A stretch of DNA of 64,000 nucleotides. Origin: an uncultured Clostridia bacterium (GTDB taxonomy: Bacteria; Bacillota; Clostridia; Christensenellales; Pumilibacteraceae). The position numbers were made by a program, and so were the translations under genes. Positions 1-64,000 of this stretch are shown here, in pieces; positions within the stretch are counted from its first letter, which is position 1; every line of letters starts with the position of its first letter. The stretch lies in assembly GCA_947089425.1 (NCBI GenBank), contig CAMUKG010000004.1:1-64000 (forward strand), written 5' to 3'. The notes under the pieces were generated by a model that had not been told where the DNA came from, did not search any database, and saw nothing but the letters and a program-made list of their open reading frames with translations.

Positions 1-60
1 CCTTTATTGTTTTTCTTCTTCTTCAATTGCAGTTGTGAGTGTGGGAAAAGCGCTCTACCA

Positions 61-176
61 TTGCGGTGACCATATCGCGAGGGATCCACCCGTTCCCATA
101 CCGAACACGGAAGTTAAGCCTCGTGGAGCCGATGGTACTTGCTTGGCAACGAGCCGGGAGAGTAGGTAATTGCCGC
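61..176 (+). rRNA. rrf: 5S ribosomal RNA
   Basis: The sequence has the conserved 5S layout: TTGCGGTGACCAT at the 5' end, the CCGAACACGGAAGTTAAGCC block in the middle, GATGGTACTT, then GAGAGTAGGTAATTGCCGC at the 3' end. The terminal GCGG and CCGC segments pair as helix I, which sets the ends to within a few bases. It is about 116 nt, the usual size. No 23S or tRNA is visible in the 60 bases upstream, so it is either the end of an rRNA operon cut by the window or a lone copy. Confidence 0.95.
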
Positions 177-184
177 ATTTCATT

Positions 185-220
185 AAAACGATTGCGTTTA
201 ACCGCGTGGTCGTTTTTTTT
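185..220 (+). terminator. Terminator after 5S rRNA
   Basis: AAAACGA pairs with TCGTTTT around an inner GCG/CGC pair with an internal loop, followed by eight T. It sits directly behind the 5S gene. Confidence 0.7.
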
Positions 221-264
221 ATAGAATTTGCGTTCCGCTTGCTCCGGGTTTTTACGTTGCGTCG

Positions 265-294
265 TTGACTTTTTTCTTTGTGTTATGCTATAAT
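265..294 (+). promoter_or_regulatory. Sigma-A promoter for the phosphatase gene
   Basis: TTGACT (265-270) and TATAAT (289-294) are separated by 18 bases. The predicted transcript start is near 301, which excludes the in-frame ATG at 278 as a start and supports the ATG at 326. Confidence 0.8.
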
Positions 295-325
295 AAACGC
301 GAAAAAATTCGGAGAAAAGAAAATA

Positions 326-784
326 ATGCAAAAAATAATGTTTGTGTGTCACGGCAACATTTGTCGCAGTCCTATGGCTGAATTCGTGTTTAAAGACATG
401 GTTAAAAAAGCGGGCCGACAAAACGAATTCAAAGCGGAATCGAGCGCCGTGTCGAGCGAAGAAATTTGGGGCGGAGTGGGAAATCCCGTCTATCCGCCCG
501 TAGCGTCGCTTTTGAAGAGCAAGGGAATAGACTGTTCGCATAAGCGCGCCCGAAAACTCGTCGCGTCCGACGCCGAGCATTTCGATTTATTCGTGTGCAT
601 GGACGAGAGTAATTTGCGCGGCGCCGTGCGCATTTTGGGCGAGAGAAACGCCCGCAAATGCGTTAAACTTATGAGTTACCTAAATTCCGACGACGACGTT
701 TCGGACCCGTGGTATACCCGCGACTTTCAAACGTGCTATAACGATATTTGTCGCGGACTTGCCGCAATGCTTGAAAAAGTGTGA
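326..784 (+). CDS. Low-molecular-weight protein-tyrosine phosphatase
   Basis: The 152-residue cytosolic protein belongs to the LMW-PTP family, which dephosphorylates phosphotyrosine and in some bacteria phosphoarginine (YwlE). The P-loop C(X)5R is seen near the N-terminus as VCHGNICRSP, and the general-acid loop as SDPWY near residue 125. The length matches the family. ATG at 326 is chosen because GGAG lies at 311-314 and the upstream ATG at 278 falls inside the promoter. A strong terminator follows, so it is a single-gene transcript. The substrate (Tyr-P, Arg-P or small molecule) cannot be told from sequence alone. Confidence 0.9.
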   Translation: MQKIMFVCHGNICRSPMAEFVFKDMVKKAGRQNEFKAESSAVSSEEIWGGVGNPVYPPVASLLKSKGIDCSHKRARKLVASDAEHFDLFVCMDESNLRGAVRILGERNARKCVKLMSYLNSDDDVSDPWYTRDFQTCYNDICRGLAAMLEKV

Positions 785-804
785 TATATGAATTTAAACA
801 TCAC

Positions 805-840
805 GCCCCTTTGCTTTAAGAGAGTAGAGGGGCTTTTTTT
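805..840 (+). terminator. Terminator after the phosphatase gene
   Basis: GCCCCT pairs with AGGGGC around a purine-rich loop and is followed by seven T. It also overlaps the 3' end of the convergent gene on the minus strand. Confidence 0.8.
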
Positions 841-1355
841 ATAGGTACAAAATTAAAATATGAAACTTGCTTATTTTCATTTTCAGCAAGTCGAATCATG
901 CGTTCTAATAAACGAGAGGCGTTTACCGTTAGCACGCAATTAGCTGTTACAAAAGGGTAAATATAATATTCGGGACAATAATGTTGTGTCCAATAAATTT
1001 TATTAGAAAAGTCTTTTATAACTTTTGATTGAATTTTACTGTCTGCTTTTTCAAATATGGCATTATGAATTTTTTGATATTCGGTGCTATTTGAAAAGAT
1101 TTTAGTAGTATCTTCTACAAATTCAATAGTGACAAATGGATAAATATTGCGAAGCTCTAACAAAATGTTTGCGGTTGATAATGCGAGCCAACCGTGTAAA
1201 TTCAATATATAGCGTTGAATGGAATTTTGTCGCAAATGTTGTTCTAATTCAAGCGCTATTTTTTGCAGAGCATATTCCTGATAGTATGTACTATTTATAT
1301 TGTAGAGACGTCTAAAATCATGCGGCAGAAATATAGCGCAAACATTTTCTTTCAT
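816..1355 (-). CDS. Divergent SLOG-fold (DUF1273/YpsA-like) protein
   Basis: This is a 179-residue protein of uncertain function. Its layout resembles the DUF1273 SLOG family: an N-terminal beta strand, a long helix, then LHGWLALSTANILLELR followed by YPFVTIEF, where relatives have a G-rich nucleotide-binding turn before a helix. It ends with a region like the family's 'NxxMVDxSD' segment (TANCVLTVNASRLLERM). The glycine-rich turn is eroded, so ligand binding is doubtful. The start is supported by GAGG eight bases upstream. It begins 2 bases after the restored stop of a frameshifted upstream ORF, so the two form an operon read from about 1644. AT-rich composition marks this as accessory DNA. 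The family assignment is a pattern match and needs a profile search. Confidence 0.45.
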   Translation of the reverse strand: MKENVCAIFLPHDFRRLYNINSTYYQEYALQKIALELEQHLRQNSIQRYILNLHGWLALSTANILLELRNIYPFVTIEFVEDTTKIFSNSTEYQKIHNAIFEKADSKIQSKVIKDFSNKIYWTQHYCPEYYIYPFVTANCVLTVNASRLLERMIRLAENENKQVSYFNFVPIKKAPLLS

Positions 1356-1357
1356 TT

Positions 1358-1644
1358 TTAATCCTCATTGAGCAAATTTATGTTGTTTAAAAAATTTTTA
1401 AATTGATAGGGAGTAAAAATTTTAATTTTGTTGAAATCCGATTTGCTATTACCATAGCAAATTTTTAATATAGAGGGATTTTTTTCGTCAAAGTTTATGC
1501 TTATGTGTCAATAATATCGGCGCCGATTTTTGTAGGTGAAAATATGAATTTTGAATAAGTGTAAGAATTGCAACAAATAGTATTAACTTTATTTAATGAA
1601 ATCAATTCGTTAAGGAGTAAAAATTTAAAAATAGAATACTGCAT
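1358..1644 (-). pseudogene. Frameshifted 95-codon gene upstream of the SLOG-like gene
   Basis: From ATG at 1644 (preceded by AAGGAG at ideal spacing) the frame runs 47 codons to a TAA at 1501-1503. A second frame, shifted by one base, then continues without a stop through ISINFDEKNPSILKICYG to a TAA at 1358-1360, two bases before the next start. Adding one base near 1503 gives a 96-codon ORF, so a one-base deletion (real or an assembly error) explains it. The product has no family I recognise. The palindrome at 1657-1674 lies just upstream of the ribosome binding site, so an HTH repressor could control this divergent operon. A programmed frameshift is possible but no slippery heptamer is visible. 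Confidence 0.55.
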
Positions 1645-1656
1645 TAAATCTCCTTG

Positions 1657-1771
1657 ACTGCTATATATAGCAGTATCACATTGCGCTAAATTTGCTATTA
1701 TTTGTCATACTGCTATATATAGCAGTATGAGGGTTTAAAAAATTTTGTACAATACCGCTATAAATAGCAGT
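1657..1771. promoter_or_regulatory. Three 18-bp palindromic operators
   Basis: ACTGCTATATATAGCAGT occurs perfectly at 1657-1674 and 1709-1726, and with two changes at 1754-1771 (ACCGCTATAAATAGCAGT). Centres are 52 and 45 bp apart. They lie between a leftward operon and a rightward HTH gene, the expected place for operators of an autoregulated HTH repressor. Confidence 0.75.
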
Positions 1772-1784
1772 ATGGAGACAAAAA

Positions 1785-2029
1785 ATGAAGATAAACGAAG
1801 CTTTAATAGAATGAATGAAAGAATTTAATGTTCAAAGCGGGGGGGGAAACAATATAAAGTTTCGAAAGAAAGCATCATTCCACAAACGACTTTAAGCTCT
1901 ATAAAACACGGTAGAAGCAAATCAATAGAGGTGAAAACTATATATCGTTTTTGCGAAGGGTACGGTATTTCGTTGAAAGATTTTTTTGATTCGCCTTTGT
2001 TCAATAAAGATAATTTGGAACTTGAATAA
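1785..2029 (+). pseudogene. Decayed Xre-type HTH regulator
   Basis: The 3' two thirds, read in the frame ending at TAA 2027-2029, aligns throughout with the intact HTH protein encoded at 2120-2362: IIPQTTLSSIKHGRSKS matches its VPQTTLISIKRKRSN, and FCEGYGISLKDFFDSPLF matches ICEGFDITLTEFYDSPLF. The 5' part (MKINEALIE) lies in another frame and meets a TGA at codon 10. There is a run of eight G near 1839. The gene therefore carries at least one nonsense change and one frameshift. It follows the three-operator cluster and was probably a repressor of that region. Confidence 0.7.
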
Positions 2030-2062
2030 TCACAGTATAGCATGAAATATGCGCAATGTCAA

Positions 2063-2080
2063 GCTGCTATATATAGCAGT
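2063..2080. promoter_or_regulatory. Fourth palindromic operator copy
   Basis: The core CTGCTATATATAGCAG is identical to the copies at 1657 and 1709. It lies 40 bp upstream of the intact HTH gene, fitting autoregulation. Confidence 0.7.
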
Positions 2081-2119
2081 ATTGTTTGATTTTGTCGAAA
2101 ATTGTAGAGGTTATTAAAA

Positions 2120-2362
2120 ATGTTATTTCGCGACGCGGTAATCGAGAGAATAGAAGAGTTAAAAAAGCAAAAGGGAATGACGCAATATATGCTGTCGGAG
2201 CGGAGCACCGTTCCGCAAACTACTTTGATTTCGATTAAACGAAAGAGAAGCAACGCGGTGAGCGCAAAAAACATTTACTTGATATGCGAAGGGTTCGACA
2301 TAACTCTCACCGAGTTTTACGATTCGCCGTTATTCGCGCGCACTAATCTTGAAATGGCATAA
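2120..2362 (+). CDS. Xre-family HTH transcriptional regulator
   Basis: This is an 80-residue single-domain DNA-binding protein. The five-helix Xre/Cro fold is recognisable: helix 1 at residues 3-17, the helix-turn-helix around KGMTQYMLSERSTVPQTTLISIKR (18-42), then ICEGFDITLTEFYDSPLF. The start has AGAGG 13 bases upstream. It is the intact paralogue of the decayed gene at 1785-2029. Palindromes matching a dimeric repressor site lie upstream of both. Its base composition is less AT-rich than the broken copy, so the two may have arrived separately or diverged long ago. Its target is inferred, not shown. Confidence 0.85.
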   Translation: MLFRDAVIERIEELKKQKGMTQYMLSERSTVPQTTLISIKRKRSNAVSAKNIYLICEGFDITLTEFYDSPLFARTNLEMA

Positions 2363-2397
2363 AGCGTAATTGAGTTATTGCAGTGGCAATAAAACAG

Positions 2398-2427
2398 TTG
2401 CAAAGCGGGCGCAAAAAGTGTTATAAT
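2398..2427 (+). promoter_or_regulatory. Promoter for the GGGtGRT gene pair
   Basis: TTGCAA (2398-2403) and TATAAT (2422-2427) are separated by 18 bases, with a predicted start near 2434. Confidence 0.7.
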
Positions 2428-2499
2428 TATATTTGTGCGGTTACATACGCATAGTCGCACTCATTTTAACGGTAATTAAATATTCGGAGGTAAAAAAAC

Positions 2500-3192
2500 G
2501 TGCATTTTTCAAAAGACGTAGAAAGAATGATTTGCGTCAAAAAGGGTCCGCATCACGGTCCCGCCCCCATACCCGAAGAGGGCAAGTGGGTTCAGGCAAA
2601 AGAGATTAAAGACATAAGCGGACTTACTCACGGCGTGGGTTGGTGCGCGCCCCAGCAAGGTGCTTGCAAACTTACGCTCAACGTTAAAGAGGGCATAATT
2701 CGCGAAGCGCTCGTTGAAACGCTCGGTTGCTCGGGCATGACCCATTCGGCGGCTATGGCGGGCGAAATTCTTCCCGGCAAAACTCTTTTGGAAGCGCTCA
2801 ACACCGACCTTGTGTGCGACGCCATAAACACCGCCATGCGCGAGCTGTTTTTGCAGATTGTGTACGGCAGAACGCAGTCGGCTTTCTCGGAAGACGGACT
2901 CGAAATCGGCGCGGGACTCGAAGATTTGGGCAAGGGAACGCGTAGCCAGATAGGCACGATTTATTCCACCGAAGCGAAAGGTGTGCGCTACCTCGAAATG
3001 GCGGAAGGGTATATCACAAAGCTTGCGCTCGATAAAGAGGGGCTCGTTATAGGTTACGAGTTCGTTAAACTCGGCGTTATGATGGAAAAGATTCGCGGCG
3101 GAATGGACGCAGGCGAAGCGCTTAAATCGTCTACGGGCACCTACGGCAGATTCGAGGGCGCGGCGCAATATATCGACCCGAGAAAGCAGTAA
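2500..3192 (+). CDS. Iron-sulfur cluster scaffold-like protein (GGGtGRT-linked)
   Basis: This 230-residue protein is of the NifU/IscU-like type commonly found beside GGGtGRT genes in Clostridia. Candidate cluster ligands are the cysteines in GWCAPQQGACK (residues 48-58) and LGCSGMTHS (about 75-83). The start is GTG at 2500 with a perfect GGAGG at 2486-2490. The partner gene begins 29 bases after the stop, so they form a two-gene operon. By family context it probably binds or transfers an Fe-S cluster in the cytosol. The recipient is unknown. Confidence 0.8.
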   Translation: MHFSKDVERMICVKKGPHHGPAPIPEEGKWVQAKEIKDISGLTHGVGWCAPQQGACKLTLNVKEGIIREALVETLGCSGMTHSAAMAGEILPGKTLLEALNTDLVCDAINTAMRELFLQIVYGRTQSAFSEDGLEIGAGLEDLGKGTRSQIGTIYSTEAKGVRYLEMAEGYITKLALDKEGLVIGYEFVKLGVMMEKIRGGMDAGEALKSSTGTYGRFEGAAQYIDPRKQ

Positions 3193-3221
3193 GCGAGAAC
3201 AAAGAAAGGAGAATTCGAAAA

Positions 3222-4226
3222 ATGAGTATCACTTTTGAAGGTTATGATAAAAGAATAAAGAAAATCAACGCGGCGTTGAAAGCGAACGGAATTAAAGACC
3301 TCGAAGAGGCGCGCAAAATTTGCCTCGACAAAGGCATCGACGTTGACAAAATCGTTAAATCCACGCAAATGATAGCGTTCGAAAACGCGTCGTGGGCTTA
3401 CACCGTAGGGTGCGCAATAGCCATAAAAAAAGGTTGCAAAAAGGCGACCGACGCGGCTGTGGCAATCGGCGAGGGCTTGCAGGCTTTCTGCGTTCCCGGC
3501 TCTGTGGCGGAACAACGCGCCGTAGGCTTGGGACACGGCAATCTTGCTTCCATGCTTTTGGACGAAAACACGAAATGCTTCTGCTTTTTGGCGGGGCACG
3601 AGAGCTTTGCGGCGGCTGAGGGCGCAATCGGCATTGCCAAAACCGCAAACAAAGTGCGCAAGCAACCGTTGCAGGTAATTCTTAACGGTCTCGGCAAAGA
3701 CGCAGCTATGATTATTTCGCGCATAAACGGTTTCACATACGTTCAAACAAAATACGATTACGCTACGGGAGATTTGGCTGTTGTGGCTACAGTTCCTTAT
3801 TCCGACGGCGAAAAAGCTAAGGTACGTTGCTACGGCGCCGACGACGTTCGCGAGGGCGTTGCCATTATGCAACATGAAAAGGTTGACGTTTCGATTACGG
3901 GCAACTCCACCAACCCCACCCGTTTTCAACACCCCGTTGCGGGCACCTACAAAAAGTGGGCTGTGGATAACGGCAAAAAATATTTCTCGGTTGCGTCGGG
4001 CGGCGGCACGGGCAGAACTCTTCACCCCGACAACATGGCGGCGGGGCCCGCTTCCTACGGCATGACCGACACAATGGGCAGAATGCACTCCGACGCGCAA
4101 TTCGCGGGCTCTTCGTCCGTTCCCGCCCACGTTGAAATGATGGGACTTATCGGCATGGGCAACAACCCTATGGTCGGCGCGTCCGTTGCGGTCGCGGTTG
4201 CCGTTCAAGAGGCAATGAGCAAATAA
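3222..4226 (+). CDS. GGGtGRT family protein
   Basis: This 334-residue protein carries the family signature GGGTGRTLHPDNMAAGPASY near residues 264-283, with a glycine-rich C-terminal half (GMGNNPMVGASVAVAVAV). The family's biochemical role is not established. Its constant pairing with an Fe-S scaffold-like protein suggests a metal-cluster or cofactor function. AAAGGAG lies at good spacing before the ATG. The pair is transcribed from the promoter at 2398 and ends at the terminator at 4247. Confidence 0.85.
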   Translation: MSITFEGYDKRIKKINAALKANGIKDLEEARKICLDKGIDVDKIVKSTQMIAFENASWAYTVGCAIAIKKGCKKATDAAVAIGEGLQAFCVPGSVAEQRAVGLGHGNLASMLLDENTKCFCFLAGHESFAAAEGAIGIAKTANKVRKQPLQVILNGLGKDAAMIISRINGFTYVQTKYDYATGDLAVVATVPYSDGEKAKVRCYGADDVREGVAIMQHEKVDVSITGNSTNPTRFQHPVAGTYKKWAVDNGKKYFSVASGGGTGRTLHPDNMAAGPASYGMTDTMGRMHSDAQFAGSSSVPAHVEMMGLIGMGNNPMVGASVAVAVAVQEAMSK

Positions 4227-4246
4227 AAATTAAAAGAAATCGACTT

Positions 4247-4279
4247 AAAAAAGCGACTTTCTTCGGAGAGTCGCTTTTT
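4247..4279 (+). terminator. Terminator after the GGGtGRT operon
   Basis: AAAAAGCGACT pairs with AGTCGCTTTTT around TTCTTCGGAG. The T-run is part of the right arm. Confidence 0.85.
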
Positions 4280-4342
4280 ATATGTTTTGCTTACGCGTTT
4301 CGCAAATTTTGCATTCAGGAAAAACGCGAAATAATTCTAATC

Positions 4343-4371
4343 TGGGCATTTTCCGCTCGATAGGGTATAAT
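4343..4371 (+). promoter_or_regulatory. Weak promoter before a decayed gene
   Basis: TATAAT at 4366-4371 is preceded 17 bases earlier by TGGGCA, a weak -35 box. The leader that follows (4381-4490) holds several short hairpins but no obvious gene. Confidence 0.35.
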
Positions 4372-4494
4372 AGAAGCGAGAAAAACTTGCTTGCAAGAGT
4401 TTTTCGAGTGAGATTGCAACATTCGGGTGTTTTGCAAAGCAAAACGAGGCGGCGGGTTGCCGCCCGCAAAAACGACGATTTTTGTACCCGTTTA

Positions 4495-4990
4495 ATGTTT
4501 AAATATAGCTTTAAAGATTTTGCGCGTGACGGCGAGCAAATAACAATAAACGAATCCGTGGGCGAGTCGGAAAAGAATGCGTCGCGTATTCTTTCGGGTT
4601 ATACTCTCGATAACATGCAAGTTTATTCGGGGAAATCCATAGGCGAAGCCGCCGCGCGCGAAAAGGTGTTTCGCGCGCGTTACGTTGCCGCAAACGTGCG
4701 TTGGCTTTTGCGAGCGGCGAAAACAGCTACTCGGTTTATCTTGACGGCGCGAAAGTTCTCGAAATCGTAAGTGAAAGCACCGAAGAATTAAATACGGCAT
4801 TAAAAAATTGGACGTGTGACGGGACAACTGCAATTTTTATGCAAAGGAAGCGGAACGCTGTTTTACCCTCGCGCGATTCATAGTTTTGCGCAAAGCAACG
4901 AGCCGAGCGGATGGGGTGCGGCTCTTCTACTAATGCAAGCATGTTTGCCGCAAGCGGCGTTGTTCTTGCGCTGCGTTCGGTTCTTTTAAT
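4495..4990 (+). pseudogene. Decayed gene of unknown function
   Basis: The frame from ATG 4495 (MFKYSFKDFARDGEQ) reads well to about 4700. Protein-like sequence then continues in a second frame (SGENSYSVYLDGAKVLEIVS, around 4705-4830) and possibly in a third (GSGTLFYPRAIHSFAQ, around 4850-4920). This pattern suggests one gene broken by at least two indels. No Shine-Dalgarno precedes the first ATG. I recognise no family. The reading is tentative because each piece is short. Confidence 0.4.
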
Positions 4991-5035
4991 AATGAAACGT
5001 TTTGCTAAAAAAGTGTAATTTGCGACATAACAAAA

Positions 5036-5078
5036 AAATAGAAAAGAGGTTCGAGAGTTCGAAGCTCTTTTCTATTTG
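5036..5078 (+). terminator. Long hairpin, terminator-like
   Basis: AAATAGAAAAGAG pairs with CTCTTTTCTATTT around an inner TTCGAGAGTTCGAA stem. There is no clear T-run after it, so it may be a processing or transcript-end structure between the decayed gene and the next promoter. Confidence 0.45.
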
Positions 5079-5120
5079 AGAGCGGCACAGTCCCGTCACA
5101 TAAAATTCATGTAAAATTAG

Positions 5121-5149
5121 TTGAAATTTTGCGCATTATATAGTATAAT
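5121..5149 (+). promoter_or_regulatory. Promoter for the 1474-aa lipoprotein gene
   Basis: TTGAAA (5121-5126), 17 bases, then TATAAT (5144-5149). Any start upstream of about 5157 would be untranscribed, which favours the ATG at 5238. Confidence 0.8.
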
Positions 5150-5237
5150 AGAAAAAATAAGCCGAGCGGTGCCCGAAAGTTTTCCTGTATTATTGCAGGA
5201 ACTTTTTATAACGGAGCGCCGTTCAACGGAGCGAAGC

Positions 5238-8200
5238 ATGAAGAAAATTTATGTTACGATTTTGGCGGCAATTTGCGCGGCGTGCGTCGGGCTTGCGCTT
5301 GGATGCGAGTCGGCGAAAGAGCCCGACTACTATAAACTGACGTTTAAAGAGACCGACGGTATAACTTATACGAGCGAAATCATGTCGGGCGCCGAAGTGC
5401 GTTCGGGCTACGAAGTTCGTTTTAAAGTGAAATTCGACGAAGAGAATTTTACGGGAGAACTCGCCGTTAAAGCTAACGGCGAAGCTCTCGAACCTAATTC
5501 GGACGGCGATTATTCTTTTGTAATGACCGAAGACACTGTTGTGGAAGTCGACGGAATATATCCCATTGCGCGCTATTCGGTAACGTTCGAAGAGGGGGCG
5601 TTCCGCACTCGCTACACTACACCGAGCGGCGAACCGCTGTCGGGCGAGGTGAACGTTACGGCAGGCGAATCGATTAGCTTTAAAGTGGTGCAAAGCGTGT
5701 ATTATGTGGGCGACAGGACTGTGGTTGCGAACACGCAAATACTCGAACCTGACAATAGCGGCGTTTATACTGTGTCGGTTACCGAAAAAATAAGGATAGG
5801 GGTTCAAAATCTCGTTATAGACGACCCGTTTTACCGCCGACCTAATTGCGGAAACGGCACAGCCGCTAATCCGTATAAAATTTCGCGCCCTATCGATTTG
5901 TATTCTCTTGCCGACTTAGTGAACGCCGGTTTTTATACGGACGTTAAGTATGCGTATTACGAGCTTACCGAAGACATCGATATGCGCGGCGAACAGCTTT
6001 ATATAATCGGCGACGCTACTACCGACACCGCGTTTTTTTCGGGGCATTTCAACGGCAACGGACATAAGATTTCCAACTATTTTATAGAAGACACCATAAT
6101 TGAGCAAGAATCGTTTACCGAAGTGTTTTTGCCTTACGTCGGTTTGTTCGGTTACGTTATGGCGTCGCCTTACGGAGCCGCCGAAATAAGAAATCTTACG
6201 CTTGAAGATTTTGATTTGCATATAGACAGTTCGGTTTTTAACGGTAACGCACTCGCAGGCGGCATAGCGGGATTCGGCATGGGGTTGGAGCTCACGGGGT
6301 GCTCGATAAGCGGCAACATAACCGTTGCGGCAAACGACAAAAAGAATACCGACACGGGAGAATACAACTATACTTATGTTGGAGGCGTCGCGGGCGTTTT
6401 GCAACCTTACGTTGCAGAAAATTTCGTGTTATCTTCGTCGGTTCGCTCGTGCGCGTCGGGCGTGAATATAACCGTGCAATCGGGCAACGTTTTCGGAGCG
6501 GGCGGAATTGTTGCCTATCTTATATCCGCCGACCGACAAGTTCCGTCGTATGTTGTGAATTCGTATTCTAGGGGCAACATAGAGGGCGCCATTCGCGCGG
6601 GCGGCATTGCGGGCACCGCTTCCGCTAACACGGCTGTTATGAATTGCTACTCGCTCGGAAAAATTGCGGCGCACACCGCTCTTTCCACATCGGGAAACGA
6701 TACCACTGAGGGCTATTCGTATGCTGGCGGAATAGCGGGGTATCTCGGGTGCAATTCGGCGATTACTCATAGCTTTTCTACGGGCGAAATTACGGCTACC
6801 ACCGTAAATTCCAAACGTTACGCGCTTAGCGACGCGATTGCGGCGGCGTTTGAAAAAGGCAAGGTTTCGTCGGTTAGCGAACTCGATTCGTATGCGTTCG
6901 TTTGTTTCGGCAAGCAAGGCGAGCAAATAAGCAAAGAATTTTATACCGACGTTTTGAAGTGGACCTCAACCGACTGGAAGTTCGACGGGGACTATCCCCA
7001 AATAAATTTCGAGAGCACTACGGCGGAATTCACCGTTACGCTCGAATTTACGGGCGAAGGCGTTTCGGGCGAGCTTTCGGTGCCAATGAAAGACACTTAT
7101 CTTCCTATGGCATATTGGAATTTTGCCGACGACGGCATTCCCGAATTTATTTCGCGTGATAATATGCGCTCTTACGGCTACTTTTTCGACGCCGAGTTGA
7201 CTAAGGCGGTGCCGTATGCTTTCGTTCCTACGTGCGATATAACGCTCTATGCGGGCTTTGCCGACTATTCCGAAGTCGAGGGGACGTATTTCATTCAAGA
7301 CGGAAGCGGAAATGCCGCAAGCATAGCTCTTGCTGTCGACGGAACGCTTTCGTACCGTAGCGGCGCCAAAACGCATTCGTCGTATTACACCTATAACGGC
7401 GAAAAAATCTTGCTATATAACACTGTGCTCGGCAGTCATGCCCATGCGGGATATAACGGAATAGACGATTTCGAAGCTACGTTTGTTAACGGTTCGAGCG
7501 ACGTGCTTGCCTTAAAAGATATTTATATGCACTTAAATTCTTCGTACAGACCGTTGACGGCGGTGAAAAAGCCGAACGGTTTCGTTTACGGCGAATATTA
7601 CACGAACGACACGAGCTATTCCTTTTATTCCGACGGCACCGGCGTTAAAACCGAACTCGGAGACAATCCTATCAAAGAGGCGTTTATGTACGTCGTTTTG
7701 TCGGGCAAGGTTCAAATTCGCACCGAGAGCGGAGCGGAATTCGAAGCTACGCTCGCTTCCGACGGAACTATTCAAAGCATCGAAGACATTTCGGTAAAAA
7801 GACTCGATGAGTTTGTTGGAACGTGGGAAAAGTCTGCGTCCGTTTTAAAGAGTTATACGTTTGACGGCAAAGGCAAATGGGAATATAAATACTACGGCTA
7901 CGGTGCGGACGGCGCGGAGCAAATTAAAGATTCGGCTTCGGGCACATATACGGTAAGCGGCGGCATAGCTACATTAAACGACGGCAAAAAAGCGCAATTC
8001 ACGCAAGACGGTTTTGTGGAAATTGACGGCGAACTGTTTTTTGCCGACAACAGCTATGCGGGAACGTGGATGAACAACTCGGACGGGCTTTTGGAAATTA
8101 CGCTGAGCGGCATAGGCAAAAACGGCTACGGCGAAGCGAAAGTCGATTTCGGAAGCAGTTATCCCGAGTATGACGTGACATACGAGGCGAAAGCCGACGG

Positions 8201-9662
8201 CACGATTTCGTTGTTTTACGGCAGTTCCGCTTTCGGAACGCTTAAATATTCGGCAACCGACAAAACGCTTTCGGGCAGTATGTTTTCGGCGTTTACCGAT
8301 ACTGTGAAAACTGATATGAAGCTGTTTTTGTACGACGGCTTTAAAGGGTATTGGGTTTCGAACGATACCGATTTTCTTTCGGTGGAGTTTAACGGGCTCG
8401 GCAACTATAATGCGGAGGGCAACGAAAGTCACCTTGCTGTGAGAGGTAACGTGATCGTTTGCGGCGAGAACGCGGGGAAATATTCGATTGAAAACGGAAC
8501 GCTCGTCGGTTCGTTTACTTTCAAAGGCACCGATTATGCGCTCGCATACGACGAAAAACAAGAAACCGTTACGATTACGGGCGGCGGGAAAAACGTTGTG
8601 CTTCTTTTGCGCGACGGTTGGTTCGGCTACGACTTAATAGACGATGCGGGGAACGTTTATTCGTTTGACGGAAGAGGTAGCATACAGGGCGGTGACGGCG
8701 GAGAAATAAAAGTTACGGGCGCCGATGCCAAAACATATCGCTACAAAATAGCGACCGACGGTAATGTTACGGTCAGCTACGGCGGACAAAACGGAACGCT
8801 TACGGTTAACTCTTCGGATAATTGTTACGTTCTTGCGCTCGGCGGCGTTTCGGTTAATTTGTATGTTCGCAACGACTTCGGCGGCGAATGGCTTATAGGG
8901 AAAACGGACGGTAAAACTCTCACGGTGGGGAAGATAGGCGCCGACGGTACGGCTTCGGGCGCTTTCTGCGGCGAAAACGTACAATACAAATATGAGCGCG
9001 ACACCAAAGAACTTTCGTTTGAATATCAAGGAAATGAGGGAAAACTTTCCGCGCATACCGCAAAACTCGAATCGGGCGCAACGGTTTGCGAACTTAGGTT
9101 CGAGCTCGGCTCCGACGAAGGAATTTGCGTTCGCAGAGAAAACGTCGATTCGTTTATGGGAACTTACACAGCCGAAAATTCCGCACTGTTGCTCGACGGA
9201 CTCAGCGCGTCGTATTTCGGAAACGGCACGGCCGTTTTGGATAAAGGCGGGCAAACGCTCACGGTGTATTATGCCGTGAACGAACGCGGGCAGGTTGTGC
9301 TCAGCGACAGCGGCAGGGTGCTTTACGTATTCGAGCAAGACGCGAGCGGCGAATATAAAAAAGACGGCAAAAGCTATAAGCTTTCTAAGCCGTTTACGTT
9401 CCTATATAACCGCGTGACATACGGGGTAACTGCGGGCAAACCCGATAAAACCAAAGTTTATGTTTTTGACGGGGTGAGCAAGGTGTACGACGCGCAAGGC
9501 AAGCTTGCGTATACGTATGTGATGCTCGACCAAACGGAACAGGATAAGCTTGATTTGATTTTGCGCTTTGTGTTTACCGATTCGAAAGGAAAGAAGTACG
9601 ACGCGCAACTCGATTACGGCAGTACCGATTACACTTTGAAAATATTCGAAATAGCGGGATAA
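5238..9662 (+). CDS. Large multidomain surface lipoprotein
   Basis: This 1474-residue protein has a lipoprotein signal with Cys23 (GLALGC) as the likely lipidation site. After two beta-rich modules (about 30-190), residues 195-565 form a repeat region of the GLUG/right-handed-helix kind: the pattern 'GGIAG' recurs with phrases such as FSGHFNGNGHKISNY and SFSTGEI. An InlB-type module follows (about 590-680, ending DITLYAGF). The rest is a chain of roughly 100-residue beta modules, several starting like FVGTWE, YAGTWM, FKGYWV or FMGTYT, resembling lipocalin-like 'GTW' repeats. It is exposed on the outer face of the membrane and may bind polysaccharide or protein, which is inference. The start is ATG with ACGGAG just upstream. 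It is transcribed alone. Confidence 0.75.
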   Translation: MKKIYVTILAAICAACVGLALGCESAKEPDYYKLTFKETDGITYTSEIMSGAEVRSGYEVRFKVKFDEENFTGELAVKANGEALEPNSDGDYSFVMTEDTVVEVDGIYPIARYSVTFEEGAFRTRYTTPSGEPLSGEVNVTAGESISFKVVQSVYYVGDRTVVANTQILEPDNSGVYTVSVTEKIRIGVQNLVIDDPFYRRPNCGNGTAANPYKISRPIDLYSLADLVNAGFYTDVKYAYYELTEDIDMRGEQLYIIGDATTDTAFFSGHFNGNGHKISNYFIEDTIIEQESFTEVFLPYVGLFGYVMASPYGAAEIRNLTLEDFDLHIDSSVFNGNALAGGIAGFGMGLELTGCSISGNITVAANDKKNTDTGEYNYTYVGGVAGVLQPYVAENFVLSSSVRSCASGVNITVQSGNVFGAGGIVAYLISADRQVPSYVVNSYSRGNIEGAIRAGGIAGTASANTAVMNCYSLGKIAAHTALSTSGNDTTEGYSYAGGIAGYLGCNSAITHSFSTGEITATTVNSKRYALSDAIAAAFEKGKVSSVSELDSYAFVCFGKQGEQISKEFYTDVLKWTSTDWKFDGDYPQINFESTTAEFTVTLEFTGEGVSGELSVPMKDTYLPMAYWNFADDGIPEFISRDNMRSYGYFFDAELTKAVPYAFVPTCDITLYAGFADYSEVEGTYFIQDGSGNAASIALAVDGTLSYRSGAKTHSSYYTYNGEKILLYNTVLGSHAHAGYNGIDDFEATFVNGSSDVLALKDIYMHLNSSYRPLTAVKKPNGFVYGEYYTNDTSYSFYSDGTGVKTELGDNPIKEAFMYVVLSGKVQIRTESGAEFEATLASDGTIQSIEDISVKRLDEFVGTWEKSASVLKSYTFDGKGKWEYKYYGYGADGAEQIKDSASGTYTVSGGIATLNDGKKAQFTQDGFVEIDGELFFADNSYAGTWMNNSDGLLEITLSGIGKNGYGEAKVDFGSSYPEYDVTYEAKADGTISLFYGSSAFGTLKYSATDKTLSGSMFSAFTDTVKTDMKLFLYDGFKGYWVSNDTDFLSVEFNGLGNYNAEGNESHLAVRGNVIVCGENAGKYSIENGTLVGSFTFKGTDYALAYDEKQETVTITGGGKNVVLLLRDGWFGYDLIDDAGNVYSFDGRGSIQGGDGGEIKVTGADAKTYRYKIATDGNVTVSYGGQNGTLTVNSSDNCYVLALGGVSVNLYVRNDFGGEWLIGKTDGKTLTVGKIGADGTASGAFCGENVQYKYERDTKELSFEYQGNEGKLSAHTAKLESGATVCELRFELGSDEGICVRRENVDSFMGTYTAENSALLLDGLSASYFGNGTAVLDKGGQTLTVYYAVNERGQVVLSDSGRVLYVFEQDASGEYKKDGKSYKLSKPFTFLYNRVTYGVTAGKPDKTKVYVFDGVSKVYDAQGKLAYTYVMLDQTEQDKLDLILRFVFTDSKGKKYDAQLDYGSTDYTLKIFEIAG

Positions 9663-9673
9663 AGTATTTTATT

Positions 9674-9700
9674 TGTTGCGGAGCTTGCAACTGAGAGCTA
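9674..9700 (+). repeat. Interspersed hairpin repeat, family A, copy 1
   Basis: TTGTTGCGGAGCTTGCAAC followed by TGAGAGCT. Close copies lie at 24989-25015 and 50282-50308. GTTGC and GCAAC can pair. Confidence 0.65.
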
Positions 9701-9709
9701 ATGTACTCA

Positions 9710-9758
9710 GCCGAGCGCGAAGCGCGAACGCCACGAGCGTATGCGAGTATTGCGAGGC
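9710..9758 (+). repeat. Interspersed 49-bp repeat, family B, copy 1
   Basis: The 49 bases starting AGCCGAGCGCGAAGCGCG recur at 51091-51139 with a single mismatch (CACGAGC versus CACTAGC). Confidence 0.8.
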
Positions 9759-9786
9759 GGACGAAGCCAAACGCAGCCGCAACAAG

Positions 9787-11061
9787 TTAAATATTTTTAA
9801 TCATAAGCCTTATAATTTCTTCGTCGGTTTCTTTCATGCCAATGCGGGCAAGGTCGCAAACGTTTTCGATTGTGTTCTCAACGCCGCGCTCCAAAATGCC
9901 GTCGCCGCCGAAAAATTGGCTTCCGTTTTTATACATTTCCATTCCGAGCAATCCCGCGTCTACCGATGCGGCTATCTTTGCGGCGCAACTCGATTTTGCG
10001 CCGTCGCAAATCAGTCCCGAAGTTACGGCGAGGGCGTTCACAATCGTGTGCGCTATTTCGTCGTATTTGCCGCCGTGCAAGTAGCACACTCCCGCGCCCG
10101 CACCCGCGCCCGCGCTAACCGCTCCGCAATATGCCGAAAGTCGACCTATACCCGTTTTTAAGTGCACCGTTATAAGGTTTGAGAGCGCAAGCGCGCGAAT
10201 AAGCATGTCGCGCGAGCAACCGATCTCTTCGGCATAAACTATAACGGGGAGCGACGCCGTGAGCCCTTGATTGCCGCTTCCCGAAACTATAACTACGGGA
10301 AGGGCGCACCCGTTCATTCGCGCGTCGCTGCCTGCCGCCGCAAACGCCTTAGCTCTGTTGAAAACCGAATCGCCGCGAGCGGCAAGAAGTATTTTTCCCA
10401 CGCGCGCGCCGTAGTCGTTTTTAAGCCCTTCTCGTGCGATTGCTAGGTTGCAGTCTATTTGTCTTTCGATTACCTCTTGCACGTCGGTAACGTTTAAACG
10501 GTCGGCAAATTCCACAATGTTCTTAACGGTTAAAACGGTTCTGTCGGTAAAGCCGCCGTCGCTTTCGGCGGGATTGTTTTCGCCGCCTATGCGCACGCCG
10601 TTTTTTTCTATGCTCACCACGTTGGTGTGATGCCCCGCAATGCGCACGCTTGCGCTTTCGCCGTCTGTGAAAACGCTAACCGTTATATCGAACGCGCAAC
10701 CCGATTGCGATTGCTTAACTTCGAAATTTACCGTTTTCAAATATTCGACTATTTTTTTGCGCTCGGCGTCGGATAGGTAAGATAGCACTTTAAGCTTGTT
10801 TTGGGGATTGCCCGCAACTATTCCCGCAGCGGCGGCTGATGCGATTCCTTTCAGTCCGCCCGTGTTTGGCACGATTACGCTTTTTACGTTTTTAAGAATG
10901 TTCCCGCTCACGAGCAGTTGCGCGCGGTTTGGAAGAGCGCCCAGCGTGTTGCGAGCGAGCGCGGCGGCATAGGCTACCGCAATCGGCTCTGTGCAGCCTG
11001 TTGCTGGCAAAAGTTCTTCGTTTAGTATTTTTACGTATTGAGAGTATAACGATTCGTTCAT
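9787..11061 (-). CDS. L-cysteine desulfidase / UPF0597 family enzyme
   Basis: This 424-residue cytosolic protein belongs to the CyuA/YhaM (UPF0597, serine dehydratase alpha-like) family, whose studied members use a [4Fe-4S] cluster to break L-cysteine into sulfide, pyruvate and ammonia. The family's N-terminal LLPATGCTEPIAVAYA is seen at about residues 18-33. Further conserved cysteines lie in GCALP, GCSRD, LICDGAKSSCAAK and near the C-terminus. The start at 11061 is chosen because AAGGA sits 7 bases upstream; an ATG 45 bases earlier lacks a site. It is a single gene facing away from the redox operon that starts at 11226. The exact substrate (cysteine or serine) is not proven by sequence. Confidence 0.85.
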   Translation of the reverse strand: MNESLYSQYVKILNEELLPATGCTEPIAVAYAAALARNTLGALPNRAQLLVSGNILKNVKSVIVPNTGGLKGIASAAAAGIVAGNPQNKLKVLSYLSDAERKKIVEYLKTVNFEVKQSQSGCAFDITVSVFTDGESASVRIAGHHTNVVSIEKNGVRIGGENNPAESDGGFTDRTVLTVKNIVEFADRLNVTDVQEVIERQIDCNLAIAREGLKNDYGARVGKILLAARGDSVFNRAKAFAAAGSDARMNGCALPVVIVSGSGNQGLTASLPVIVYAEEIGCSRDMLIRALALSNLITVHLKTGIGRLSAYCGAVSAGAGAGAGVCYLHGGKYDEIAHTIVNALAVTSGLICDGAKSSCAAKIAASVDAGLLGMEMYKNGSQFFGGDGILERGVENTIENVCDLARIGMKETDEEIIRLMIKNI

Positions 11062-11190
11062 TTGTAAGTCCTTAGGCGTATTATGCGTATGTGCGAATAT
11101 GCGCAACGATAAAATCGCTTTTATTCAGCATACATTTTCTTTGCCGTTATGTCAAGCGAATAGAGCGCGCTCGTTCGGACTTTAAATCGC

Positions 11191-11219
11191 TTGACGGCAC
11201 GAGCGAGGCTTGATATAAT
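11191..11219 (+). promoter_or_regulatory. Promoter of the CXXC/polyferredoxin operon
   Basis: TTGACG (11191-11196), 17 bases, TATAAT (11214-11219). The next gene's ATG is at 11226, seven bases past the -10 box, so the message is probably leaderless. Confidence 0.75.
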
Positions 11220-11225
11220 TAGAAC

Positions 11226-12128
11226 ATGACTGAAAAGACTCGAAAAACCATATTGCTCGCCTACGGAGCGGTGCTCGGAGCGTTTACCGTTACGGTGGGG
11301 GCGTTGCTTATTTGGCAGGTGCTCTCGCTGTATTTCGCGGGAAAGGCGAGTGCGGGCGGGCAAATATTTTCGCGCGCGAACGTGAGCGCCGCGCTCGGCA
11401 AAATAGCGCCCGCGCTGTGGTTGTGGCTTGCGCTCGCGGCAATAGGTTTCGGAGTGGGGGCAGCGTTTCAAACGTCTCGAAAAGCGGCGCGGCAAGACGT
11501 GCGTTACACTCTTTACAGGCTTAAAAATCGGCTCCCCAAATCGGGCGCAACGCCGCAAGGAGCGCTCGGCGAGGCGGCAAAAAGCGTGCGGCGCGAGGAA
11601 ACCGTCCTCAAAATTTTGTGGCTTTGTTGCGGCGCTGTGGCGCTCGCAAGCGCTGTGTATGCTGTGGTATATCTTGCGAACCCCGCGCACTTTCCGTCGC
11701 GCGTATCAAAAGAGAACGTTACAGCCGAAATGCTCGATATGGTTAAGCGTTTTATTCCGTGCGTTACGTGGACGTTTTTATTCGCGTGCTGTATAGGAAT
11801 TTACGAACGCCTTTCGGCAAAAAAACAGTTGCCCGAAGTTAAGAAGCTCTCGGCGGCGTATAAGAGCGGCGAAATCGTTTCGGAGATGAATGGACAAGCT
11901 CCGCAAGGATTTGGCGCCAAGCTCGAAGCAAAGGCGCAAAACAATAAGTTTTTTACGTTTTTAAGCAAAGCTTTTAACTTTTTCCGCAGATACGGAAAAA
12001 CGGTTGCACGCGCGGCAACGGGTTGTTTTGCAGTCGCGTTTATCATAGCGGGAATTTTTAACGACGGCGCGCGCGATGTGCTAATTAAAGCGGTGAATAT
12101 ATGCACGGAGTGTATCGGACTTGGCTAA
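11226..12128 (+). CDS. Membrane protein with CD1871A-like C-terminal CXXC motif
   Basis: This 300-residue integral membrane protein has hydrophobic segments at about 10-36, 62-82, 131-151 and 178-196, with a last one near 265-285. The extreme C-terminus, ICTECIGLG (Cys293, Cys296), matches the signature of the short CD1871A family of CXXC membrane proteins in Clostridia, here on a much longer N-terminal part. The next gene overlaps by 8 bases and encodes an Fe-S/thioredoxin fusion, so the CXXC pair may pass reducing equivalents across the membrane. The start appears leaderless: ATG coincides with the predicted transcription start and no Shine-Dalgarno exists. The N-terminal region is of no family I know. 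Confidence 0.7.
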   Translation: MTEKTRKTILLAYGAVLGAFTVTVGALLIWQVLSLYFAGKASAGGQIFSRANVSAALGKIAPALWLWLALAAIGFGVGAAFQTSRKAARQDVRYTLYRLKNRLPKSGATPQGALGEAAKSVRREETVLKILWLCCGAVALASAVYAVVYLANPAHFPSRVSKENVTAEMLDMVKRFIPCVTWTFLFACCIGIYERLSAKKQLPEVKKLSAAYKSGEIVSEMNGQAPQGFGAKLEAKAQNNKFFTFLSKAFNFFRRYGKTVARAATGCFAVAFIIAGIFNDGARDVLIKAVNICTECIGLG

Positions 12129-13800
12129 GGTAAAGAATGTTTTTAAAAAAATAGGCGGGTGGTTTGTTCGTCACGCGCCCACCAAACGCCGACTGATTCA
12201 AATTTATTCCGCGCTTCTCTTTAACGCGAATCTAAAAGGATATTTCGGCAAAGGCAACAACGTTATTTTTCGCGGAGTCACAAAATATTTGTGCACGCCC
12301 GGACTTAATTGCTATTCGTGTCCGGGAGCGGTGACGGCGTGCCCGCTCGGCGCGCTTCAAAACGCTATGGCGGCGTCTAAAACGCGCGCGCCGTATTACA
12401 TAATAGGAATACTGTGCTTGCTCGGGCTAATGTTCGGAAGAACGATTTGCGGCTTTTTGTGCCCTACGGGGCTCGGGCAAGATTTGCTTTATAAAATCAA
12501 AACGCCCAAATTGCGCAAGAGCAGGTTTACCCGCATTTTTTCGTATTTTAAATATGTTTTGCTTGCGGTGCTCGTAATAGCTATTCCGGTTATTTATCAA
12601 GGCATACCGGCGTTTTGCAAATACGTCTGTCCTGCGGGAACGTTCGGCGGTTCGCTGTTTTTGCTCATGAACCCGAACAACGCCGACTTTTTTTCAATGC
12701 TCGGATATTTGTTCAGTTGGAAATTTGTGTTGCTTGTAGTTTTCGTTGTTGCGAGCGTGTTTATTTACCGATTTTTCTGCCGCTTCTTTTGCCCGCTCGG
12801 TGCAATTCTCGGCTTTTTCAATAAGTTCGCGTTTATCGGCGTGAGTCTCGACAACGGGAAATGCACCGATTGCGGACTTTGCGTGCAAACTTGCAAAATG
12901 GACGTGAAACGCGTTGGAGACCACGAGTGCATAAACTGCGGCGAATGTATTCCCGTTTGCCCCACGAAAGCAATAGGGTGGAAGGGCGCGAAATTGTTTT
13001 TGCACCCGTCGGCAACCGACGATTTGCCTATTCCCGCCGTAGAGCGCGCGCCGCTTGCGGCTATGGCGGCTGAAACTTCGGCTGTGCAAAATTCCGCTTC
13101 GGCTAATTTGAGTCTTTTCGAAAGCGGCGCGAGCGAGGCAACCGACGCAATAAACGCGCAAGCGCAAAATTCCGCATCGGAAAATAAAGAAAAAAATAGA
13201 CAACTTACTCCCGACGAAAAAAGATTAAAACGCAATTTCGGCTTGCAGATAGGCGCTTGGGCGCTTGCACTCGTGCTTCTAATAACGGCGCTCGTGTATT
13301 ATAACTTTTTGGCGCCCTCAAATGTAACGCGGGTTTACGCTCTCGGCGACAAATGCCCCGACTTTGCGCTATCAACTTACGATACGCAAGGAGCGTATTC
13401 GGGCGGCGTAAAGACGGATAAATTTTCGTCGCTCGAATATAAAGGCACAGTTACCGTAATTAACTTTTGGTATACCACTTGCGACCCGTGTGTGGAAGAA
13501 CTTCCGTATTTCGAGAGCGTTAAAGAAAAGTTTGGCGATAAAGTTGTTATGGTTGCGGTGCACGCCGCGAACATGGCGAGCGAGAGCGAGGTGCAAGGCT
13601 TTATAAACGGCAAGGGTTGGCGCGATTGGCAAATAATTTTCGCGCAAGACACCTCCGAAACAGATTGCTTCACCATGCTCGGCGGAAAGAGCGCCTATCC
13701 GTTAACCGTTGTGGTGAATACTTCGGGCGTAATATCTTTTGTGCAACAAGGCAAAACGAGCGAAGCGGCTCTCACTGAGGCGATAGAGAACGCAATGTGA
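12121..13800 (+). CDS. Polyferredoxin membrane protein fused to TlpA-like thioredoxin
   Basis: The product has 559 residues. The N-terminal half resembles NapH/NosR/RdxA-type membrane ferredoxins: four or five hydrophobic segments between residues 90 and 240 with cysteine pairs CYSCPG, CGFLCPTG, CKYVCPAG and CRFFCPLG, then two 4Fe-4S motifs (CTDCGLCVQTC and CINCGECIPVC) at about 244-285. An Ala/Ser-rich linker leads to a TM segment (about 378-398) and a C-terminal thioredoxin domain with CDPC (Cys454, Cys457). This order suggests cytosolic electrons pass through Fe-S centres to an outward-facing thioredoxin. The start is TTG at 12121 with GGAG at 12107-12110, overlapping the upstream gene. 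Such a fusion is uncommon; separate proteins are usual. Confidence 0.8.
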   Translation: MAKVKNVFKKIGGWFVRHAPTKRRLIQIYSALLFNANLKGYFGKGNNVIFRGVTKYLCTPGLNCYSCPGAVTACPLGALQNAMAASKTRAPYYIIGILCLLGLMFGRTICGFLCPTGLGQDLLYKIKTPKLRKSRFTRIFSYFKYVLLAVLVIAIPVIYQGIPAFCKYVCPAGTFGGSLFLLMNPNNADFFSMLGYLFSWKFVLLVVFVVASVFIYRFFCRFFCPLGAILGFFNKFAFIGVSLDNGKCTDCGLCVQTCKMDVKRVGDHECINCGECIPVCPTKAIGWKGAKLFLHPSATDDLPIPAVERAPLAAMAAETSAVQNSASANLSLFESGASEATDAINAQAQNSASENKEKNRQLTPDEKRLKRNFGLQIGAWALALVLLITALVYYNFLAPSNVTRVYALGDKCPDFALSTYDTQGAYSGGVKTDKFSSLEYKGTVTVINFWYTTCDPCVEELPYFESVKEKFGDKVVMVAVHAANMASESEVQGFINGKGWRDWQIIFAQDTSETDCFTMLGGKSAYPLTVVVNTSGVISFVQQGKTSEAALTEAIENAM

Positions 13801-13875
13801 GCGGTTAAGATTGCTTCGATAGGCTCGCGGTTACATTGTTTGGAGGGGAGAGGTCCTTTAAGAATACGCGGATAA

Positions 13876-13906
13876 GAAAAAGCGCTCGAATGGTCGAGCG
13901 CTTTTT
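13876..13906. terminator. Bidirectional terminator
   Basis: AAAAAGCGCTCGA pairs with TCGAGCGCTTTTT around ATGG. The A-run on the left gives a T-run on the minus strand, so it serves both the polyferredoxin operon and the convergent lipoprotein operon. Confidence 0.9.
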
Positions 13907-13926
13907 GCGTGAGTTATTTTTTGTTT

Positions 13927-16419
13927 TTATTCTTGTGCGGCTACTTCTGTGAAAAAAAGATAGAACGATTCGTCCCACTGGCTATCGGCTGCAACGGTTA
14001 TTTCCGCATCTGTGTTAATTTGAGCGGTTACGGTGTAATCGTTTTCGCCGTTAAGCGTATAGTCGATTCCGCTTATTGTAATAGTTATGGTGGATCGACG
14101 GCTAAACTGCATTCCGTCTATTTTGATTGTGTAAGTTCCCGTTTCTCCGCCGAATTTCATTGTAATGGGTGAATGAACGCTTATGTTGCTTATTTCATTT
14201 CCGTTTTCACCCACTATGAATTTGGGCGCTTCCGCGCTTTCCAAAGTGAACAAATAATCTTTCGCAATTTCCGCATTTATGTAAATTTCAACTTCTTTGT
14301 TCGCTTCGAAGTAAATGGGCGCGCCTACGATATTTCCGTTCTCGTCGGGTTCGTATGTGTCGTTGAAATCAAACAAAGCACCTTCAAAACCTTTTACTAT
14401 GGACAAAAGTCCGTCAATGTCATTTTCCGAAATAACTACTCTGTAATAACCGCTTTTTTCGGGCGTGAAGAAGAATGTGCGTTCTGTCTCGGCTTCGTCA
14501 ATAGTAACATTATTTAAACCTACGCCAATATACGGTTCGGAACCAGGTGACGTTTTAAACACCGTTAAATTGTACTCGGCGGCTTCAAGCCATGAGTATC
14601 CGCAGTAGAACGAGAACGTTTCGCCCGCTTTCAATTCGAATTCATATGTGCCCGAGAAGACGAATTCATCGTCTTCGTTTTCTTTTTCGCCTATTATGGG
14701 GTTATTCGCGTCGGTCGTCCAAATCAAGGCTTTGTCGTCGGTTGCCGTAAGTCTGAATTTTCCGCCGCTTTGCGATTTTACGGTGTAAAGCTTTCCGTCA
14801 TATGCTTCGCTTTTTGTAAGCGATATTGTGCGCATACCGGTAGCGAGAATAACTCCCGTTCCGGCTACCGTGTTCGAGCCGAAATATTTGCAGGGAATGA
14901 GCCAGTTCGGCGCGGTAAGCGATTGAATTCCCAAAAAGGAATTGCTCATGTATTCGAGGAACGTTTTCAGCTCTTCGTTCACGGGATACATTCCGTAGCT
15001 GTTGGCGGCAAGGTCGGCATAACCTTTAATTTCTTTGGTCTCGCCGTCGTCGGCTAATTTGCCGTTTATAAATTCGATATAGTCGAACTTTATATACGGG
15101 TTGTCTTTTGACGGAAATTGATACGCCTGTATTCCTCTGTCGGTTTGTTGGTCGTATTTATTGAGCGCTATATCGCTTGCTCTCGTTGCTTTGGTAAGCA
15201 CAGCATAGAGAATAGGTCCGCTTTCGGTTCCCACATGGTAATAACCGTCGGAACCGAGCGCTACCGCTACGGAGCCGTCGTATTTGATTTCCATAAGACT
15301 GTCGCCTTCGGTTCTGTTTTCAGCAATTTTCGCGTCCGTCCACTCTACGGGATTGCCTGTGGGACGCAACGTTTGGAGCGTAACTTGTTGTTCTTCTTCT
15401 ACGTCGTCTGTGCGGGTTACTGAAACGGTTACGGCACAGTCTTTATCTGCTTTAACTCCGAAGTAAGAATCTTGACCCGCTTCGCTTTTTTTGAGTTCGA
15501 GCGAAATTGTGCCGTTGCCGGTGTAAATTTCCGAGTCGGTGGCGCTATCGGGAGCTTCGCCTGTTATGGCATAAGCATAAGCGGGGATTTTGTTTTCGTC
15601 AAACACAGTACTCGCTTTCGAAGCTATGTAATATATCATAGTGACGTTTGCATCGCTTTCGGTAGTGAACGAAAGAGCGTATTTTCCGCTTGCCGCAAGT
15701 CGCGCGTTATTCGTCACAGTATCGAGTTCTTCCGAACCGCTCATTCTCGGCGGTACATACGGATTGAAGTTGAAATACTCTATTATGCCGGATTTAACGT
15801 TTAAAACCAAATCGTTTCCGCTTTCAGTGAAAGTATCGTTTTTCGATTCGTCTTTTCCCGCATAGGCGCGTTTATATGAATGTCCTTGCGTAAGCGAGCC
15901 CGGAAACTTATTAGGGTAGAAGTCAAACACAGCCGCCGCAGTTCTTTCGGAATCGAAAACGAGAGAAGTTTTTGTGTCGTTAAAGTCGATTTCATAATGA
16001 TAATCGCAAGCGGGGTCGGTGTCATTTTCGCCGGACGCGGCAACTCGCGCTCTGTATGTGGCGCCTTCTTCGGGCTTGAATTCGAACGTTGCGATTCCGT
16101 TTGCGTCGGTGCTTGCTTTGCTCTCAACCGTAAGTCCCGATTTGTTTTGCTCGTCTTCGAAATAGTAGGCTTCGAACCAAACGTTTGCAATAGCGGCGGC
16201 TTGTTTGTCTTTCGCCGAAACGGTATATGTTTGCTTTACGGGTTCGGGGTCTTTGTCGTCGTCGGGGTCTTTGTCGTCGGGCGGCGTTTCCTGTTCGTTT
16301 CCGCCGCTCGGGGTATTGCCGTCGTTATCCGGATTTGCGGGCGTATCCTTGCATGCGAACAAGAACAGCATGCACAAACATAGAATAAAAGGCAGAATTT
16401 TTTGCAACACTTTTTTCAT
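13927..16419 (-). CDS. Large secreted lipoprotein with Cna-B-like N-terminal domain
   Basis: The product has 830 residues. A lipoprotein signal ends at FLFAC (Cys23), followed by a Pro/Asp/Gly-rich tether (25-60). Residues 62-130 look like a carboxypeptidase-regulatory/Cna-B-like beta sandwich (YTVSAKDKQAAAIANVWFEA, TDANGIATFEF). The remainder is beta-rich. A segment with GSDGYYHVGTESGPILYAVL resembles a segment of the thioredoxin lipoprotein at 17035-19875 (TDGYYHAVTETFDYGSKVYI), so the two share an extracellular module. AAGGAG precedes the ATG at good spacing. It lies 21 bases behind a small lipoprotein gene, in one operon from the promoter at 16958. No enzymatic motif is recognised. Confidence 0.75.
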   Translation of the reverse strand: MKKVLQKILPFILCLCMLFLFACKDTPANPDNDGNTPSGGNEQETPPDDKDPDDDKDPEPVKQTYTVSAKDKQAAAIANVWFEAYYFEDEQNKSGLTVESKASTDANGIATFEFKPEEGATYRARVAASGENDTDPACDYHYEIDFNDTKTSLVFDSERTAAAVFDFYPNKFPGSLTQGHSYKRAYAGKDESKNDTFTESGNDLVLNVKSGIIEYFNFNPYVPPRMSGSEELDTVTNNARLAASGKYALSFTTESDANVTMIYYIASKASTVFDENKIPAYAYAITGEAPDSATDSEIYTGNGTISLELKKSEAGQDSYFGVKADKDCAVTVSVTRTDDVEEEQQVTLQTLRPTGNPVEWTDAKIAENRTEGDSLMEIKYDGSVAVALGSDGYYHVGTESGPILYAVLTKATRASDIALNKYDQQTDRGIQAYQFPSKDNPYIKFDYIEFINGKLADDGETKEIKGYADLAANSYGMYPVNEELKTFLEYMSNSFLGIQSLTAPNWLIPCKYFGSNTVAGTGVILATGMRTISLTKSEAYDGKLYTVKSQSGGKFRLTATDDKALIWTTDANNPIIGEKENEDDEFVFSGTYEFELKAGETFSFYCGYSWLEAAEYNLTVFKTSPGSEPYIGVGLNNVTIDEAETERTFFFTPEKSGYYRVVISENDIDGLLSIVKGFEGALFDFNDTYEPDENGNIVGAPIYFEANKEVEIYINAEIAKDYLFTLESAEAPKFIVGENGNEISNISVHSPITMKFGGETGTYTIKIDGMQFSRRSTITITISGIDYTLNGENDYTVTAQINTDAEITVAADSQWDESFYLFFTEVAAQE

Positions 16420-16440
16420 GTTTGTATTCTCCTTAAAAAT

Positions 16441-16854
16441 TTAATTCTTGGTAATAGTGATTGTTATCGAACCGTAAGCCGTAAAATAAAGAGTTTCGGC
16501 ATTTGCGTCGTAACTATAACCGTCGGGCAACTTGTTGAGTTTAACGTGGAATTTTTCACCGCTTTTAAGAGCCACGGTGTCGTCGGTTGTGAAATTGCAT
16601 GTTCCGTCTGCTCCGACTTTTTTGGGCAAAAAGCAAGTTCCTTCTTCGCCCGCCGCATTCACGTGGCAAAGCTGAACGGTTGTGTCAACCTTTGTGCCGT
16701 CTACCGCAGTGCCGTCTGAATACACGAGCTTAACGGTGTAAGCGTCGGCCGTGGTTTTGTCGTCGTCGCCGCACGCCGCCGCAAACATGCCGAAGCAAAG
16801 CACTACGAGTGCAAGCGATAGAACGGTTGCGAGTTTTTTTGCGATTTTTTTCAT
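16441..16854 (-). CDS. Small lipoprotein, single Cna-B-like domain
   Basis: The product has 137 residues with a clear lipobox, FAAAC (Cys28). After an acidic DDDK tether, the rest fits one carboxypeptidase-regulatory/Cna-B-like domain (AYTVKLVYSDGTAVDGTKV, then ADGTCNFTTDD and SITITI at the end), the same kind of module as at the start of the 830- and 946-residue lipoproteins. Two cysteines (QLCHV, GTCFL) plus one in DGTCNF remain in the mature part, so a disulfide is possible. AGGAGG lies just upstream of the start. It is the first gene of a two-gene operon. Its function is unknown. Confidence 0.75.
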   Translation of the reverse strand: MKKIAKKLATVLSLALVVLCFGMFAAACGDDDKTTADAYTVKLVYSDGTAVDGTKVDTTVQLCHVNAAGEEGTCFLPKKVGADGTCNFTTDDTVALKSGEKFHVKLNKLPDGYSYDANAETLYFTAYGSITITITKN

Positions 16855-16957
16855 GGATAAAATCCTCCTGAATTAAAAAATTTTTATATTTATATAAGAA
16901 AACGGCACCACAACAAATAAGGTCACGACGCCGCTGTCTTCTAATAAAGTTTTTATA

Positions 16958-16986
16958 ATTTTATCATATAAGGAAAAAAGAGTCAA
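16958..16986 (-). promoter_or_regulatory. Promoter of the two-lipoprotein operon
   Basis: On the minus strand TTGACT (16986-16981) is followed after 17 bases by TAAAAT (16963-16958). Confidence 0.75.
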
Positions 16987-17034
16987 GCGAAAAATGACGG
17001 TTCTTGCTGCTCCCTTGCTCGCAAGGAAACAAAA

Positions 17035-19875
17035 CTATTCCCCTATGTGCAAATAGTAGCACGCGAACATCAGCCAGCCGTTTGCGGTGGGTTTGTCGCC
17101 GTAGGTGTAATAAATTTGACGGTTAAGAATGTGCACGAGTCCCGCGTCGGCTTCGAGCATTCCGTAAAGCTCGTCGTTCGGATTTTTGCCTTGCACCGAC
17201 TTATAGTAGTAGGCAAGCAGCTCTTGCGTGTAGTCCTTGTCGCCAAACGCTCTGAAATTGAAGCGTCCTCCGCGAATTAAATCGTAAAGCGAATTATCGT
17301 TTGAGTCGAAGAAGTTGGGGCGGAGAAAGTCGATATACACTTTCGAGCCGTAATCGAAAGTTTCCGTTACGGCATGATAGTATCCGTCGGTGGGGCTGAG
17401 GGCAACGTTTATTCCGTTATACGACCCGTTGGGATGCCATGTTCCGTATCCCGTAGAGCAAATTCTGAGATACTCGTAAGACGTAACGCCCAAAGCTTTT
17501 ATATTCATTCTGAATTTGCCTTTAAACGCTTGGGGGTCGGCGAGACTTGGCTGAATATAGTATGTCTCGCCTTCGTTGAGCAATATATATGCGTTAAAAT
17601 GCTCGTTGTCTTTGGCGTAGCTGTTTGCCCCCTTTATAAAGTGGTCGTAGCTTTCGTCGTTGTTGTTGTATAAAAGCGAATTTCCGTCGGCGTCGTAAAT
17701 CGTTACGTCGGGGTCCGCCGTGCTGTCGCCCGTAACGTATTCGGAGTAAAATTGATAAACGCTTGTTGTTGCGGGAACGAATTTATACCACAATCCGCCG
17801 CCGTTGTGTTTTATTCCTTTTACTATGTCTACCACTACGGAGTCGTCGGAAATTTTGAGTTCATAAGCGTTGTTGCGAGAAAGTCCTTTCACGGGGTCGT
17901 TAGTCGTTTGGCAAACGCCGCCGAGTTCTTTGTTGCCGTGATGCTTATAGTAAAAGCACATTTCAAGCCACTGGTCGGCATAATACGGTTGTTCGTTTTG
18001 CTTGCAATATTCTTTCGCAAAAGCGTCGAGAGCGACTTTGATTTTTTCGTTAACGGGCAAAAGTTCGTTGTCGGAATACGGCTGCAAATAATATGCGTCT
18101 ATAATGTTTGCCGTGTGTTCGGCGCCGTAATCGAACAGAAGGGAAATTTTGTCCGACACCTTTTCGTAGTTGGACATAGTCCAGTACGAAAGATGATAGA
18201 GCGACGAATTGGTCAAAGTGCCGGTAGGCGAAGTGAACTTTTTGTCTAACGAGCGCTTTTCGCCCCAATAAGTGTAGTTCAAAATATCGGTGAGAAGAAG
18301 AGAGCGAACGGTTTCGTTGTTTTCGTTGACGTATTCCACCATGTAATATATTCCGTCGTTTCCGTCCTCTCCCGGTGCAAGCAGTTTAAGACCGTAGTTC
18401 ACACCGTTTGATTGCAAACCGTTCGTTGCCGCAACAAGTTGGTCGAACGTGTCCGTGTTGTCGCCTATGTCGGTGATTTCTATGTTGCGTATGCAAGCCA
18501 AATCTTCGCCGTCGTCTTTTTCGGGGTCTTTAAGATAGAGGAACGACAGCGACACGGTTTCGTCGCGGTTAGCCACATACACGCCGTATTCTTTTTTCCA
18601 ACCCTCGCTGTTGCCGCTGTATTGCCCCACAATATCTTTGTCGATTTGAACGAAAAGCACGTCGTTGCCAGACTCGGTGTCTACGCTGTATTCGTAGGAA
18701 AGCACGTCGCCGCTTTTAAGCGCAATGTCGCAATACATGATTGCGAACGAGAACGGCACTTTTGTGTTTGACGCGTAAACGTATTTGCCGTCGTCGTCCT
18801 CGCCTATAAAGAAAGGGAACGATCTATCTTTGTCTTTTTCGTTGGTTTCGGGGTGGAAGTTAGAGACTTTGCCCGCCGCGCCTTTTCCCAAAATCGCCGC
18901 TTCAATTTGCGCTGACTCGGGCTGCGTAAGCGAGGGGTCGGGCTTTGTGTAGTCGGCGGGCTTATCGGGGGTGTCGTCGCCCGACGGCGCTTGTTGAATG
19001 TAATCGTCGGCGGTGTATTTGTTGAACATTGCTTTCCAAGTGGATTCGAGAGGAATAGAACCCGATTCGATATGCGCTACCACTCCGTAGCGGTCTATAA
19101 TTACACTGGTGGGGAACGCTTTCACACTGAAAAGGTTTGTTACTCCCGCCGCGTCGTTCGCCATGTGGAACGACAGTCCGCGTTCTTCTTTAAAGTTTTT
19201 TATTTCTTCGGCGTTGTCTTGCGCGGATAGGGCGATAATTCCCACTTTGTCGGCATAAGCCTCGTATGCCTTTTGAATTGCGGGGAATTCCGACTGGCAA
19301 GGGTTGCAAGCTTTGTACCAAAAGTTGACGAGCACTGCCTTTTTTGAGGAAAGCACGCCCGAGAGAGTGTGGCGGTTGTCGTCGGTTGCGGTAAAGCCGA
19401 AGTCGTGCATTACGTCGCCGAGCGAATAGCGAGTGTCCGCGCTCGCTGTGGTGGAAATAACCGAAGAAGGCAAAATCACTTTTGCGTTGCGGCTTTCGGC
19501 TGAAGTTTTAAACGTCGTGCCGTCGGGAACGAAGTAGCCTGCCGGCAAAGAGCTTTCTTCGGGAACTAGGGTGTATTCGTCGGCGGCGAGCGAAAGCTCG
19601 ATTATTCCGTCTTTCGAAATGCCCGACGCGACCGAATTGCCGTCTTTTTTCGCCGTTATGCGCACTCCGTTTAGCGGAAGTCCGCCCGCCGAAACTACCG
19701 AAATCGAATATTTGCCTCCTACGGGGTCGTCGGGGTTGCCCGGCTTTTCTGCGGAAACGGGGTTTTTGAACGCGGGATATTCGGAAGCGTTTACGCAACC
19801 GGTGAGCGCAAACCCCAAGCATAACGTTAGAACGAGCAATATTGCGGTAAGGCTTGGTTTCTTTGTTCTTTTCAT
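17035..19875 (-). CDS. Thioredoxin-domain (TlpA-like) lipoprotein, multidomain
   Basis: The product has 946 residues. The lipobox is LTGC (Cys27). Residues 52-140 form a carboxypeptidase-regulatory-like domain (YSISVVSAGGLPLNGVRITA). Residues 150-290 form a TlpA/ResA-like thioredoxin with the active site CNPC at 190-193, the family's VLVNFWYKACNPCQSEFP context and a cis-proline region AFPTSVIIDRYG. The remaining 650 residues are beta-rich and hold a module shared with the 830-residue lipoprotein. It probably reduces or isomerises disulfides outside the membrane, accepting electrons from the thioredoxin fusion encoded at 12121, which is inference from context. GAGGA precedes the ATG, and it has its own promoter at 19945. 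The large C-terminal part is unassigned. Confidence 0.8.
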   Translation of the reverse strand: MKRTKKPSLTAILLVLTLCLGFALTGCVNASEYPAFKNPVSAEKPGNPDDPVGGKYSISVVSAGGLPLNGVRITAKKDGNSVASGISKDGIIELSLAADEYTLVPEESSLPAGYFVPDGTTFKTSAESRNAKVILPSSVISTTASADTRYSLGDVMHDFGFTATDDNRHTLSGVLSSKKAVLVNFWYKACNPCQSEFPAIQKAYEAYADKVGIIALSAQDNAEEIKNFKEERGLSFHMANDAAGVTNLFSVKAFPTSVIIDRYGVVAHIESGSIPLESTWKAMFNKYTADDYIQQAPSGDDTPDKPADYTKPDPSLTQPESAQIEAAILGKGAAGKVSNFHPETNEKDKDRSFPFFIGEDDDGKYVYASNTKVPFSFAIMYCDIALKSGDVLSYEYSVDTESGNDVLFVQIDKDIVGQYSGNSEGWKKEYGVYVANRDETVSLSFLYLKDPEKDDGEDLACIRNIEITDIGDNTDTFDQLVAATNGLQSNGVNYGLKLLAPGEDGNDGIYYMVEYVNENNETVRSLLLTDILNYTYWGEKRSLDKKFTSPTGTLTNSSLYHLSYWTMSNYEKVSDKISLLFDYGAEHTANIIDAYYLQPYSDNELLPVNEKIKVALDAFAKEYCKQNEQPYYADQWLEMCFYYKHHGNKELGGVCQTTNDPVKGLSRNNAYELKISDDSVVVDIVKGIKHNGGGLWYKFVPATTSVYQFYSEYVTGDSTADPDVTIYDADGNSLLYNNNDESYDHFIKGANSYAKDNEHFNAYILLNEGETYYIQPSLADPQAFKGKFRMNIKALGVTSYEYLRICSTGYGTWHPNGSYNGINVALSPTDGYYHAVTETFDYGSKVYIDFLRPNFFDSNDNSLYDLIRGGRFNFRAFGDKDYTQELLAYYYKSVQGKNPNDELYGMLEADAGLVHILNRQIYYTYGDKPTANGWLMFACYYLHIGE

Positions 19876-19944
19876 GTTTTAGTTCCTCGCATCTTTATTA
19901 TTTATTATGCGTACGGGCACGCACCCGTATAACTATACACTATA

Positions 19945-19973
19945 ATAATACCACAAAATCGCTCGCATTGCAA
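19945..19973 (-). promoter_or_regulatory. Promoter of the thioredoxin lipoprotein gene
   Basis: On the minus strand TTGCAA (19973-19968), 17 bases, TATTAT (19950-19945). Confidence 0.7.
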
Positions 19974-20061
19974 GTAAATGCGGGTGATTTTTCGGTGACG
20001 GTCTTGTGCCGCGCGGTGAATACGGACTGTTAGTAATCGCCGAGAGTAACTCCTCGAAGTG

Positions 20062-20104
20062 AATAAAAAAGCGAGACACACTCGTAAGAGTCTCGCTTTT
20101 TTAT
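20062..20104. terminator. Strong bidirectional hairpin terminator
   Basis: AATAAAAAAGCGAGAC pairs with GTCTCGCTTTTTTATT. On the minus strand it ends the Cys-rich miniprotein operon. No gene reads into it on the plus strand. Confidence 0.85.
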
Positions 20105-20140
20105 TGTTTGGGCAATATATTTGCGGTAAAAAAAGCTATG

Positions 20141-20389
20141 CTATTTTTCCACGAATTCGCAAATACAGTTGCGCGAGTTTTCGCAACTACGGAGTTTTTC
20201 GCCGCAGTCGCAACCGCTTTCGCAAAGACACTTATATTCGCTTACGAGGCAATCGAGGTCGCTCAAGATATCGGCGGCAATTTCGGCGTCGGTAAGGCGC
20301 ACGCTGTTGCGCGCTTCTTTGGTGCAACCGCAAGCGCAGTCGCGCGAAGTTTGCGAGTTTTTGTTTTTACCGAAAAAATTGAATTTCAT
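20141..20389 (-). CDS. Cysteine-rich miniprotein 2
   Basis: The product has 82 residues with ten cysteines in two clusters: CACGC near residue 17 and CLCESGCDCGEKLRSC...CIC in the last 30. The start at 20389 is set by AAAGGAG a few bases upstream; longer in-frame starts lack a site and would overlap the previous gene. The spacing of CxC and CxxC pairs suggests metal binding or a disulfide-knotted fold. There is no signal peptide, so cytosolic metal binding is the simpler guess. It follows a second Cys-rich gene by 23 bases. I do not recognise a family. Confidence 0.7.
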   Translation of the reverse strand: MKFNFFGKNKNSQTSRDCACGCTKEARNSVRLTDAEIAADILSDLDCLVSEYKCLCESGCDCGEKLRSCENSRNCICEFVEK

Positions 20390-20412
20390 AATTTGTTTCT
20401 CCTTTTTTAAAA

Positions 20413-20580
20413 TTAGTCGTTTTTGAGCTCGTCGCTCGAAATGCCCAAGCGCATGCGCGATTCGTTTGCGGCGTCGCCGAGCAATTTTCGGAGACAATCG
20501 CTACCGCATTCGCAAGCGTAGTTGCAGCACTTTTTGTAAACGAGCTTTTCTCTTTCGCGTACACTTTCCAATGATTTCAT
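20413..20580 (-). CDS. Cysteine-rich miniprotein 1
   Basis: This 55-residue ORF starts at ATG 20580 with a perfect AAAGGAG upstream and ends at TAA 20415-20413. The product is charged at both ends and has a central KKCCNYACECGSDC block with five cysteines in 13 residues. It lies immediately upstream of the 82-residue Cys-rich gene, and both have strong ribosome binding sites, so they are a tandem pair. The function is unknown; a small metal-binding protein or precursor peptide are both possible. Confidence 0.65.
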   Translation of the reverse strand: MKSLESVREREKLVYKKCCNYACECGSDCLRKLLGDAANESRMRLGISSDELKND

Positions 20581-20625
20581 ATAGAATTCTCCTTTTGTCG
20601 ATTTGATATTTTTAGCTTTCGCAAG

Positions 20626-20654
20626 TTGATTATTTTTTATTCTTATTGTATACT
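20626..20654 (+). promoter_or_regulatory. Promoter of recX
   Basis: TTGATT (20626-20631), 17 bases, TATACT (20649-20654). The recX GTG at 20662 begins eight bases after the -10 box, at the expected transcript start. Confidence 0.65.
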
Positions 20655-20661
20655 ATTAGCT

Positions 20662-21273
20662 GTGGGAAAAATTACCGACATAAAACCGCAAGCGCGAAAC
20701 AAAACACGCGTGAGCGTTTATATTGACGGACGCTTTTGTTGCGGACTCGAAAAGCTCACGGTCGCTTTGCATCGATTGAAAATAGGCGACGAAATCGAGC
20801 CCGAAGAGCTTGAAAGCGCGATTGCGGAAAGCGAAAGCGCTTCGGCGTTCGATCGCGCCGCCAAATATTTGGGAGCGCGACCTCGCACCGAAAAGGAAAT
20901 AGCCGAGTATCTTGCTCAAAAAGGCTATTCCGAAAACGCGGCGAAAGGCGCGGTGGAAAAACTTTTGCAATACGGATATATAAACGACGCCGAATATTGC
21001 CGCATGTATGTGGAAGCGTACAGAAATAAGTCGGGCGCGCGAAAGCTCGAAGCGGAACTGAGGCAAAAGGGAGTGTCGCGCGACATTATAGAAGAGGAAC
21101 TCGCGAGGCTCGACGACCAAACCGCCGACGTTCGACGTCTTGCCGAAAAGTGGCTGTCGTCGCATTCGCCCGACAGGCGCAAACTTACGGCGTTTTTGCT
21201 CTCTAAGGGGTTTTCTTACGACGACGTGCGCGAGTCTTTGAGCGAGTTAAGCGAATGCTTTGACTCCGATTGA
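20662..21273 (+). CDS. recX: Regulatory protein RecX
   Basis: This 203-residue cytosolic protein modulates RecA filaments. The N-terminal barrel-like part begins with KITDIKPQARNKTRVSVYID, typical of clostridial RecX. Three three-helix repeats follow, with the hallmark SARPRTEKEIAEYL-like segment (LGARPRTEKEIAEYLAQKGY), then YINDAEYCRMYVEAY and DDVRESLSEL. The start is taken as GTG 20662 by homology. There is no Shine-Dalgarno, and the promoter places transcription start at the GTG, so translation is probably leaderless. It is followed by a separate promoter for the P1 peptidase. Confidence 0.88.
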   Translation: MGKITDIKPQARNKTRVSVYIDGRFCCGLEKLTVALHRLKIGDEIEPEELESAIAESESASAFDRAAKYLGARPRTEKEIAEYLAQKGYSENAAKGAVEKLLQYGYINDAEYCRMYVEAYRNKSGARKLEAELRQKGVSRDIIEEELARLDDQTADVRRLAEKWLSSHSPDRRKLTAFLLSKGFSYDDVRESLSELSECFDSD

Positions 21274-21300
21274 CAAACGGAATAACTTACCTTTTATAAT
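21270..21300 (+). promoter_or_regulatory. Promoter of the P1 peptidase-acpS-nnr operon
   Basis: TTGACA (21270-21275) overlaps the recX stop. TATAAT (21295-21300) follows after 19 bases, slightly long spacing. Confidence 0.6.
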
Positions 21301-21314
21301 AGGAGAATAAGAAA

Positions 21315-22238
21315 ATGAAAAAAAATTCGTTTGTTCCGAAAATTTTATTGCCGAACGGCATAACGGTGGGGCACGCCGATGATGGCGTTACGGGTTGCAC
21401 CGTTGTGCTTTGCGAGGGCGGAGCGGTTGCGGGCGGCGACGTGCGCGGCGGAGCTCCCGGCACGCGCGAAACCGACCTATTGCACAACGACAAGGCTATG
21501 GAAAAAATAAACGCGGTTGTGCTGTCGGGCGGAAGCGCCTACGGTTTAGAGGCGTCTTGCGGCGTTATGCGCTTTTTGCAAGAAAAAGGAGAGGGGTTCA
21601 AAATAGGCAATAAAGTGGTGCCCATTGTGTGCTCGGCTGTGCTCTACGACCTTTCGGGCGACGGCTACGATTTTCCCGACGTCGAAATGGGAAAAAGGGC
21701 GGCGGCGAACGCTACGGCGAGCGGCGTGCCGTTCGGGCAAGTGGGCGCGGGCACGGGCGCGACCGTAGGCAAAGTTCGCGGTGCGGAATTTTGTTCGGCG
21801 GGAGGAATAGGAGCGGCTACGGTTGGCACTCCCGATTTATTCGTAACGGCTATCGTTGCGGTTAACGCGCTCGGCGACGTGGTAGACCACCGAAGCGGCA
21901 AGATTATCGCGGGAGCGCATGACAACGCGGGCGGCTTTTTGGGCACTGTGGGGTGCATACTGTCGGGCAACTTTGCTCGCCTTATGTACGGCAACACTAC
22001 GATAGGTTGCGTTATTACAAATGCGGCGCTTAATAAGGTGCAGGCGAATAAGCTTGCGTCGATTAGTCACAACGGACTCGCGCAGTCGATTAAACCAGTT
22101 CACACCGAGCACGACGGCGACACCCTTTTCGCGATTTGTAAAGGCGAGGCGAAATGCGAGTTTTCAATGCTCGAAGTTATGGCGGCGGAAGCGGTGTCGC
22201 GCGCCGTTACGAGCGCCGTATTGCACCGCGGGGCATAG
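21315..22238 (+). CDS. P1 family peptidase (DmpA/BapA-like)
   Basis: This 307-residue protein belongs to the N-terminal-nucleophile P1 peptidase family, whose members cut N-terminal residues from peptides or beta-peptides after self-cleavage. Family blocks seen are TVGHADDGVTGCTVVLCEGG, RGGAPGTRETDLL (about 49-61), VVLSGGSAYGLEA, FGQVGAGTGATVGK (about 140-153), NTTIGCVITNA and HTEHDGDTLFA. I did not pin the self-cleavage residue with certainty. There is no signal peptide, so it is cytosolic. A good site (AGGAG) precedes the ATG. The acpS start lies five bases after the stop, so they are co-transcribed. Confidence 0.85.
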   Translation: MKKNSFVPKILLPNGITVGHADDGVTGCTVVLCEGGAVAGGDVRGGAPGTRETDLLHNDKAMEKINAVVLSGGSAYGLEASCGVMRFLQEKGEGFKIGNKVVPIVCSAVLYDLSGDGYDFPDVEMGKRAAANATASGVPFGQVGAGTGATVGKVRGAEFCSAGGIGAATVGTPDLFVTAIVAVNALGDVVDHRSGKIIAGAHDNAGGFLGTVGCILSGNFARLMYGNTTIGCVITNAALNKVQANKLASISHNGLAQSIKPVHTEHDGDTLFAICKGEAKCEFSMLEVMAAEAVSRAVTSAVLHRGA

Positions 22239-22243
22239 TCGCC

Positions 22244-22603
22244 GTGAAAGTGGGAACAGACATAATAGAAATAGAGCGCGTGCGCAAGTCCGCTCAATCC
22301 GAGTCGTTTTTTTGCGGAGTATACACCGAAAAAGAGCACGAGTATTACGAGACGCACGGCAAAAAAGCCGAAACGCTTGCGGGCATGTTTTGCGCGAAAG
22401 AGGCGGTTTCGAAAGCGCTCGGCACGGGCTTTCGCGGCTTCCGCCCTTGCGATATAGAAATAACTCACAATTCGCTCGGAGCACCGCAAGTTTCTTTGCT
22501 TGGAAAAGCCGCCGAGCTTTTTCCGACGGCGCAAATAGAGCTGTCGATTTCGCATTGCAAAGAATATGCTACTGCAACCGCGCTCGTCACCGATAAAAAA
22601 TAG
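22244..22603 (+). CDS. acpS: Holo-[acyl-carrier-protein] synthase
   Basis: This 119-residue protein transfers phosphopantetheine from CoA to apo-ACP for fatty acid synthesis. The family signature is clear: VGTDIIEIERV at the N-terminus with the Mg-binding Asp, then FCAKEAVSKALGTGF with the second metal ligand Glu near residue 50, and SISHCKEYATA near the end. The start GTG 22244 is set by homology; the in-frame ATG 90 bases earlier lies inside the peptidase gene. It is directly upstream of nnr, a common neighbour in Clostridia. Confidence 0.92.
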   Translation: MKVGTDIIEIERVRKSAQSESFFCGVYTEKEHEYYETHGKKAETLAGMFCAKEAVSKALGTGFRGFRPCDIEITHNSLGAPQVSLLGKAAELFPTAQIELSISHCKEYATATALVTDKK

Positions 22604-22651
22604 TTTTAGTATTGAGGATAAAAGAAAAAACGAAAAGGAACGGAAAAAATA

Positions 22652-24115
22652 ATGCGTAATGTGTTGAGCGTTAGCGAGGTGAAAGCGGCGGAAGCGCGCG
22701 CGGTTTTAGCGGGACTGAACGAGGATATTTTAATCGAGAATGCGGCTTCCGCCGTTTTTCGCAAAGTATTGCCGTGCGCCGAAAAATACGGAAAAATATG
22801 CGTGCTAGCGGGCGGCGGGAATAACGGCGCCGACGGATTGAGCGTTGCGCGAATGCTCTTTCTTGCGGGGCGAAATGTTTCGCTTGTGCTCGTCTCCGAG
22901 CGTTTGGGCGCGGCGGCTTCGGTTCGCTTAAAAGCGTGCCGAGCGCTCGGCGTAGTAGAATTGCCCGTCGAAAAATTCGAGCCCGCCGACTTCGAAATTA
23001 TTATAGACGCAATGTTCGGCACGGGGTGCGACCGTCCGCTTGCGGGAACTCCTCGCGCCGTTGCCGAAAAATGCAACGGTAGCGGCACGCGTGTTGTGTC
23101 GGTTGATATTCCGTCGGGACTTAACGCCGACACGGGCGAAACCGAGCTCGCCGTTAAAGCTTGGGAAACGGTAACGTTTTCGTTTGTGAAATTCGGGCAT
23201 TTGATAGGGAAAGGGCGTAATTACACGGGTAGACTCACCGTTGTCGATATAGGGCTTAGAGGCGACGGCGCGGCAAAGATGCTCGAAGAGGGAGACGCTA
23301 AACTTCCCGCGCGCGAACCAGTGAGTCATAAGTACGATTACGGGCGCGTGCGAGTTATAGCGGGAAGTCCCGAAATGCTCGGCGCGTCGCTTCTTGCGCA
23401 CGAAAGCGCGCTCGCGGCGCTCGGGTGCGGCGCGGGACTCGTTTCGCTTTGCGTGCCGTCTTCGCTCGGGGCGGCGTATCAAGCGCGCGTAAATGAAGAA
23501 ACGCTCTGTTTTTTGCCCGACCGCGGCGGAAAAATAATTTTCGATGCGGGTAGCTTAGAGCCGCTGTTCGAAAAAACGAAAGCGATTTTAATAGGGCCGG
23601 GAATGGGCAAAAATCCCGAACTTATAAAAATTATAGAGTATGTGAAAGACAATTTTTGCGGCACTCTCGTGCTCGACGCCGACGCATTAAACGCCGTAGC
23701 GGAAAACGCGGAATGTTTGCGAAAAAGAAAATGCGAACTTATTCTCACGCCGCACATGGGCGAATTTGCGCGGCTCACGGCGGGAATGCCGAACGAAAGC
23801 GAATCGATTGTAGATAGGGTTAAAAAGTTTGCGGCAAGGATAAACGCGGTTGTCGCGGCAAAAAGCGCCACCACAATAATATCGGACGGAAAGGAAATTT
23901 ATTTGAATGCGACGGGCACTCCCGCGCTTGCGAAAGGCGGAAGCGGCGACGTGCTCGGCGGCATGATTGCCGCGTTTGCGTGCAGACTCAGCCCGTTCGA
24001 AGCCGCCGCGAAAGGTTGCTACTTTTTCGGCAGGTGCGCCGAAAAAGCGGAAAAAGTTACGGGTTCTGAGAGCCTTTTGGCAAGCCATGTGATACGCTAT
24101 TTTAAAAGCGTTTAA
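22652..24115 (+). CDS. nnr: Bifunctional NAD(P)H-hydrate epimerase / ADP-dependent dehydratase
   Basis: This 487-residue enzyme repairs hydrated NADH and NADPH. The N-terminal YjeF domain (about 1-215) carries the epimerase motif AGGGNNGADGLSVAR and the DAMFGTG and VDIPSGLNADTGE blocks. The C-terminal ribokinase-like NnrD domain (about 225-487) has VIAGSPEMLGASLLA, DADALNAVAE, LTPHMGEFARL and the catalytic KGGSGDVLGGM with Asp near 433. The fused form is standard in bacteria. AAGGAACGG precedes the ATG. It is the last gene of the operon from 21270. The hairpin at 24277 follows but is orientated better for the opposite strand. Confidence 0.93.
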   Translation: MRNVLSVSEVKAAEARAVLAGLNEDILIENAASAVFRKVLPCAEKYGKICVLAGGGNNGADGLSVARMLFLAGRNVSLVLVSERLGAAASVRLKACRALGVVELPVEKFEPADFEIIIDAMFGTGCDRPLAGTPRAVAEKCNGSGTRVVSVDIPSGLNADTGETELAVKAWETVTFSFVKFGHLIGKGRNYTGRLTVVDIGLRGDGAAKMLEEGDAKLPAREPVSHKYDYGRVRVIAGSPEMLGASLLAHESALAALGCGAGLVSLCVPSSLGAAYQARVNEETLCFLPDRGGKIIFDAGSLEPLFEKTKAILIGPGMGKNPELIKIIEYVKDNFCGTLVLDADALNAVAENAECLRKRKCELILTPHMGEFARLTAGMPNESESIVDRVKKFAARINAVVAAKSATTIISDGKEIYLNATGTPALAKGGSGDVLGGMIAAFACRLSPFEAAAKGCYFFGRCAEKAEKVTGSESLLASHVIRYFKSV

Positions 24116-24276
24116 AAAAGAAACCGCCGCAGGCGCGACAGTCCCGAAGGCAAGCTCTTATAAAAAATCGACTTTCGCGGGCATGTACCGCGAAAGGACG
24201 CCTTTGTGCGTTCGCCCAACACGGATTAAGCAAGCGAAGTGAAACGTAGCGTAGCGCCGTGTTGCATTCGGGCGAA

Positions 24277-24301
24277 AGACCGTAGACAAAGTCTACGGTC
24301 T
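24277..24301 (-). terminator. Hairpin ending the toxin-antitoxin operon
   Basis: AGACCGTAGAC pairs perfectly with GTCTACGGTCT around AAA. On the minus strand it is followed by TTTCG, a weak T-run. The 160 bp to its left hold no gene but contain a larger imperfect inverted repeat (TCGCCCAACACGG near 24211 and CCGTGTTGCATTCGGGCGA near 24257). Confidence 0.55.
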
Positions 24302-24306
24302 CGAAT

Positions 24307-24660
24307 TCAATAGTTTTCGGCAAAGCCCAACGATATTAAAATGGCTTTGTCCACTTTGCGAATTGTGTCGCGGTCGAGCGAACCGAGCTTTTCGCGAAGT
24401 CGGCGTTTATCGAGCGTGCGAAGTTGCTCTAATAGTATCACCGAGTCTTTGGGAAGCCCGAATTGCCCTTTGGAAATTTCTATATGAGTGGGGAGTTTGG
24501 CTTTTGTGAGTTGGCTTGTAATCGCGCCCGCTATTATGGTGGGCGAATAGCGGTTGCCCACATTGTTTTGAATTATTAAAACGGGACGCACGCCTCCTTG
24601 CTCGCTTCCCACTACCGGACTTAGGTCCGCATAAAAAATGTCGCCGCGTTTTATATCCAC
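24307..24660 (-). CDS. mazF: MazF/NdoA-type endoribonuclease toxin
   Basis: This 117-residue protein is of the PemK/MazF family, close in length and sequence to Bacillus NdoA (EndoA), which cuts mRNA at U-A-C-A-U-type sites when freed from its antitoxin. Hallmarks are the N-terminal VKRGDI-like [29 protein letters not shown] with the catalytic Arg and QNDxxN-like loop, AAITSQ-like GAITSQ and [10 protein letters not shown]. The antitoxin gene lies 15 bases upstream on the same strand, the usual order. Clostridial homologues are often core chromosomal genes rather than mobile ones. Confidence 0.92.
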
Positions 24661-24675
24661 CGCTTTCAGTCGTCC

Positions 24676-24882
24676 TTATTTGTTATTGCTTATATCGAGA
24701 TTTATATCACCCATTTCCACATAGCCGTCTTTAACTTCGTCTTGTTCCATAATATGCGGGTCTATGGCAAATCGGTTCAGAATTTGCGATATAAAACTTT
24801 CTATGTTCATATCCAATTTTTGCGCCGCCTCCTCTAAAATCGCGTTGAGTTCGTCTTCCACTTCTATTTGATACTTGTTCAT
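24676..24882 (-). CDS. MazF-associated antitoxin (ribbon-helix-helix type)
   Basis: The product has 68 residues and is acidic, encoded just upstream of mazF. The first 40 residues (VEDELNAILEEAAQKLDMNI) are consistent with a short ribbon-helix-helix dimer like Bacillus NdoAI. The acidic C-terminal tail (EQDEVKDGYVEMGDIN) would wrap the toxin. Such antitoxins usually repress their own operon. A GGCGG-like site lies upstream of the ATG but no convincing promoter stands out. Confidence 0.8.
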   Translation of the reverse strand: MNKYQIEVEDELNAILEEAAQKLDMNIESFISQILNRFAIDPHIMEQDEVKDGYVEMGDINLDISNNK

Positions 24883-24988
24883 GAATTATTCCGCCTTTAA
24901 CGAATTCTAAACCTATTGTGTCACAAAACGACAAAAAAATACGGTGAGAAGATATTTTTTTGCCCTCTTGCGGCAAAGAGGGCGCTTT

Positions 24989-25015
24989 TTGTTGCGGAGT
25001 TCGCAACGGAGAACT
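24989..25015 (+). repeat. Interspersed hairpin repeat, family A, copy 2
   Basis: TTGTTGCGGAGTTCGCAAC followed by GGAGAACT; see 9674-9700 and 50282-50308. Confidence 0.65.
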
Positions 25016-25090
25016 TTTGACTTATAGAAACTTTGCGAGTAAAAGCGGAGCGGCTTTTGGCCACAAAAAGCCTTGCAAAATGACAAAAGT

Positions 25091-25117
25091 GGGAAGACAC
25101 TTTGTGTCTTCCCTTTT
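25091..25117 (+). terminator. Terminator-like hairpin in the intergenic region
   Basis: GGGAAGACAC and GTGTCTTCCC pair perfectly around TTT, followed by TTTT. No annotated gene reads into it on the plus strand, which hints at an untranslated transcript. Confidence 0.6.
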
Positions 25118-25283
25118 GAAACCCTTTTCCGCAACTATAAGGGGCTTTGCACCTTAACAGTGATTGTGTTTGGTACCCCTGACTTTTACGCCATTAGGCG
25201 TGAGGGCAGGGTGATCCCTGCTCGTTGCGGGGTGGAAAGTCAAGAAGGGCGGGACACAGTCGAAAGTATCCCGCCCTCTTGTA

Positions 25284-25320
25284 GTTTTCGCCGGAAATCT
25301 TTTGCGACCAAGAGGCTGTG
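25284..25320 (+). repeat. Interspersed repeat, family C, copy 1
   Basis: GTTTTCGCCGGAAATC then TTTTGCGACCAAGAGGCTGTG. A close copy lies at 57684-57721. Confidence 0.65.
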
Positions 25321-25361
25321 CTTGTTTTTACAGAGCTTTTCAATAAGTTAAAAAGCTGCCC

Positions 25362-26192
25362 TTATTTCTTCTCTTTAAAAACGTATCTGTATCGTAGCGG
25401 CGTGACGCCTTTCGCTTTTTTGAATACGCGCGAGAAATAGCAGGGGTCGGCGTAGCCGCAACGTTTGCCTATGTCGGCAACGTTGTCGTCGGTGGTTTCG
25501 AGCTCTTTGCACGCGAGCTCTATGCGTTTGTTTATTAAATATTGAACGGGGGATATTCCCGCGTTTTGGGAAAACAGGTGCGTAAGATAGTATTTGTTCA
25601 CGTATAGGCTTTTGCACACGCTGTCCATGTTTTTTATGTCGAGAAAGTGCTCGTCGAAATATTCTTTGGCGGCAATATAGCTCGCGTTTTCTTTGAATGT
25701 GAAATCGCTGTCGAAAGAAACGAGACGGACGGTAAATAAAAGTATGATTTTTAAGAGGTGCTCGGCAATAGCTTCTTTGAGCGGCTGAGCGCCTTCCGTT
25801 TCGGCTATGATTTGACTCATATAACAGCGCAACGGCTCGTAATACTCTTCGGTGTGCACAATGCAAAAGTCGCGTTCTTTCAAAACGGTGTCGGGCTCGT
25901 GTCCGTATAGTCGCAAATTGCCTATGCCCGCGAACAAAAGCTCGTGGGCGAGCGCCTCGTCGAAAAATTCGCGATGTTCGCAACCTTTGTTGCAAACAAT
26001 CAAATCGCCCGCCGCGAAAGGATAGGCAGAGCCGCTTATTTCGGCTTTTCCGCTTCCCGCCGCAATAAACAGAATTTCCACTCCGTCGGCTTCGTGCTTT
26101 TCGGTGAGCCAACCCGCTCCCTTATTGTGGAGCCCCGCATATAGCAGGCGAGGGCGTTGTCGAAGCAAAGTTTTTTTGGTTATGCCGCTCAT
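25362..26192 (-). CDS. AraC-family transcriptional regulator
   Basis: This 276-residue protein has an N-terminal cupin-type sensing domain (residues 25-140; EILFIAAGSGKAEISG, FAAGDLIVCNKGCEHREF) and a C-terminal double helix-turn-helix (about 172-270; SVCKSLYVNKYYLTHLFSQ, GISPVQYLINKRIELA, IGKRCGYADPCYFSRVFKK). This is the layout of sugar-responsive AraC regulators. The start ATG overlaps the parA stop by 4 bases (ATGA), so it is translationally coupled to parA. No sugar gene lies adjacent. Its targets are unknown; the microcompartment locus is a candidate because AraC proteins favour direct-repeat sites, but that is speculation. Confidence 0.88.
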   Translation of the reverse strand: MSGITKKTLLRQRPRLLYAGLHNKGAGWLTEKHEADGVEILFIAAGSGKAEISGSAYPFAAGDLIVCNKGCEHREFFDEALAHELLFAGIGNLRLYGHEPDTVLKERDFCIVHTEEYYEPLRCYMSQIIAETEGAQPLKEAIAEHLLKIILLFTVRLVSFDSDFTFKENASYIAAKEYFDEHFLDIKNMDSVCKSLYVNKYYLTHLFSQNAGISPVQYLINKRIELACKELETTDDNVADIGKRCGYADPCYFSRVFKKAKGVTPLRYRYVFKEKK

Positions 26193-27001
26193 AACGGGCG
26201 TTTTAAGGAATTTATGTTTTTGATGGGAGTGTATACGTCGTTGTTGCGTTTTAAAAGCTCTTCGGCAAGCGAAAGATAGGCAAGCGAACCCGTTGAGCGC
26301 GGTTCGTATTGCATAATGGGCACGCCGTAGCTCGTGGCTTCCACCAAGCGGATATTGCGGGGAATACGGGTGGAGAAAACTTTTTTGCCGAAAACTTTGA
26401 GAATTTCTTCCGCCACGTTATTCACAATGTTACTGCGTCCGTCGAACATTGTGAGCACCACGCCCTCAACTTCGAGCTGAGGGTTAAGATACTTTTTCGC
26501 AAGCTTTATCGTGTTCATAAGTTGGCTGAGCCCTTCGAGCGCGAAAAATTCGCCCTGAATGGGAATCAAAATCGAATCGGCAACCGTAATCGCGTTCACG
26601 GTGAGAAGCGCGAGCGACGGCGGACAATCGATTAGTATGTAGTCGTAGTGGTTGCGCAGTTCGCCGAGCGCGGATTTTAGCACCTTTTCGCGGTTGTCCA
26701 TGCTCACGAGTTCGATTTCGGCGCCCGAAAGGTCTATATTCGACGGAATAATGTCGAGGTTTTTTACGGTTGTGTGCTTAATGGAATCGGCGGCGGCGTC
26801 TTCGCCCACGAGCACGCTGTAAATCGATTTCGTGAGTTTGCGCTTTTCCACACCGAGACCGCTCGAAGTGCTTCCTTGCGGGTCGATGTCTATAAGCAAA
26901 ACTTTTTTGCCGAGCGCCGCAAGATAAGCGCCCAAATTTATTGTTGTGGTTGTTTTTCCAACGCCGCCCTTTTGGTTGGCTACCGCTATAATTTTCGACA
27001 T
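26189..27001 (-). CDS. parA: ParA/Soj chromosome-partitioning ATPase
   Basis: This 270-residue P-loop ATPase drives DNA segregation with ParB. The deviant Walker A KGGVGKTTTTINLG lies at about residues 11-24, the Walker A' LLIDIDPQG at 35-43 and Walker B YILIDCPPSL near 119-128. It aligns end to end with Bacillus Soj. A ribosome binding site (GAGGG) and promoter (27034-27062) precede it. ParB normally follows, but the next gene is an AraC regulator overlapping by 4 bases, and no parB is in the window. It may therefore be the chromosomal soj with parB elsewhere, or an orphan ParA with another cargo. Confidence 0.9.
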   Translation of the reverse strand: MSKIIAVANQKGGVGKTTTTINLGAYLAALGKKVLLIDIDPQGSTSSGLGVEKRKLTKSIYSVLVGEDAAADSIKHTTVKNLDIIPSNIDLSGAEIELVSMDNREKVLKSALGELRNHYDYILIDCPPSLALLTVNAITVADSILIPIQGEFFALEGLSQLMNTIKLAKKYLNPQLEVEGVVLTMFDGRSNIVNNVAEEILKVFGKKVFSTRIPRNIRLVEATSYGVPIMQYEPRSTGSLAYLSLAEELLKRNNDVYTPIKNINSLKRPL

Positions 27002-27033
27002 AGAAATCCCTCTCAGTTTATCCTATTCGGTTC

Positions 27034-27062
27034 ATTATAGCATAATGCAAAACTAAAATCAA
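27034..27062 (-). promoter_or_regulatory. Promoter of parA-araC
   Basis: On the minus strand TTGATT (27062-27057), 17 bases, TATAAT (27039-27034). Confidence 0.75.
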
Positions 27063-27089
27063 GTTTTTTGGGGTTCGTTCCTTTTTTGC

Positions 27090-27118
27090 TTGCGTTTTGG
27101 TGTTGAATCGTATATAAT
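27090..27118 (+). promoter_or_regulatory. Promoter of the 1625-aa surface protein gene
   Basis: TTGCGT (27090-27095), 17 bases, TATAAT (27113-27118). It is back to back with the parA promoter, 28 bp apart. Confidence 0.6.
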
Positions 27119-27164
27119 AATGAAAAACATATATAAATCAGGGAAGAAAAAAGGGAGGTTTGTA

Positions 27165-30100
27165 ATGGCAAAAAAATTCAAAGTGACGCTATCGGTGTTG
27201 CTTGCGGCGCTGTTGTGTTGCGCGCTTGCTCTCGGAATTGTGTCGGAGGGGGGACTTAATTTAACCGCAAGCGCGGTTGAAACGGTTAGCGTTTGGGACG
27301 GCAATCTTGCCGCCGCAGGTTGGCTCGACACCGAGTCAGACAAGGCGGTAGCGCCGAGCGAATATGTTGAGTATGCCGAAAATAAGACTATTACGCTCGG
27401 TTCGGCGGCGGCGCTCGCGTATTTTTCGCACGAGGTGTATGCCGACGTTTCGCACGAGTTGGACGGATACACCGTAACTCTTACCGTCGACATCGATTTG
27501 GGCGGGGAAAACAATTTGTGGATGCCTATCGGAACTACAGAGCGCAGTAATTTTCCCACAGTTCGCTTTTCGGGCGTTTTTGACGGAAACGGGCACACTA
27601 TATCGAATTTTTCTTCTAAACGTTTTTACGAAGCGATTTCTTACGATTCTACCGCAGGTTATTATATTGCATATACCAATAACGATGAGCAACACAAATT
27701 GCCGTTCGGAGTAAAAGACGGCGAGGAGTATTGTTACGGGTTGTTCGGAGTTACCGCCGACATAACCGTTCGTGATTTGACGGTAAAAGACGTTATGTTC
27801 GATATGCCGGGCAAAAACGCGGGTGCGTCCAAAACGCTTGTTACCGACGGCGTGGGTTCGATTATCGGCTTTAACGCGGGTTCTTGCGTGGTGGAACGTT
27901 GCACGGCGGGAACGCAAGACGGCGCCGACTCTATTAAAAACGTCATGGTTACGGGCGGTTTGGTGGGCAGAGCTTACGGCTATAATCAAGCCGACGGAGT
28001 TGTGCAAACGCCGTATCAAAATATCGAATTTATCGATTGCGTCAATTTTATCGATTTGGGCATAGAAAACGAAGCCGAGAAGAAAGGCGGCATTGCGGGA
28101 TTTGTTCAATCTTTTTCAACGGGTAAATTTGTAAACTGCAACAATTACGGCGACTTATACGGGCGGTATGTAGGCGGTATAGTGGCGCATTTTATGGGGA
28201 GCCAATCAAATCTCGGAAAGGCGGAAATTTCGAATTGCGTCAACTACGGAAATGTTACGGCTCGTTACGAGAAAGACAACGCTTTCGCAGGCGGCATAAT
28301 AGGGTTGATGCAATTCAATGCTTCGCACACTCTCGACGGCATAGCTATAAACGATTGCCGCAATTACGGAACGCTTCAAAGCAGTGTGGATAATGGTTGG
28401 TCGGGCGCGGGCGGCGTAACGGGATGGTTGCAGTTACCCGCCGAGCACGAAGATAAAATAATCGTTAAAAAATTCTTTAATTACGGCGATATTACGTCGG
28501 GTTTGCAAGGCGGCGGAATCTTCGGTTGGATAAGCGAAAAAAGTCCCGCGTTTTCGGGCGGTTTCTGCGGCGCTAACACAAGCGGCACAAATCAAGCTTA
28601 CATAGGGAGCGGCGTTGCGTCGACAACTCCCGAGTATTTTATAAACGCGAGTAATATTCCGAGCACGTCCGTAGCGGAAGCGGGAACGCCTACCGAGACA
28701 GCGACGCTTATATACGATGAAACCGATAATACGGTTGTAGTCGGTGCGAAATATGAGGGCGACGAATACTATAAGGTTGAAATACCGTCGTCGGTCACAA
28801 AAATAGAGCTCGGCGCGTTTGCGGGGCAAAGCAAACTTACGGAAGTGACGTTCGAAGCTGACGGCACGCTTTCCGAAATAGGCGATTGGGCATTTGCCGG
28901 CACGGGAATAAAAGAAATAGCGTTACCGAGCGGAGTGGAGAAAATCGGCGTGGCGGCGTTCGGCGATTGCGGAGCGCTTAAAAAGGCGGAACTTCCGAAC
29001 AGCGTGCAAAGCGTGGAACAGTCGGCTTTTGCAAACTGTGCGAGCAATTTGAATATATTCCTTTCTTCGTTCGAATTTACGGTCGGAAAATATGCGCTTC
29101 CGAGCGACGTTTATATAATCGCTTCCGACATGAATGCGTATAATTCGATTAAAGCCTCCGCGAATTTTGAGAAATACCGCGATGCGGCGACTTATCCCGT
29201 TACTCTCGAATACTACAATTTAAGTAGCGCCACAGCTGAGAAAGTAGCCGAAGAGACGCGGCTGTTCGGCAAGGCGTATAACGTTGTGAAAGACGCCGAC
29301 GGGCAATGGGCGGAGAACGCGAATATTACTGCTGTGGGACCTACCGCGTTTGTAAACACCTCTTGGCATACCGACGAGAATTGCACTGTTGCGGCGACGC
29401 TTGAAAACGTGGGCGCATTGCTTGCGGCGGAAGGCATGCAAACAATAAAACTGTATGCGCGCACGCTCGGCATAAGCGACTTGTTTATTCCGCGCAACGA
29501 TATTGTGTATGACGAAAACGCAACTTACGGCACAATCGCTATCAACGCGCTTTTGTCGAACAACAGCAAAAAAGTTACTAACGAAACCGTTGAAATTACG
29601 GCGTTCGAATATCCCGACGGAACTGCGGAAACGACTTCCGTTCCGGAGTCGTTCCATAATGCGGGAACATATACTGTGAAAATAACGGGTGACGACGCTT
29701 CCGAAACAACGGTGAAAATCGTAATTCATCGCGCGAAAGTGAATCTTGCCGACCGTTCTGCGCTCGAGTGGCGCGTTAACGGCGATATTTCTCTCCTTGA
29801 CCGCACGATATACATTTATAATAGAACCGACGGCGGAAAGTATCCGTCGCTGACGTTGCTACGCGACGGACAGCGTCCCGGCGGAGTGACATCCGCCGCG
29901 CCGAAAGAACTCGCGGTAATCGATTCGGTGGTGCGTGCTTCGGGAGGTAAGCTTACGCTAATGCCGAAAGAAAACGGCTTTACCGCAACGGGTAGCGCTC
30001 ATGAGCAAAAGGATGTGGGCGTGTATTCCTCAACTTATACTCTAACGGCGCTCAACGAAAATTACGTGCTTGAAAAGAGCGGCACGATTATAAATGCCGA

Positions 30101-32042
30101 CGCGCGCGGGCTTAGCGTAACGATTAACGACGACGGCACGGCTACCGTCACCAAGATTTGGTATGCCGTGAATATGAACAACTGGCTTGTGTCTTCTACG
30201 GGCGACTATAAAATAAATTCTCGCGGATACGGTTCGCCCATACCTTTCGAGATTCCTAAATTAGTGCACGGCGGCAATGACGATAACGGAAAAATAACGT
30301 ATGCGCTATATGACGCGCATGGCGAGTTGGGTGAATTTACGAACGTCGAGTTTTCCAAATATATGAACGGTTCTCTTCCCGCGGGAACATATCGTTTGCG
30401 CGTTAACGCGCCCGAAGTGACTTACACCGAAACGGACGCGAGCGGAAATGAAACAACCGTTCAATGCGCGCGGTTTTATCAGGATGTAACGTTTACCGTT
30501 GAAAAGGCGCGTTTCAACGGCGAACGCATAGCCGCGCTGCTCGATGCGCTAAACGGCAAAAGATTCGAGTGTATCGTAGGCGAAACGAATATGCGCGATG
30601 AAAATGCCGCAGTTCAAGCGGTTGTGAACGGAATTTTGGAGGAGTTGCGCGTGGCGCAACCCGTGAACCCGAAAGACAGCGTTTGGGCGCCGTCCGACAT
30701 AAAGCTTCAATTCAATCTCGCAAGCGCTATGAATAACGAATATAACTCTATTTTTATAAAACCTTCGACCGCGGGCGTTTACACCTATTATTTTCGCGTT
30801 GCGGCTAATAACTATATCGACGTGGCGTCGCGCGAAGACAGTTTGCTTTCGTTTACCGTTGCCGCTTACGGTATTGTGAACTTGCCGAGCTCTGCGGATT
30901 TATCCAAAGTTTATAACGGCGAGAAGCAAACTGCCGACATTGTGAGCGGAGAAGCTTATAGCGTGACGGGCAACGACGGCGGCGTGGATGCCGGCGAATA
31001 TGCCGTAACTCTTACGCTAAACGAACCCGATTGTCACCTTTGGGCAGGGCAGACGCTCGATAACAAGAGCGCCTCCTCCACGATTGCGTTTGTTATATCG
31101 AAAGCGTTAAACGAATTCATGGAGTCGCCCGACATAGTGCGCTGGGTGGCAGGCAAGTTTGACGAAAAAGAAAACGGCTTTATAGGCGCGGCAAAGTTCG
31201 GCGTAATAAACTACGTAATCACTGACGTTAACGACAAAGTTATATACGACATTTCGCGAGGAATAGACAAGCGAGCAAGCATGAAGGCGGGCGTATATAT
31301 TTTGAAAGCGACCGTCGACGGTAACGATAACTATAACGGACTTACGGAATCGTTTACCGTAAGAATACTCGCAAAAGCGGGCTTGGCTTGGTGGGCGACG
31401 CTTATAATAGTGCTCGGTTCGCTACTCGTTGCCGCCGCAATAATATTCATACTTTGGAAAAAAGGCGTATTCCAAATTCTTACGAGAAAACTTACCCTTG
31501 CCATTAGCACACGCGCAAGCGTAGAAGCCACAATCGCTTCGGTAATAGCGGCGAAAAAAATGGAAGAGGGTAGAAAGTCGCGCGAAGCGGCAATTCGCAA
31601 AGAGCGCAGGGAAGAGGCTAAAAAGAAAGCAGCCGAACAGCGCGCATTGCCCGCCGAAGAGAGAGCGGCGGCATTAGAGGCGAAAGCGCAGGCGGAAGAG
31701 GCAAAAGCCGAGAAGTTGCGCGCGAAAATAGAGGCTATGCGCAAGCGCGCCGAACGTATGCGCGAAGAGGCTACGGCGGAAGAGGCGGCAATCGCGGAAA
31801 GCGAAGCGGCGGCGACCGAAAACGAGAACGCTACTAAAACCGTCGTTCCCGACGCGGAAAACGAAGCTACGGTTTCGCAAGCGACCGAACCCGTAGCGGA
31901 AGAAGTCGCGGCAACGGAGCAAGAGTCGCCCGCTCCCGAAAACGAAGTTACGGTTTCGCAAGCGACCGAACCCGTAGCGGAAGAAGTCGCGGCATCGGAG
32001 CAAGAGTCGCCCGCTCCCGAAAACGAAGCGGAGAAGTCTTGA
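27165..32042 (+). CDS. Giant secreted single-pass membrane protein: GLUG-like, LRR_5 and cytoplasmic coiled coil
   Basis: The product has 1625 residues. An N-terminal signal peptide (VTLSVLLAALLCCALALG) leads to a GLUG-like repeat region (about 80-480; FDGNGHTISNFS, GGIAGFVQSFSTGKFVNC, GGIVAHFMGS). Residues 538-650 are BspA-type leucine-rich repeats (IPSSVTKIELGAFAGQSKL, LPSGVEKIGVAAFGDCGAL). Beta-rich modules follow, including MBG-like segments. A TM helix at about 1407-1432 (LIIVLGSLLVAAAIIFILW) is followed by basic residues and an Ala/Glu/Lys/Arg-rich coiled coil (about 1450-1550), then an acidic tail with two 27-residue repeats. Topology places the long N-part outside and the coiled coil in the cytosol. 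The start ATG has GGGAGG upstream. A 75-aa coiled-coil gene follows in the same operon. It is probably an adhesin or surface sensor with a cytosolic scaffold. Confidence 0.8.
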   Translation: MAKKFKVTLSVLLAALLCCALALGIVSEGGLNLTASAVETVSVWDGNLAAAGWLDTESDKAVAPSEYVEYAENKTITLGSAAALAYFSHEVYADVSHELDGYTVTLTVDIDLGGENNLWMPIGTTERSNFPTVRFSGVFDGNGHTISNFSSKRFYEAISYDSTAGYYIAYTNNDEQHKLPFGVKDGEEYCYGLFGVTADITVRDLTVKDVMFDMPGKNAGASKTLVTDGVGSIIGFNAGSCVVERCTAGTQDGADSIKNVMVTGGLVGRAYGYNQADGVVQTPYQNIEFIDCVNFIDLGIENEAEKKGGIAGFVQSFSTGKFVNCNNYGDLYGRYVGGIVAHFMGSQSNLGKAEISNCVNYGNVTARYEKDNAFAGGIIGLMQFNASHTLDGIAINDCRNYGTLQSSVDNGWSGAGGVTGWLQLPAEHEDKIIVKKFFNYGDITSGLQGGGIFGWISEKSPAFSGGFCGANTSGTNQAYIGSGVASTTPEYFINASNIPSTSVAEAGTPTETATLIYDETDNTVVVGAKYEGDEYYKVEIPSSVTKIELGAFAGQSKLTEVTFEADGTLSEIGDWAFAGTGIKEIALPSGVEKIGVAAFGDCGALKKAELPNSVQSVEQSAFANCASNLNIFLSSFEFTVGKYALPSDVYIIASDMNAYNSIKASANFEKYRDAATYPVTLEYYNLSSATAEKVAEETRLFGKAYNVVKDADGQWAENANITAVGPTAFVNTSWHTDENCTVAATLENVGALLAAEGMQTIKLYARTLGISDLFIPRNDIVYDENATYGTIAINALLSNNSKKVTNETVEITAFEYPDGTAETTSVPESFHNAGTYTVKITGDDASETTVKIVIHRAKVNLADRSALEWRVNGDISLLDRTIYIYNRTDGGKYPSLTLLRDGQRPGGVTSAAPKELAVIDSVVRASGGKLTLMPKENGFTATGSAHEQKDVGVYSSTYTLTALNENYVLEKSGTIINADARGLSVTINDDGTATVTKIWYAVNMNNWLVSSTGDYKINSRGYGSPIPFEIPKLVHGGNDDNGKITYALYDAHGELGEFTNVEFSKYMNGSLPAGTYRLRVNAPEVTYTETDASGNETTVQCARFYQDVTFTVEKARFNGERIAALLDALNGKRFECIVGETNMRDENAAVQAVVNGILEELRVAQPVNPKDSVWAPSDIKLQFNLASAMNNEYNSIFIKPSTAGVYTYYFRVAANNYIDVASREDSLLSFTVAAYGIVNLPSSADLSKVYNGEKQTADIVSGEAYSVTGNDGGVDAGEYAVTLTLNEPDCHLWAGQTLDNKSASSTIAFVISKALNEFMESPDIVRWVAGKFDEKENGFIGAAKFGVINYVITDVNDKVIYDISRGIDKRASMKAGVYILKATVDGNDNYNGLTESFTVRILAKAGLAWWATLIIVLGSLLVAAAIIFILWKKGVFQILTRKLTLAISTRASVEATIASVIAAKKMEEGRKSREAAIRKERREEAKKKAAEQRALPAEERAAALEAKAQAEEAKAEKLRAKIEAMRKRAERMREEATAEEAAIAESEAAATENENATKTVVPDAENEATVSQATEPVAEEVAATEQESPAPENEVTVSQATEPVAEEVAASEQESPAPENEAEKS
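31860..32021 (+). repeat. 81-bp in-frame tandem repeat (two copies)
   Basis: 31860-31940 and 31941-32021 encode two near-identical 27-residue units (starting NEATVSQATEPVAEEV and NEVTVSQATEPVAEEV) in the acidic tail of the giant surface protein. They differ at only two bases that I can see, so the duplication is recent or kept uniform. Confidence 0.85.
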
Positions 32043-32094
32043 TTTTCAAAAAAACGATACAATAAAAATAAAAACAAAAAAAGGAGAAAAGGAA

Positions 32095-32322
32095 ATGTCG
32101 TTAAGAAAAGATTTGGCAAAAGAAATTCAGCTTTTGGAAGGCGAAATCAAAGAGCTCGAAATTAAGCGCACCCGTTCTATGGCGGCGCTCATGGAGTCGC
32201 TCATCAGTAAGCGAGAACCCGAAGAGGACGAGATGCAATTTTTCCGTCAATTCACTGCCGAAATCGAGGTGAAGCGCTCCAAGCTCGCAGACTTGACGAA
32301 CCAACTCAAAAGCATAGTGTAA
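32095..32322 (+). CDS. Small coiled-coil protein
   Basis: The product has 75 residues and is almost wholly helical: two heptad-rich segments (LRKDLAKEIQLLEGEIKELE and AEIEVKRSKLADLTNQLKSI) around a KREPEEDE turn, consistent with a helical hairpin. It starts 52 bases after the giant surface protein gene with AAGGAGAAAAGG upstream and ends before a terminator, so the two are co-transcribed. A partner of the giant protein's cytosolic coiled coil is a reasonable guess. No family is recognised. Confidence 0.75.
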   Translation: MSLRKDLAKEIQLLEGEIKELEIKRTRSMAALMESLISKREPEEDEMQFFRQFTAEIEVKRSKLADLTNQLKSIV

Positions 32323-32347
32323 TCAATAAGAAAAATTTGTAATAAGT

Positions 32348-32385
32348 GCAAAAAACCGAGAGGAACAAGACCTTTCGGTTTTTTG
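32348..32385 (+). terminator. Terminator of the surface-protein operon
   Basis: GCAAAAAACCGAGAGG pairs with CCTTTCGGTTTTTTGC around AACAAGA. Confidence 0.9.
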
Positions 32386-32455
32386 CGTTTTGTTGAAAAA
32401 AGCCGCTTAGCGCGAGCGCGGAAAAATTTTCCGAAATTTATTTTGGTTCAAACTC

Positions 32456-32485
32456 TTGACAATTCGCGGAATTAGGGTGTATAAT
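32456..32485 (+). promoter_or_regulatory. rpoBC promoter
   Basis: TTGACA (32456-32461), 18 bases, TATAAT (32480-32485): both boxes perfect. The start is near 32492, giving an 83-nt leader before rpoB. Confidence 0.85.
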
Positions 32486-32574
32486 AAACGCTGTGCGTTG
32501 TGCGCTTTTTTTGTTCGCGCGCACGTATTATTAGGTTTATTTACGTAAAAAATTATTCGGATAGAGGAGTAAAC

Positions 32575-35500
32575 ATGGCCGAAAGAACTATCAAAACGGT
32601 GAAATACGGAAACACCGAGCGCAAAAGTTTCGCGCAAATTCAAGAAGTCATCGACATGCCGTACCTCATAGAGGTGCAAAAGGCGAGTTACGAAGAATTC
32701 TTGAAAAACGGGATAGACGAAGTGTTTAAAGATTTTTCGCCTATCACCGATTTTTCGAACAGAATCGAACTGCACTTTTTGGGACACAAGCTCGAAGACA
32801 AGCCCAAATACACCGAAAAAGAGTGTAAAGACCGCGACGCGACCTATGCCGCGCCTTTAAAGGTGAACGTACGCCAAATCAAGACGGAAACGGGCGAAGT
32901 TATAGAGCAAGAAGTGTATATGGGTGATTTCCCACTCATGACGCCTAACGGCTCGTTTATAATAAACGGCGCCGAGCGCGTTGTGGTGAGCCAGCTCGTG
33001 CGTTCTCCCGGCGTGTACTTCAACTTTACGCCCGACCATAAAACGGGTCAGCCGCACTATAACGCCACTAACATTCCGTCGCGCGGTGCGTGGCTCGAAT
33101 TTGCCGAAGACGACAAGGGCGTGCTTTGGGTTCAGGTAGACCGTATGCGCAAAGTGCAGGCGAGCGTTCTCATGCGTACGCTTGCGTCGGTTACCGGAGA
33201 CGAAAAGTTTAGAAATAACGAAAAGCGCAGTTGGATAGCTCCCGACTATCCCATATCTTCGGACGAGGATATTATAGCGCTGTTTCACAACGAGCCGCTC
33301 ATTGTGGGCACGGTTGATAAAGACATGGCTAAAACTCCCGACGAAGGACTTGTGGAATTGAACCGCAAGCTAAGGCCGGGCGAAGTTCCCAACGTGGACA
33401 GTATTCGCGGGTATATAGAGGGCTTGTTCTTCGACCGCAGAAAATACGACTTAAGCCGCGTGGGAAGATATAAATACAATAAAAAGCTCGCGCTTGCCGC
33501 CCGTCTCGCGGGGCAGACGGCAGCCGAAGACGTTATTGACGCCGACGGCGTTTTGTACGTGAAGAGCGGCGACGTAATCGAAGAGTCGGTTGCAATCAAT
33601 ATTCAAAACGCGGGCATAAATCAAGTTGCGGTGAAAGTGGGCGACGAGGGCGAAGGCGTTCATATAGTTATGGGCAATCGCCACGTTGACCTTAAAAATT
33701 ACGTTTCGTGCGAACCGAGCGAACTCGGTATAAATGAAAAAGTATATTACCCCGTGCTTCGCGCACTCCTCGACGAAGCGGCGGGCGACGAAAAAGCTCT
33801 TTACGAACTCGTTAAGCAAAACGCCGACCGTCTTGTGGCAAAACATTTGCTTGTAGACGACGTTGTGGCTACAATCAACTATTTAATAGGACTTCGCTAC
33901 GGCGTGGGTTATGTTGACAATATCGACCATCTCGGCAATCGTCGCGTGCGCAGTGTGGGCGAATTGCTTCAAAATCAGTTCCGCATCGGTATTGCAAGGT
34001 TGGAGCGCGTGATTCGCGAACGTATGCAAATTCAAAACGAATCCGAAGTTTCGCCTCAAAGCCTTATAAACATACGCCCCATTGCAAGCGCCATAAAAGA
34101 ATTTTTCGGCTCAAGCCAGCTCAGCCAATTCATGGACGAGAGCAATCCCATAGCCGAGTTAACGCACAAGCGCAAGCTTTCCGCACTCGGGCCGGGCGGA
34201 CTCAACCGCGAGCGCGCGAGCTTCGAGGTTCGCGACGTGCACTACACGCACTATTCGCGCATGTGCCCCATAGAGACGCCCGAAGGACAGAACATAGGTC
34301 TTATATCGTCGCTGAGTAGCTACGCGCGCATAAACGAATACGGCTTTATTGAAGCGCCTTATCGCAAAGTCGAAAAGGTGCTCGACGACGCGGGCAACGT
34401 AATAAACGGCAGAGTTACCGATAAGGTCGAATATATGCCCGCCGACGAAGAAGACCGCTATCGTGTGGCGCAAGCGGGCGAACCGCTCGACGAAAACGGT
34501 TGTTTTGTGAACAGCCGTGTGCTCATGCGCTATCGCGAAGACATATCCGAAGTCGACAAAACGGAAATAGACTATATTGACGTTTCGCCTCGCCAAATGA
34601 TAAGCGTGGCAACGGCGCTCATTCCTTTCCTTGAAAACGACGACACCAACCGCGCGCTCATGGGCAGTAACATGCAACGTCAAGCGGTGCCTCTTCTCAA
34701 ACCCGAAGCTCCCATAGTGGGCACGGGCATAGAGCATAAAATCGCCTACGATTCAGGCGTTATGGTTATAGCGCGCGAGGGCGGCGAAGTCAGCTATGTT
34801 GACGCGAACGAAATCATAGTGCTCGAAAGCGGCGGAAGCGTGGCGCGCTACACTCTTAAAAAATTCATCGGCTCCAATCAAGGCACTTGCATAAACCAAC
34901 GCCCCTTAGTTTTCAAAGGCGAAAAGGTGCGCAAAGGTCAGGTGCTTGCCGACGGTCATTCCACCCAAAACGCCGAACTCGCGCTCGGCAGAAACATTCT
35001 TATAGGTTTCATGGCGTGGGAGGGCTATAACTACGAGGACGCAATTTTGATATCCGAACGCCTCGTTAAAGACGACGTGTTCACTTCCATTCATATAGAA
35101 GAGCACGAACTCGAAGCGCGCGACACAAAGCTCGGCGAAGAGGAAATCACGCGCGATATACCGAACGTAGGCGACGACGCTCTTAAAAACCTTGACGAAG
35201 ACGGCATTATTCGCGTGGGCGCCGAAGTTGACAGCGGCGATATTTTGGTGGGCAAGGTTACGCCTAAGGGTGAAACGGAGCTCACTCCCGAAGAGCGTTT
35301 GCTCCGCGCCATATTCGGCGAAAAAGCTCGCGAAGTGCGCGACACAAGTTTGCGCGTGCCTCACGGCGAGGGCGGCATAGTGGTTGACGTAAAAGTATTC
35401 ACCCGCGCCAACCGCGACGAAATGAGTCCGGGCGTTAACAAACTCGTTCGCGTGTATATAGCGCAAAAGCGTAAGATAAGCGTTGGCGACAAAATGGCGG

Positions 35501-36501
35501 GACGTCACGGAAACAAGGGCGTTATATCGCGTATTCTTCCCGAAGAGGATATGCCGTTCATGGCAGACGGAACGCCGCTTCAAATCGTTTTGAATCCTTT
35601 GGGCGTGCCCTCTCGTATGAATATCGGGCAGGTGCTCGAAGTGCACTTGGGGCTTGTTGCCAAAGCGCTCGGGTGGAAAGTTGCCACCCCCGTGTTCGAC
35701 GGAGCCAACGAAAGCGACATTCGCAAACTTTTGGGCGAAAACGGGTTTGTAAATCCCGAAGGCAAAGTGGACGGCAAAATTCAAATGTACGACGGAAGAA
35801 CGGGCGAGCCGTTTGAAAATCGCGCCACAGTGGGCTACATGTATATGATAAAGCTCATTCACTTGGTAGACGACAAAATCCACGCTCGTAGCACGGGTCC
35901 TTACTCGCTTGTAACGCAACAGCCTCTTGGCGGTAAAGCGCAATTCGGCGGACAGCGTTTCGGCGAAATGGAAGTGTGGGCGCTGTACGCCTACGGCGCG
36001 GCAAATATCTTGCAAGAAATCATGACGGTGAAGTCCGACGACGTTGTGGGCAGAGTTAAGACCTATGAATCGATTGTGAAAGGACTGAATATCTCCGAAC
36101 CGGGCGTTCCCGAATCGTTTAAAGTTCTCATAAAAGAATTGCAAGCTCTCGCGCTCGATGTGAAAGTGCTCACCGAAGACAAGGTGGAAATCGGAATAAA
36201 AGACCTAATCGAAGACGAACTCGACGAGCCCGAAGAGAAGAGCAGATTTAAGCACTACGAAGCTGGCGAAATCAACTTTGACGACGAAATAGACCTAATC
36301 GGCGAAGACGCGTTCAACGACGACCTTACAGCCGACGACGAGGGCGGAAGCCTGTTCTCCGACGAAGACGAATTCTCGTTCGACGACCTCGACGACCCGT
36401 TTGCGAACGCGCAAATCGACGACATTGACGACGATGCGGAATTCGGCGAAGATTTCGACGACGATAGTCCGAAATCGAAGAAAAAAGGCAAAAAGGCGTA
36501 A
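32575..36501 (+). CDS. rpoB: DNA-directed RNA polymerase subunit beta
   Basis: The 1308-residue catalytic beta subunit aligns along its full length with Firmicutes RpoB. Landmarks are the fork/rifampicin region ([40 protein letters not shown]), [18 protein letters not shown], the [14 protein letters not shown] lid region and the C-terminal [20 protein letters not shown]. The start ATG 32575 has GAGGAG just upstream; the upstream in-frame ATG at 32500 lies too close to the transcript start. The C-terminus carries about 85 extra residues, strongly acidic (Asp/Glu runs) and ending KKKGKKA, beyond the usual end of the family. The gene has its own consensus promoter and no rplL or rplJ upstream, unlike the standard order. 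rpoC follows after 18 bases. Confidence 0.97.
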
Positions 36502-36519
36502 CGAGAGGAGAGAGAATAT

Positions 36520-39500
36520 ATGTTTGAATTAAACAATTTCGATTCGATGCAAATAGCAATCGCCGGACCCGAAAAAATTCGCGAATGGAGTCACGGCGAA
36601 GTTACAAAACCCGAAACTATAAACTACCGCACGCAAAAACCCGAAAAAGACGGACTTTTCTGCGAGCGCATATTCGGACCCACCAAAGACTGGGAGTGTC
36701 ATTGCGGCAAATATAAGCGCGTGCGCTACAAGGGCGTGATATGCGACAAGTGCGGCGTTGAGGTAACGCGCAGCAAGGTGCGCCGCGAGCGCATGGGGCA
36801 CATAGAGCTTGCCGCTCCCGTAACCCACATTTGGTATTTTCGCGGGGTGCCCAGCCGCATAGGTTTATTGCTCGACATGACGCCCAAAGCGCTCGAACAG
36901 GTTGTGTATTTCGTGCACTTCGTGGTGCTCGACCCGGGAGAAACCGACCTCGAATACAAGCAAGTTCTTTCCGACGCGAAGCTTGCCGAAGCGAGAGAAA
37001 AATGGGGCGAGAACGCGTTCCGCGTGGGAATGGGCGCCGAAGCTATAAAAGAGCTTTTGAACACTCTCGACATTAAAGCGGAATACGAAAAGCTCAAAGA
37101 CGTTGTGGCTAAATCCACAGGTCCCAAAAAAGTTAAGGCAATAAAGCGCCTCGATATTCTCGATTCGTTCGTGCGTAGCGGCAACAGCCCCACGTGGATG
37201 GTTATGGACGTGTTGCCCGTGCTTCCTCCCGAGCTTCGCCCTATGGTTCAGCTCGACGGCGGCAGATTTGCCACGAGCGACTTAAACGACTTGTATAGAA
37301 GAGTTATAAACCGTAATAACCGTCTTAAAAAGCTCATGGAGCTTTCGGCTCCCGACATTATAATAAGAAACGAAAAGCGTATGCTTCAAGAAGCCGTTGA
37401 CGCGCTCATCGATAACGGCAGACGCGGCAAAGCGATTTCGGGCGCGGGCAACCGCGAGCTCAAAAGTCTTTCGGGACTCTTGCGCGGCAAGCAAGGACGT
37501 TTCCGTCAGAACTTGCTCGGAAAGCGCGTCGACTATTCCGGTCGAAGCGTTATAGTAGTGGGGCCCGAACTCAAAATGTATCAATGCGGACTTCCCAAAG
37601 AAATGGCGCTCGAACTGTTTAAGCCGTTTGTTATGCGCGAGCTCGTTTCGCAGGGAAGAACTCACAACATAAAGAGCGCAAAGCGCATAGTCGACCGCGC
37701 GGGAAGCGAAGTTTGGGGCGTTCTCGAAAACGTTATAAAAGAGCACCCCGTGCTATTAAACCGCGCTCCCACTCTTCACCGTTTGGGTATTCAGGCGTTC
37801 GAGCCCGTGCTCGTTGAGGGCAGAGCGATAAAACTCCACCCGCTTGCGTGCGGCGCGTTCAACGCCGACTTCGACGGCGACCAAATGGCAGTGCACGTTC
37901 CGCTTTCGGTAGAAGCGCAAGTAGAAGCTCGCTTTTTGATGCTTGCGAGCAACAATATCTTGAAGCTAAGCGACGGTCGTCCCGTTTGTTCGCCCACGCA
38001 AGATATGGTTATAGGTTGCTATTACCTAACCATAGATAAGCCGGGCGCGAAAGGCGAAGGCAAGATTTTCTGCGACGTAGACGAGGCGAAAATGGCTTAC
38101 GCCAACAAGGAAATCGAACTGCAAAGCAAGATTTGGGTGCGCGTATACAAAGAAATCAACGGAGTTAAAGAGCACGAGAGAATAGAGACCACCGTAGGTC
38201 GCATAATCTTTAACGAGGCTATTCCGCAAGATTTGGGACTCACGGTGCGCGACCCTAACGACCGCAAGAGCTTGTTTGCCCTCGAAGTTAACTATAAAGT
38301 GGGCAAGAGTCAGCTTCAAAAGATAGTTGACGCCACGTTCAAATTGAAAGGCGCTACCGAAACGGTTAAAGTGCTCGATAACGTTAAGGCGCTCGGCTTT
38401 AAGTATTCAACAATAGGTTCGATTACCACTTCGGTATTCGACATGAACATTCCCGAAGAGAAAAAAGCGATTCTCGACAAAGCGGAAGAAAACGTAATAA
38501 AAATCGAAACGCTTTACAAAATGGGTCACATGACTCAACGCGAAAAATACGAGCGCGTAGTTAACGAATGGAGCAAGGCGAACGACGACGTTACCGACGC
38601 TCTTAAAAAGACTTTGTCGGAATTCAACCCCATAAACATGATGGCTGTGTCGGGCGCGCGCGGTAGCATGAAACAGATTGCTCAGCTTTCGGGTATGCGC
38701 GGACTAATGACCAACCCGCAGGGCGAAACGCTCGAAACGCCCGTTCGTTCTTCGTTCCGCGAAGGACTTTCGGCGCTCGAATATTTCATTTCTTCGCACG
38801 GCGGCAGAAAAGGTTTGGCGGATACCGCTCTTAAAACGGCTGACTCGGGTTACCTTACCCGCCGACTCGTGGACGTTGCGCAAGACGTAATTGTGCGCGA
38901 AGAAGACTGCTTCGACGGCGCCGCTCCCAAAGGAATTCGCACTACCGCGATTATGGAAGGCGACCAAGTAATCGAGAGCCTCGAAGACCGCTTAAACGGC
39001 AGATTCGCCGCCGAAGACGTGGTTAACCCCGTTACGGGCGAAGTAATCGTGGCTTGCAACGAAATGATTACCGAAGACAAGGCGAAAGAAATTGCGTCGG
39101 TGGTTGACCCCGCGACGGGCAAAAAAGCAATTACAGCCGTGAATATCCGCACCGTGCTCACATGTAAAAGCAAACACGGCGTTTGCGCGAAATGCTACGG
39201 CAAAGATATGTCGGGCTCGTCCAAAGTTAAAATCGGCGAAGCTGTGGGTATAATAGCCGCACAGAGTATAGGCGAACCGGGCACACAGCTCACCATGCGT
39301 ACGTTCCACACGGGCGGCGTCGCGTCGGCGGACGATATCACGCGAGGCTTGCCGCGAGTTGAAGAGCTTTTCGAAGCGCGCAACCCCAAAGGCGTGGCTG
39401 TTATAGCCGAGTACGGCGGCAAGGTGCGCATAGAAGAAAAAGACGGCGTGCGCAACGTTTATATAAAGAACGACGAGGGGAAGGAAGACCGCTACATGAT

Positions 39501-40101
39501 TCCTTTCACCGCCAAGCTAAAACCGAATATCAAAGACGACGTTGTTGTGGCGGCGGGCGACCCCCTTACCGAAGGTCCCATTTACCCGCAAGATATTTTG
39601 CGCACAAAGGGCAGGCGCGAGGTTCAAGAATATATCCTCAAAGAAGTTCAATCCGTTTATCGCAGTCAGGGCGTGCAAATAAACGACAAACACATAGAAG
39701 TTATTGTGCGTCAAATGCTTAAAAAAGTCAAGGTGGAAGACGGCGGCGACGCCGATTTATTGCCCGGCGAGCTTATCGACCTTTCGGTGTTCGAAGAGGC
39801 AAACGCGAGAGCGCTCGAAAATTACGGGCGTCCCGGTGCGGCAAAATATACTTTGCTCGGAATTACAAAAGCGGCTCTTGCAACCGACAGCTTCCTTTCG
39901 GCGGCGTCGTTCCAAGAAACCGCGCGCGTTCTCACAGAGGCTGCAATCAAGAACAAAATCGACCCGCTCATCGGCTTGAAAGAAAACGTAATTCTCGGCA
40001 AGCTCATTCCTGCGGGCACGGGTATGCGCAAGTATAAAAACATTTATCCCGTAGAGCTTTCGGGCGGAGATAATTCCACGCTCGGCGAAAGCGAAAACTA
40101 A
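36520..40101 (+). CDS. rpoC: DNA-directed RNA polymerase subunit beta'
   Basis: The product has 1193 residues, the normal length for Firmicutes without large insertions. The N-terminal zinc site is present (C-H-C near residue 58 and C-D-K-C about 15 residues on). The catalytic Mg-binding loop NADFDGDQM lies at about 448-456. The second zinc site ([15 protein letters not shown]) lies near 887-901, followed by the trigger-loop region [30 protein letters not shown] precedes the ATG. A terminator follows, and rpsL/rpsG do not, so rpoBC stands alone as a two-gene operon. Confidence 0.97.
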
Positions 40102-40115
40102 AAAACTTAATATAA

Positions 40116-40159
40116 CAAAATAGGGTAGCCGCAAAAACGACCGCCCTATTTTGCAATTT
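40116..40159 (+). terminator. rpoBC terminator
   Basis: CAAAATAGGG pairs with CCCTATTTTG around an 18-base loop. The T-rich right arm ends only 8 bases before tilS, so some read-through may feed tilS. Confidence 0.8.
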
Positions 40160-40166
40160 TAATCAA

Positions 40167-41507
40167 ATGCTTGAAAATGCAAAACAACTTATAGAAAAAT
40201 ATGCGCTAAATAAGCGCGTGGCGGCGGCGGTGTCGGGTGGCGAGGACTCTATGGCGCTGCTTAACTTGTTGCTAAGCTATCGCGACGAGAAGAAACTCGA
40301 ATTGCTCGCGGTGAACGTGGAACACGGCATACGCGAGAACTCGGAGCAAGACAGTGAGTTCGTGCGTGATTTTTGCGCGCGACACGGCGTGGAATTTATT
40401 TGTAAATGCGCGAATATACCTGCGCTGAGCGCGGAGTCGGGGCGGGGAGAGGAGTGCGAGGCGCACTTTTTCCGCCGCGAGTTCTTTTCGGAACTAATCG
40501 AGAGCGGTAAAGCGGACATTGTGGCAACGGCGCACCATGCGCGCGACAACGCCGAAACCGTACTGTTGCATTTATTTCGCGGTTGCGGCTTAAAAGGGCT
40601 TTCGGGCATGAATACTTTGAGCGGCGGGCTATTCCGTCCGTTTCTTACTACCGAAAAAGAAGAAATATGCGCATATGTTAAAGCGAACAACGTGCCGTTT
40701 GTTACCGACGAAACGAACTCTTGCACCGATTACGCCCGCAACTATGTTCGGCATGAAATTTTGCCGCGCATACGCGAGCGGTTCCCGTCGGCTGAAAACG
40801 CGATTTGCCGAGCGGCAAACTTTGCGCGCGAAGCCGATAATTTTATTCGCAAGCGACTAAACGAAGACGCGATTTGCGAGCGCGACGGCGCCGTGTTGCT
40901 TGAAAAAGAGTTCGTTTCTCCGCAGTATATTTTCGAGGCTATGAACCGCTTGGGCGTAGTGTCCGACGTATATTGCGCGACGGTGGATTCTGTTATGCGC
41001 CTCAAAGAGTGCCGCACGGGTGCGCGCACCGATTTGGGAAACGGCGTTCTTGCCCGCAACGAATACGGTGCAATCGCTTTTTACCGCGACGGCGAGGAAG
41101 TAGGCGCAGCGGATTGGGAAGTTGAGTTTTATTTACCGCATTCGCTCCGTAGGGAGTTCATTACGCCCGTAAAAAAAGTTAAAACGGAGAGAGCCGCAAA
41201 GCCGTATTTTCCTAACAGCGACGGCGTTCTTTCGTTCGATGCGGACAGGCTTCCGAGCGGTTGCGTTTTGCGTTCGCGCCGAGAGGGCGACAGATTTGCG
41301 CCTTATGGCGGCGGAAGCAAGAAGCTGAAAGAATATTTAATCGACAAAAAGGTGCCCGCACGGCTACGCGATTCGCTTATTTTGCTTGCTTGCGAAAGCG
41401 AAGCGCTCGCGATTTTGGGTATGGAAATAAGCGATAAAATAAAGGTAACGGAAAAGAGCGAAAACGTTGCGCGAATTTTTCTTGACGACGGCGAGGCTTG
41501 CGAATGA
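40167..41507 (+). CDS. tilS: tRNA(Ile)-lysidine synthase
   Basis: This 446-residue enzyme adds lysine to C34 of the CAU-anticodon tRNA-Ile in an ATP-dependent reaction. The PP-loop is SGGEDSMAL (residues 23-31), with Glu where most relatives have x in SGGxDS. VNVEHGIR, TAHHARDNAETVLLHLFRG and the TNSCTDYARNYVRHEILP block are all present. The C-terminal TilS domain ends with LRSRREGDRFAPYGGGSKKLKEYLIDKK. No Shine-Dalgarno is visible before the ATG, and the start is only 8 bases past the rpoC terminator. The next gene overlaps by 4 bases. Confidence 0.93.
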   Translation: MLENAKQLIEKYALNKRVAAAVSGGEDSMALLNLLLSYRDEKKLELLAVNVEHGIRENSEQDSEFVRDFCARHGVEFICKCANIPALSAESGRGEECEAHFFRREFFSELIESGKADIVATAHHARDNAETVLLHLFRGCGLKGLSGMNTLSGGLFRPFLTTEKEEICAYVKANNVPFVTDETNSCTDYARNYVRHEILPRIRERFPSAENAICRAANFAREADNFIRKRLNEDAICERDGAVLLEKEFVSPQYIFEAMNRLGVVSDVYCATVDSVMRLKECRTGARTDLGNGVLARNEYGAIAFYRDGEEVGAADWEVEFYLPHSLRREFITPVKKVKTERAAKPYFPNSDGVLSFDADRLPSGCVLRSRREGDRFAPYGGGSKKLKEYLIDKKVPARLRDSLILLACESEALAILGMEISDKIKVTEKSENVARIFLDDGEACE

Positions 41508-42157
41508 GAAGAATTGACGACTTGCAAACTCACGGGTTAAAATTTATGCAAGACACCGAGCTGTTTCCGTTCGGCACCGATGCGGTTGAACTTGCGAATT
41601 TCGCCGCGCCGAATAAGGGCTCGCGAGTTTGCGATTTGGGCGCGGGGACGGGAATAATATCGGTGTTGCTTGCGGGTAAATTCGGTTGCTCGGTTACCGC
41701 CGTTGAAATACAGGAGAAGTGTTGCGAGCTTATAGAAGAAAACGCGCGCTTGAATTCGCTCGATATAACGGTTGCGCACATGCCCATGCAACGTTTTTGC
41801 GGCAATTTCGACGCGGTTGTGTGTAATCCGCCGTATATGAAAGCGGGAAGCGGCGCGCCTCGCGGCACCGAAACCGAAAGAATAGCGTGTTTCGAAGAAA
41901 AGGTTACGTTGAAAGAGGTAGCCGAAACGGCTGCGAGACTGCTTTCAACGGGTGGAAAGTTTTATATTGTGCACCACATAACCCGCCTTGCCGAAGCGTT
42001 ATTCACGCTGAAAACCAATAAATTAGAGCCAAAAAAATTGCAAATACTTCGTCCGTCGCAAAACAAGCCGCCGCATATCTTTATGGCGGAATGCGTTCGC
42101 GACGGAAAAGAGGGCGTAACAGTGCTCCCCGAACGAGAACCGAAAACGTATTTTTAG
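41504..42157 (+). CDS. tRNA1(Val) adenine-N6-methyltransferase-like (YfiC/TrmN6 family)
   Basis: This 217-residue SAM-dependent methyltransferase has the SAM motif VCDLGAGTGIISVLLA (about 42-57) and the catalytic NPPY motif (about 109-112, VVCNPPYMKAG) of N6-adenine methyltransferases. The opening RRIDDLQTHGLKFMQD and FPFGTDAVELANF are typical of the YfiC/TrmN6 family, which modifies A37 of tRNA-Val. ATG 41504 overlaps the tilS stop (ATGA), indicating translational coupling of two tRNA-modification genes. rRNA or other tRNA targets remain possible. Confidence 0.88.
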   Translation: MRRIDDLQTHGLKFMQDTELFPFGTDAVELANFAAPNKGSRVCDLGAGTGIISVLLAGKFGCSVTAVEIQEKCCELIEENARLNSLDITVAHMPMQRFCGNFDAVVCNPPYMKAGSGAPRGTETERIACFEEKVTLKEVAETAARLLSTGGKFYIVHHITRLAEALFTLKTNKLEPKKLQILRPSQNKPPHIFMAECVRDGKEGVTVLPEREPKTYF

Positions 42158-42171
42158 TTGCGGTATTCCGT

Positions 42172-42257
42172 GTTACTGCGAGGAGCCATAAGGCGATGCG
42201 GCAGTCTATAAAACAAAGATTGCCGCGTCACTCACTGCGTTTGTTTCTCGCAAAGAC
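42172..42257. repeat. Interspersed inverted-repeat element, family D, copy 1
   Basis: Left end GTTACTGCGAGGAG, inner arm GATGCGGCAGTCT; right arm AGATTGCCGCGTCA, end CTCGCAAAGAC. Related copies lie at 51129-51205 and 57527-57603. Confidence 0.6.
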
Positions 42258-42282
42258 ATAAAACAATAAAAAAGGAAAAACA

Positions 42283-43083
42283 ATGCTGTATCTTGTTTGC
42301 ACGCCGCTCGGCAATTTAAAAGACATAACGTTGCGCGCTTTGGAGGTGCTCAAAAGCGTGTCGCTCATTCTTGCGGAAGACACCCGTCGCTCGGCAATAC
42401 TGTGCGCCGAATACGAAATTACCGCGCCTATGGAAAGTTACCAAAAATTCAACGAAAAGAGCAAGTGCGCCGAAATTATCCGTCGCCTTTCTTGCGGCGA
42501 AGAAATCGCGCTCGTCACCGACGCGGGCACTCCCTGCATATCCGACCCGGGAAACGTGCTCGTGCAAAGCGTAATAGAAAACGACTTGCCTTATACTTTG
42601 GTCGGAAGCAGTTGCGCGTTCGTGTCGGCGGCGGTACTCAGCGGCTTTGATTTGCGCAGTCTTGCGTTTGGCGGCTTCTTGCCCGAAAAAAATTCGGCAC
42701 GTGAAAAATTCCTCGAAACGTTCAAAAGTTTTTCGGGTTGTCTCGCGTTCTATGTTTCGCCGCATTCGTTTAAAAAAGATTTGCAGTGTTTTTATTCCGC
42801 ATTCGGCGCGCGCCGAGCGGCGCTTGTTCGCGAAATAAGCAAAAAGTTCGAGGAGTGCGTTCGCTTCACGTTGGGCGACGTTCCAGAGTTTACCGAAAAG
42901 GGCGAATACGTGCTCGTGCTCGAAGGCAAAGAGCGCGAGTGCGAGCTCAATTCTCTTTCCGTGCGCGAACACGTGCGCCATTATATGTCTTGCGGCCTCG
43001 ACAAAAAAGAAGCGGTAAAAAAGGCGGCTTCCGACAGGGGAGTCGCCAAAAGCGAAATTTACAAAGAAACTATCGATTTGTAA
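42283..43083 (+). CDS. rsmI: 16S rRNA (cytidine1402-2'-O)-methyltransferase
   Basis: This 266-residue SAM-dependent enzyme of the tetrapyrrole-methylase fold methylates C1402 in the ribosomal decoding centre. Family blocks seen are YLVCTPLGNLKDITLRAL at the N-terminus, LILAEDTRRS (about 28-37), MESYQKFNE, ALVTDAGTPCISDPG (about 76-90), FVSPHSF-like YVSPHSFKKDL and the C-terminal helical segment KKEAVKKAASDRGVAKSEIYK. AAAAGGAAAAAC precedes the ATG. A repeat element separates it from the upstream methyltransferase gene, but the orientation fits a tRNA/rRNA-modification cluster with tilS. Confidence 0.95.
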   Translation: MLYLVCTPLGNLKDITLRALEVLKSVSLILAEDTRRSAILCAEYEITAPMESYQKFNEKSKCAEIIRRLSCGEEIALVTDAGTPCISDPGNVLVQSVIENDLPYTLVGSSCAFVSAAVLSGFDLRSLAFGGFLPEKNSAREKFLETFKSFSGCLAFYVSPHSFKKDLQCFYSAFGARRAALVREISKKFEECVRFTLGDVPEFTEKGEYVLVLEGKERECELNSLSVREHVRHYMSCGLDKKEAVKKAASDRGVAKSEIYKETIDL

Positions 43084-43163
43084 AAAACTGTGACTAATTT
43101 GCGCGGTTTGACACACGATTATAGTTGACAAAATTTTGCGGGGTGAGATATATTTAAATCGTA

Positions 43164-44012
43164 TTAAAATTGTAGGAGAACTATACATAGGGCAGACGCC
43201 TAACGGAAGCGAAAATACAAGATTTTCGTTTATATTCGGTTCTGTTCCCGAGTCGCTTAAATCGTTCCCGACGGCACAACCGAAATAAAAGACTTCGCAT
43301 TTAGCGGATGCAGTAATTTGGAAAGCATTATGATACCGAACAGCGTTGTTAAAATAGGAAAAACGCGTTTGTTTCTTGTCGCAAATTAAAAAGTATTGTT
43401 ATTCCCGAAAAAGTTACGACAATAAGCGAGCGCATGTTCGGCGAATGTTTTGCATTAGAAAATGTAGTTATTCACGAAAATATTAAAAGTATCGAATTGG
43501 GCGCTTTTTCAAGTTGTTCGTCGCTCACATCTTTTACAATTCCCGATAACGTGACGAATGTTGGAAAGGAAATTTTGCAAAGTTGCAAAAAACTCGAAAC
43601 CGTTACAATCGGCAAGGGAATTAAAACAATACCGTACGGCTTTTTATATAATTGCGAAAATCTGAAAGAGATTGTAATACCCGACAATATAACGGCTGTC
43701 GAAGAATTTGCTTTCATGGATTGCAAAGCTATGAGAAAAGCCGTAATCGGCGACGGCGTGAAAAGTATTGAGAGCGGAGCTTTTTCGAGTTGCGAATCGC
43801 TTTCCGAAGTGATAATAGGGGAAAATTTGAAAACGATAAGCGGCGACTTATTTTTTACTTGTAAAAATCTTACGAGCGTGACGTTTAAGAATACCGTCGG
43901 GTGGTATTTTGAAAGCGAGTTGGAAGGGAATAGCGAATGGGATGCAACCGACCCGCAAGCAAACGCGGCAAAGCTGAAAAATATGTATTTGTCTACTCTT
44001 AAACGCAAATAA
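43164..44012 (+). pseudogene. Degenerate BspA-type leucine-rich-repeat gene
   Basis: The long open segment (43434-44012) encodes LRR_5 repeats such as IPDNVTNVGKEILQSCKKLE, IPDNITAVEEFAFMDCKAM and GVKSIESGAFSSCESLSEV. The repeat pattern continues upstream in two other frames: PDGTTEIKDFAFSGCSNLES and IPNSVVKIGK (about 43268-43370), then AFVSCRKLKSIVIPEKV. Frameshifts are therefore needed near 43262 and in the AAAAA run near 43362. A promoter-like TTGACA (43125-43130) and TATATT (43149-43154) stand upstream, but no signal peptide is readable. It is probably a truncated relic of a surface protein like the one encoded at 27165. Confidence 0.65.
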
Positions 44013-44188
44013 AATTTATAAACAAGCAAGTACAAGAGAGCGCTTTTTTAGCGATCTTTTGCGTTATATAAAATAAAAATAAAGAAAGCGCGTTCATACG
44101 ATTGACGGGGGGGGGAAACATGTTAAAATATAATCGCTTTAATTTTTTTCACGGGTTGAACCGTCGGAATTTACACGCCTTGCAGCTA

Positions 44189-44217
44189 TTGACAAATAGA
44201 AAAAAGTGCGGTAAAAT
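44189..44217 (+). promoter_or_regulatory. Promoter of the ABC transporter pair
   Basis: TTGACA (44189-44194), 17 bases, TAAAAT (44212-44217). The rest of the 300-bp gap (44013-44312) holds a run of nine G at about 44107-44115 and no visible gene. Confidence 0.8.
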
Positions 44218-44312
44218 ATTAAAGTGTTAAAAGAAAAGCGGGACAAAGCCGTGACATAGATTGTTATATTTGTGTAAAAGGTGCGAATAGTCGTTTGCTT
44301 TCGGGAGGAATT

Positions 44313-46591
44313 ATGGCACTTTTGGAATTGAAAGACGTCGGAAAAATTTACGTTTCCGAAGGCAACGTTGCCGTTGGCATAAGAGGAGTGAATCTCGCGT
44401 TCAATAAAGGCGAGTTTGTGGCGGTAACGGGCAAATCGGGCTCGGGAAAGTCAACCATTTTAAACGTGATTAGCGGAATGGACTCCTACGAAGAGGGCGA
44501 AATGCTTATAGAGGGGCAACCCACTTCGCACTATTTGCAACCCGAGTGGGAGCAATACCGCCAAAAATACATATCGTTTATTTTTCAAGACTACAATATT
44601 ATAGAAAGTTTCACTGTTTTGCAAAACGTGGAACTCGCGTTACTGCACATAGAAGACAAAAAGGAAAGAAGACGTCGCGCCCTCGAACTGATAAACCGCG
44701 TGGGACTTGGCGACAGAATAAAGCAAAAGGGGAGCAGACTTTCGGGCGGGCAAAAACAGCGCACCGTTATAGCTCGCGCGCTCGCAAAAGACAGTCCCGT
44801 CATTCTTGCCGACGAGCCGACGGGTAACCTCGATTCCAAAACGAGCGAGGAAATAATAGAGCTGTTGCGCGAAGTTTCAAAAGATAAACTTTTAATAGTG
44901 GTTACGCACAACTTCGAGCAGGTGGAGCACGTTGCCACTAGGCACATTAGAGTATACGACGGCGCTGTGGAATCCGACCATGTAATATCGAAAGCCGAGA
45001 GCGCGCAACCTGAAAGCGAAGAGCTTGAAAACGTTGAGAGCAAGCCCATTTCGGAACGCGCGAAAAAGCGCAAAGAAAGATGGGCTACGTTCAAAAAAGG
45101 TTTTTCGCTCGGCGGCACTCTGCTTGCGGCAAAACCGAAGTTGTCGGTGTTTATTTGTATTCTTTTGATTATAGGCACGGTGGCGATTTTCGCCGTCACT
45201 TCGATTTGCGGCGAGGGAATGAACCTGTTCGAAAAGAATTATATGTTTTCGCACATAGAGGGCAGAGTGGTGCTCGCGAACAATTCGGGCAAAATTTTTT
45301 CGGAGGACGAAGTTAAAAAGATTTCGGAAGATTACGGCGCCGACAGCTTTTTAATGTACGATATTTTGCTCGACAGCGGATTATCGAATTTTATTTATAT
45401 TCCCGAAGCGGAAGACGGGCTGTCGTTTTCGTTTACATACGGAGAAGATTTCGGCAAAAATATAGTAGGGCGCTACCCCGAAGCGGAAAACGAAGTTTTG
45501 TTGTATTTGCCCATATCGTGGCAACCGTATTTCGGCAAAAACAAATTGAAAATCACGAGCGTAAAACTGCAAAACATTACGCTTTCGGTGTGCGGAGTAA
45601 AGTATTTTTACGATAATACCTTAGACGCGAAAATGCTTTTCACCAAAGACGGATTCCGCACGGTAACATGCCTGTATTATTTGGCTGCGCGTTTGAACAC
45701 GAGCGTGTGGGCGGGCGTGTATTTTTCGGGCGGAAATCAATTCCAAACGAGCATTGGAACGATTGTTCCGTCGTTCGATATGGAAAACGGAAAGATTTAC
45801 ATAAAAGACGAAATTTTCGAGTCTTTCGTGAAAACTAACGGCGGCACGCAAGACGGCGAAGCGTTCGATGCGGAAGCCGAATTAAAAACGTATTATAAAA
45901 ATTACGACTCGTCGCAAGAGGGCGAAAAAATATACTCGAAAAGTTTTGAAAAAGACGATTTCGTGTTCGACTCTCCGCCGGATGCGAAAGACGCGTTTGG
46001 CTCGGCGGCGGTTATGTCGGTTGCTACTATGCGCGATATTGCGGAAGAAATTTTATCGGAATCGTATAGGCAAGTTTCTCTTTTTTTCTCTTCCGACAAA
46101 AAGGCGCATTCGGCGGCGAACAAACTGCAAGACGCGGGTTATATAGCGGTGCCGTCCGACACCACCTACGAGCCCGACGCTTACGGAAAAATTCTCGCAA
46201 CGGTTATGAACATAGTTATGCTTATAATTTGGTTTATAGCGATTTTATTCTTGGCGCTCGTAATAAATTTGTGCACAAGTCGCTCTATGGCGGCGTTTAA
46301 AGGGGATATGGCGATAATGCGCTCTATGGGCATTCCGGTGAGAGTCGTGCGAATAGGCATTTACGCGCGAATGCTTTTGTCGCTTCTTCCCGCCTACGCG
46401 TTTTTGCTCGCGGCGGCTCTCGCGATTTTCCTAACACCGCTACTAAACGGATTTTTCATGTTCTTGCACGCGTGGCAATATGCGCTCATAGTTGCGGGTA
46501 TGCTGTTGCTCACATTGCGTGTAACGCATAAGCAAATAGGAAAGCTTTTCCGAGAGAGCGTTAAAAAATCGCTTAAAGGAGGTTCGGCGGA

Positions 46592-46595
<4 letters not shown>
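44313..46595 (+). CDS. ABC transporter, ATPase fused to FtsX-type permease (subunit 1)
   Basis: The product has 760 residues. The N-terminal ATPase is of the MacB/LolD type: Walker A GKSGSGKST (about 39-47), signature LSGGQKQR (about 143-150), Walker [10 protein letters not shown] (about 164-172) and H-loop VVTH. After a charged linker, a TM helix lies at about 276-297. An extracytoplasmic region of about 300 residues follows, then three TM helices with the FtsX fold (about 630-750). The order ATPase-TM-ectodomain-3TM matches MacB-like fusions. ATG 44313 has GGGAGG upstream. It overlaps the second subunit by 4 bases, so a heterodimer is likely. Such pumps export peptides or lipids, or act as mechanotransmitters; no two-component system is adjacent. 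Confidence 0.85.
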
Positions 46596-49561
<2,966 letters not shown>

Positions 49562-49597
49562 GTAAAGTTAACGTATAAAATTCTTTTTCGTGTCGAT

Positions 49598-49633
49598 ACT
49601 CCTTCCGTACCTTAATTGCGGGAGGAGTTTTTT
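49598..49633 (+). terminator. Terminator whose 3' arm contains the next gene's Shine-Dalgarno
   Basis: ACTCCTTCCG (49598-49607) pairs with CGGGAGGAGT (49619-49628), ten pairs with one G-U, loop of 11, then six T (49628-49633). GGGAGGAG in the right arm is the only ribosome binding site for the GTG at 49634. Confidence 0.85.
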
Positions 49634-50275
49634 GTGCTCACTTATTATATAGGAAATATACGCGAAAAAAGGAAGCTGTTTCGCACCCCTCGCGACGGCG
49701 CGGCGGTTGCGGACAATTGCGACGTACTTGCCGATTTCGGCGTGAACGGCAAAATCTGCATGGTGCTCGGCGATATTCCTTACGGCGACATGCGAGTGGG
49801 CGAATATCTTGCCTATGCCCGAGCTCTCAAAGCGCAAGAGTCGCTTTCGGCGCAATCCGCCGAAAAGCTGTTGAAAAAGGCGGGAGTGCGGGCGTCGCTC
49901 GATAAAAAAATGAGCTCGCTTTCGCGCTATGCGTTTAGGGGAGTGGTGCTTGCCGCCGCTCTCGACGAGGGCACCAAAGAGGCTTGGCTCAACCTCGACG
50001 GAATCGCGTTTTCGCCTCTCGCGAAAAGGGGAATGCTCGCAATGCTTAGGCGCATGGCGCGCAACTTCGAAAACGTGCACGTTTCCGTGTCGGACTATCG
50101 CTTTATTCCGCGCTCGGCAAATTCGCTCGCGGTGACTACTCGCGGCACAGTGCAAGGAAAGCCTAAGTCGGCGTCGCGCAAATACGTGCGACTTCGTTTT
50201 TGCAAAAAGAAACGCCGCGAAAGCCTTGTTCTCTCCGCTCTAAGCGGCAGAAAAACCGTGCTTTGCGACGGGTAA
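49634..50275 (+). CDS. ABC-ATPase-like protein lacking the P-loop
   Basis: The product has 213 residues. It follows the layout of an ABC ATPase but without Walker A: GKICMVLGDIPYGDMRVGEY resembles a Q-loop region, MSSLSRYAFRGVVLAAAL a degraded signature helix (LSGGxxxRVxLAxAL), AWLNLDGIAF a Walker B-like strand without the usual DE, and VHVSVSDYRFI an H-loop-like strand with Asp in place of His. It ends with a basic tail (RLRFCKKKRRE). The start is GTG 49634, with GGGAGGAG inside the terminator stem. It is probably catalytically dead and may be a regulatory or scaffold partner of the preceding ABC pair. The family call is by pattern only. Confidence 0.5.
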   Translation: MLTYYIGNIREKRKLFRTPRDGAAVADNCDVLADFGVNGKICMVLGDIPYGDMRVGEYLAYARALKAQESLSAQSAEKLLKKAGVRASLDKKMSSLSRYAFRGVVLAAALDEGTKEAWLNLDGIAFSPLAKRGMLAMLRRMARNFENVHVSVSDYRFIPRSANSLAVTTRGTVQGKPKSASRKYVRLRFCKKKRRESLVLSALSGRKTVLCDG

Positions 50276-50281
50276 GGGCGA

Positions 50282-50308
50282 TTATTGCAGAGCTCGCAAT
50301 GGAGAGCT
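50282..50308 (+). repeat. Interspersed hairpin repeat, family A, copy 3
   Basis: TTATTGCAGAGCTCGCAAT then GGAGAGCT; see 9674 and 24989. The following 130 bases hold two more short hairpins (CCTTTTTCGATAAAAAGG near 50353) and no gene. Confidence 0.6.
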
Positions 50309-50445
50309 TTTTGTTTATGAATTTGTAGCTTTGAGCTTTAACAAAACACCAACCTTTTTCGATAAAAAGGCTGGCAATAGTTTTTACCGTTTTGTGCCAT
50401 AAAAACGGCGTGCCCGCAATTCGCTCTTTGCATACAATGGTATTG

Positions 50446-50985
50446 ATGAACATTTTTGCAATGAGTATTATACTTTCGCTGAGCGTGAGCGCCGACGCGC
50501 TTGCGTGCGGCTATTCGGCGGGTGCGTCGAGATTAAAAGTGCCTCTTTCGGGAGCGGTTGCCGCCGCTGTGGTGTCGGCGGCTTTTGTGGCTGCGGGCAT
50601 GACGGCGGGGAATTTGAGCGCGCCGTTTATGCCCGCGTCGGTCGGAAAATATATTTCGTTTTCGCTTCTTGCGATTTTCGGGCTTTTGAAACTTGTCGAT
50701 ACGGGCGGCGATTCGCTGCGTGCCGACTGCAATCAAGACAAACGACTTTCGGTGCCGGAAGGAGCGGCGCTCGGTTCGGCGTTGTCGGTAGACGGTTTGG
50801 CGGCGGGGTTCGGGAGTATGGGGCAAGCGGCGGCAATCGCGTGCACCACAGTGTGCACTTTTGTTTTTACGGCGGCGGCTCTCTATTTCGGCGCGAAAGG
50901 CGGGCGAGGAGTGAAGAACGGAAGATTAGGCAACATAGTGGCGGGGCTTGCGCTCATAATTCTCGCGGTTGAAAAAATACTGTGA
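50446..50985 (+). CDS. MntP/YtaF-like membrane protein
   Basis: This 179-residue integral membrane protein has six predicted helices in two related halves. The family's repeated acidic motif is visible twice: SLSVSADALACG in helix 1 and ALSVDGLAAGFG in helix 4. MntP proteins export Mn(II), and YtaF relatives are sporulation-associated; which it is cannot be decided here. The start is uncertain: ATG 50446 lies seven bases past a TACAAT box (50434-50439) and could be leaderless, while an in-frame ATG at 50437 is less likely. No Shine-Dalgarno is present. It is a lone gene. Confidence 0.75.
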   Translation: MNIFAMSIILSLSVSADALACGYSAGASRLKVPLSGAVAAAVVSAAFVAAGMTAGNLSAPFMPASVGKYISFSLLAIFGLLKLVDTGGDSLRADCNQDKRLSVPEGAALGSALSVDGLAAGFGSMGQAAAIACTTVCTFVFTAAALYFGAKGGRGVKNGRLGNIVAGLALIILAVEKIL

Positions 50986-51000
50986 ACATGTACATTTTTT

Positions 51001-51077
51001 GTCGCCTCGACCGAAGCGGAGAGGTCTTTTATTATTTATAAGATTTCTCCGCTCCGCCTCGCTTCTGTCGAAATGAC
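51001..51077. repeat. Inverted-repeat element, family E
   Basis: GTCGCCTCGACCGAAGCGGAGAG... on the left and CTCCGCTCCGCCTCGCTTCTGTCGAAATGAC on the right are imperfect inverted arms around an AT-rich loop. With the two elements below it fills most of the 346-bp gap 50986-51331, which has no gene. Confidence 0.6.
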
Positions 51078-51090
51078 GGTGAGTGTCCTT

Positions 51091-51139
51091 AGCCGAGCGC
51101 GAAGCGCGAACGCCACTAGCGTATGCGAGTATTGCGAGG
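51091..51139 (+). repeat. Interspersed 49-bp repeat, family B, copy 2
   Basis: Matches 9710-9758 with one mismatch in 49. Confidence 0.8.
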
Positions 51140-51205
51140 AGAGCGAAGCTCGACGTGGCAATCTTTGTTTTATGTTTGAGATTGCTTCGCTACGCTCGCA
51201 ATGAC
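51129..51205. repeat. Interspersed inverted-repeat element, family D, copy 2
   Basis: Left arm ATTGCGAGGAGAGCGAAGCT...GGCAATCT, right arm AGATTGCTTCGCTACGCTCG then CAATGAC. It overlaps the end of the family-B repeat by about 11 bp. The left arm is nearly identical to the reverse complement of the right arm of the copy at 57527-57603. Confidence 0.7.
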
Positions 51206-51261
51206 ATTGCTAACGTTCGCGCTTTGCTCGCAGTGACACGGCATGAATGGGGCGAAATTCC

Positions 51262-51290
51262 TTTACAAATTTTTTTTGCGGTAGTATAAT
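51262..51290 (+). promoter_or_regulatory. pta-ackA promoter
   Basis: TTTACA (51262-51267), 17 bases, TATAAT (51285-51290). Confidence 0.8.
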
Positions 51291-51331
51291 AATATGCGGA
51301 AAAAATATTTAGTAAAAGGGAGATAAAAACC

Positions 51332-52345
51332 ATGTCTGAAATTATGGATTCCATTCGGGCGCGGGCGGCAAAGCTGAACCGCCACATTGTGCTTCCCGAA
51401 GGGGCCGACGAGCGCACTATAAGAGCCGCAGCGCTCATCACCGAGAGAAAAATGGCGCGCATAACCGTGCTCGGCGACGAAGCCGAAATGAAAAAACTTT
51501 GCCCCGACGTTAAGTTCGGCGGATTTAACGTTATAAATCCCGCCAAGTCGGACAAGCTCGATTCTTACGCCGACCTACTTTACGAGCTCAGAAAGGCGAA
51601 AGGAATGACGCGCGAAGACGCTCAAAAAATTGCCGCCGACCCGCTCTATTTCGGCACGCTCATGCTCAAAGCGGACGACGCCGACGGCATGGTGGCGGGC
51701 GCAATCAATTCTACGGGCGCTGTGCTTCGTCCTGCGTTGCAGATTATAAAAACCGCTCCCGGTATAGGAAGCGCTTCGAGTTCGTTCATTATCGCGTTGC
51801 CCAAAGAGAACCCCGCCGCTAAGCTCTACGGCGAAAACGGCGTTTTGGTTTACGGCGATTGCGGCGTTATTCCCAATCCAACCGAAGAACAGCTCGTGGA
51901 TATTGCGTACAGCACCGCCAAAACGGCGCGCGACGTGTGCGGCTTCCCCGAACAGCGAGTGGCTCTTCTCAGCTTTTCCACCAAAGGGAGCGCCAAAGAC
52001 CCGCTTGTTGACAAAATGACGAACGCGCTTGCAAAAATCAAAGAAAAATATCCCGACATGCTTGTTGACGGCGAGCTTCAAGGCGACGCCGCGCTCGTGC
52101 CTCGCGTAGCCGAAAAGAAAGTGAAAGGCAACAGCCCCGTCGCGGGAAAAGCCAACGTGCTCATTTTTCCCGACCTAAACGCGGGCAATATAGCTTATAA
52201 GCTCAGCCAATATTTGGGCGGCGCGGAAGCAATCGGTCCGCTCATTCAAGGACTTGCGAAACCCGTTAACGACCTTAGCAGAGGTTGCTCGGTGGAAGAT
52301 ATCGTTTCGGTTGTAGCCGTTGTGGTGCTCAACACTATTAAGTAG
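51332..52345 (+). CDS. pta: Phosphate acetyltransferase
   Basis: This 337-residue cytosolic enzyme interconverts acetyl-CoA and acetyl phosphate. The short single-domain PTA form is seen: RIVLPEG-like [17 protein letters not shown] at the N-terminus, [20 protein letters not shown] (about 112-131), [30 protein letters not shown] and the C-terminal [19 protein letters not shown] with [27 protein letters not shown] precedes the ATG. ackA follows in the same direction 90 bases later, giving the classical acetate pathway. It may also serve propionyl-CoA made by the microcompartment nearby. Confidence 0.96.
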
Positions 52346-52435
52346 TTTTATTTGAATATGCGGCGGCAAAACTTTTTTGTCGCTTGAAGTTTGGGCGGAG
52401 CGTAGCCCGTAAAAAAAGAAAGGAGACGGAAAATC

Positions 52436-53674
52436 ATGAAAATACTTGTTATAAACGCGGGCAGCAGTTCGCTTAAATATCAACTTATAGATATGGAAAC
52501 CGAAACGGTTTCGGCAAAAGGCGTGTGCGAGCGCATAGGCATAGACGGCAGTATGCTCACGCATAAGGCGAACGGAAAAGAAACGGTAATAAAATCGCCT
52601 ATGCCCGACCACAACGAGGCTATTCGCCTTGTGCTCGACGCTCTCGTCAGCCCCGCGCACGGCGTTGTGAAGAGCATGAACGAAATCGGCGCGGTGGGGC
52701 ACAGAATGGTGCATTCCGCCGAAGATTTCACCGAGTCGGTGCTCGTTACCGACGAGGTTATGGAAATTTGCCGCCGTAACGGAGAGCTTGCGCCTCTTCA
52801 CCAACCCGCAAATCTTATAGGCGTGGAAGCGTGCAAAAAGGCTATGCCCGGCGTGCCTATGGCTCTTGTGTTCGATACCGCGTTCCACCATACTATGCCC
52901 AAAAAGGCGTATATGTACGGGCTTCCTTACGAATACTACACCGACTATAAAGTGCGTCGCTACGGTTTTCACGGCACGAGCCACAAGTTTGTTTCCGAAG
53001 AAGCGGCGAAGTTTTTGGGCAAAGACGTGAAAGACGTTAAAGTCGTTACCTGCCATTTGGGCAACGGTTCGTCGATTAGCGCGGTAGACGGCGGAAAATG
53101 CGTTGATACGAGCATGGGCTTCACCCCGCTCGAAGGCGTTCCTATGGGCACCCGTTGCGGCGATATAGACCCGTCGGTTGTTGAATACCTCATGAGCAAA
53201 ACGGGAATGAACGTTCACGAAGTCTTGAACGTTTGCAACAAAAAGTCGGGCATGGCCGGGCTCAGCGGAGTTTCGAGCGACTTTAGAGACCTTACGGCGG
53301 CGGCAGAAAAGGGAAACGAACGCGCGATTTTGGCTCTCGACGTTTTCGGCTACACCGTTAAGCGTTATGTGGGGGCGTATATCGCGGCAATGAACGGAAT
53401 AGACGCGCTAGTGTTTACTGCGGGCGTAGGCGAGCACACTCCCGAAGTTCGCTCGCGCGTGGCGGGGAACATGGAGTTCTTCGGAATCAAGCTTGACGAA
53501 AAGAAAAATTACAGCGGCGAAAGAGGAGTCGCGCGCGACATATCCGCGCCCGATTCGCGCGTTCGCGTGCTCATAATTCCAACCAACGAAGAACTCGTAA
53601 TCGCAAGAGAGACGAAAGCGCTCGTAACTAGCGGCGGCGGTAAAAAGACCGATTACATTTACTGCCAAAAGTAG
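52436..53674 (+). CDS. ackA: Acetate kinase
   Basis: The product has 412 residues. It makes ATP from acetyl phosphate and ADP. ASKHA-fold signatures are present: ILVINAGSSSLKYQL at the N-terminus, VGHRMVHSAEDF (about 82-93), HLGNGSSISAVDGGKCVDTS (about 206-225), the PSVVEYL block and VFTAGVGEHTPEVRSRV (about 322-338). AAAGGAGACGG precedes the ATG. It is downstream of pta in one operon. A short stem (GCGGCAAAA/TTTTGTCGC, near 52363-52383) in the gap has no T-run and may set relative expression. Confidence 0.97.
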   Translation: MKILVINAGSSSLKYQLIDMETETVSAKGVCERIGIDGSMLTHKANGKETVIKSPMPDHNEAIRLVLDALVSPAHGVVKSMNEIGAVGHRMVHSAEDFTESVLVTDEVMEICRRNGELAPLHQPANLIGVEACKKAMPGVPMALVFDTAFHHTMPKKAYMYGLPYEYYTDYKVRRYGFHGTSHKFVSEEAAKFLGKDVKDVKVVTCHLGNGSSISAVDGGKCVDTSMGFTPLEGVPMGTRCGDIDPSVVEYLMSKTGMNVHEVLNVCNKKSGMAGLSGVSSDFRDLTAAAEKGNERAILALDVFGYTVKRYVGAYIAAMNGIDALVFTAGVGEHTPEVRSRVAGNMEFFGIKLDEKKNYSGERGVARDISAPDSRVRVLIIPTNEELVIARETKALVTSGGGKKTDYIYCQK

Positions 53675-53770
53675 AATATAAGCGGAGAATGCTCTGCTTA
53701 ACCTCAAAAAATGTCTTGCATTGCGCGGACATTTTTTCCTATGCAAACGCTATAAAGGAAATTAAAAAAT

Positions 53771-54739
53771 ATGAACAGAAAAGCTCTTGCGTTTCTAACC
53801 CTTTTGCCCATTGCGCTCTTTGTGATTTGCATGGTTATAGGTTCGGTAGTGGATATTTACGCCATGCGAATGGCGGCCGTAGTCATTCTGTTCGGCGGAG
53901 AATTTTGTGTCGCGGTCGGCTATACCGTGTTCATTTTTATAGGAATTAAACAAGGAAAGACGCAATCGAACGGCGAGCTTGCCGACGACGGGGCGGACAC
54001 CGACGACGAAATGGAAGCGGACGGTGAAAGCGACGAAGACGAATCTGACGACGGGAACGAGGAATACGAGAACGAGGAAAAGGAAAGCGAAAACGTTGCC
54101 GCCGAATGCGCCGCCGTTGAGCAACATAGAGACGCGGAAGCTGAAAGCGAAGCTCTCGCGCGAATAAATTCCACCTACGGCGTTGAAAATCAAACGGCAA
54201 TGGCTGAACACCAAATCGCGCATGTGAAAAGCGCTTACCGTTCGTCGAGTAAAAAAGAGAAAATAGCGGGCTTTGTTCTTTTGGGAGTGTTGCTTGCTTT
54301 GTTTTTGGGGTTTCCTATCTTTATAGGGCTCGGCTATATCGTTGCGGGCATTGTCTGTTTTGCGGGGTTCGGCGGTATAATAATAATTTCGGGAATTACG
54401 GTGGCAATACGTCAAAAAATATCCATGTCGAGTAAAGGATACAAAAATTCGATATTGAAGAAAGGCAAAGTGCTTGCTTGCACCATGTCGAGTTTGACCG
54501 GCTATTCGGCGGGACGCAAGACGAACCGCATTACCATCGTTATGTACAAAGTGCGCATAGAAGTGGACGGAGAAGAAAAGACTGCATACGGTAAAACGTT
54601 TTACGAGGTCGGAGACGAAGTGGAAGTTTTGTGTAATGACAAATGGAAAAACTTTGCTACGATAGTGACCCGCCCCGAGAAATCGGGCGAAACTGCGAGC
54701 GAAGTGCCGGAACGCGACGAAAACGAAGCACAAAAATAG
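53771..54739 (+). CDS. Membrane protein with acidic linker, unknown function
   Basis: The product has 322 residues. There are two TM pairs: about 8-30 and 34-58, then 161-181 and 184-209. A strongly acidic, Asp/Glu-rich loop (about 66-130) separates them. The C-terminal 105 residues are a cytosolic or extracytoplasmic beta-rich domain (IVMYKVRIEVDGEEKTAYGK, FYEVGDEVEVLCNDKW) reminiscent of DUF3592-type or small OB-like domains; the resemblance is weak. AAAGGAA precedes the ATG, and a strong terminator follows. It lies between ackA and the microcompartment operon but shows no link to either. Confidence 0.65.
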   Translation: MNRKALAFLTLLPIALFVICMVIGSVVDIYAMRMAAVVILFGGEFCVAVGYTVFIFIGIKQGKTQSNGELADDGADTDDEMEADGESDEDESDDGNEEYENEEKESENVAAECAAVEQHRDAEAESEALARINSTYGVENQTAMAEHQIAHVKSAYRSSSKKEKIAGFVLLGVLLALFLGFPIFIGLGYIVAGIVCFAGFGGIIIISGITVAIRQKISMSSKGYKNSILKKGKVLACTMSSLTGYSAGRKTNRITIVMYKVRIEVDGEEKTAYGKTFYEVGDEVEVLCNDKWKNFATIVTRPEKSGETASEVPERDENEAQK

Positions 54740-54773
54740 CGCTCGCTAAAACACGGGAAAATAAAACTCGCTC

Positions 54774-54813
54774 AAACCCACACGAAAAAAACATGCTCGT
54801 GTGGGTTTTTATT
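54774..54813 (+). terminator. Terminator before the microcompartment operon
   Basis: AAACCCACACGA pairs with TCGTGTGGGTTT, followed by TTA. It isolates the microcompartment locus from upstream reading. Confidence 0.9.
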
Positions 54814-54824
54814 TGTTTTTACGG

Positions 54825-54853
54825 TTGACAAGTGTGGTTTTGTGTGGTAAAAT
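54825..54853 (+). promoter_or_regulatory. Promoter of the glycyl radical enzyme gene with operator-like repeats
   Basis: TTGACA (54825-54830), 17 bases, TAAAAT (54848-54853). The spacer holds GTGTGGTTTT (54832-54841) and GTGTGGT (54842-54848), a 10-bp-phased direct repeat, the reverse complement of the AAAACCACAC sites at 58951-59066. A protein bound here would block the polymerase. Confidence 0.8.
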
Positions 54854-54922
54854 AACTATGTAAATATAGCATACGGGTGTATTGATTGTGGTCGCTGCAC
54901 TCGTAAAAGGGGTAAAAACAAA

Positions 54923-57445
54923 ATGAAATTCGAAATTGCCGAATGCGCCAAAACGCCGAGAATAGGTCGACTTGTTTCCGACTTGTTTGAAAAAATGCCG
55001 CAAATCGAGCATTACCGCGCGGTGCTTTACACAGAGTCGTTCCGCAAAACGGAAGGGGAACCTATCGTTCTCCGCAAAGCGAAAGCGTTTTATAACGTTT
55101 GCAAAAATATTCCCATTGTTATTAGGCAAGGGGAGCTCGTAGTGGGAGCCAACTCGGTATCGCCGCGTTCGTGCCCCACGTTTCCCGAGTTTTCGTTCGA
55201 GTGGCTCGAATCCGAATTCGACACCGTTGCGACCCGTGCCGCCGACCCGTTTGAAATAAGCGAGGAGAGCAAAGCCGCGCTACGCGAAGTTCACAAATAC
55301 TGGCGAGGAAAAACCACGAGCGAGCTCGCCACTTCGTATATGGCGCCCGAAGCGAGAAAGGCTTTCGAGCACAATATGTTTACGCCGGGCAATTATTTTT
55401 ATAACGGAGTTGGGCACGTCACCGTGAAATACGGCGAAGTGCTCTCGGGCGGTCTCGATTCGGTGATTGCGCGAGCCGCGTCCGAGCTCGGCAAGGCAAG
55501 CGTCGCCGACGCCGATTACGCCCGCCGTTCGGCATTTTTGAAGTCGGTAATCGTGGCTTGCGAGGCGGTTAAGATTTACGCCGCCCGTTACAGCGAGCTT
55601 GCGGCTGAAATGGCTGAAAGGGAGAGTGACCACGCGCGCAAAGCAGAGCTAATCGATATTGCGGCGCGTTGCGCGCAAGTTCCCGCAAAACCCGCCCGCA
55701 GTTTCGCGGAAGCTTGCCAATCGTTTTGGTTTATCCAACAGCTTTTGCAACTCGAATCGAGCGGTCACAGCATAAGTCCGGGTCGTTTCGACCAATACAT
55801 GTATCCCTATTATGCCGAAGATATAAAGAGCGGCAAACTTACGCGCGAATTTGCGCAAGAACTTATAGACTGCATTTTCGTGAAATTAAACGATTTGAAC
55901 AAAGTGCGCGACGCCGCTTCCGCCGAAGGGTTCGCGGGTTACAGCTTGTTCCAAAATATGATTGTGGGCGGTGTCAATGCCGACGGCATAGACGTTACGA
56001 ACGACCTTTCGGTTATGTGTATAGTCGCGTCTAAGCACGTAATGCTTCCTCAACCGTCGCTTTCCATAAGAGTGTGGAACGGTAGCCCTCACGAGCTCCT
56101 TATAAAAGCGGGCGAACTCACTCGCACGGGAGTGGGGCTTCCCGCGTATTACAACGACGAAGTTATTATCCCCGCGCTTGTCAGCAGAGGCCTCACAATG
56201 GCGGACGCGCGCAACTATAACATAATAGGGTGCGTCGAGCCGCAATGTCCTGGCAAAACCGACGGCTGGCACGACGCCGCGTTTTTCAATATGTGCCGTC
56301 CGCTCGAACTCGTTTTTTCTCGCGGCATAGACAAGGGCGAACAGGTGGGGCTCGACACGGGCGACGTTTCGAAGTTAGATACATACGAAAAATTCCGTGA
56401 CGCATATGTAAAGCAGATTAACTACGCAATCGAGCTTTTGGTGAACGCCGACAACGCAATCGATTACGCCCACATGGAGCGCTCGCCGCTTGCGTTAGAG
56501 AGCTGTTTGGTAGACGATTGCATAGCTCGCGGCAAAAGTTTGCAAGAGGGCGGCGCCATATATAACTTCACCGGGCCGCAGGGCTTCGGCGTTGCGAACA
56601 TGGGCGATGCGCTCTACGCCGTGAAAACTCTCGTGTACGAGCAGAAGAAATTTACAATGGAAGAGCTCAAACGGGCGCTTTACTATAATTACGGCAATAT
56701 AACCGAAGCTCGCGCCGCCGACATAACTGCCGACGTCGTGCGCGCCATGCAAGCGGAGGGAAAGAAGATTTCCGAAAAGGAAATTCCCGCCGTGCTCAAA
56801 AGCGTGCTCTCTTCGCTTTCTGACACGGAGAAAAAACGTTTTGCCGAAATCAAGTCGCTTATAGACGCAGTTACGCACTTCGGCAACGACGACGACGTTG
56901 CCGACGCGTTTGCGAGAGAGGCGGCGTATATGTACACCCGTCCGCTCGAAACCTACAAAAACCCTCGCGGCGGAATGTTTCAAGCGGGACTTTATCCCGT
57001 GTCGGCTAACGTGCCGCTCGGCGCGCAAACGGGCGCCACTCCCGACGGAAGATATGCCTACGTTCCCGTTGCCGACGGCGTGAGCCCTTCGGCGGGAAGA
57101 GACACAAAGGGTCCCACCGCTACGGCAAATTCGGTGAGTAAGCTCGACCACTACATTGCGAGCAACGGAACCCTTTTCAATCAAAAGTTTCATCCGTCGG
57201 CGCTCGCGGGGCGTGAAGGACTCGAAAAATTCGTCGCACTCATTCGCACGTATTTCGACCAAAAGGGAAGCCACATGCAGTTTAACGTGGTTAGCCGCGA
57301 AACGCTTATCGACGCGCAAAAGCACCCCGAAAACTATAAGCACCTCGTTGTTCGCGTGGCTGGTTACAGCGCGCTGTTCACAACTCTTTCGCGTTCGTTG
57401 CAGGATGATATTATAAATCGTACGGAGCAGGCTTGGGGCAACTAA
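54923..57445 (+). CDS. Glycyl radical diol dehydratase (propanediol dehydratase type)
   Basis: This 840-residue enzyme of the PFL/glycyl-radical family probably dehydrates 1,2-propanediol to propionaldehyde without B12, inside the microcompartment. The active-site block GCVEPQCPGKTDGWHDAAFF has the thiyl Cys at residue 437 and the dehydratase-type Glu two residues on. The radical loop VRVAGYSALFTTLS has Gly814. GCVEPQ plus GWHDAAFFN favours the propanediol/glycerol dehydratase branch; choline lyase shares GCVEP, so it is not fully excluded. The aldolase and aldehyde dehydrogenase downstream point to propanediol. AAAGGGG precedes the ATG. Its activase gene follows after a 360-bp gap with its own promoter. 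Confidence 0.9.
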   Translation: MKFEIAECAKTPRIGRLVSDLFEKMPQIEHYRAVLYTESFRKTEGEPIVLRKAKAFYNVCKNIPIVIRQGELVVGANSVSPRSCPTFPEFSFEWLESEFDTVATRAADPFEISEESKAALREVHKYWRGKTTSELATSYMAPEARKAFEHNMFTPGNYFYNGVGHVTVKYGEVLSGGLDSVIARAASELGKASVADADYARRSAFLKSVIVACEAVKIYAARYSELAAEMAERESDHARKAELIDIAARCAQVPAKPARSFAEACQSFWFIQQLLQLESSGHSISPGRFDQYMYPYYAEDIKSGKLTREFAQELIDCIFVKLNDLNKVRDAASAEGFAGYSLFQNMIVGGVNADGIDVTNDLSVMCIVASKHVMLPQPSLSIRVWNGSPHELLIKAGELTRTGVGLPAYYNDEVIIPALVSRGLTMADARNYNIIGCVEPQCPGKTDGWHDAAFFNMCRPLELVFSRGIDKGEQVGLDTGDVSKLDTYEKFRDAYVKQINYAIELLVNADNAIDYAHMERSPLALESCLVDDCIARGKSLQEGGAIYNFTGPQGFGVANMGDALYAVKTLVYEQKKFTMEELKRALYYNYGNITEARAADITADVVRAMQAEGKKISEKEIPAVLKSVLSSLSDTEKKRFAEIKSLIDAVTHFGNDDDVADAFAREAAYMYTRPLETYKNPRGGMFQAGLYPVSANVPLGAQTGATPDGRYAYVPVADGVSPSAGRDTKGPTATANSVSKLDHYIASNGTLFNQKFHPSALAGREGLEKFVALIRTYFDQKGSHMQFNVVSRETLIDAQKHPENYKHLVVRVAGYSALFTTLSRSLQDDIINRTEQAWGN

Positions 57446-57526
57446 CCGCCTAATGGTGAACTCTCATCGGCGAGCCGCCTGTTGCGCCTTTCTGCGCCCG
57501 TCTGCACAGTCTTAGCGGTGTTTGGT

Positions 57527-57603
57527 GTCACTGCGAGCGAAGCGTGGCAGCCCAAACCATAAACCGAGATTGCTGCGTCGAGCTTAGCTCTCCTCGCAAT
57601 GAC
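57527..57603. repeat. Interspersed inverted-repeat element, family D, copy 3
   Basis: Left arm GTCACTGCGAGCGAAGCGTG, right arm GAGATTGCTGCGTCGAGC ending TCCTCGCAATGAC. It lies in the 360-bp gap between the dehydratase and activase genes; the rest of the gap has a family-C repeat and a promoter. Confidence 0.7.
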
Positions 57604-57683
57604 AAGACAGCAACATAATTAATAATTCGATTGTGTTCTCACTTCTTAACCTTTAAAAAGCCGTCATGGGCGCAGCCTTTGTC

Positions 57684-57721
57684 GTTTTCGCCGGAAATAT
57701 TTTGCGACCCAAAGGGCGGTG
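57684..57721 (+). repeat. Interspersed repeat, family C, copy 2
   Basis: GTTTTCGCCGGAAATA then TTTTGCGACCCAAAGGGCGGTG; compare 25284-25320. It ends two bases before the activase promoter. Confidence 0.65.
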
Positions 57722-57722
57722 A

Positions 57723-57751
57723 TTGTAAAAACAATAAAGCTACATTATAAT
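57723..57751 (+). promoter_or_regulatory. Promoter of the activase gene
   Basis: TTGTAA (57723-57728), 17 bases, TATAAT (57746-57751). It lacks the AAAACCACAC motif of the two other promoters in the locus. Confidence 0.7.
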
Positions 57752-57805
57752 ACAAATAAAAGAAAAGCTATCCGTTGCTCGCAAGGCAACAAAAAAAGGA
57801 TTTGT

Positions 57806-58597
57806 ATGTCAGACGTTCAAACGACAGGACGAATATTCGATATTCAGCGCTACTCGATTCACGACGGGCGTGGAATCCGCACAATCGTGTTTTTGAAAGG
57901 GTGCGTTTTGCGTTGCCGTTGGTGTTGCAATCCCGAATCGCAACGGTACGAAATCGAAACAATGCAAACGCAAGACGGCGTTAAAACTATGGGGCGCGAC
58001 GTCACCGTAGGAGAGGTTCTCGAAACGGTAGAGCGCGACAGGGGATATTATCGCCGAAGCGGCGGCGGCATTACGCTTTCGGGCGGCGAAAGTTTGTGCC
58101 AACCAAAATTTGCTCTCTCTCTGCTTCGCGAAAGCAAAGCGCGGGGTATATCGACGGCAATAGAAAGCATGGGGTGCGCCGAGTGGGAAGTTATTCGCGA
58201 GTTGTTGCCGTATATAGACCAATATCTGCTCGATATAAAACACACGAATCCCGACAAGCACCGCGAATTCACCGGAAAATCGAACGAGTTAATGCTCGAA
58301 AACGCTCGCAAGATTGTCGAGAGCGGGCTCACCGAACTCACTGTTCGCGTTCCCGTTATTCCAACGTTTAATGCGAGCGAAGAGGAGATTGCGGCGATTG
58401 CGCGGTTTGCTGACTCTCTTCCCGGAGTTAAGGGTATACATTTGTTGCCGTATCACAGATTAGGGCAAGATAAGTATGCGGGGCTGGGGCGCGAGTATTC
58501 TATGGCGCACATAGTTCCGCCCGACGCCGAATTTATGGAAAAACTTTTGAGCGCGGCGAGGCGCAATTGCAAACTGCATTGCCAAATCGGAGGATAA
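57806..58597 (+). CDS. Glycyl radical enzyme activating enzyme (radical SAM)
   Basis: The product has 263 residues. The radical-SAM cluster motif CVLRCRWC gives Cys33, Cys37 and Cys40, followed by CNPES typical of glycyl-radical activases. GGGITLSGGESLCQP (about 92-106), LLDIKHTNPDKHREFTG and VIPTFNASEEEI are further family blocks. It generates the radical on Gly814 of the dehydratase using SAM. The ferredoxin-like insertion with two extra 4Fe-4S clusters, usual in activases of this dehydratase branch, is missing; the length is like pyruvate formate-lyase activase. ATG 57806 has AAAGGA upstream; a longer frame from 57719 would start inside the promoter. The shell gene follows after one base. 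Confidence 0.9.
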   Translation: MSDVQTTGRIFDIQRYSIHDGRGIRTIVFLKGCVLRCRWCCNPESQRYEIETMQTQDGVKTMGRDVTVGEVLETVERDRGYYRRSGGGITLSGGESLCQPKFALSLLRESKARGISTAIESMGCAEWEVIRELLPYIDQYLLDIKHTNPDKHREFTGKSNELMLENARKIVESGLTELTVRVPVIPTFNASEEEIAAIARFADSLPGVKGIHLLPYHRLGQDKYAGLGREYSMAHIVPPDAEFMEKLLSAARRNCKLHCQIGG

Positions 58598-58598
58598 T

Positions 58599-58952
58599 AT
58601 GGAAATAGAAGAAAAAATGCGCATAGTTCAAGAGCTTGTGCCCGGCAAGCAAATAACGCTTGCACACATAATAGCAAATCCCGACGAAAACTTTTACGCG
58701 GCGGCGGGGCTCACGAGTGCGGCGAGCGGGGCGATAGGCATAGTCAACGCGTCTCCCGCCGAGTTTGCCTTAATTGCGGGCGACATAGGAGTTAAGGCGT
58801 CGGGAGTTAAAATCGCGCACATAGATTATCACGACAGCGGCACTCTTATTATGACGGGTTCGGTCAGCGAAGTGCAGTCCGCTCTGTCCGCGATTTTGGA
58901 ATATTGCAAAGGAAAGCCCGATTTTACCGTTTGCGACATCACAAAAACCTAA
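58599..58952 (+). CDS. Microcompartment shell protein, PduU/EutS-like (circularly permuted BMC)
   Basis: The product has 117 residues. GKQITLAHIIANPDENFYAA (residues 16-35) followed by AIGIVNASPAEFALIAGDIG and SGTLIMTGSVSEVQSALSAI is the pattern of the permuted single-BMC hexamers PduU, EutS and CutR. The short N-terminal segment would form the beta-barrel cap seen in that family. It starts one base after the activase stop, so the two are one transcript. The second promoter and operator cluster of the locus begins at its stop codon. Confidence 0.9.
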   Translation: MEIEEKMRIVQELVPGKQITLAHIIANPDENFYAAAGLTSAASGAIGIVNASPAEFALIAGDIGVKASGVKIAHIDYHDSGTLIMTGSVSEVQSALSAILEYCKGKPDFTVCDITKT

Positions 58953-59066
58953 AACCATATAAAACCACACAAATAATGCGAAAAACCACACAAAAAGTAT
59001 TGACATTTAGTAGGTTTCGCTGTATAATATAGAAAAACACCAACAAAAAACAAAATAAAACCACAT
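58951..59066. promoter_or_regulatory. Cluster of AAAACCACAC operator-like sites
   Basis: AAAACCATAT (58951-58960), AAAACCACAC (58961-58970), AAAACCACAC (58982-58991) and AAAACCACAT (59057-59066) surround the promoter at 59000-59028. Offsets of 10 and 21 bp put the first three on one face of the helix, as for AraC-type direct-repeat operators. The inverse motif occurs in the promoter at 54825. Confidence 0.65.
59000..59028 (+). promoter_or_regulatory. Promoter of the aldolase-led enzyme operon
   Basis: TTGACA (59000-59005), 17 bases, TATAAT (59023-59028): both boxes perfect. Confidence 0.85.
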
Positions 59067-59086
59067 AAAACAAGGAGTTCAAAACA

Positions 59087-59899
59087 ATGGTAAACGAATT
59101 CGAAATCAAAAAGCAGATTTGCGACATAGGCAAGCGCATTTACAATCGCGGCATGGTTGCAAACAACGACGGCAACATTTCGGTTAAAATCAGCGACAAC
59201 GAATTTCTTTGCACCCCTACGGGCGTAAGCAAGGGCTTCATGACCCCCGAATTTATCTGCAAAGTTGACCGCGACGGCAAAGTGTTGCAGGCAAACGCGG
59301 GCTTTAAGCCTTCGAGTGAAATCAAAATGCACATGCGCGTGTATAAAGAGCGTCCCGACGTTAAATCGGTTGTGCACGCTCACCCCATGTATGCTACGGC
59401 TTTCGCAATCGCGGGCATACCTCTCACTCAGCCCATTATGCCCGAAGCGGTAATCGCGCTCGGTTGCGTGCCCATTGCCAAATACGGCACTCCTTCCACC
59501 AACGAAATTCCCGACGCGGTCAGCGAATACGTTCAGTATTTCGACGCCGTACTCCTCGAAAATCACGGTGCGCTCACTTTCTCGGACAGCCTTCTGTCGG
59601 CTTACAACAAAATGGAATCGGTTGAATTTTACGCTCAACTTCTTTATCTTTCCCGTCAGCTCGGAGGGCCGAAAGAGCTCAGCGACGCGCAGGTGCAACG
59701 CCTTTATGAAATCCGCCGTCAGTTCGGCATGACGGGCAAGCACCCCGCAAACCTTTGCCCCAACAACAAAGAGGGCAAGCCTTCGTGCCATAATTGCGGC
59801 GGTTCGTGTTCCGGTAAGGGCGGATGCTCAACGAGCGGCGCGAGCGAAGAACTCGTGAAAAATATCACGGCTAAGGTAATCAAGGAGCTCGGATTATAA
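59087..59899 (+). CDS. Class II aldolase (fuculose/rhamnulose-1-phosphate type) with encapsulation peptide
   Basis: The product has 270 residues. The zinc-aldolase fold is clear: NRGMVANNDGNISVKI, SSEIKMHMRVY with the catalytic Glu, VHAHPMYATAFA with two zinc His and LLENHGALTF with the third. It would split deoxyketose 1-phosphate into lactaldehyde and DHAP. After the catalytic domain come a Cys-rich linker (CHNCGGSCSGKGGC, about 230-243) and an amphipathic helix SEELVKNITAKVIKELGL at the extreme C-terminus, the form of a microcompartment targeting peptide. AAGGAG precedes the ATG. Fuculose and rhamnulose phosphates cannot be separated by eye. The Cys-rich linker is unusual and could bind metal. 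Confidence 0.9.
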   Translation: MVNEFEIKKQICDIGKRIYNRGMVANNDGNISVKISDNEFLCTPTGVSKGFMTPEFICKVDRDGKVLQANAGFKPSSEIKMHMRVYKERPDVKSVVHAHPMYATAFAIAGIPLTQPIMPEAVIALGCVPIAKYGTPSTNEIPDAVSEYVQYFDAVLLENHGALTFSDSLLSAYNKMESVEFYAQLLYLSRQLGGPKELSDAQVQRLYEIRRQFGMTGKHPANLCPNNKEGKPSCHNCGGSCSGKGGCSTSGASEELVKNITAKVIKELGL

Positions 59900-59900
59900 A

Positions 59901-60398
59901 ATGAACGTTTCCGACGTTGATAAAATAGTCAGCGGCGCCGTTCAAAAAGCTTTGGCGGAGAGGCAAAACGTGATTACCTCTTCGGGCATAACGCTCAAAG
60001 CCGCCGAAGCGTTAATAAAAAGAGTGTTCGAGGCGGCGAAAGCTATGGGAATGAGCGCGTTTGCGGCGGTAACCGACGGCGGCGCGAACCCCGTAGCGGT
60101 TATGCGTATGGACGGAGCAATACTCGCAAGCTACGATATTGCGCTCGGAAAAGCGTATACTGCGGTTGCCTTAAAAAAATCGACGGCGGAGCTCGCTTCG
60201 CTCGCGGCGCCGGGCGGAGAGCTGTACGGAATACAGCACCAAAGCGGCGGCAAAATAGTTGTGTTCGGCGGCGGAGAACCACTGTGGCACGGCGGCAACG
60301 TTGCGGGCGGCTTGGGCGTGTCGGGCGGCACGCTGAAACAAGACATAGAGCTTGCGCTCGTCGGAAAGAAGTTTTGGGAGGACGTTTTATGTCGGTAA
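59901..60398 (+). CDS. PduO C-terminal/GlcG-like (DUF336, HbpS) protein
   Basis: The product has 165 residues. The DUF336 fold covers residues 25-165: ITLKAAEALIKRVFEAAKAM, VTDGGANPVAVMRMDGA, YDIALGKAYTAVALKKST and GGEPLWHGGNVAGGLGVSGG. Relatives bind heme or cobalamin-type cofactors or are structural; its role in glycyl-radical microcompartments is not settled. The first 22 residues (VDKIVSGAVQKALAE) form an amphipathic helix like encapsulation peptides, so it is probably inside the shell. It starts one base after the aldolase stop and overlaps the aldehyde dehydrogenase by 10 bases, showing tight coupling. Confidence 0.85.
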   Translation: MNVSDVDKIVSGAVQKALAERQNVITSSGITLKAAEALIKRVFEAAKAMGMSAFAAVTDGGANPVAVMRMDGAILASYDIALGKAYTAVALKKSTAELASLAAPGGELYGIQHQSGGKIVVFGGGEPLWHGGNVAGGLGVSGGTLKQDIELALVGKKFWEDVLCR

Positions 60399-61780
60399 AC
60401 GAAAATATGGTTTCGGACATAGTTAAAGAAGTTATGGCTCGCATAGGAATGAGCGAAGCGAGCACTACGCCAATGCGCGGTATATTCAACGATATGAACG
60501 AAGCGATTGCGGCGGCTAAAAAGGCGCAACAGGTAGTCAAGAAAATGACTATGGACCAGCGCGAGAAAATTATATCCAACATACGCAGAAAAGCAATAGA
60601 AAACGCCGAAGTTATGGCGAGAATGGCGGTGGAAGAAACGGGCATGGGCAACGTGGGGCATAAGATTTTGAAGAATCGCCTCGTTGCCGAAAAGACGCCC
60701 GGCACCGAAGACATAACAACAACCGCATGGAGCGGCGACAGAGGTCTCACTCTTGTGGAAATGGGCCCGTTCGGCGTAATCGGCGCAATAACGCCGTGCA
60801 CCAATCCCACCGAAACGGTGCTGTGCAATTCGATAGGAATGCTTGCGGGCGGAAACACGGTGGTGTTCAATCCTCACCCCGCGGCGGTGAAATGCAGTAA
60901 CTTTGCGGTAAACTTAATAAACGAAGCTTCGCTCGAAGCGGGCGGACCCGTGAACGTGGCTTGCTCTATGGCAAAGCCCACAATGGAATCAAGCGCGATT
61001 TTAATGAAGCACAAAGATATTCCGCTTATTGCGGCAACGGGCGGACCGGGCGTGGTTACGGCGGTGCTCAGCAGCGGAAAGCGCGGAATAGGCGCGGGCG
61101 CGGGCAACCCTCCCGCACTCGTAGACGAAACCGCCGACATTCAAAAGGCGGCGCGCGACATAGTGAACGGTTGCACGTTCGACAATAACTTGCCGTGCAT
61201 AGCCGAAAAAGAAGTCGTTGCGGTGAATAGCATTTGCGACCGACTCATGAAATACATGATTGAGGAACAGGGATGCTATCTTGCGAGCGCCGAAGTTCAA
61301 AAGAAACTCGTGGACTGCGTGCTAACCCCCAAAGGGCTTAACCGCAAATGCGTGGGGCGCGACGCGAAAACGCTTTTGCACATGGTTGGCGTGGAAGTTC
61401 CGAGCAACATTCGTTGCATAATCTTCGAGGGCGAAAAAGAGCACCCGCTAATAAGCGAAGAGCTCATGATGCCTATACTCGGAATAGTGCGCGTTAAAGA
61501 CTTCGAAGAGGGAGTTGAAACGGCTGTGTGGTTAGAACACGGCAATCGTCACTCTGCTCACATTCACAGCAAAAACATAGATAATATCACCGCTTACGCG
61601 AAGGCAATCGACACGGCTATTTTGGTGAAGAACGCTCCGAGCTACGCGGCAATCGGCTTTGGCGGAGAGGGCTTCTGCACTTTCACGATTGCGAGCCGCA
61701 CGGGCGAGGGACTCACGAGCGCGTCAACGTTTACAAAGCGCCGCCGTTGCACCATGAGCGACAGTCTGTGCATAAGGTAA
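60389..61780 (+). CDS. CoA-acylating aldehyde dehydrogenase (PduP/EutE-like)
   Basis: The product has 463 residues. It oxidises propionaldehyde with CoA and NAD to propionyl-CoA. Family features are GPFGVIGAITPCTNPTETV (about 128-146), ATGGPGVV, GAGAGNPPALVDETAD and the catalytic Cys270 in FDNNLPCIAEKE. The N-terminal helix NMVSDIVKEVMARIG is an encapsulation peptide, then a short linker leads to the enzyme. ATG 60389 is chosen because GGGAGGA lies seven bases upstream, inside the preceding gene. Specificity for propionyl versus acetyl is inferred from the locus. Confidence 0.92.
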   Translation: MSVNENMVSDIVKEVMARIGMSEASTTPMRGIFNDMNEAIAAAKKAQQVVKKMTMDQREKIISNIRRKAIENAEVMARMAVEETGMGNVGHKILKNRLVAEKTPGTEDITTTAWSGDRGLTLVEMGPFGVIGAITPCTNPTETVLCNSIGMLAGGNTVVFNPHPAAVKCSNFAVNLINEASLEAGGPVNVACSMAKPTMESSAILMKHKDIPLIAATGGPGVVTAVLSSGKRGIGAGAGNPPALVDETADIQKAARDIVNGCTFDNNLPCIAEKEVVAVNSICDRLMKYMIEEQGCYLASAEVQKKLVDCVLTPKGLNRKCVGRDAKTLLHMVGVEVPSNIRCIIFEGEKEHPLISEELMMPILGIVRVKDFEEGVETAVWLEHGNRHSAHIHSKNIDNITAYAKAIDTAILVKNAPSYAAIGFGGEGFCTFTIASRTGEGLTSASTFTKRRRCTMSDSLCIR

Positions 61781-61830
61781 AAATTATCGAACGTCAGTCC
61801 AAACTAAAATAACATATAAGGTGTTAAAAA

Positions 61831-63030
61831 ATGGAACAGAACAAAATAGAAGAAATTGTTAAAAAGGTGCTCGGGGAGCTCGGCGCGAACGCGGCGGCTT
61901 CGGCAAACTCCGCACCTTCGGGAAGCATTCCCGAAAAAGCGCATGTCGCTATGCTTACGGGCATAGAAAAAATGGAGATTAAAGAATTCCCCATGCCGAC
62001 AGTGGGCGACGACGATATTCTCGTTAAAGTTGAGGGGTGCGGCATTTGCGGCACCGACGCTCACGAATACCGCAAAGACCCGTTCGGGCTCATTCCCGTA
62101 GCGCTCGGGCACGAAGGCACGGGCGAAATCGTGAAAATGGGCAAAAACGTTAAGCAGGACAGCGCGGGCAAACCGCTCAAACTCGGCGACAAAGTAGTTA
62201 CCTGCATGATTTTTAAAGACAATCCCGCGATTACCATGTTCGACCTGAATAAGCAGAACGTGGGCGGCGCCGACGTGTACGGATTGTTGCCCGACGACGA
62301 CGTTCACCTTAACGGTTGGTTCAGCGACTACATACTCGTTCGCGGCGGTTCAACGGTGTTTAACGTTTCCGACCTCGACCTTTATTCGCGCGTGCTAATA
62401 GAGCCTTGCGCTGTGCTCGTGCACGCTGTGGAGCGTGCCAAAACTACGGGCATTCTGCGCTTCAATTCGCGCGTAGTAGTTCAAGGTTGCGGACCGATAG
62501 GGCTTATTTGCATAGCGGTGCTTCGCACTATGGGAATAGAAAACATAGTTGCGGTAGACGGCGAAGAAAAACGTCTTGCGTTTGCCAAAGAAATGGGCGC
62601 GGGCAAAACGGTGAACTTTAAAGAGCACAAGGGCATAGAGGCTCTTGCCGGAGCTGTGAAAAACGCTTTCGGCGGCTACGAAGCTGACTTTGCGTTCCAA
62701 TGCACGGGTAGTCCTGCGGCGCATTCCAACATATATAAGTTTATTCGCAACGGCGGCGGACTTTGCGAGCTCGGCTTCTTTATAAACGGCGGCGACGCCA
62801 CCATAAACCCGCACTTCGACCTTTGCGCGAAAGAAATTACGCTCGTCGGCTCGTGGGTGTACACGCTCAGAGATTACGCAACGACGTTTGACTTTATAAA
62901 GCGCGCGAAAGCCATTGGGTTGCCGCTCAATAAGCTTGTGACTCACGCTTTCCCGCTCGAAGAGATAGACGAGGCGTTTAAAACCAACATTCGCATGGAA
63001 GGGCTTAAAATAGCCGTAATCAACAAGTAA
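61831..63030 (+). CDS. Zinc-type alcohol dehydrogenase with encapsulation peptide
   Basis: The product has 399 residues of the medium-chain dehydrogenase family. The N-terminal amphipathic helix EQNKIEEIVKKVLGELG and an Ala/Ser linker (19-34) are a targeting extension. The catalytic zinc ligands are Cys70 in GCGICGTDAHEYR and the GHEGTGE His/Glu near 94-95. Nucleotide-binding glycines are in VVVQGCGPIGLICIAV (about 213-228). The usual four-cysteine structural zinc loop is absent. In the compartment it would recycle NADH by reducing propionaldehyde to propanol, or lactaldehyde to propanediol. Most such loci use iron-type alcohol dehydrogenases, so the type is notable. Confidence 0.88.
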   Translation: MEQNKIEEIVKKVLGELGANAAASANSAPSGSIPEKAHVAMLTGIEKMEIKEFPMPTVGDDDILVKVEGCGICGTDAHEYRKDPFGLIPVALGHEGTGEIVKMGKNVKQDSAGKPLKLGDKVVTCMIFKDNPAITMFDLNKQNVGGADVYGLLPDDDVHLNGWFSDYILVRGGSTVFNVSDLDLYSRVLIEPCAVLVHAVERAKTTGILRFNSRVVVQGCGPIGLICIAVLRTMGIENIVAVDGEEKRLAFAKEMGAGKTVNFKEHKGIEALAGAVKNAFGGYEADFAFQCTGSPAAHSNIYKFIRNGGGLCELGFFINGGDATINPHFDLCAKEITLVGSWVYTLRDYATTFDFIKRAKAIGLPLNKLVTHAFPLEEIDEAFKTNIRMEGLKIAVINK

Positions 63031-63040
63031 GGTAAAGAAA

Positions 63041-63355
63041 ATGGGCGAAGCATTAGGATTACTCGAAGTATACGGACTTGTGGCGGCGTTCGCGGCGGGC
63101 GACGCGGGAGCGAAAGCGGCAAACGTGACGCTTGAACCATTCGACCGCAATAAGCCTGCCAACGCGGATAAGTTGCCCGTTCCGCTTCTTATAACGGTGA
63201 AATATCGCGGAAGCGTAGCCGACGTGAAAGCGGCGGTTGCGGCGGGCGAAGAGGCGGCGAACCGCGTGTCGGGAGTCGTAACAAAGCACATTATAGCAAG
63301 ACCCGAAGACGACACCGAAAAAATGTGCAAACTTTGCGCGTTCGATAAAAATTGA
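63041..63355 (+). CDS. Microcompartment shell protein, atypical single-BMC
   Basis: The product has 104 residues. The BMC fold is recognisable from EALGLLEVYGLVAAFAAGDAGAKAANV and SVADVKAAVAAGEEAANRVSGVV, ending in HIIARPED. The pore segment differs: where PduA-type proteins have a short KIGSG loop, this has a longer charged stretch (LEPFDRNKPANADKLPVP). The C-terminus carries CKLC (about residues 97-100). These differences may change the pore or place a metal or disulfide at the hexamer face. It starts ten bases after the dehydrogenase stop with AAGGTAAAG upstream. Confidence 0.82.
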   Translation: MGEALGLLEVYGLVAAFAAGDAGAKAANVTLEPFDRNKPANADKLPVPLLITVKYRGSVADVKAAVAAGEEAANRVSGVVTKHIIARPEDDTEKMCKLCAFDKN

Positions 63356-63438
63356 GAATGCGCCTAACCCCAAGCGTTTCGCTCTAAACGGACTGTTTGG
63401 GACGCCGACTGTGCTAACACACGTATAATAGAATAGTT

Positions 63439-63638
63439 ACGCGTCGGTAAAAAACGAAACCCCAAGCAATTTACTCGAAAAGGTTGTTTGGAATGCCGAA
63501 CTGCGTTAAAGGACTTATGAGAATTACGCGTCGGTAAAAAACGAAACCCCAAGCAACTTACTCGAAAAGGTTGTTTGGAATGCCGAACTGCGTTAAAGGA
63601 CTTATGAGAATTACGCGTCGGTAAAAAACGAAAATCCA
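63439..63638 (+). repeat. 87-bp tandem repeat before a shell gene
   Basis: Units 63439-63525 and 63526-63612 are nearly identical (one visible difference, AGCAATTT versus AGCAACTT), with a partial third unit at 63613-63638. A diverged relative occupies about 63366-63438. Each unit holds CCAAGCAA and TTGTTTGG, which can pair. The whole 300-bp gap between the two shell genes consists of these units, with no other gene. Confidence 0.85.
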
Positions 63639-63655
63639 ACGGAGGTATATAAAAT

Positions 63656-63937
63656 ATGGCTAATTTGGCACTCGGAATGGTGGAAACCAGAGGGCTCACG
63701 GCGGCGATAGAGGCTGCCGACGCAATGACCAAAGCGGCGGAGGTTACGCTTATCGGCACCGAAAAAATCGGTAGCGGGCTCGTGACCGTTATGGTGCGCG
63801 GCGACGTGGGAGCCGTTAAGGCTGCCGTAGACGTGGGCTCGGCTTCGGCGAGCAGACTCGGCGAACTCGTTTCGGCGCATGTTATTCCCTCGCCTCATTC
63901 CGACGTAGAGCTAATCTTGCCTAAATTCGGCAACTGA
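63656..63937 (+). CDS. Microcompartment shell protein, canonical BMC-H (PduA/PduJ-like)
   Basis: This 93-residue hexameric shell protein has [20 protein letters not shown] at the N-terminus, the canonical pore loop [15 protein letters not shown] (about 36-50), [15 protein letters not shown] and the C-terminal ISPHxDVE-like motif [13 protein letters not shown]. It would form the bulk facets and the small-molecule pores. GGAGG lies at good spacing before the ATG. The tandem repeats upstream may form its leader. Confidence 0.95.
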
Positions 63938-63965
63938 GCAAACATTGAACAAAAAGGAAAGACAA

Positions 63966-64000
63966 ATGTATAACGCTTTGGGATTTATCGAAATATCCGG
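63966..64000 (+). CDS. Start of a further shell protein (cut by window end)
   Basis: ATG 63966, preceded by AAAGGAAAGAC, opens MYNALGFIEISG, the usual opening of BMC shell proteins. Only 11 full codons are visible, so the subtype cannot be told. Confidence 0.65.
   Translation, partial: MYNALGFIEIS

Follow-up and report, generated by a model that had tools for sequence, protein, structure and literature searches.

What could bring together, in one locus of an uncultured gut Clostridia bacterium (Pumilibacteraceae), an iron-sulfur membrane protein, thioredoxins and surface lipoproteins? This redox/lipoprotein gene set occupies positions 11226-19875 of the window (the whole stretch of 64,000 nucleotides that was analysed). 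It is organised in two convergent operons placed tail to tail, one on the plus strand (P0001 and P0002) and one on the minus strand (P0003 to P0005). All the genes reported in a preliminary description of this DNA are present where it had placed them, and scans for promoters and terminators gave no signal above chance level.

The membrane-bound core

P0001 and P0002 constitute an overlapping gene pair, referred to here as the core, in which P0002 starts with a TTG codon inside P0001. The protein P0001 (11226..12128, plus strand) displays about five transmembrane segments and a C-terminal CD1871A domain (residues 267-300; 12024-12125, plus strand), recognised by NF040920 with 36.7 bits, above the curated cut-off of 32. 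The CXXC motif near its C-terminus is CTEC and is predicted from hydropathy and charge to lie outside. P0001 is a multi-spanning protein of 300 amino acids, whereas the members of the CD1871A family are typically of about 50 amino acids. Proteins of this family were detected in 71 of the 391 sampled genomes of the class, and the small ones adjoin an unfused NapH-like polyferredoxin in 30 of 30 class-wide loci, usually together with a TlpA lipoprotein. A divergent SDH_alpha gene (cysteine desulfidase-like; 9787..11106, minus strand; PF03313 2.4e-60) is an occasional conserved neighbour of the core, which it also adjoins in G050 and in G265 (another family), as well as at 6 of the 80 named loci.

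P0002 (12121..13800, plus strand) is a NapH-like polyferredoxin fused to a thioredoxin, as indicated by Pfam and NCBIfam matches. Its match to TIGR02163 (8e-18) reaches 64.8 bits for a family cut-off of 213, so that the protein is related to this family and stands outside it. Like the NapH/MauN ferredoxin-type membrane proteins, P0002 contains CX3CP motifs together with a C-terminal pair of 4Fe-4S motifs, but it has in addition further conserved cysteines and the fused thioredoxin. No Nap or Mau genes came to notice among its neighbours. The two CxxCxxCxxxC motifs (12862..12960, plus strand; Fer4 matches) are invariant and predicted to be cytosolic. The thioredoxin domain (residues 409-547; 13333..13797, plus strand; Redoxin 1.8e-13) carries the active site CDPC (13480-13491). 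The alignment of 20 sequences reveals that the cysteines of the CX3CP, 4Fe-4S and CxxC motifs are invariant, as are C454, P456 and C457. The topology predicted from hydropathy and charge places the clusters inside and the thioredoxin domain outside, after the last transmembrane segment. The thioredoxin domains of P0002 and of the lipoprotein P0005 are both of the TlpA/ResA type (Pfam Redoxin/AhpC-TSA above cut-off); ResA is their best NCBIfam subfamily match, yet below its cut-off of 170 bits. No match to PF02683 (DsbD_TM/CcdA) was found in P0002 nor elsewhere in the genome.

The lipoproteins and the paired-cysteine domain

P0005 (17035..19875, minus strand) is a thioredoxin lipoprotein of 946 amino acids composed, in this order, of a Cna-B-like domain, a thioredoxin, a further beta-rich region, a module that we name after its DGYYH motif, a PPC-fold domain and the module again. 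The Cna-B-like domain (residues 56-127; 19495..19710, minus strand) is devoid of a cysteine pair and is matched at 1.2e-13 by a profile derived from P0004. The thioredoxin domain (19021..19428, minus strand; AhpC-TSA 1e-15; active site CNPC, 19297-19308) finds its best matches in ResA (NF002854 1.8e-22; PDB 4nmu 1.1e-13). Between the two modules, at approximate limits 17494..17901 (minus strand), lies a PPC or collagen-binding-domain fold (Foldseek 3jqw 2e-5, TMt 0.77); the model that contains it is only moderately confident, with a mean pLDDT of 63. P0003 (13927..16419, minus strand), the partner of P0005, is a lipoprotein of 830 amino acids.

The DGYYH module comprises about 140 residues with the pattern DGYYH, PVNEEL and WLxxCxYY, and includes one conserved cysteine. 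Two copies are present in P0005 (17935..18393, profile 4e-31, genome-wide 1.9e-21; and 17041..17424, profile 1.2e-21; both on the minus strand) and one in P0003 (14875..15288, minus strand). The preliminary description had claimed that this module is common to the two large lipoproteins, and indeed a profile trained on the copies of thioredoxin lipoproteins only, without P0003, recovers P0003 at 7.4e-15; the relation is visible with profiles only, since BLASTP comparisons of single copies are weak (E 0.004). The second copy in P0005 and the conserved cysteine of WLxxC were absent from that description. The single structural model including the module matches PDB entries chiefly by its central PPC part. 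Besides the redox loci, where in most relatives the thioredoxin lipoprotein is adjoined by a partner lipoprotein carrying the module, the module is also found away from redox genes, at the end of DUF58/VWA operons.

P0004 (16441..16854, minus strand) is a lipoprotein of 137 amino acids whose AF2 model (pLDDT 87.7) adopts, by comparison with the PDB, a Cna-B/prealbumin fold (Z 9.9 to the CnaB2 structure 8bdw, rmsd 2.2 over 86). In this model, the residues Cys63 and Cys74 (codons within 16633..16668, minus strand) sit on two strands of one beta-hairpin (E30-36 and E42-45). Neither P0003, nor P0004 taken alone, nor the DGYYH module gave a family match in Pfam or NCBIfam. The claim that a Cna-B-like domain stands at the start of all three lipoproteins is confirmed, weakly so in the case of P0003 (residues 64-151; 15967..16230, minus strand; 1.2e-4 to the P0004-derived profile). 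Of the 56 aligned rows, 29 gave a PF17802 match with E<=1, the best being 1.3e-6, and one relative (L257) is above the SpaA cut-off, although P0004 itself has no SpaA match. The domain of P0004 and its relatives thus resembles the Cna-B/SpaA prealbumin-like domains in fold and profile, and is distinguished from them by a conserved hairpin cysteine pair and by its location in redox loci instead of pilins. C34, C45 and G55 (fragment numbering) are invariant in alignment A5, a conservation that, as in A3, partly reflects the choice of sequences for their cysteine pair; the co-occurrence search and the inspection of loci are the fairer test.

The preliminary description had overlooked this cysteine pair, which is the decisive part of our analysis. 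In the N-terminal domain of DsbD (nDsbD), the pair C103/C109 is also located on opposite strands of a hairpin (PMC7347389). A homology between the two domains was considered and dropped: the profile and fold searches led to Cna-B/prealbumin domains, and nDsbD was not among the matches listed, so that the likeness concerns only the cysteine geometry and the gene context.

Distribution of the gene set and the proposed relay

The CD1871A domain and full-length P0002 occur, adjacent to each other, in an identical set of 24 of the 74 family genomes. The polyferredoxin-thioredoxin fusion is present in 79 of 80 named Clostridia loci, and a CD1871A gene is adjacent in 77. The genes co-occur in relatives, the check suggested in the preliminary description, and the contrary outcome, which it had named as refuting, was not seen. 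The DGYYH module is likewise associated with the core (p 1e-8), and the paired-cysteine domain is found in 15 of 16 high-quality genomes having the core and in none of the 27 without it (p 1e-10, from genome counts), a split repeated within two genera. This domain is fused to the thioredoxin lipoprotein adjoining the core in many loci of Lachnospiraceae and Oscillospiraceae; in L271, L291 and L295 it instead forms the C-terminal extension of the polyferredoxin-thioredoxin itself. The thioredoxin lipoprotein and its partner converge on the core here and in four further family genomes, with a partner of variable domain make-up; in another family, the thioredoxin lipoprotein converges on the core without the partner. 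No CcdA or DsbD was detected above cut-off in any of the 24 core-bearing family genomes. Across the 391 genomes of the class, CD1871A and DsbD avoid each other (odds ratio 0.38, p 4e-4), and 22 genomes possess both.

We consider it probable that the locus encodes a ferredoxin-driven relay supplying reducing power to thiols beyond the membrane, as a functional counterpart of DsbD/CcdA. What is observed consists of the gene content, the domains, the conserved cysteines, the predicted hairpin geometry, the co-occurrence and the fusions. The relay is supported by the fusions of the paired-cysteine domain and its co-occurrence with the core, by the avoidance of DsbD and the lack of CcdA/DsbD matches above cut-off in the core genomes of the family, by the identical set of 24 genomes, the gene arrangement of the 80 named loci, the constant class-wide pairing, the convergent linkage and the predicted topology, and by the hairpin pair placed on opposite strands as in nDsbD. 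Against it count the Cna-B/prealbumin fold of P0004, the genomes having both CD1871A and DsbD, the lack of any nearby partner domain in 15 of the 42 named loci whose flanks are complete, and G416 (85% complete), where two thioredoxin lipoproteins, modules and a paired-cysteine protein are found with no match to the polyferredoxin-thioredoxin or CD1871A.

We infer the direction of electron flow, the donor, the positions of the clusters, the sequence in which thiols are exchanged and what the reduced surface proteins would do; the relay can be pictured as follows. The two 4Fe-4S clusters of P0002 would accept electrons from cytosolic ferredoxin, and the CX3CP cysteines at both faces, perhaps in the form of further clusters, would conduct them across the membrane. 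Reduction would next reach the outward thioredoxin of P0002 (CDPC), and possibly the outward CXXC of the CD1871A protein as well; from this thioredoxin, the electrons would move on to P0005, the thioredoxin lipoprotein of the surface (CNPC). The hairpin pair of P0004, placed like the active-site pair of nDsbD, may be the end acceptor or the last relay. In nitrate reduction, the electron source of NapH is quinol, a further point against the relay, and ferredoxin as the donor of P0002 is therefore an assumption. The transmembrane electron path suggested in the preliminary description gains support from the predicted anatomy, the invariant cysteines, the conservation of the set and the absence of CcdA/DsbD. 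Its idea that the thioredoxins maintain or remodel the lipoproteins receives partial support: the observations single out the paired-cysteine domain of P0004 as the likely redox partner, rather than all the lipoproteins, the DGYYH module having one conserved cysteine and occurring away from redox genes.

A surface cysteine pair can also be a plain structural disulfide, which counts against the relay. The pair of P0004 would then be a structural or corrected disulfide and the pathway a general surface reductase or isomerase (like CcdA-Etrx or ResA), having P0004 as one of several proofreading clients. The ResA/TlpA type of the thioredoxin domains, the class-wide form having a TlpA lipoprotein only, and the stable cross-strand disulfide that a hairpin pair would be expected to make are all consistent with this explanation. 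We nevertheless regard it as rather unlikely, as fusions to both the polyferredoxin-thioredoxin and the thioredoxin lipoprotein would be odd for a mere client and the pair accompanies the core nearly one-to-one.

The outward electrons could instead serve disposal or sensing (redox sensing, extracellular acceptors), with large lipoproteins binding substrates by their Cna-B, PPC and module domains. This is improbable: no haem or flavin carrier was recognised in the gene set and every outward redox site identified is a thiol pair, even though the PPC fold of P0005, the modular build of the surface lipoproteins and the modules ending DUF58/VWA operons without redox genes would fit it. That the lipoproteins are unrelated adhesins adjoining a redox operon by chance is strongly disfavoured by the associations of module and paired-cysteine domain with the core, by a convergent linkage kept into another family and by the fusions; G416 and the family genomes where the thioredoxin lipoprotein and the core are unlinked (e.g. 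G007, G011, G012, G014) are the observations on its side.

Comparison with known systems

A literature search, to which subscription papers were mostly inaccessible, found no paper on the CD1871A family and no description of a system with this set, in line with the preliminary description. CcdA, DsbD, TlpA and ferredoxin all go unmentioned in a survey of the disulfide enzymes of clostridia published in 2025. Many gut Clostridia have no CcdA/DsbD above detection, and the set could replace this route to reduced surface proteins. If the relay is real, it would tie the thiol state of the surface directly to ferredoxin, a low-potential carrier that is the main electron currency in fermentation, and transmembrane thiol reduction would have a second, independent solution. 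Our analysis offers candidate partners for the uncharacterised CD1871A family with its polyferredoxin and TlpA neighbours. A fold of the Cna-B type, better known in pilins, is moreover proposed to have a redox role.

The DsbD of E. coli is composed of an Ig-like alpha domain, a membrane beta domain and a thioredoxin gamma domain. The present set similarly combines a putative membrane electron carrier, an outward thioredoxin (C-terminal in P0002 and outward by prediction) and an outward Ig-like beta-sandwich with a predicted hairpin cysteine pair. In three relatives, the membrane part, the thioredoxin and the paired-cysteine domain form a single polypeptide. In contrast to DsbD, the membrane part is a NapH-like polyferredoxin and not DsbD_TM, the paired-cysteine domain has a Cna-B/prealbumin fold, the CD1871A protein is supplementary, and the likely donor is ferredoxin instead of cytosolic thioredoxin. 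We tentatively raise the possibility of a convergent DsbD, with which anaerobic Clostridia would possess a complete alternative machine for reducing thiols across the membrane, where an iron-sulfur polyferredoxin would take the place of the DsbD membrane domain, ferredoxin that of the thioredoxin donor and a redox-active Cna-B-fold cysteine pair that of nDsbD. In the CcdA-Etrx-MsrAB2 system of Streptococcus pneumoniae, Gram-positive surface thioredoxin-fold lipoproteins fed by a membrane protein reduce a membrane-anchored surface partner (PMC3914529). The present set shares with it surface thioredoxin-fold lipoproteins supplied, as proposed here, through a membrane protein, and differs in having the polyferredoxin and CD1871A proteins for CcdA and, as partner, a paired-cysteine Cna-B-fold lipoprotein in place of MsrAB.

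Gene organization and predicted topology

The five genes form two converging operons, arranged tail to tail. On the + strand, P0001 (11226-12128) encodes a membrane protein ending in a CD1871A CXXC domain and overlaps by 8 bases P0002 (12121-13800), whose product is a NapH-like polyferredoxin carrying a TlpA/ResA thioredoxin at its C-terminus. The - strand operon encodes three lipoproteins in the order P0005 (17035-19875), in which Cna-B-like, ResA-like thioredoxin and PPC-fold domains are combined with two DGYYH modules; P0004 (16441-16854), a small protein made of a single Cna-B-fold domain; and P0003 (13927-16419), with one module copy. The redox and lipoprotein cluster of the preliminary description is confirmed, with all five genes and the named domains present.

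Hydropathy and charge prediction places the two 4Fe-4S motifs of P0002 inside and its thioredoxin domain outside (the first transmembrane helix being set by hand from loop charges), and the CXXC of P0001 outside. Across 20 relatives, three sets of P0002 cysteines are invariant: those of the CX3CP motifs near the inner face (C110, C114, C220, C224) and near the outer face (C58, C64, C67, C74, C166, C170), all eight of the Fer4 motifs, and the CxxC of the thioredoxin. The CX3CP cysteines may bind further clusters within the membrane.

Other genes surround the cluster. A small Cys-rich ORF lies upstream of P0005 (20141-20497, - strand; likely start at an internal ATG, about 82 aa), for which a family match was not found. 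A very large lipoprotein-like ORF (5121-9662, + strand), whose lipobox follows an internal ATG near 5241, displays weak GLUG and X25 matches and is kept in genome G050. An SDH_alpha/cysteine desulfidase-like gene (9787-11106, - strand), divergent from P0001, also adjoins the core pair in G050, in G265 and in 6 of the 80 named loci, and may connect the locus to cysteine or sulfide metabolism.

Conservation of the core pair

A full-length relative of P0002 was detected in 24 of the 74 Pumilibacteraceae genomes and the CD1871A domain in the identical 24, always as same-strand neighbours, which bears out the expected conservation of the gene set. Among named genomes, 80 loci were retained, all of them clostridial (gut metagenome bins, Lachnospiraceae, Oscillospiraceae and a Butyrivibrio isolate) except one from an Acholeplasmatales bin. 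Polyferredoxin and thioredoxin are fused in 79 of them, and a CD1871A-ended gene is adjacent in 77. Throughout the class, CD1871A proteins (mostly about 50 aa) occur in 71 of 391 genomes; a NapH-like polyferredoxin adjoins the gene in 30/30 loci examined, usually with a TlpA-type gene (seven of the eight scanned encode 366-420 aa, one 195 aa). The window therefore carries, in fused form, a three-gene cluster that is more widespread.

Not one of the 24 family genomes with the core has a match to PF02683 (DsbD_TM/CcdA) above the cutoff; the two family genomes that do have one both lack the core. Class-wide, CD1871A and DsbD/CcdA occur together in 22 of 391 genomes where about 36 would be expected by chance (odds ratio 0.38, p 4e-4, kinship ignored), a tendency to mutual avoidance and not an exclusion.

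The lipoproteins and the paired-cysteine domain

The large lipoproteins and the paired-Cys lipoprotein P0004 belong with the core pair. This genome has three matches to the module profile, all within P0005 or P0003, and the P0003 module is also recovered, at 7e-15, by a profile built with no partner lipoprotein in its training set. The module is present in 18 family genomes, 16 of them with the core (p 1e-8); the remaining two are an assembly of about 150 contigs with 7% contamination and one that is 76% complete. A second large lipoprotein follows the thioredoxin lipoprotein in most relatives, and the lipoprotein operon converges on the core in G050, G005, G006 and G008. In G265, from another family, the thioredoxin lipoprotein alone converges on the core, whose opposite flank again bears the divergent desulfidase gene.

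The module is not specific to redox loci, since some genomes of group g2, and G265, carry an additional module lipoprotein next to DUF58/VWA-like genes and away from redox genes. In five loci (L179:6096-7559, L180:5420-6871, L181:5729-7141, L182:5705-7213, L174:7903-9390) a module lipoprotein is the final gene of an apparent DUF58/VWA-like operon distant from the redox genes, the gene types being judged by eye from L179 and not by profile. An operon in G416, from another family (L176:6656-14170), encodes a pair of thioredoxin lipoproteins together with a module protein and one resembling P0004; neither the polyferredoxin-thioredoxin nor CD1871A was found in that genome. In G028 and G029 (L118, L119, L120, L121) the thioredoxin lipoproteins are shorter, and in L119-L121 they follow or adjoin lipoprotein-like ORFs of 1130-1717 aa, possibly a variant of the gene set lacking the module.

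The AF2 model of the P0004 domain (pLDDT 87.7) has a Cna-B/prealbumin fold, matching CnaB2 of Lactobacillus plantarum (8bdw; Z 9.9, rmsd 2.2 over 86 residues). Cys63 and Cys74 lie on successive strands with a short turn between them and are conserved among relatives, with 3 to about 11 intervening residues. The counterpart of this domain in most g2 genomes forms the N-terminal part of the second large lipoprotein; P0004 and P0003 thus appear to be one protein split in two.

A search of the 74 genomes gave 25 positives, with the Cys pair in every best match checked. Among high-quality genomes the domain occurs in 15/16 with the core versus 0/27 without (p 1e-10, computed without a tree), and among all genomes in 23/24 versus 2/50, those two being about 75% complete. 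In G025, the only core genome without a hit, a weaker paired domain adjoins the core. The split between genomes with and without the core also runs within two genera, and the association is therefore not accounted for by common descent of entire genera. In the named loci, the domain is present in the flanks of 40 of the 80 and is fused to the thioredoxin lipoprotein in about a dozen. Three loci (L271:2989-4938, L291:5639-7531, L295:2525-4396) encode polyferredoxin, thioredoxin and a C-terminal paired-Cys Cna-B-fold domain in one polypeptide.

A candidate reductant relay and its parallels

The simplest reading of the locus is a ferredoxin-driven reductant relay, a function proposed from the anatomy, conservation and linkage of the genes. 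Ferredoxin would reduce the polyferredoxin clusters, which would pass electrons to the outer thioredoxin, possibly acting with the CD1871A CXXC, then to the lipoprotein thioredoxin and finally to the paired-Cys domain. The electron path from ferredoxin to surface thioredoxins, suggested initially, was largely right in outline, and the thioredoxins may also remodel the lipoproteins as suggested there; the initial suggestion did not include the paired-Cys domain, the likely partner of these thioredoxins.

The triple fusion mirrors the plan of DsbD (membrane carrier, thioredoxin and Cys-paired beta-sandwich), and in its arrangement the P0004 Cys pair resembles the hairpin pair C103/C109 described for the DsbD N-terminal domain (PMC7347389). 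The nearest studied parallel is CcdA-Etrx-MsrAB2 of pneumococcus (PMC3914529), which by analogy suggests a role in surface protein repair, but the scanned thioredoxin proteins contained no Msr domain. The proposed relay would be a form of extracytoplasmic thiol reduction, an already known process.
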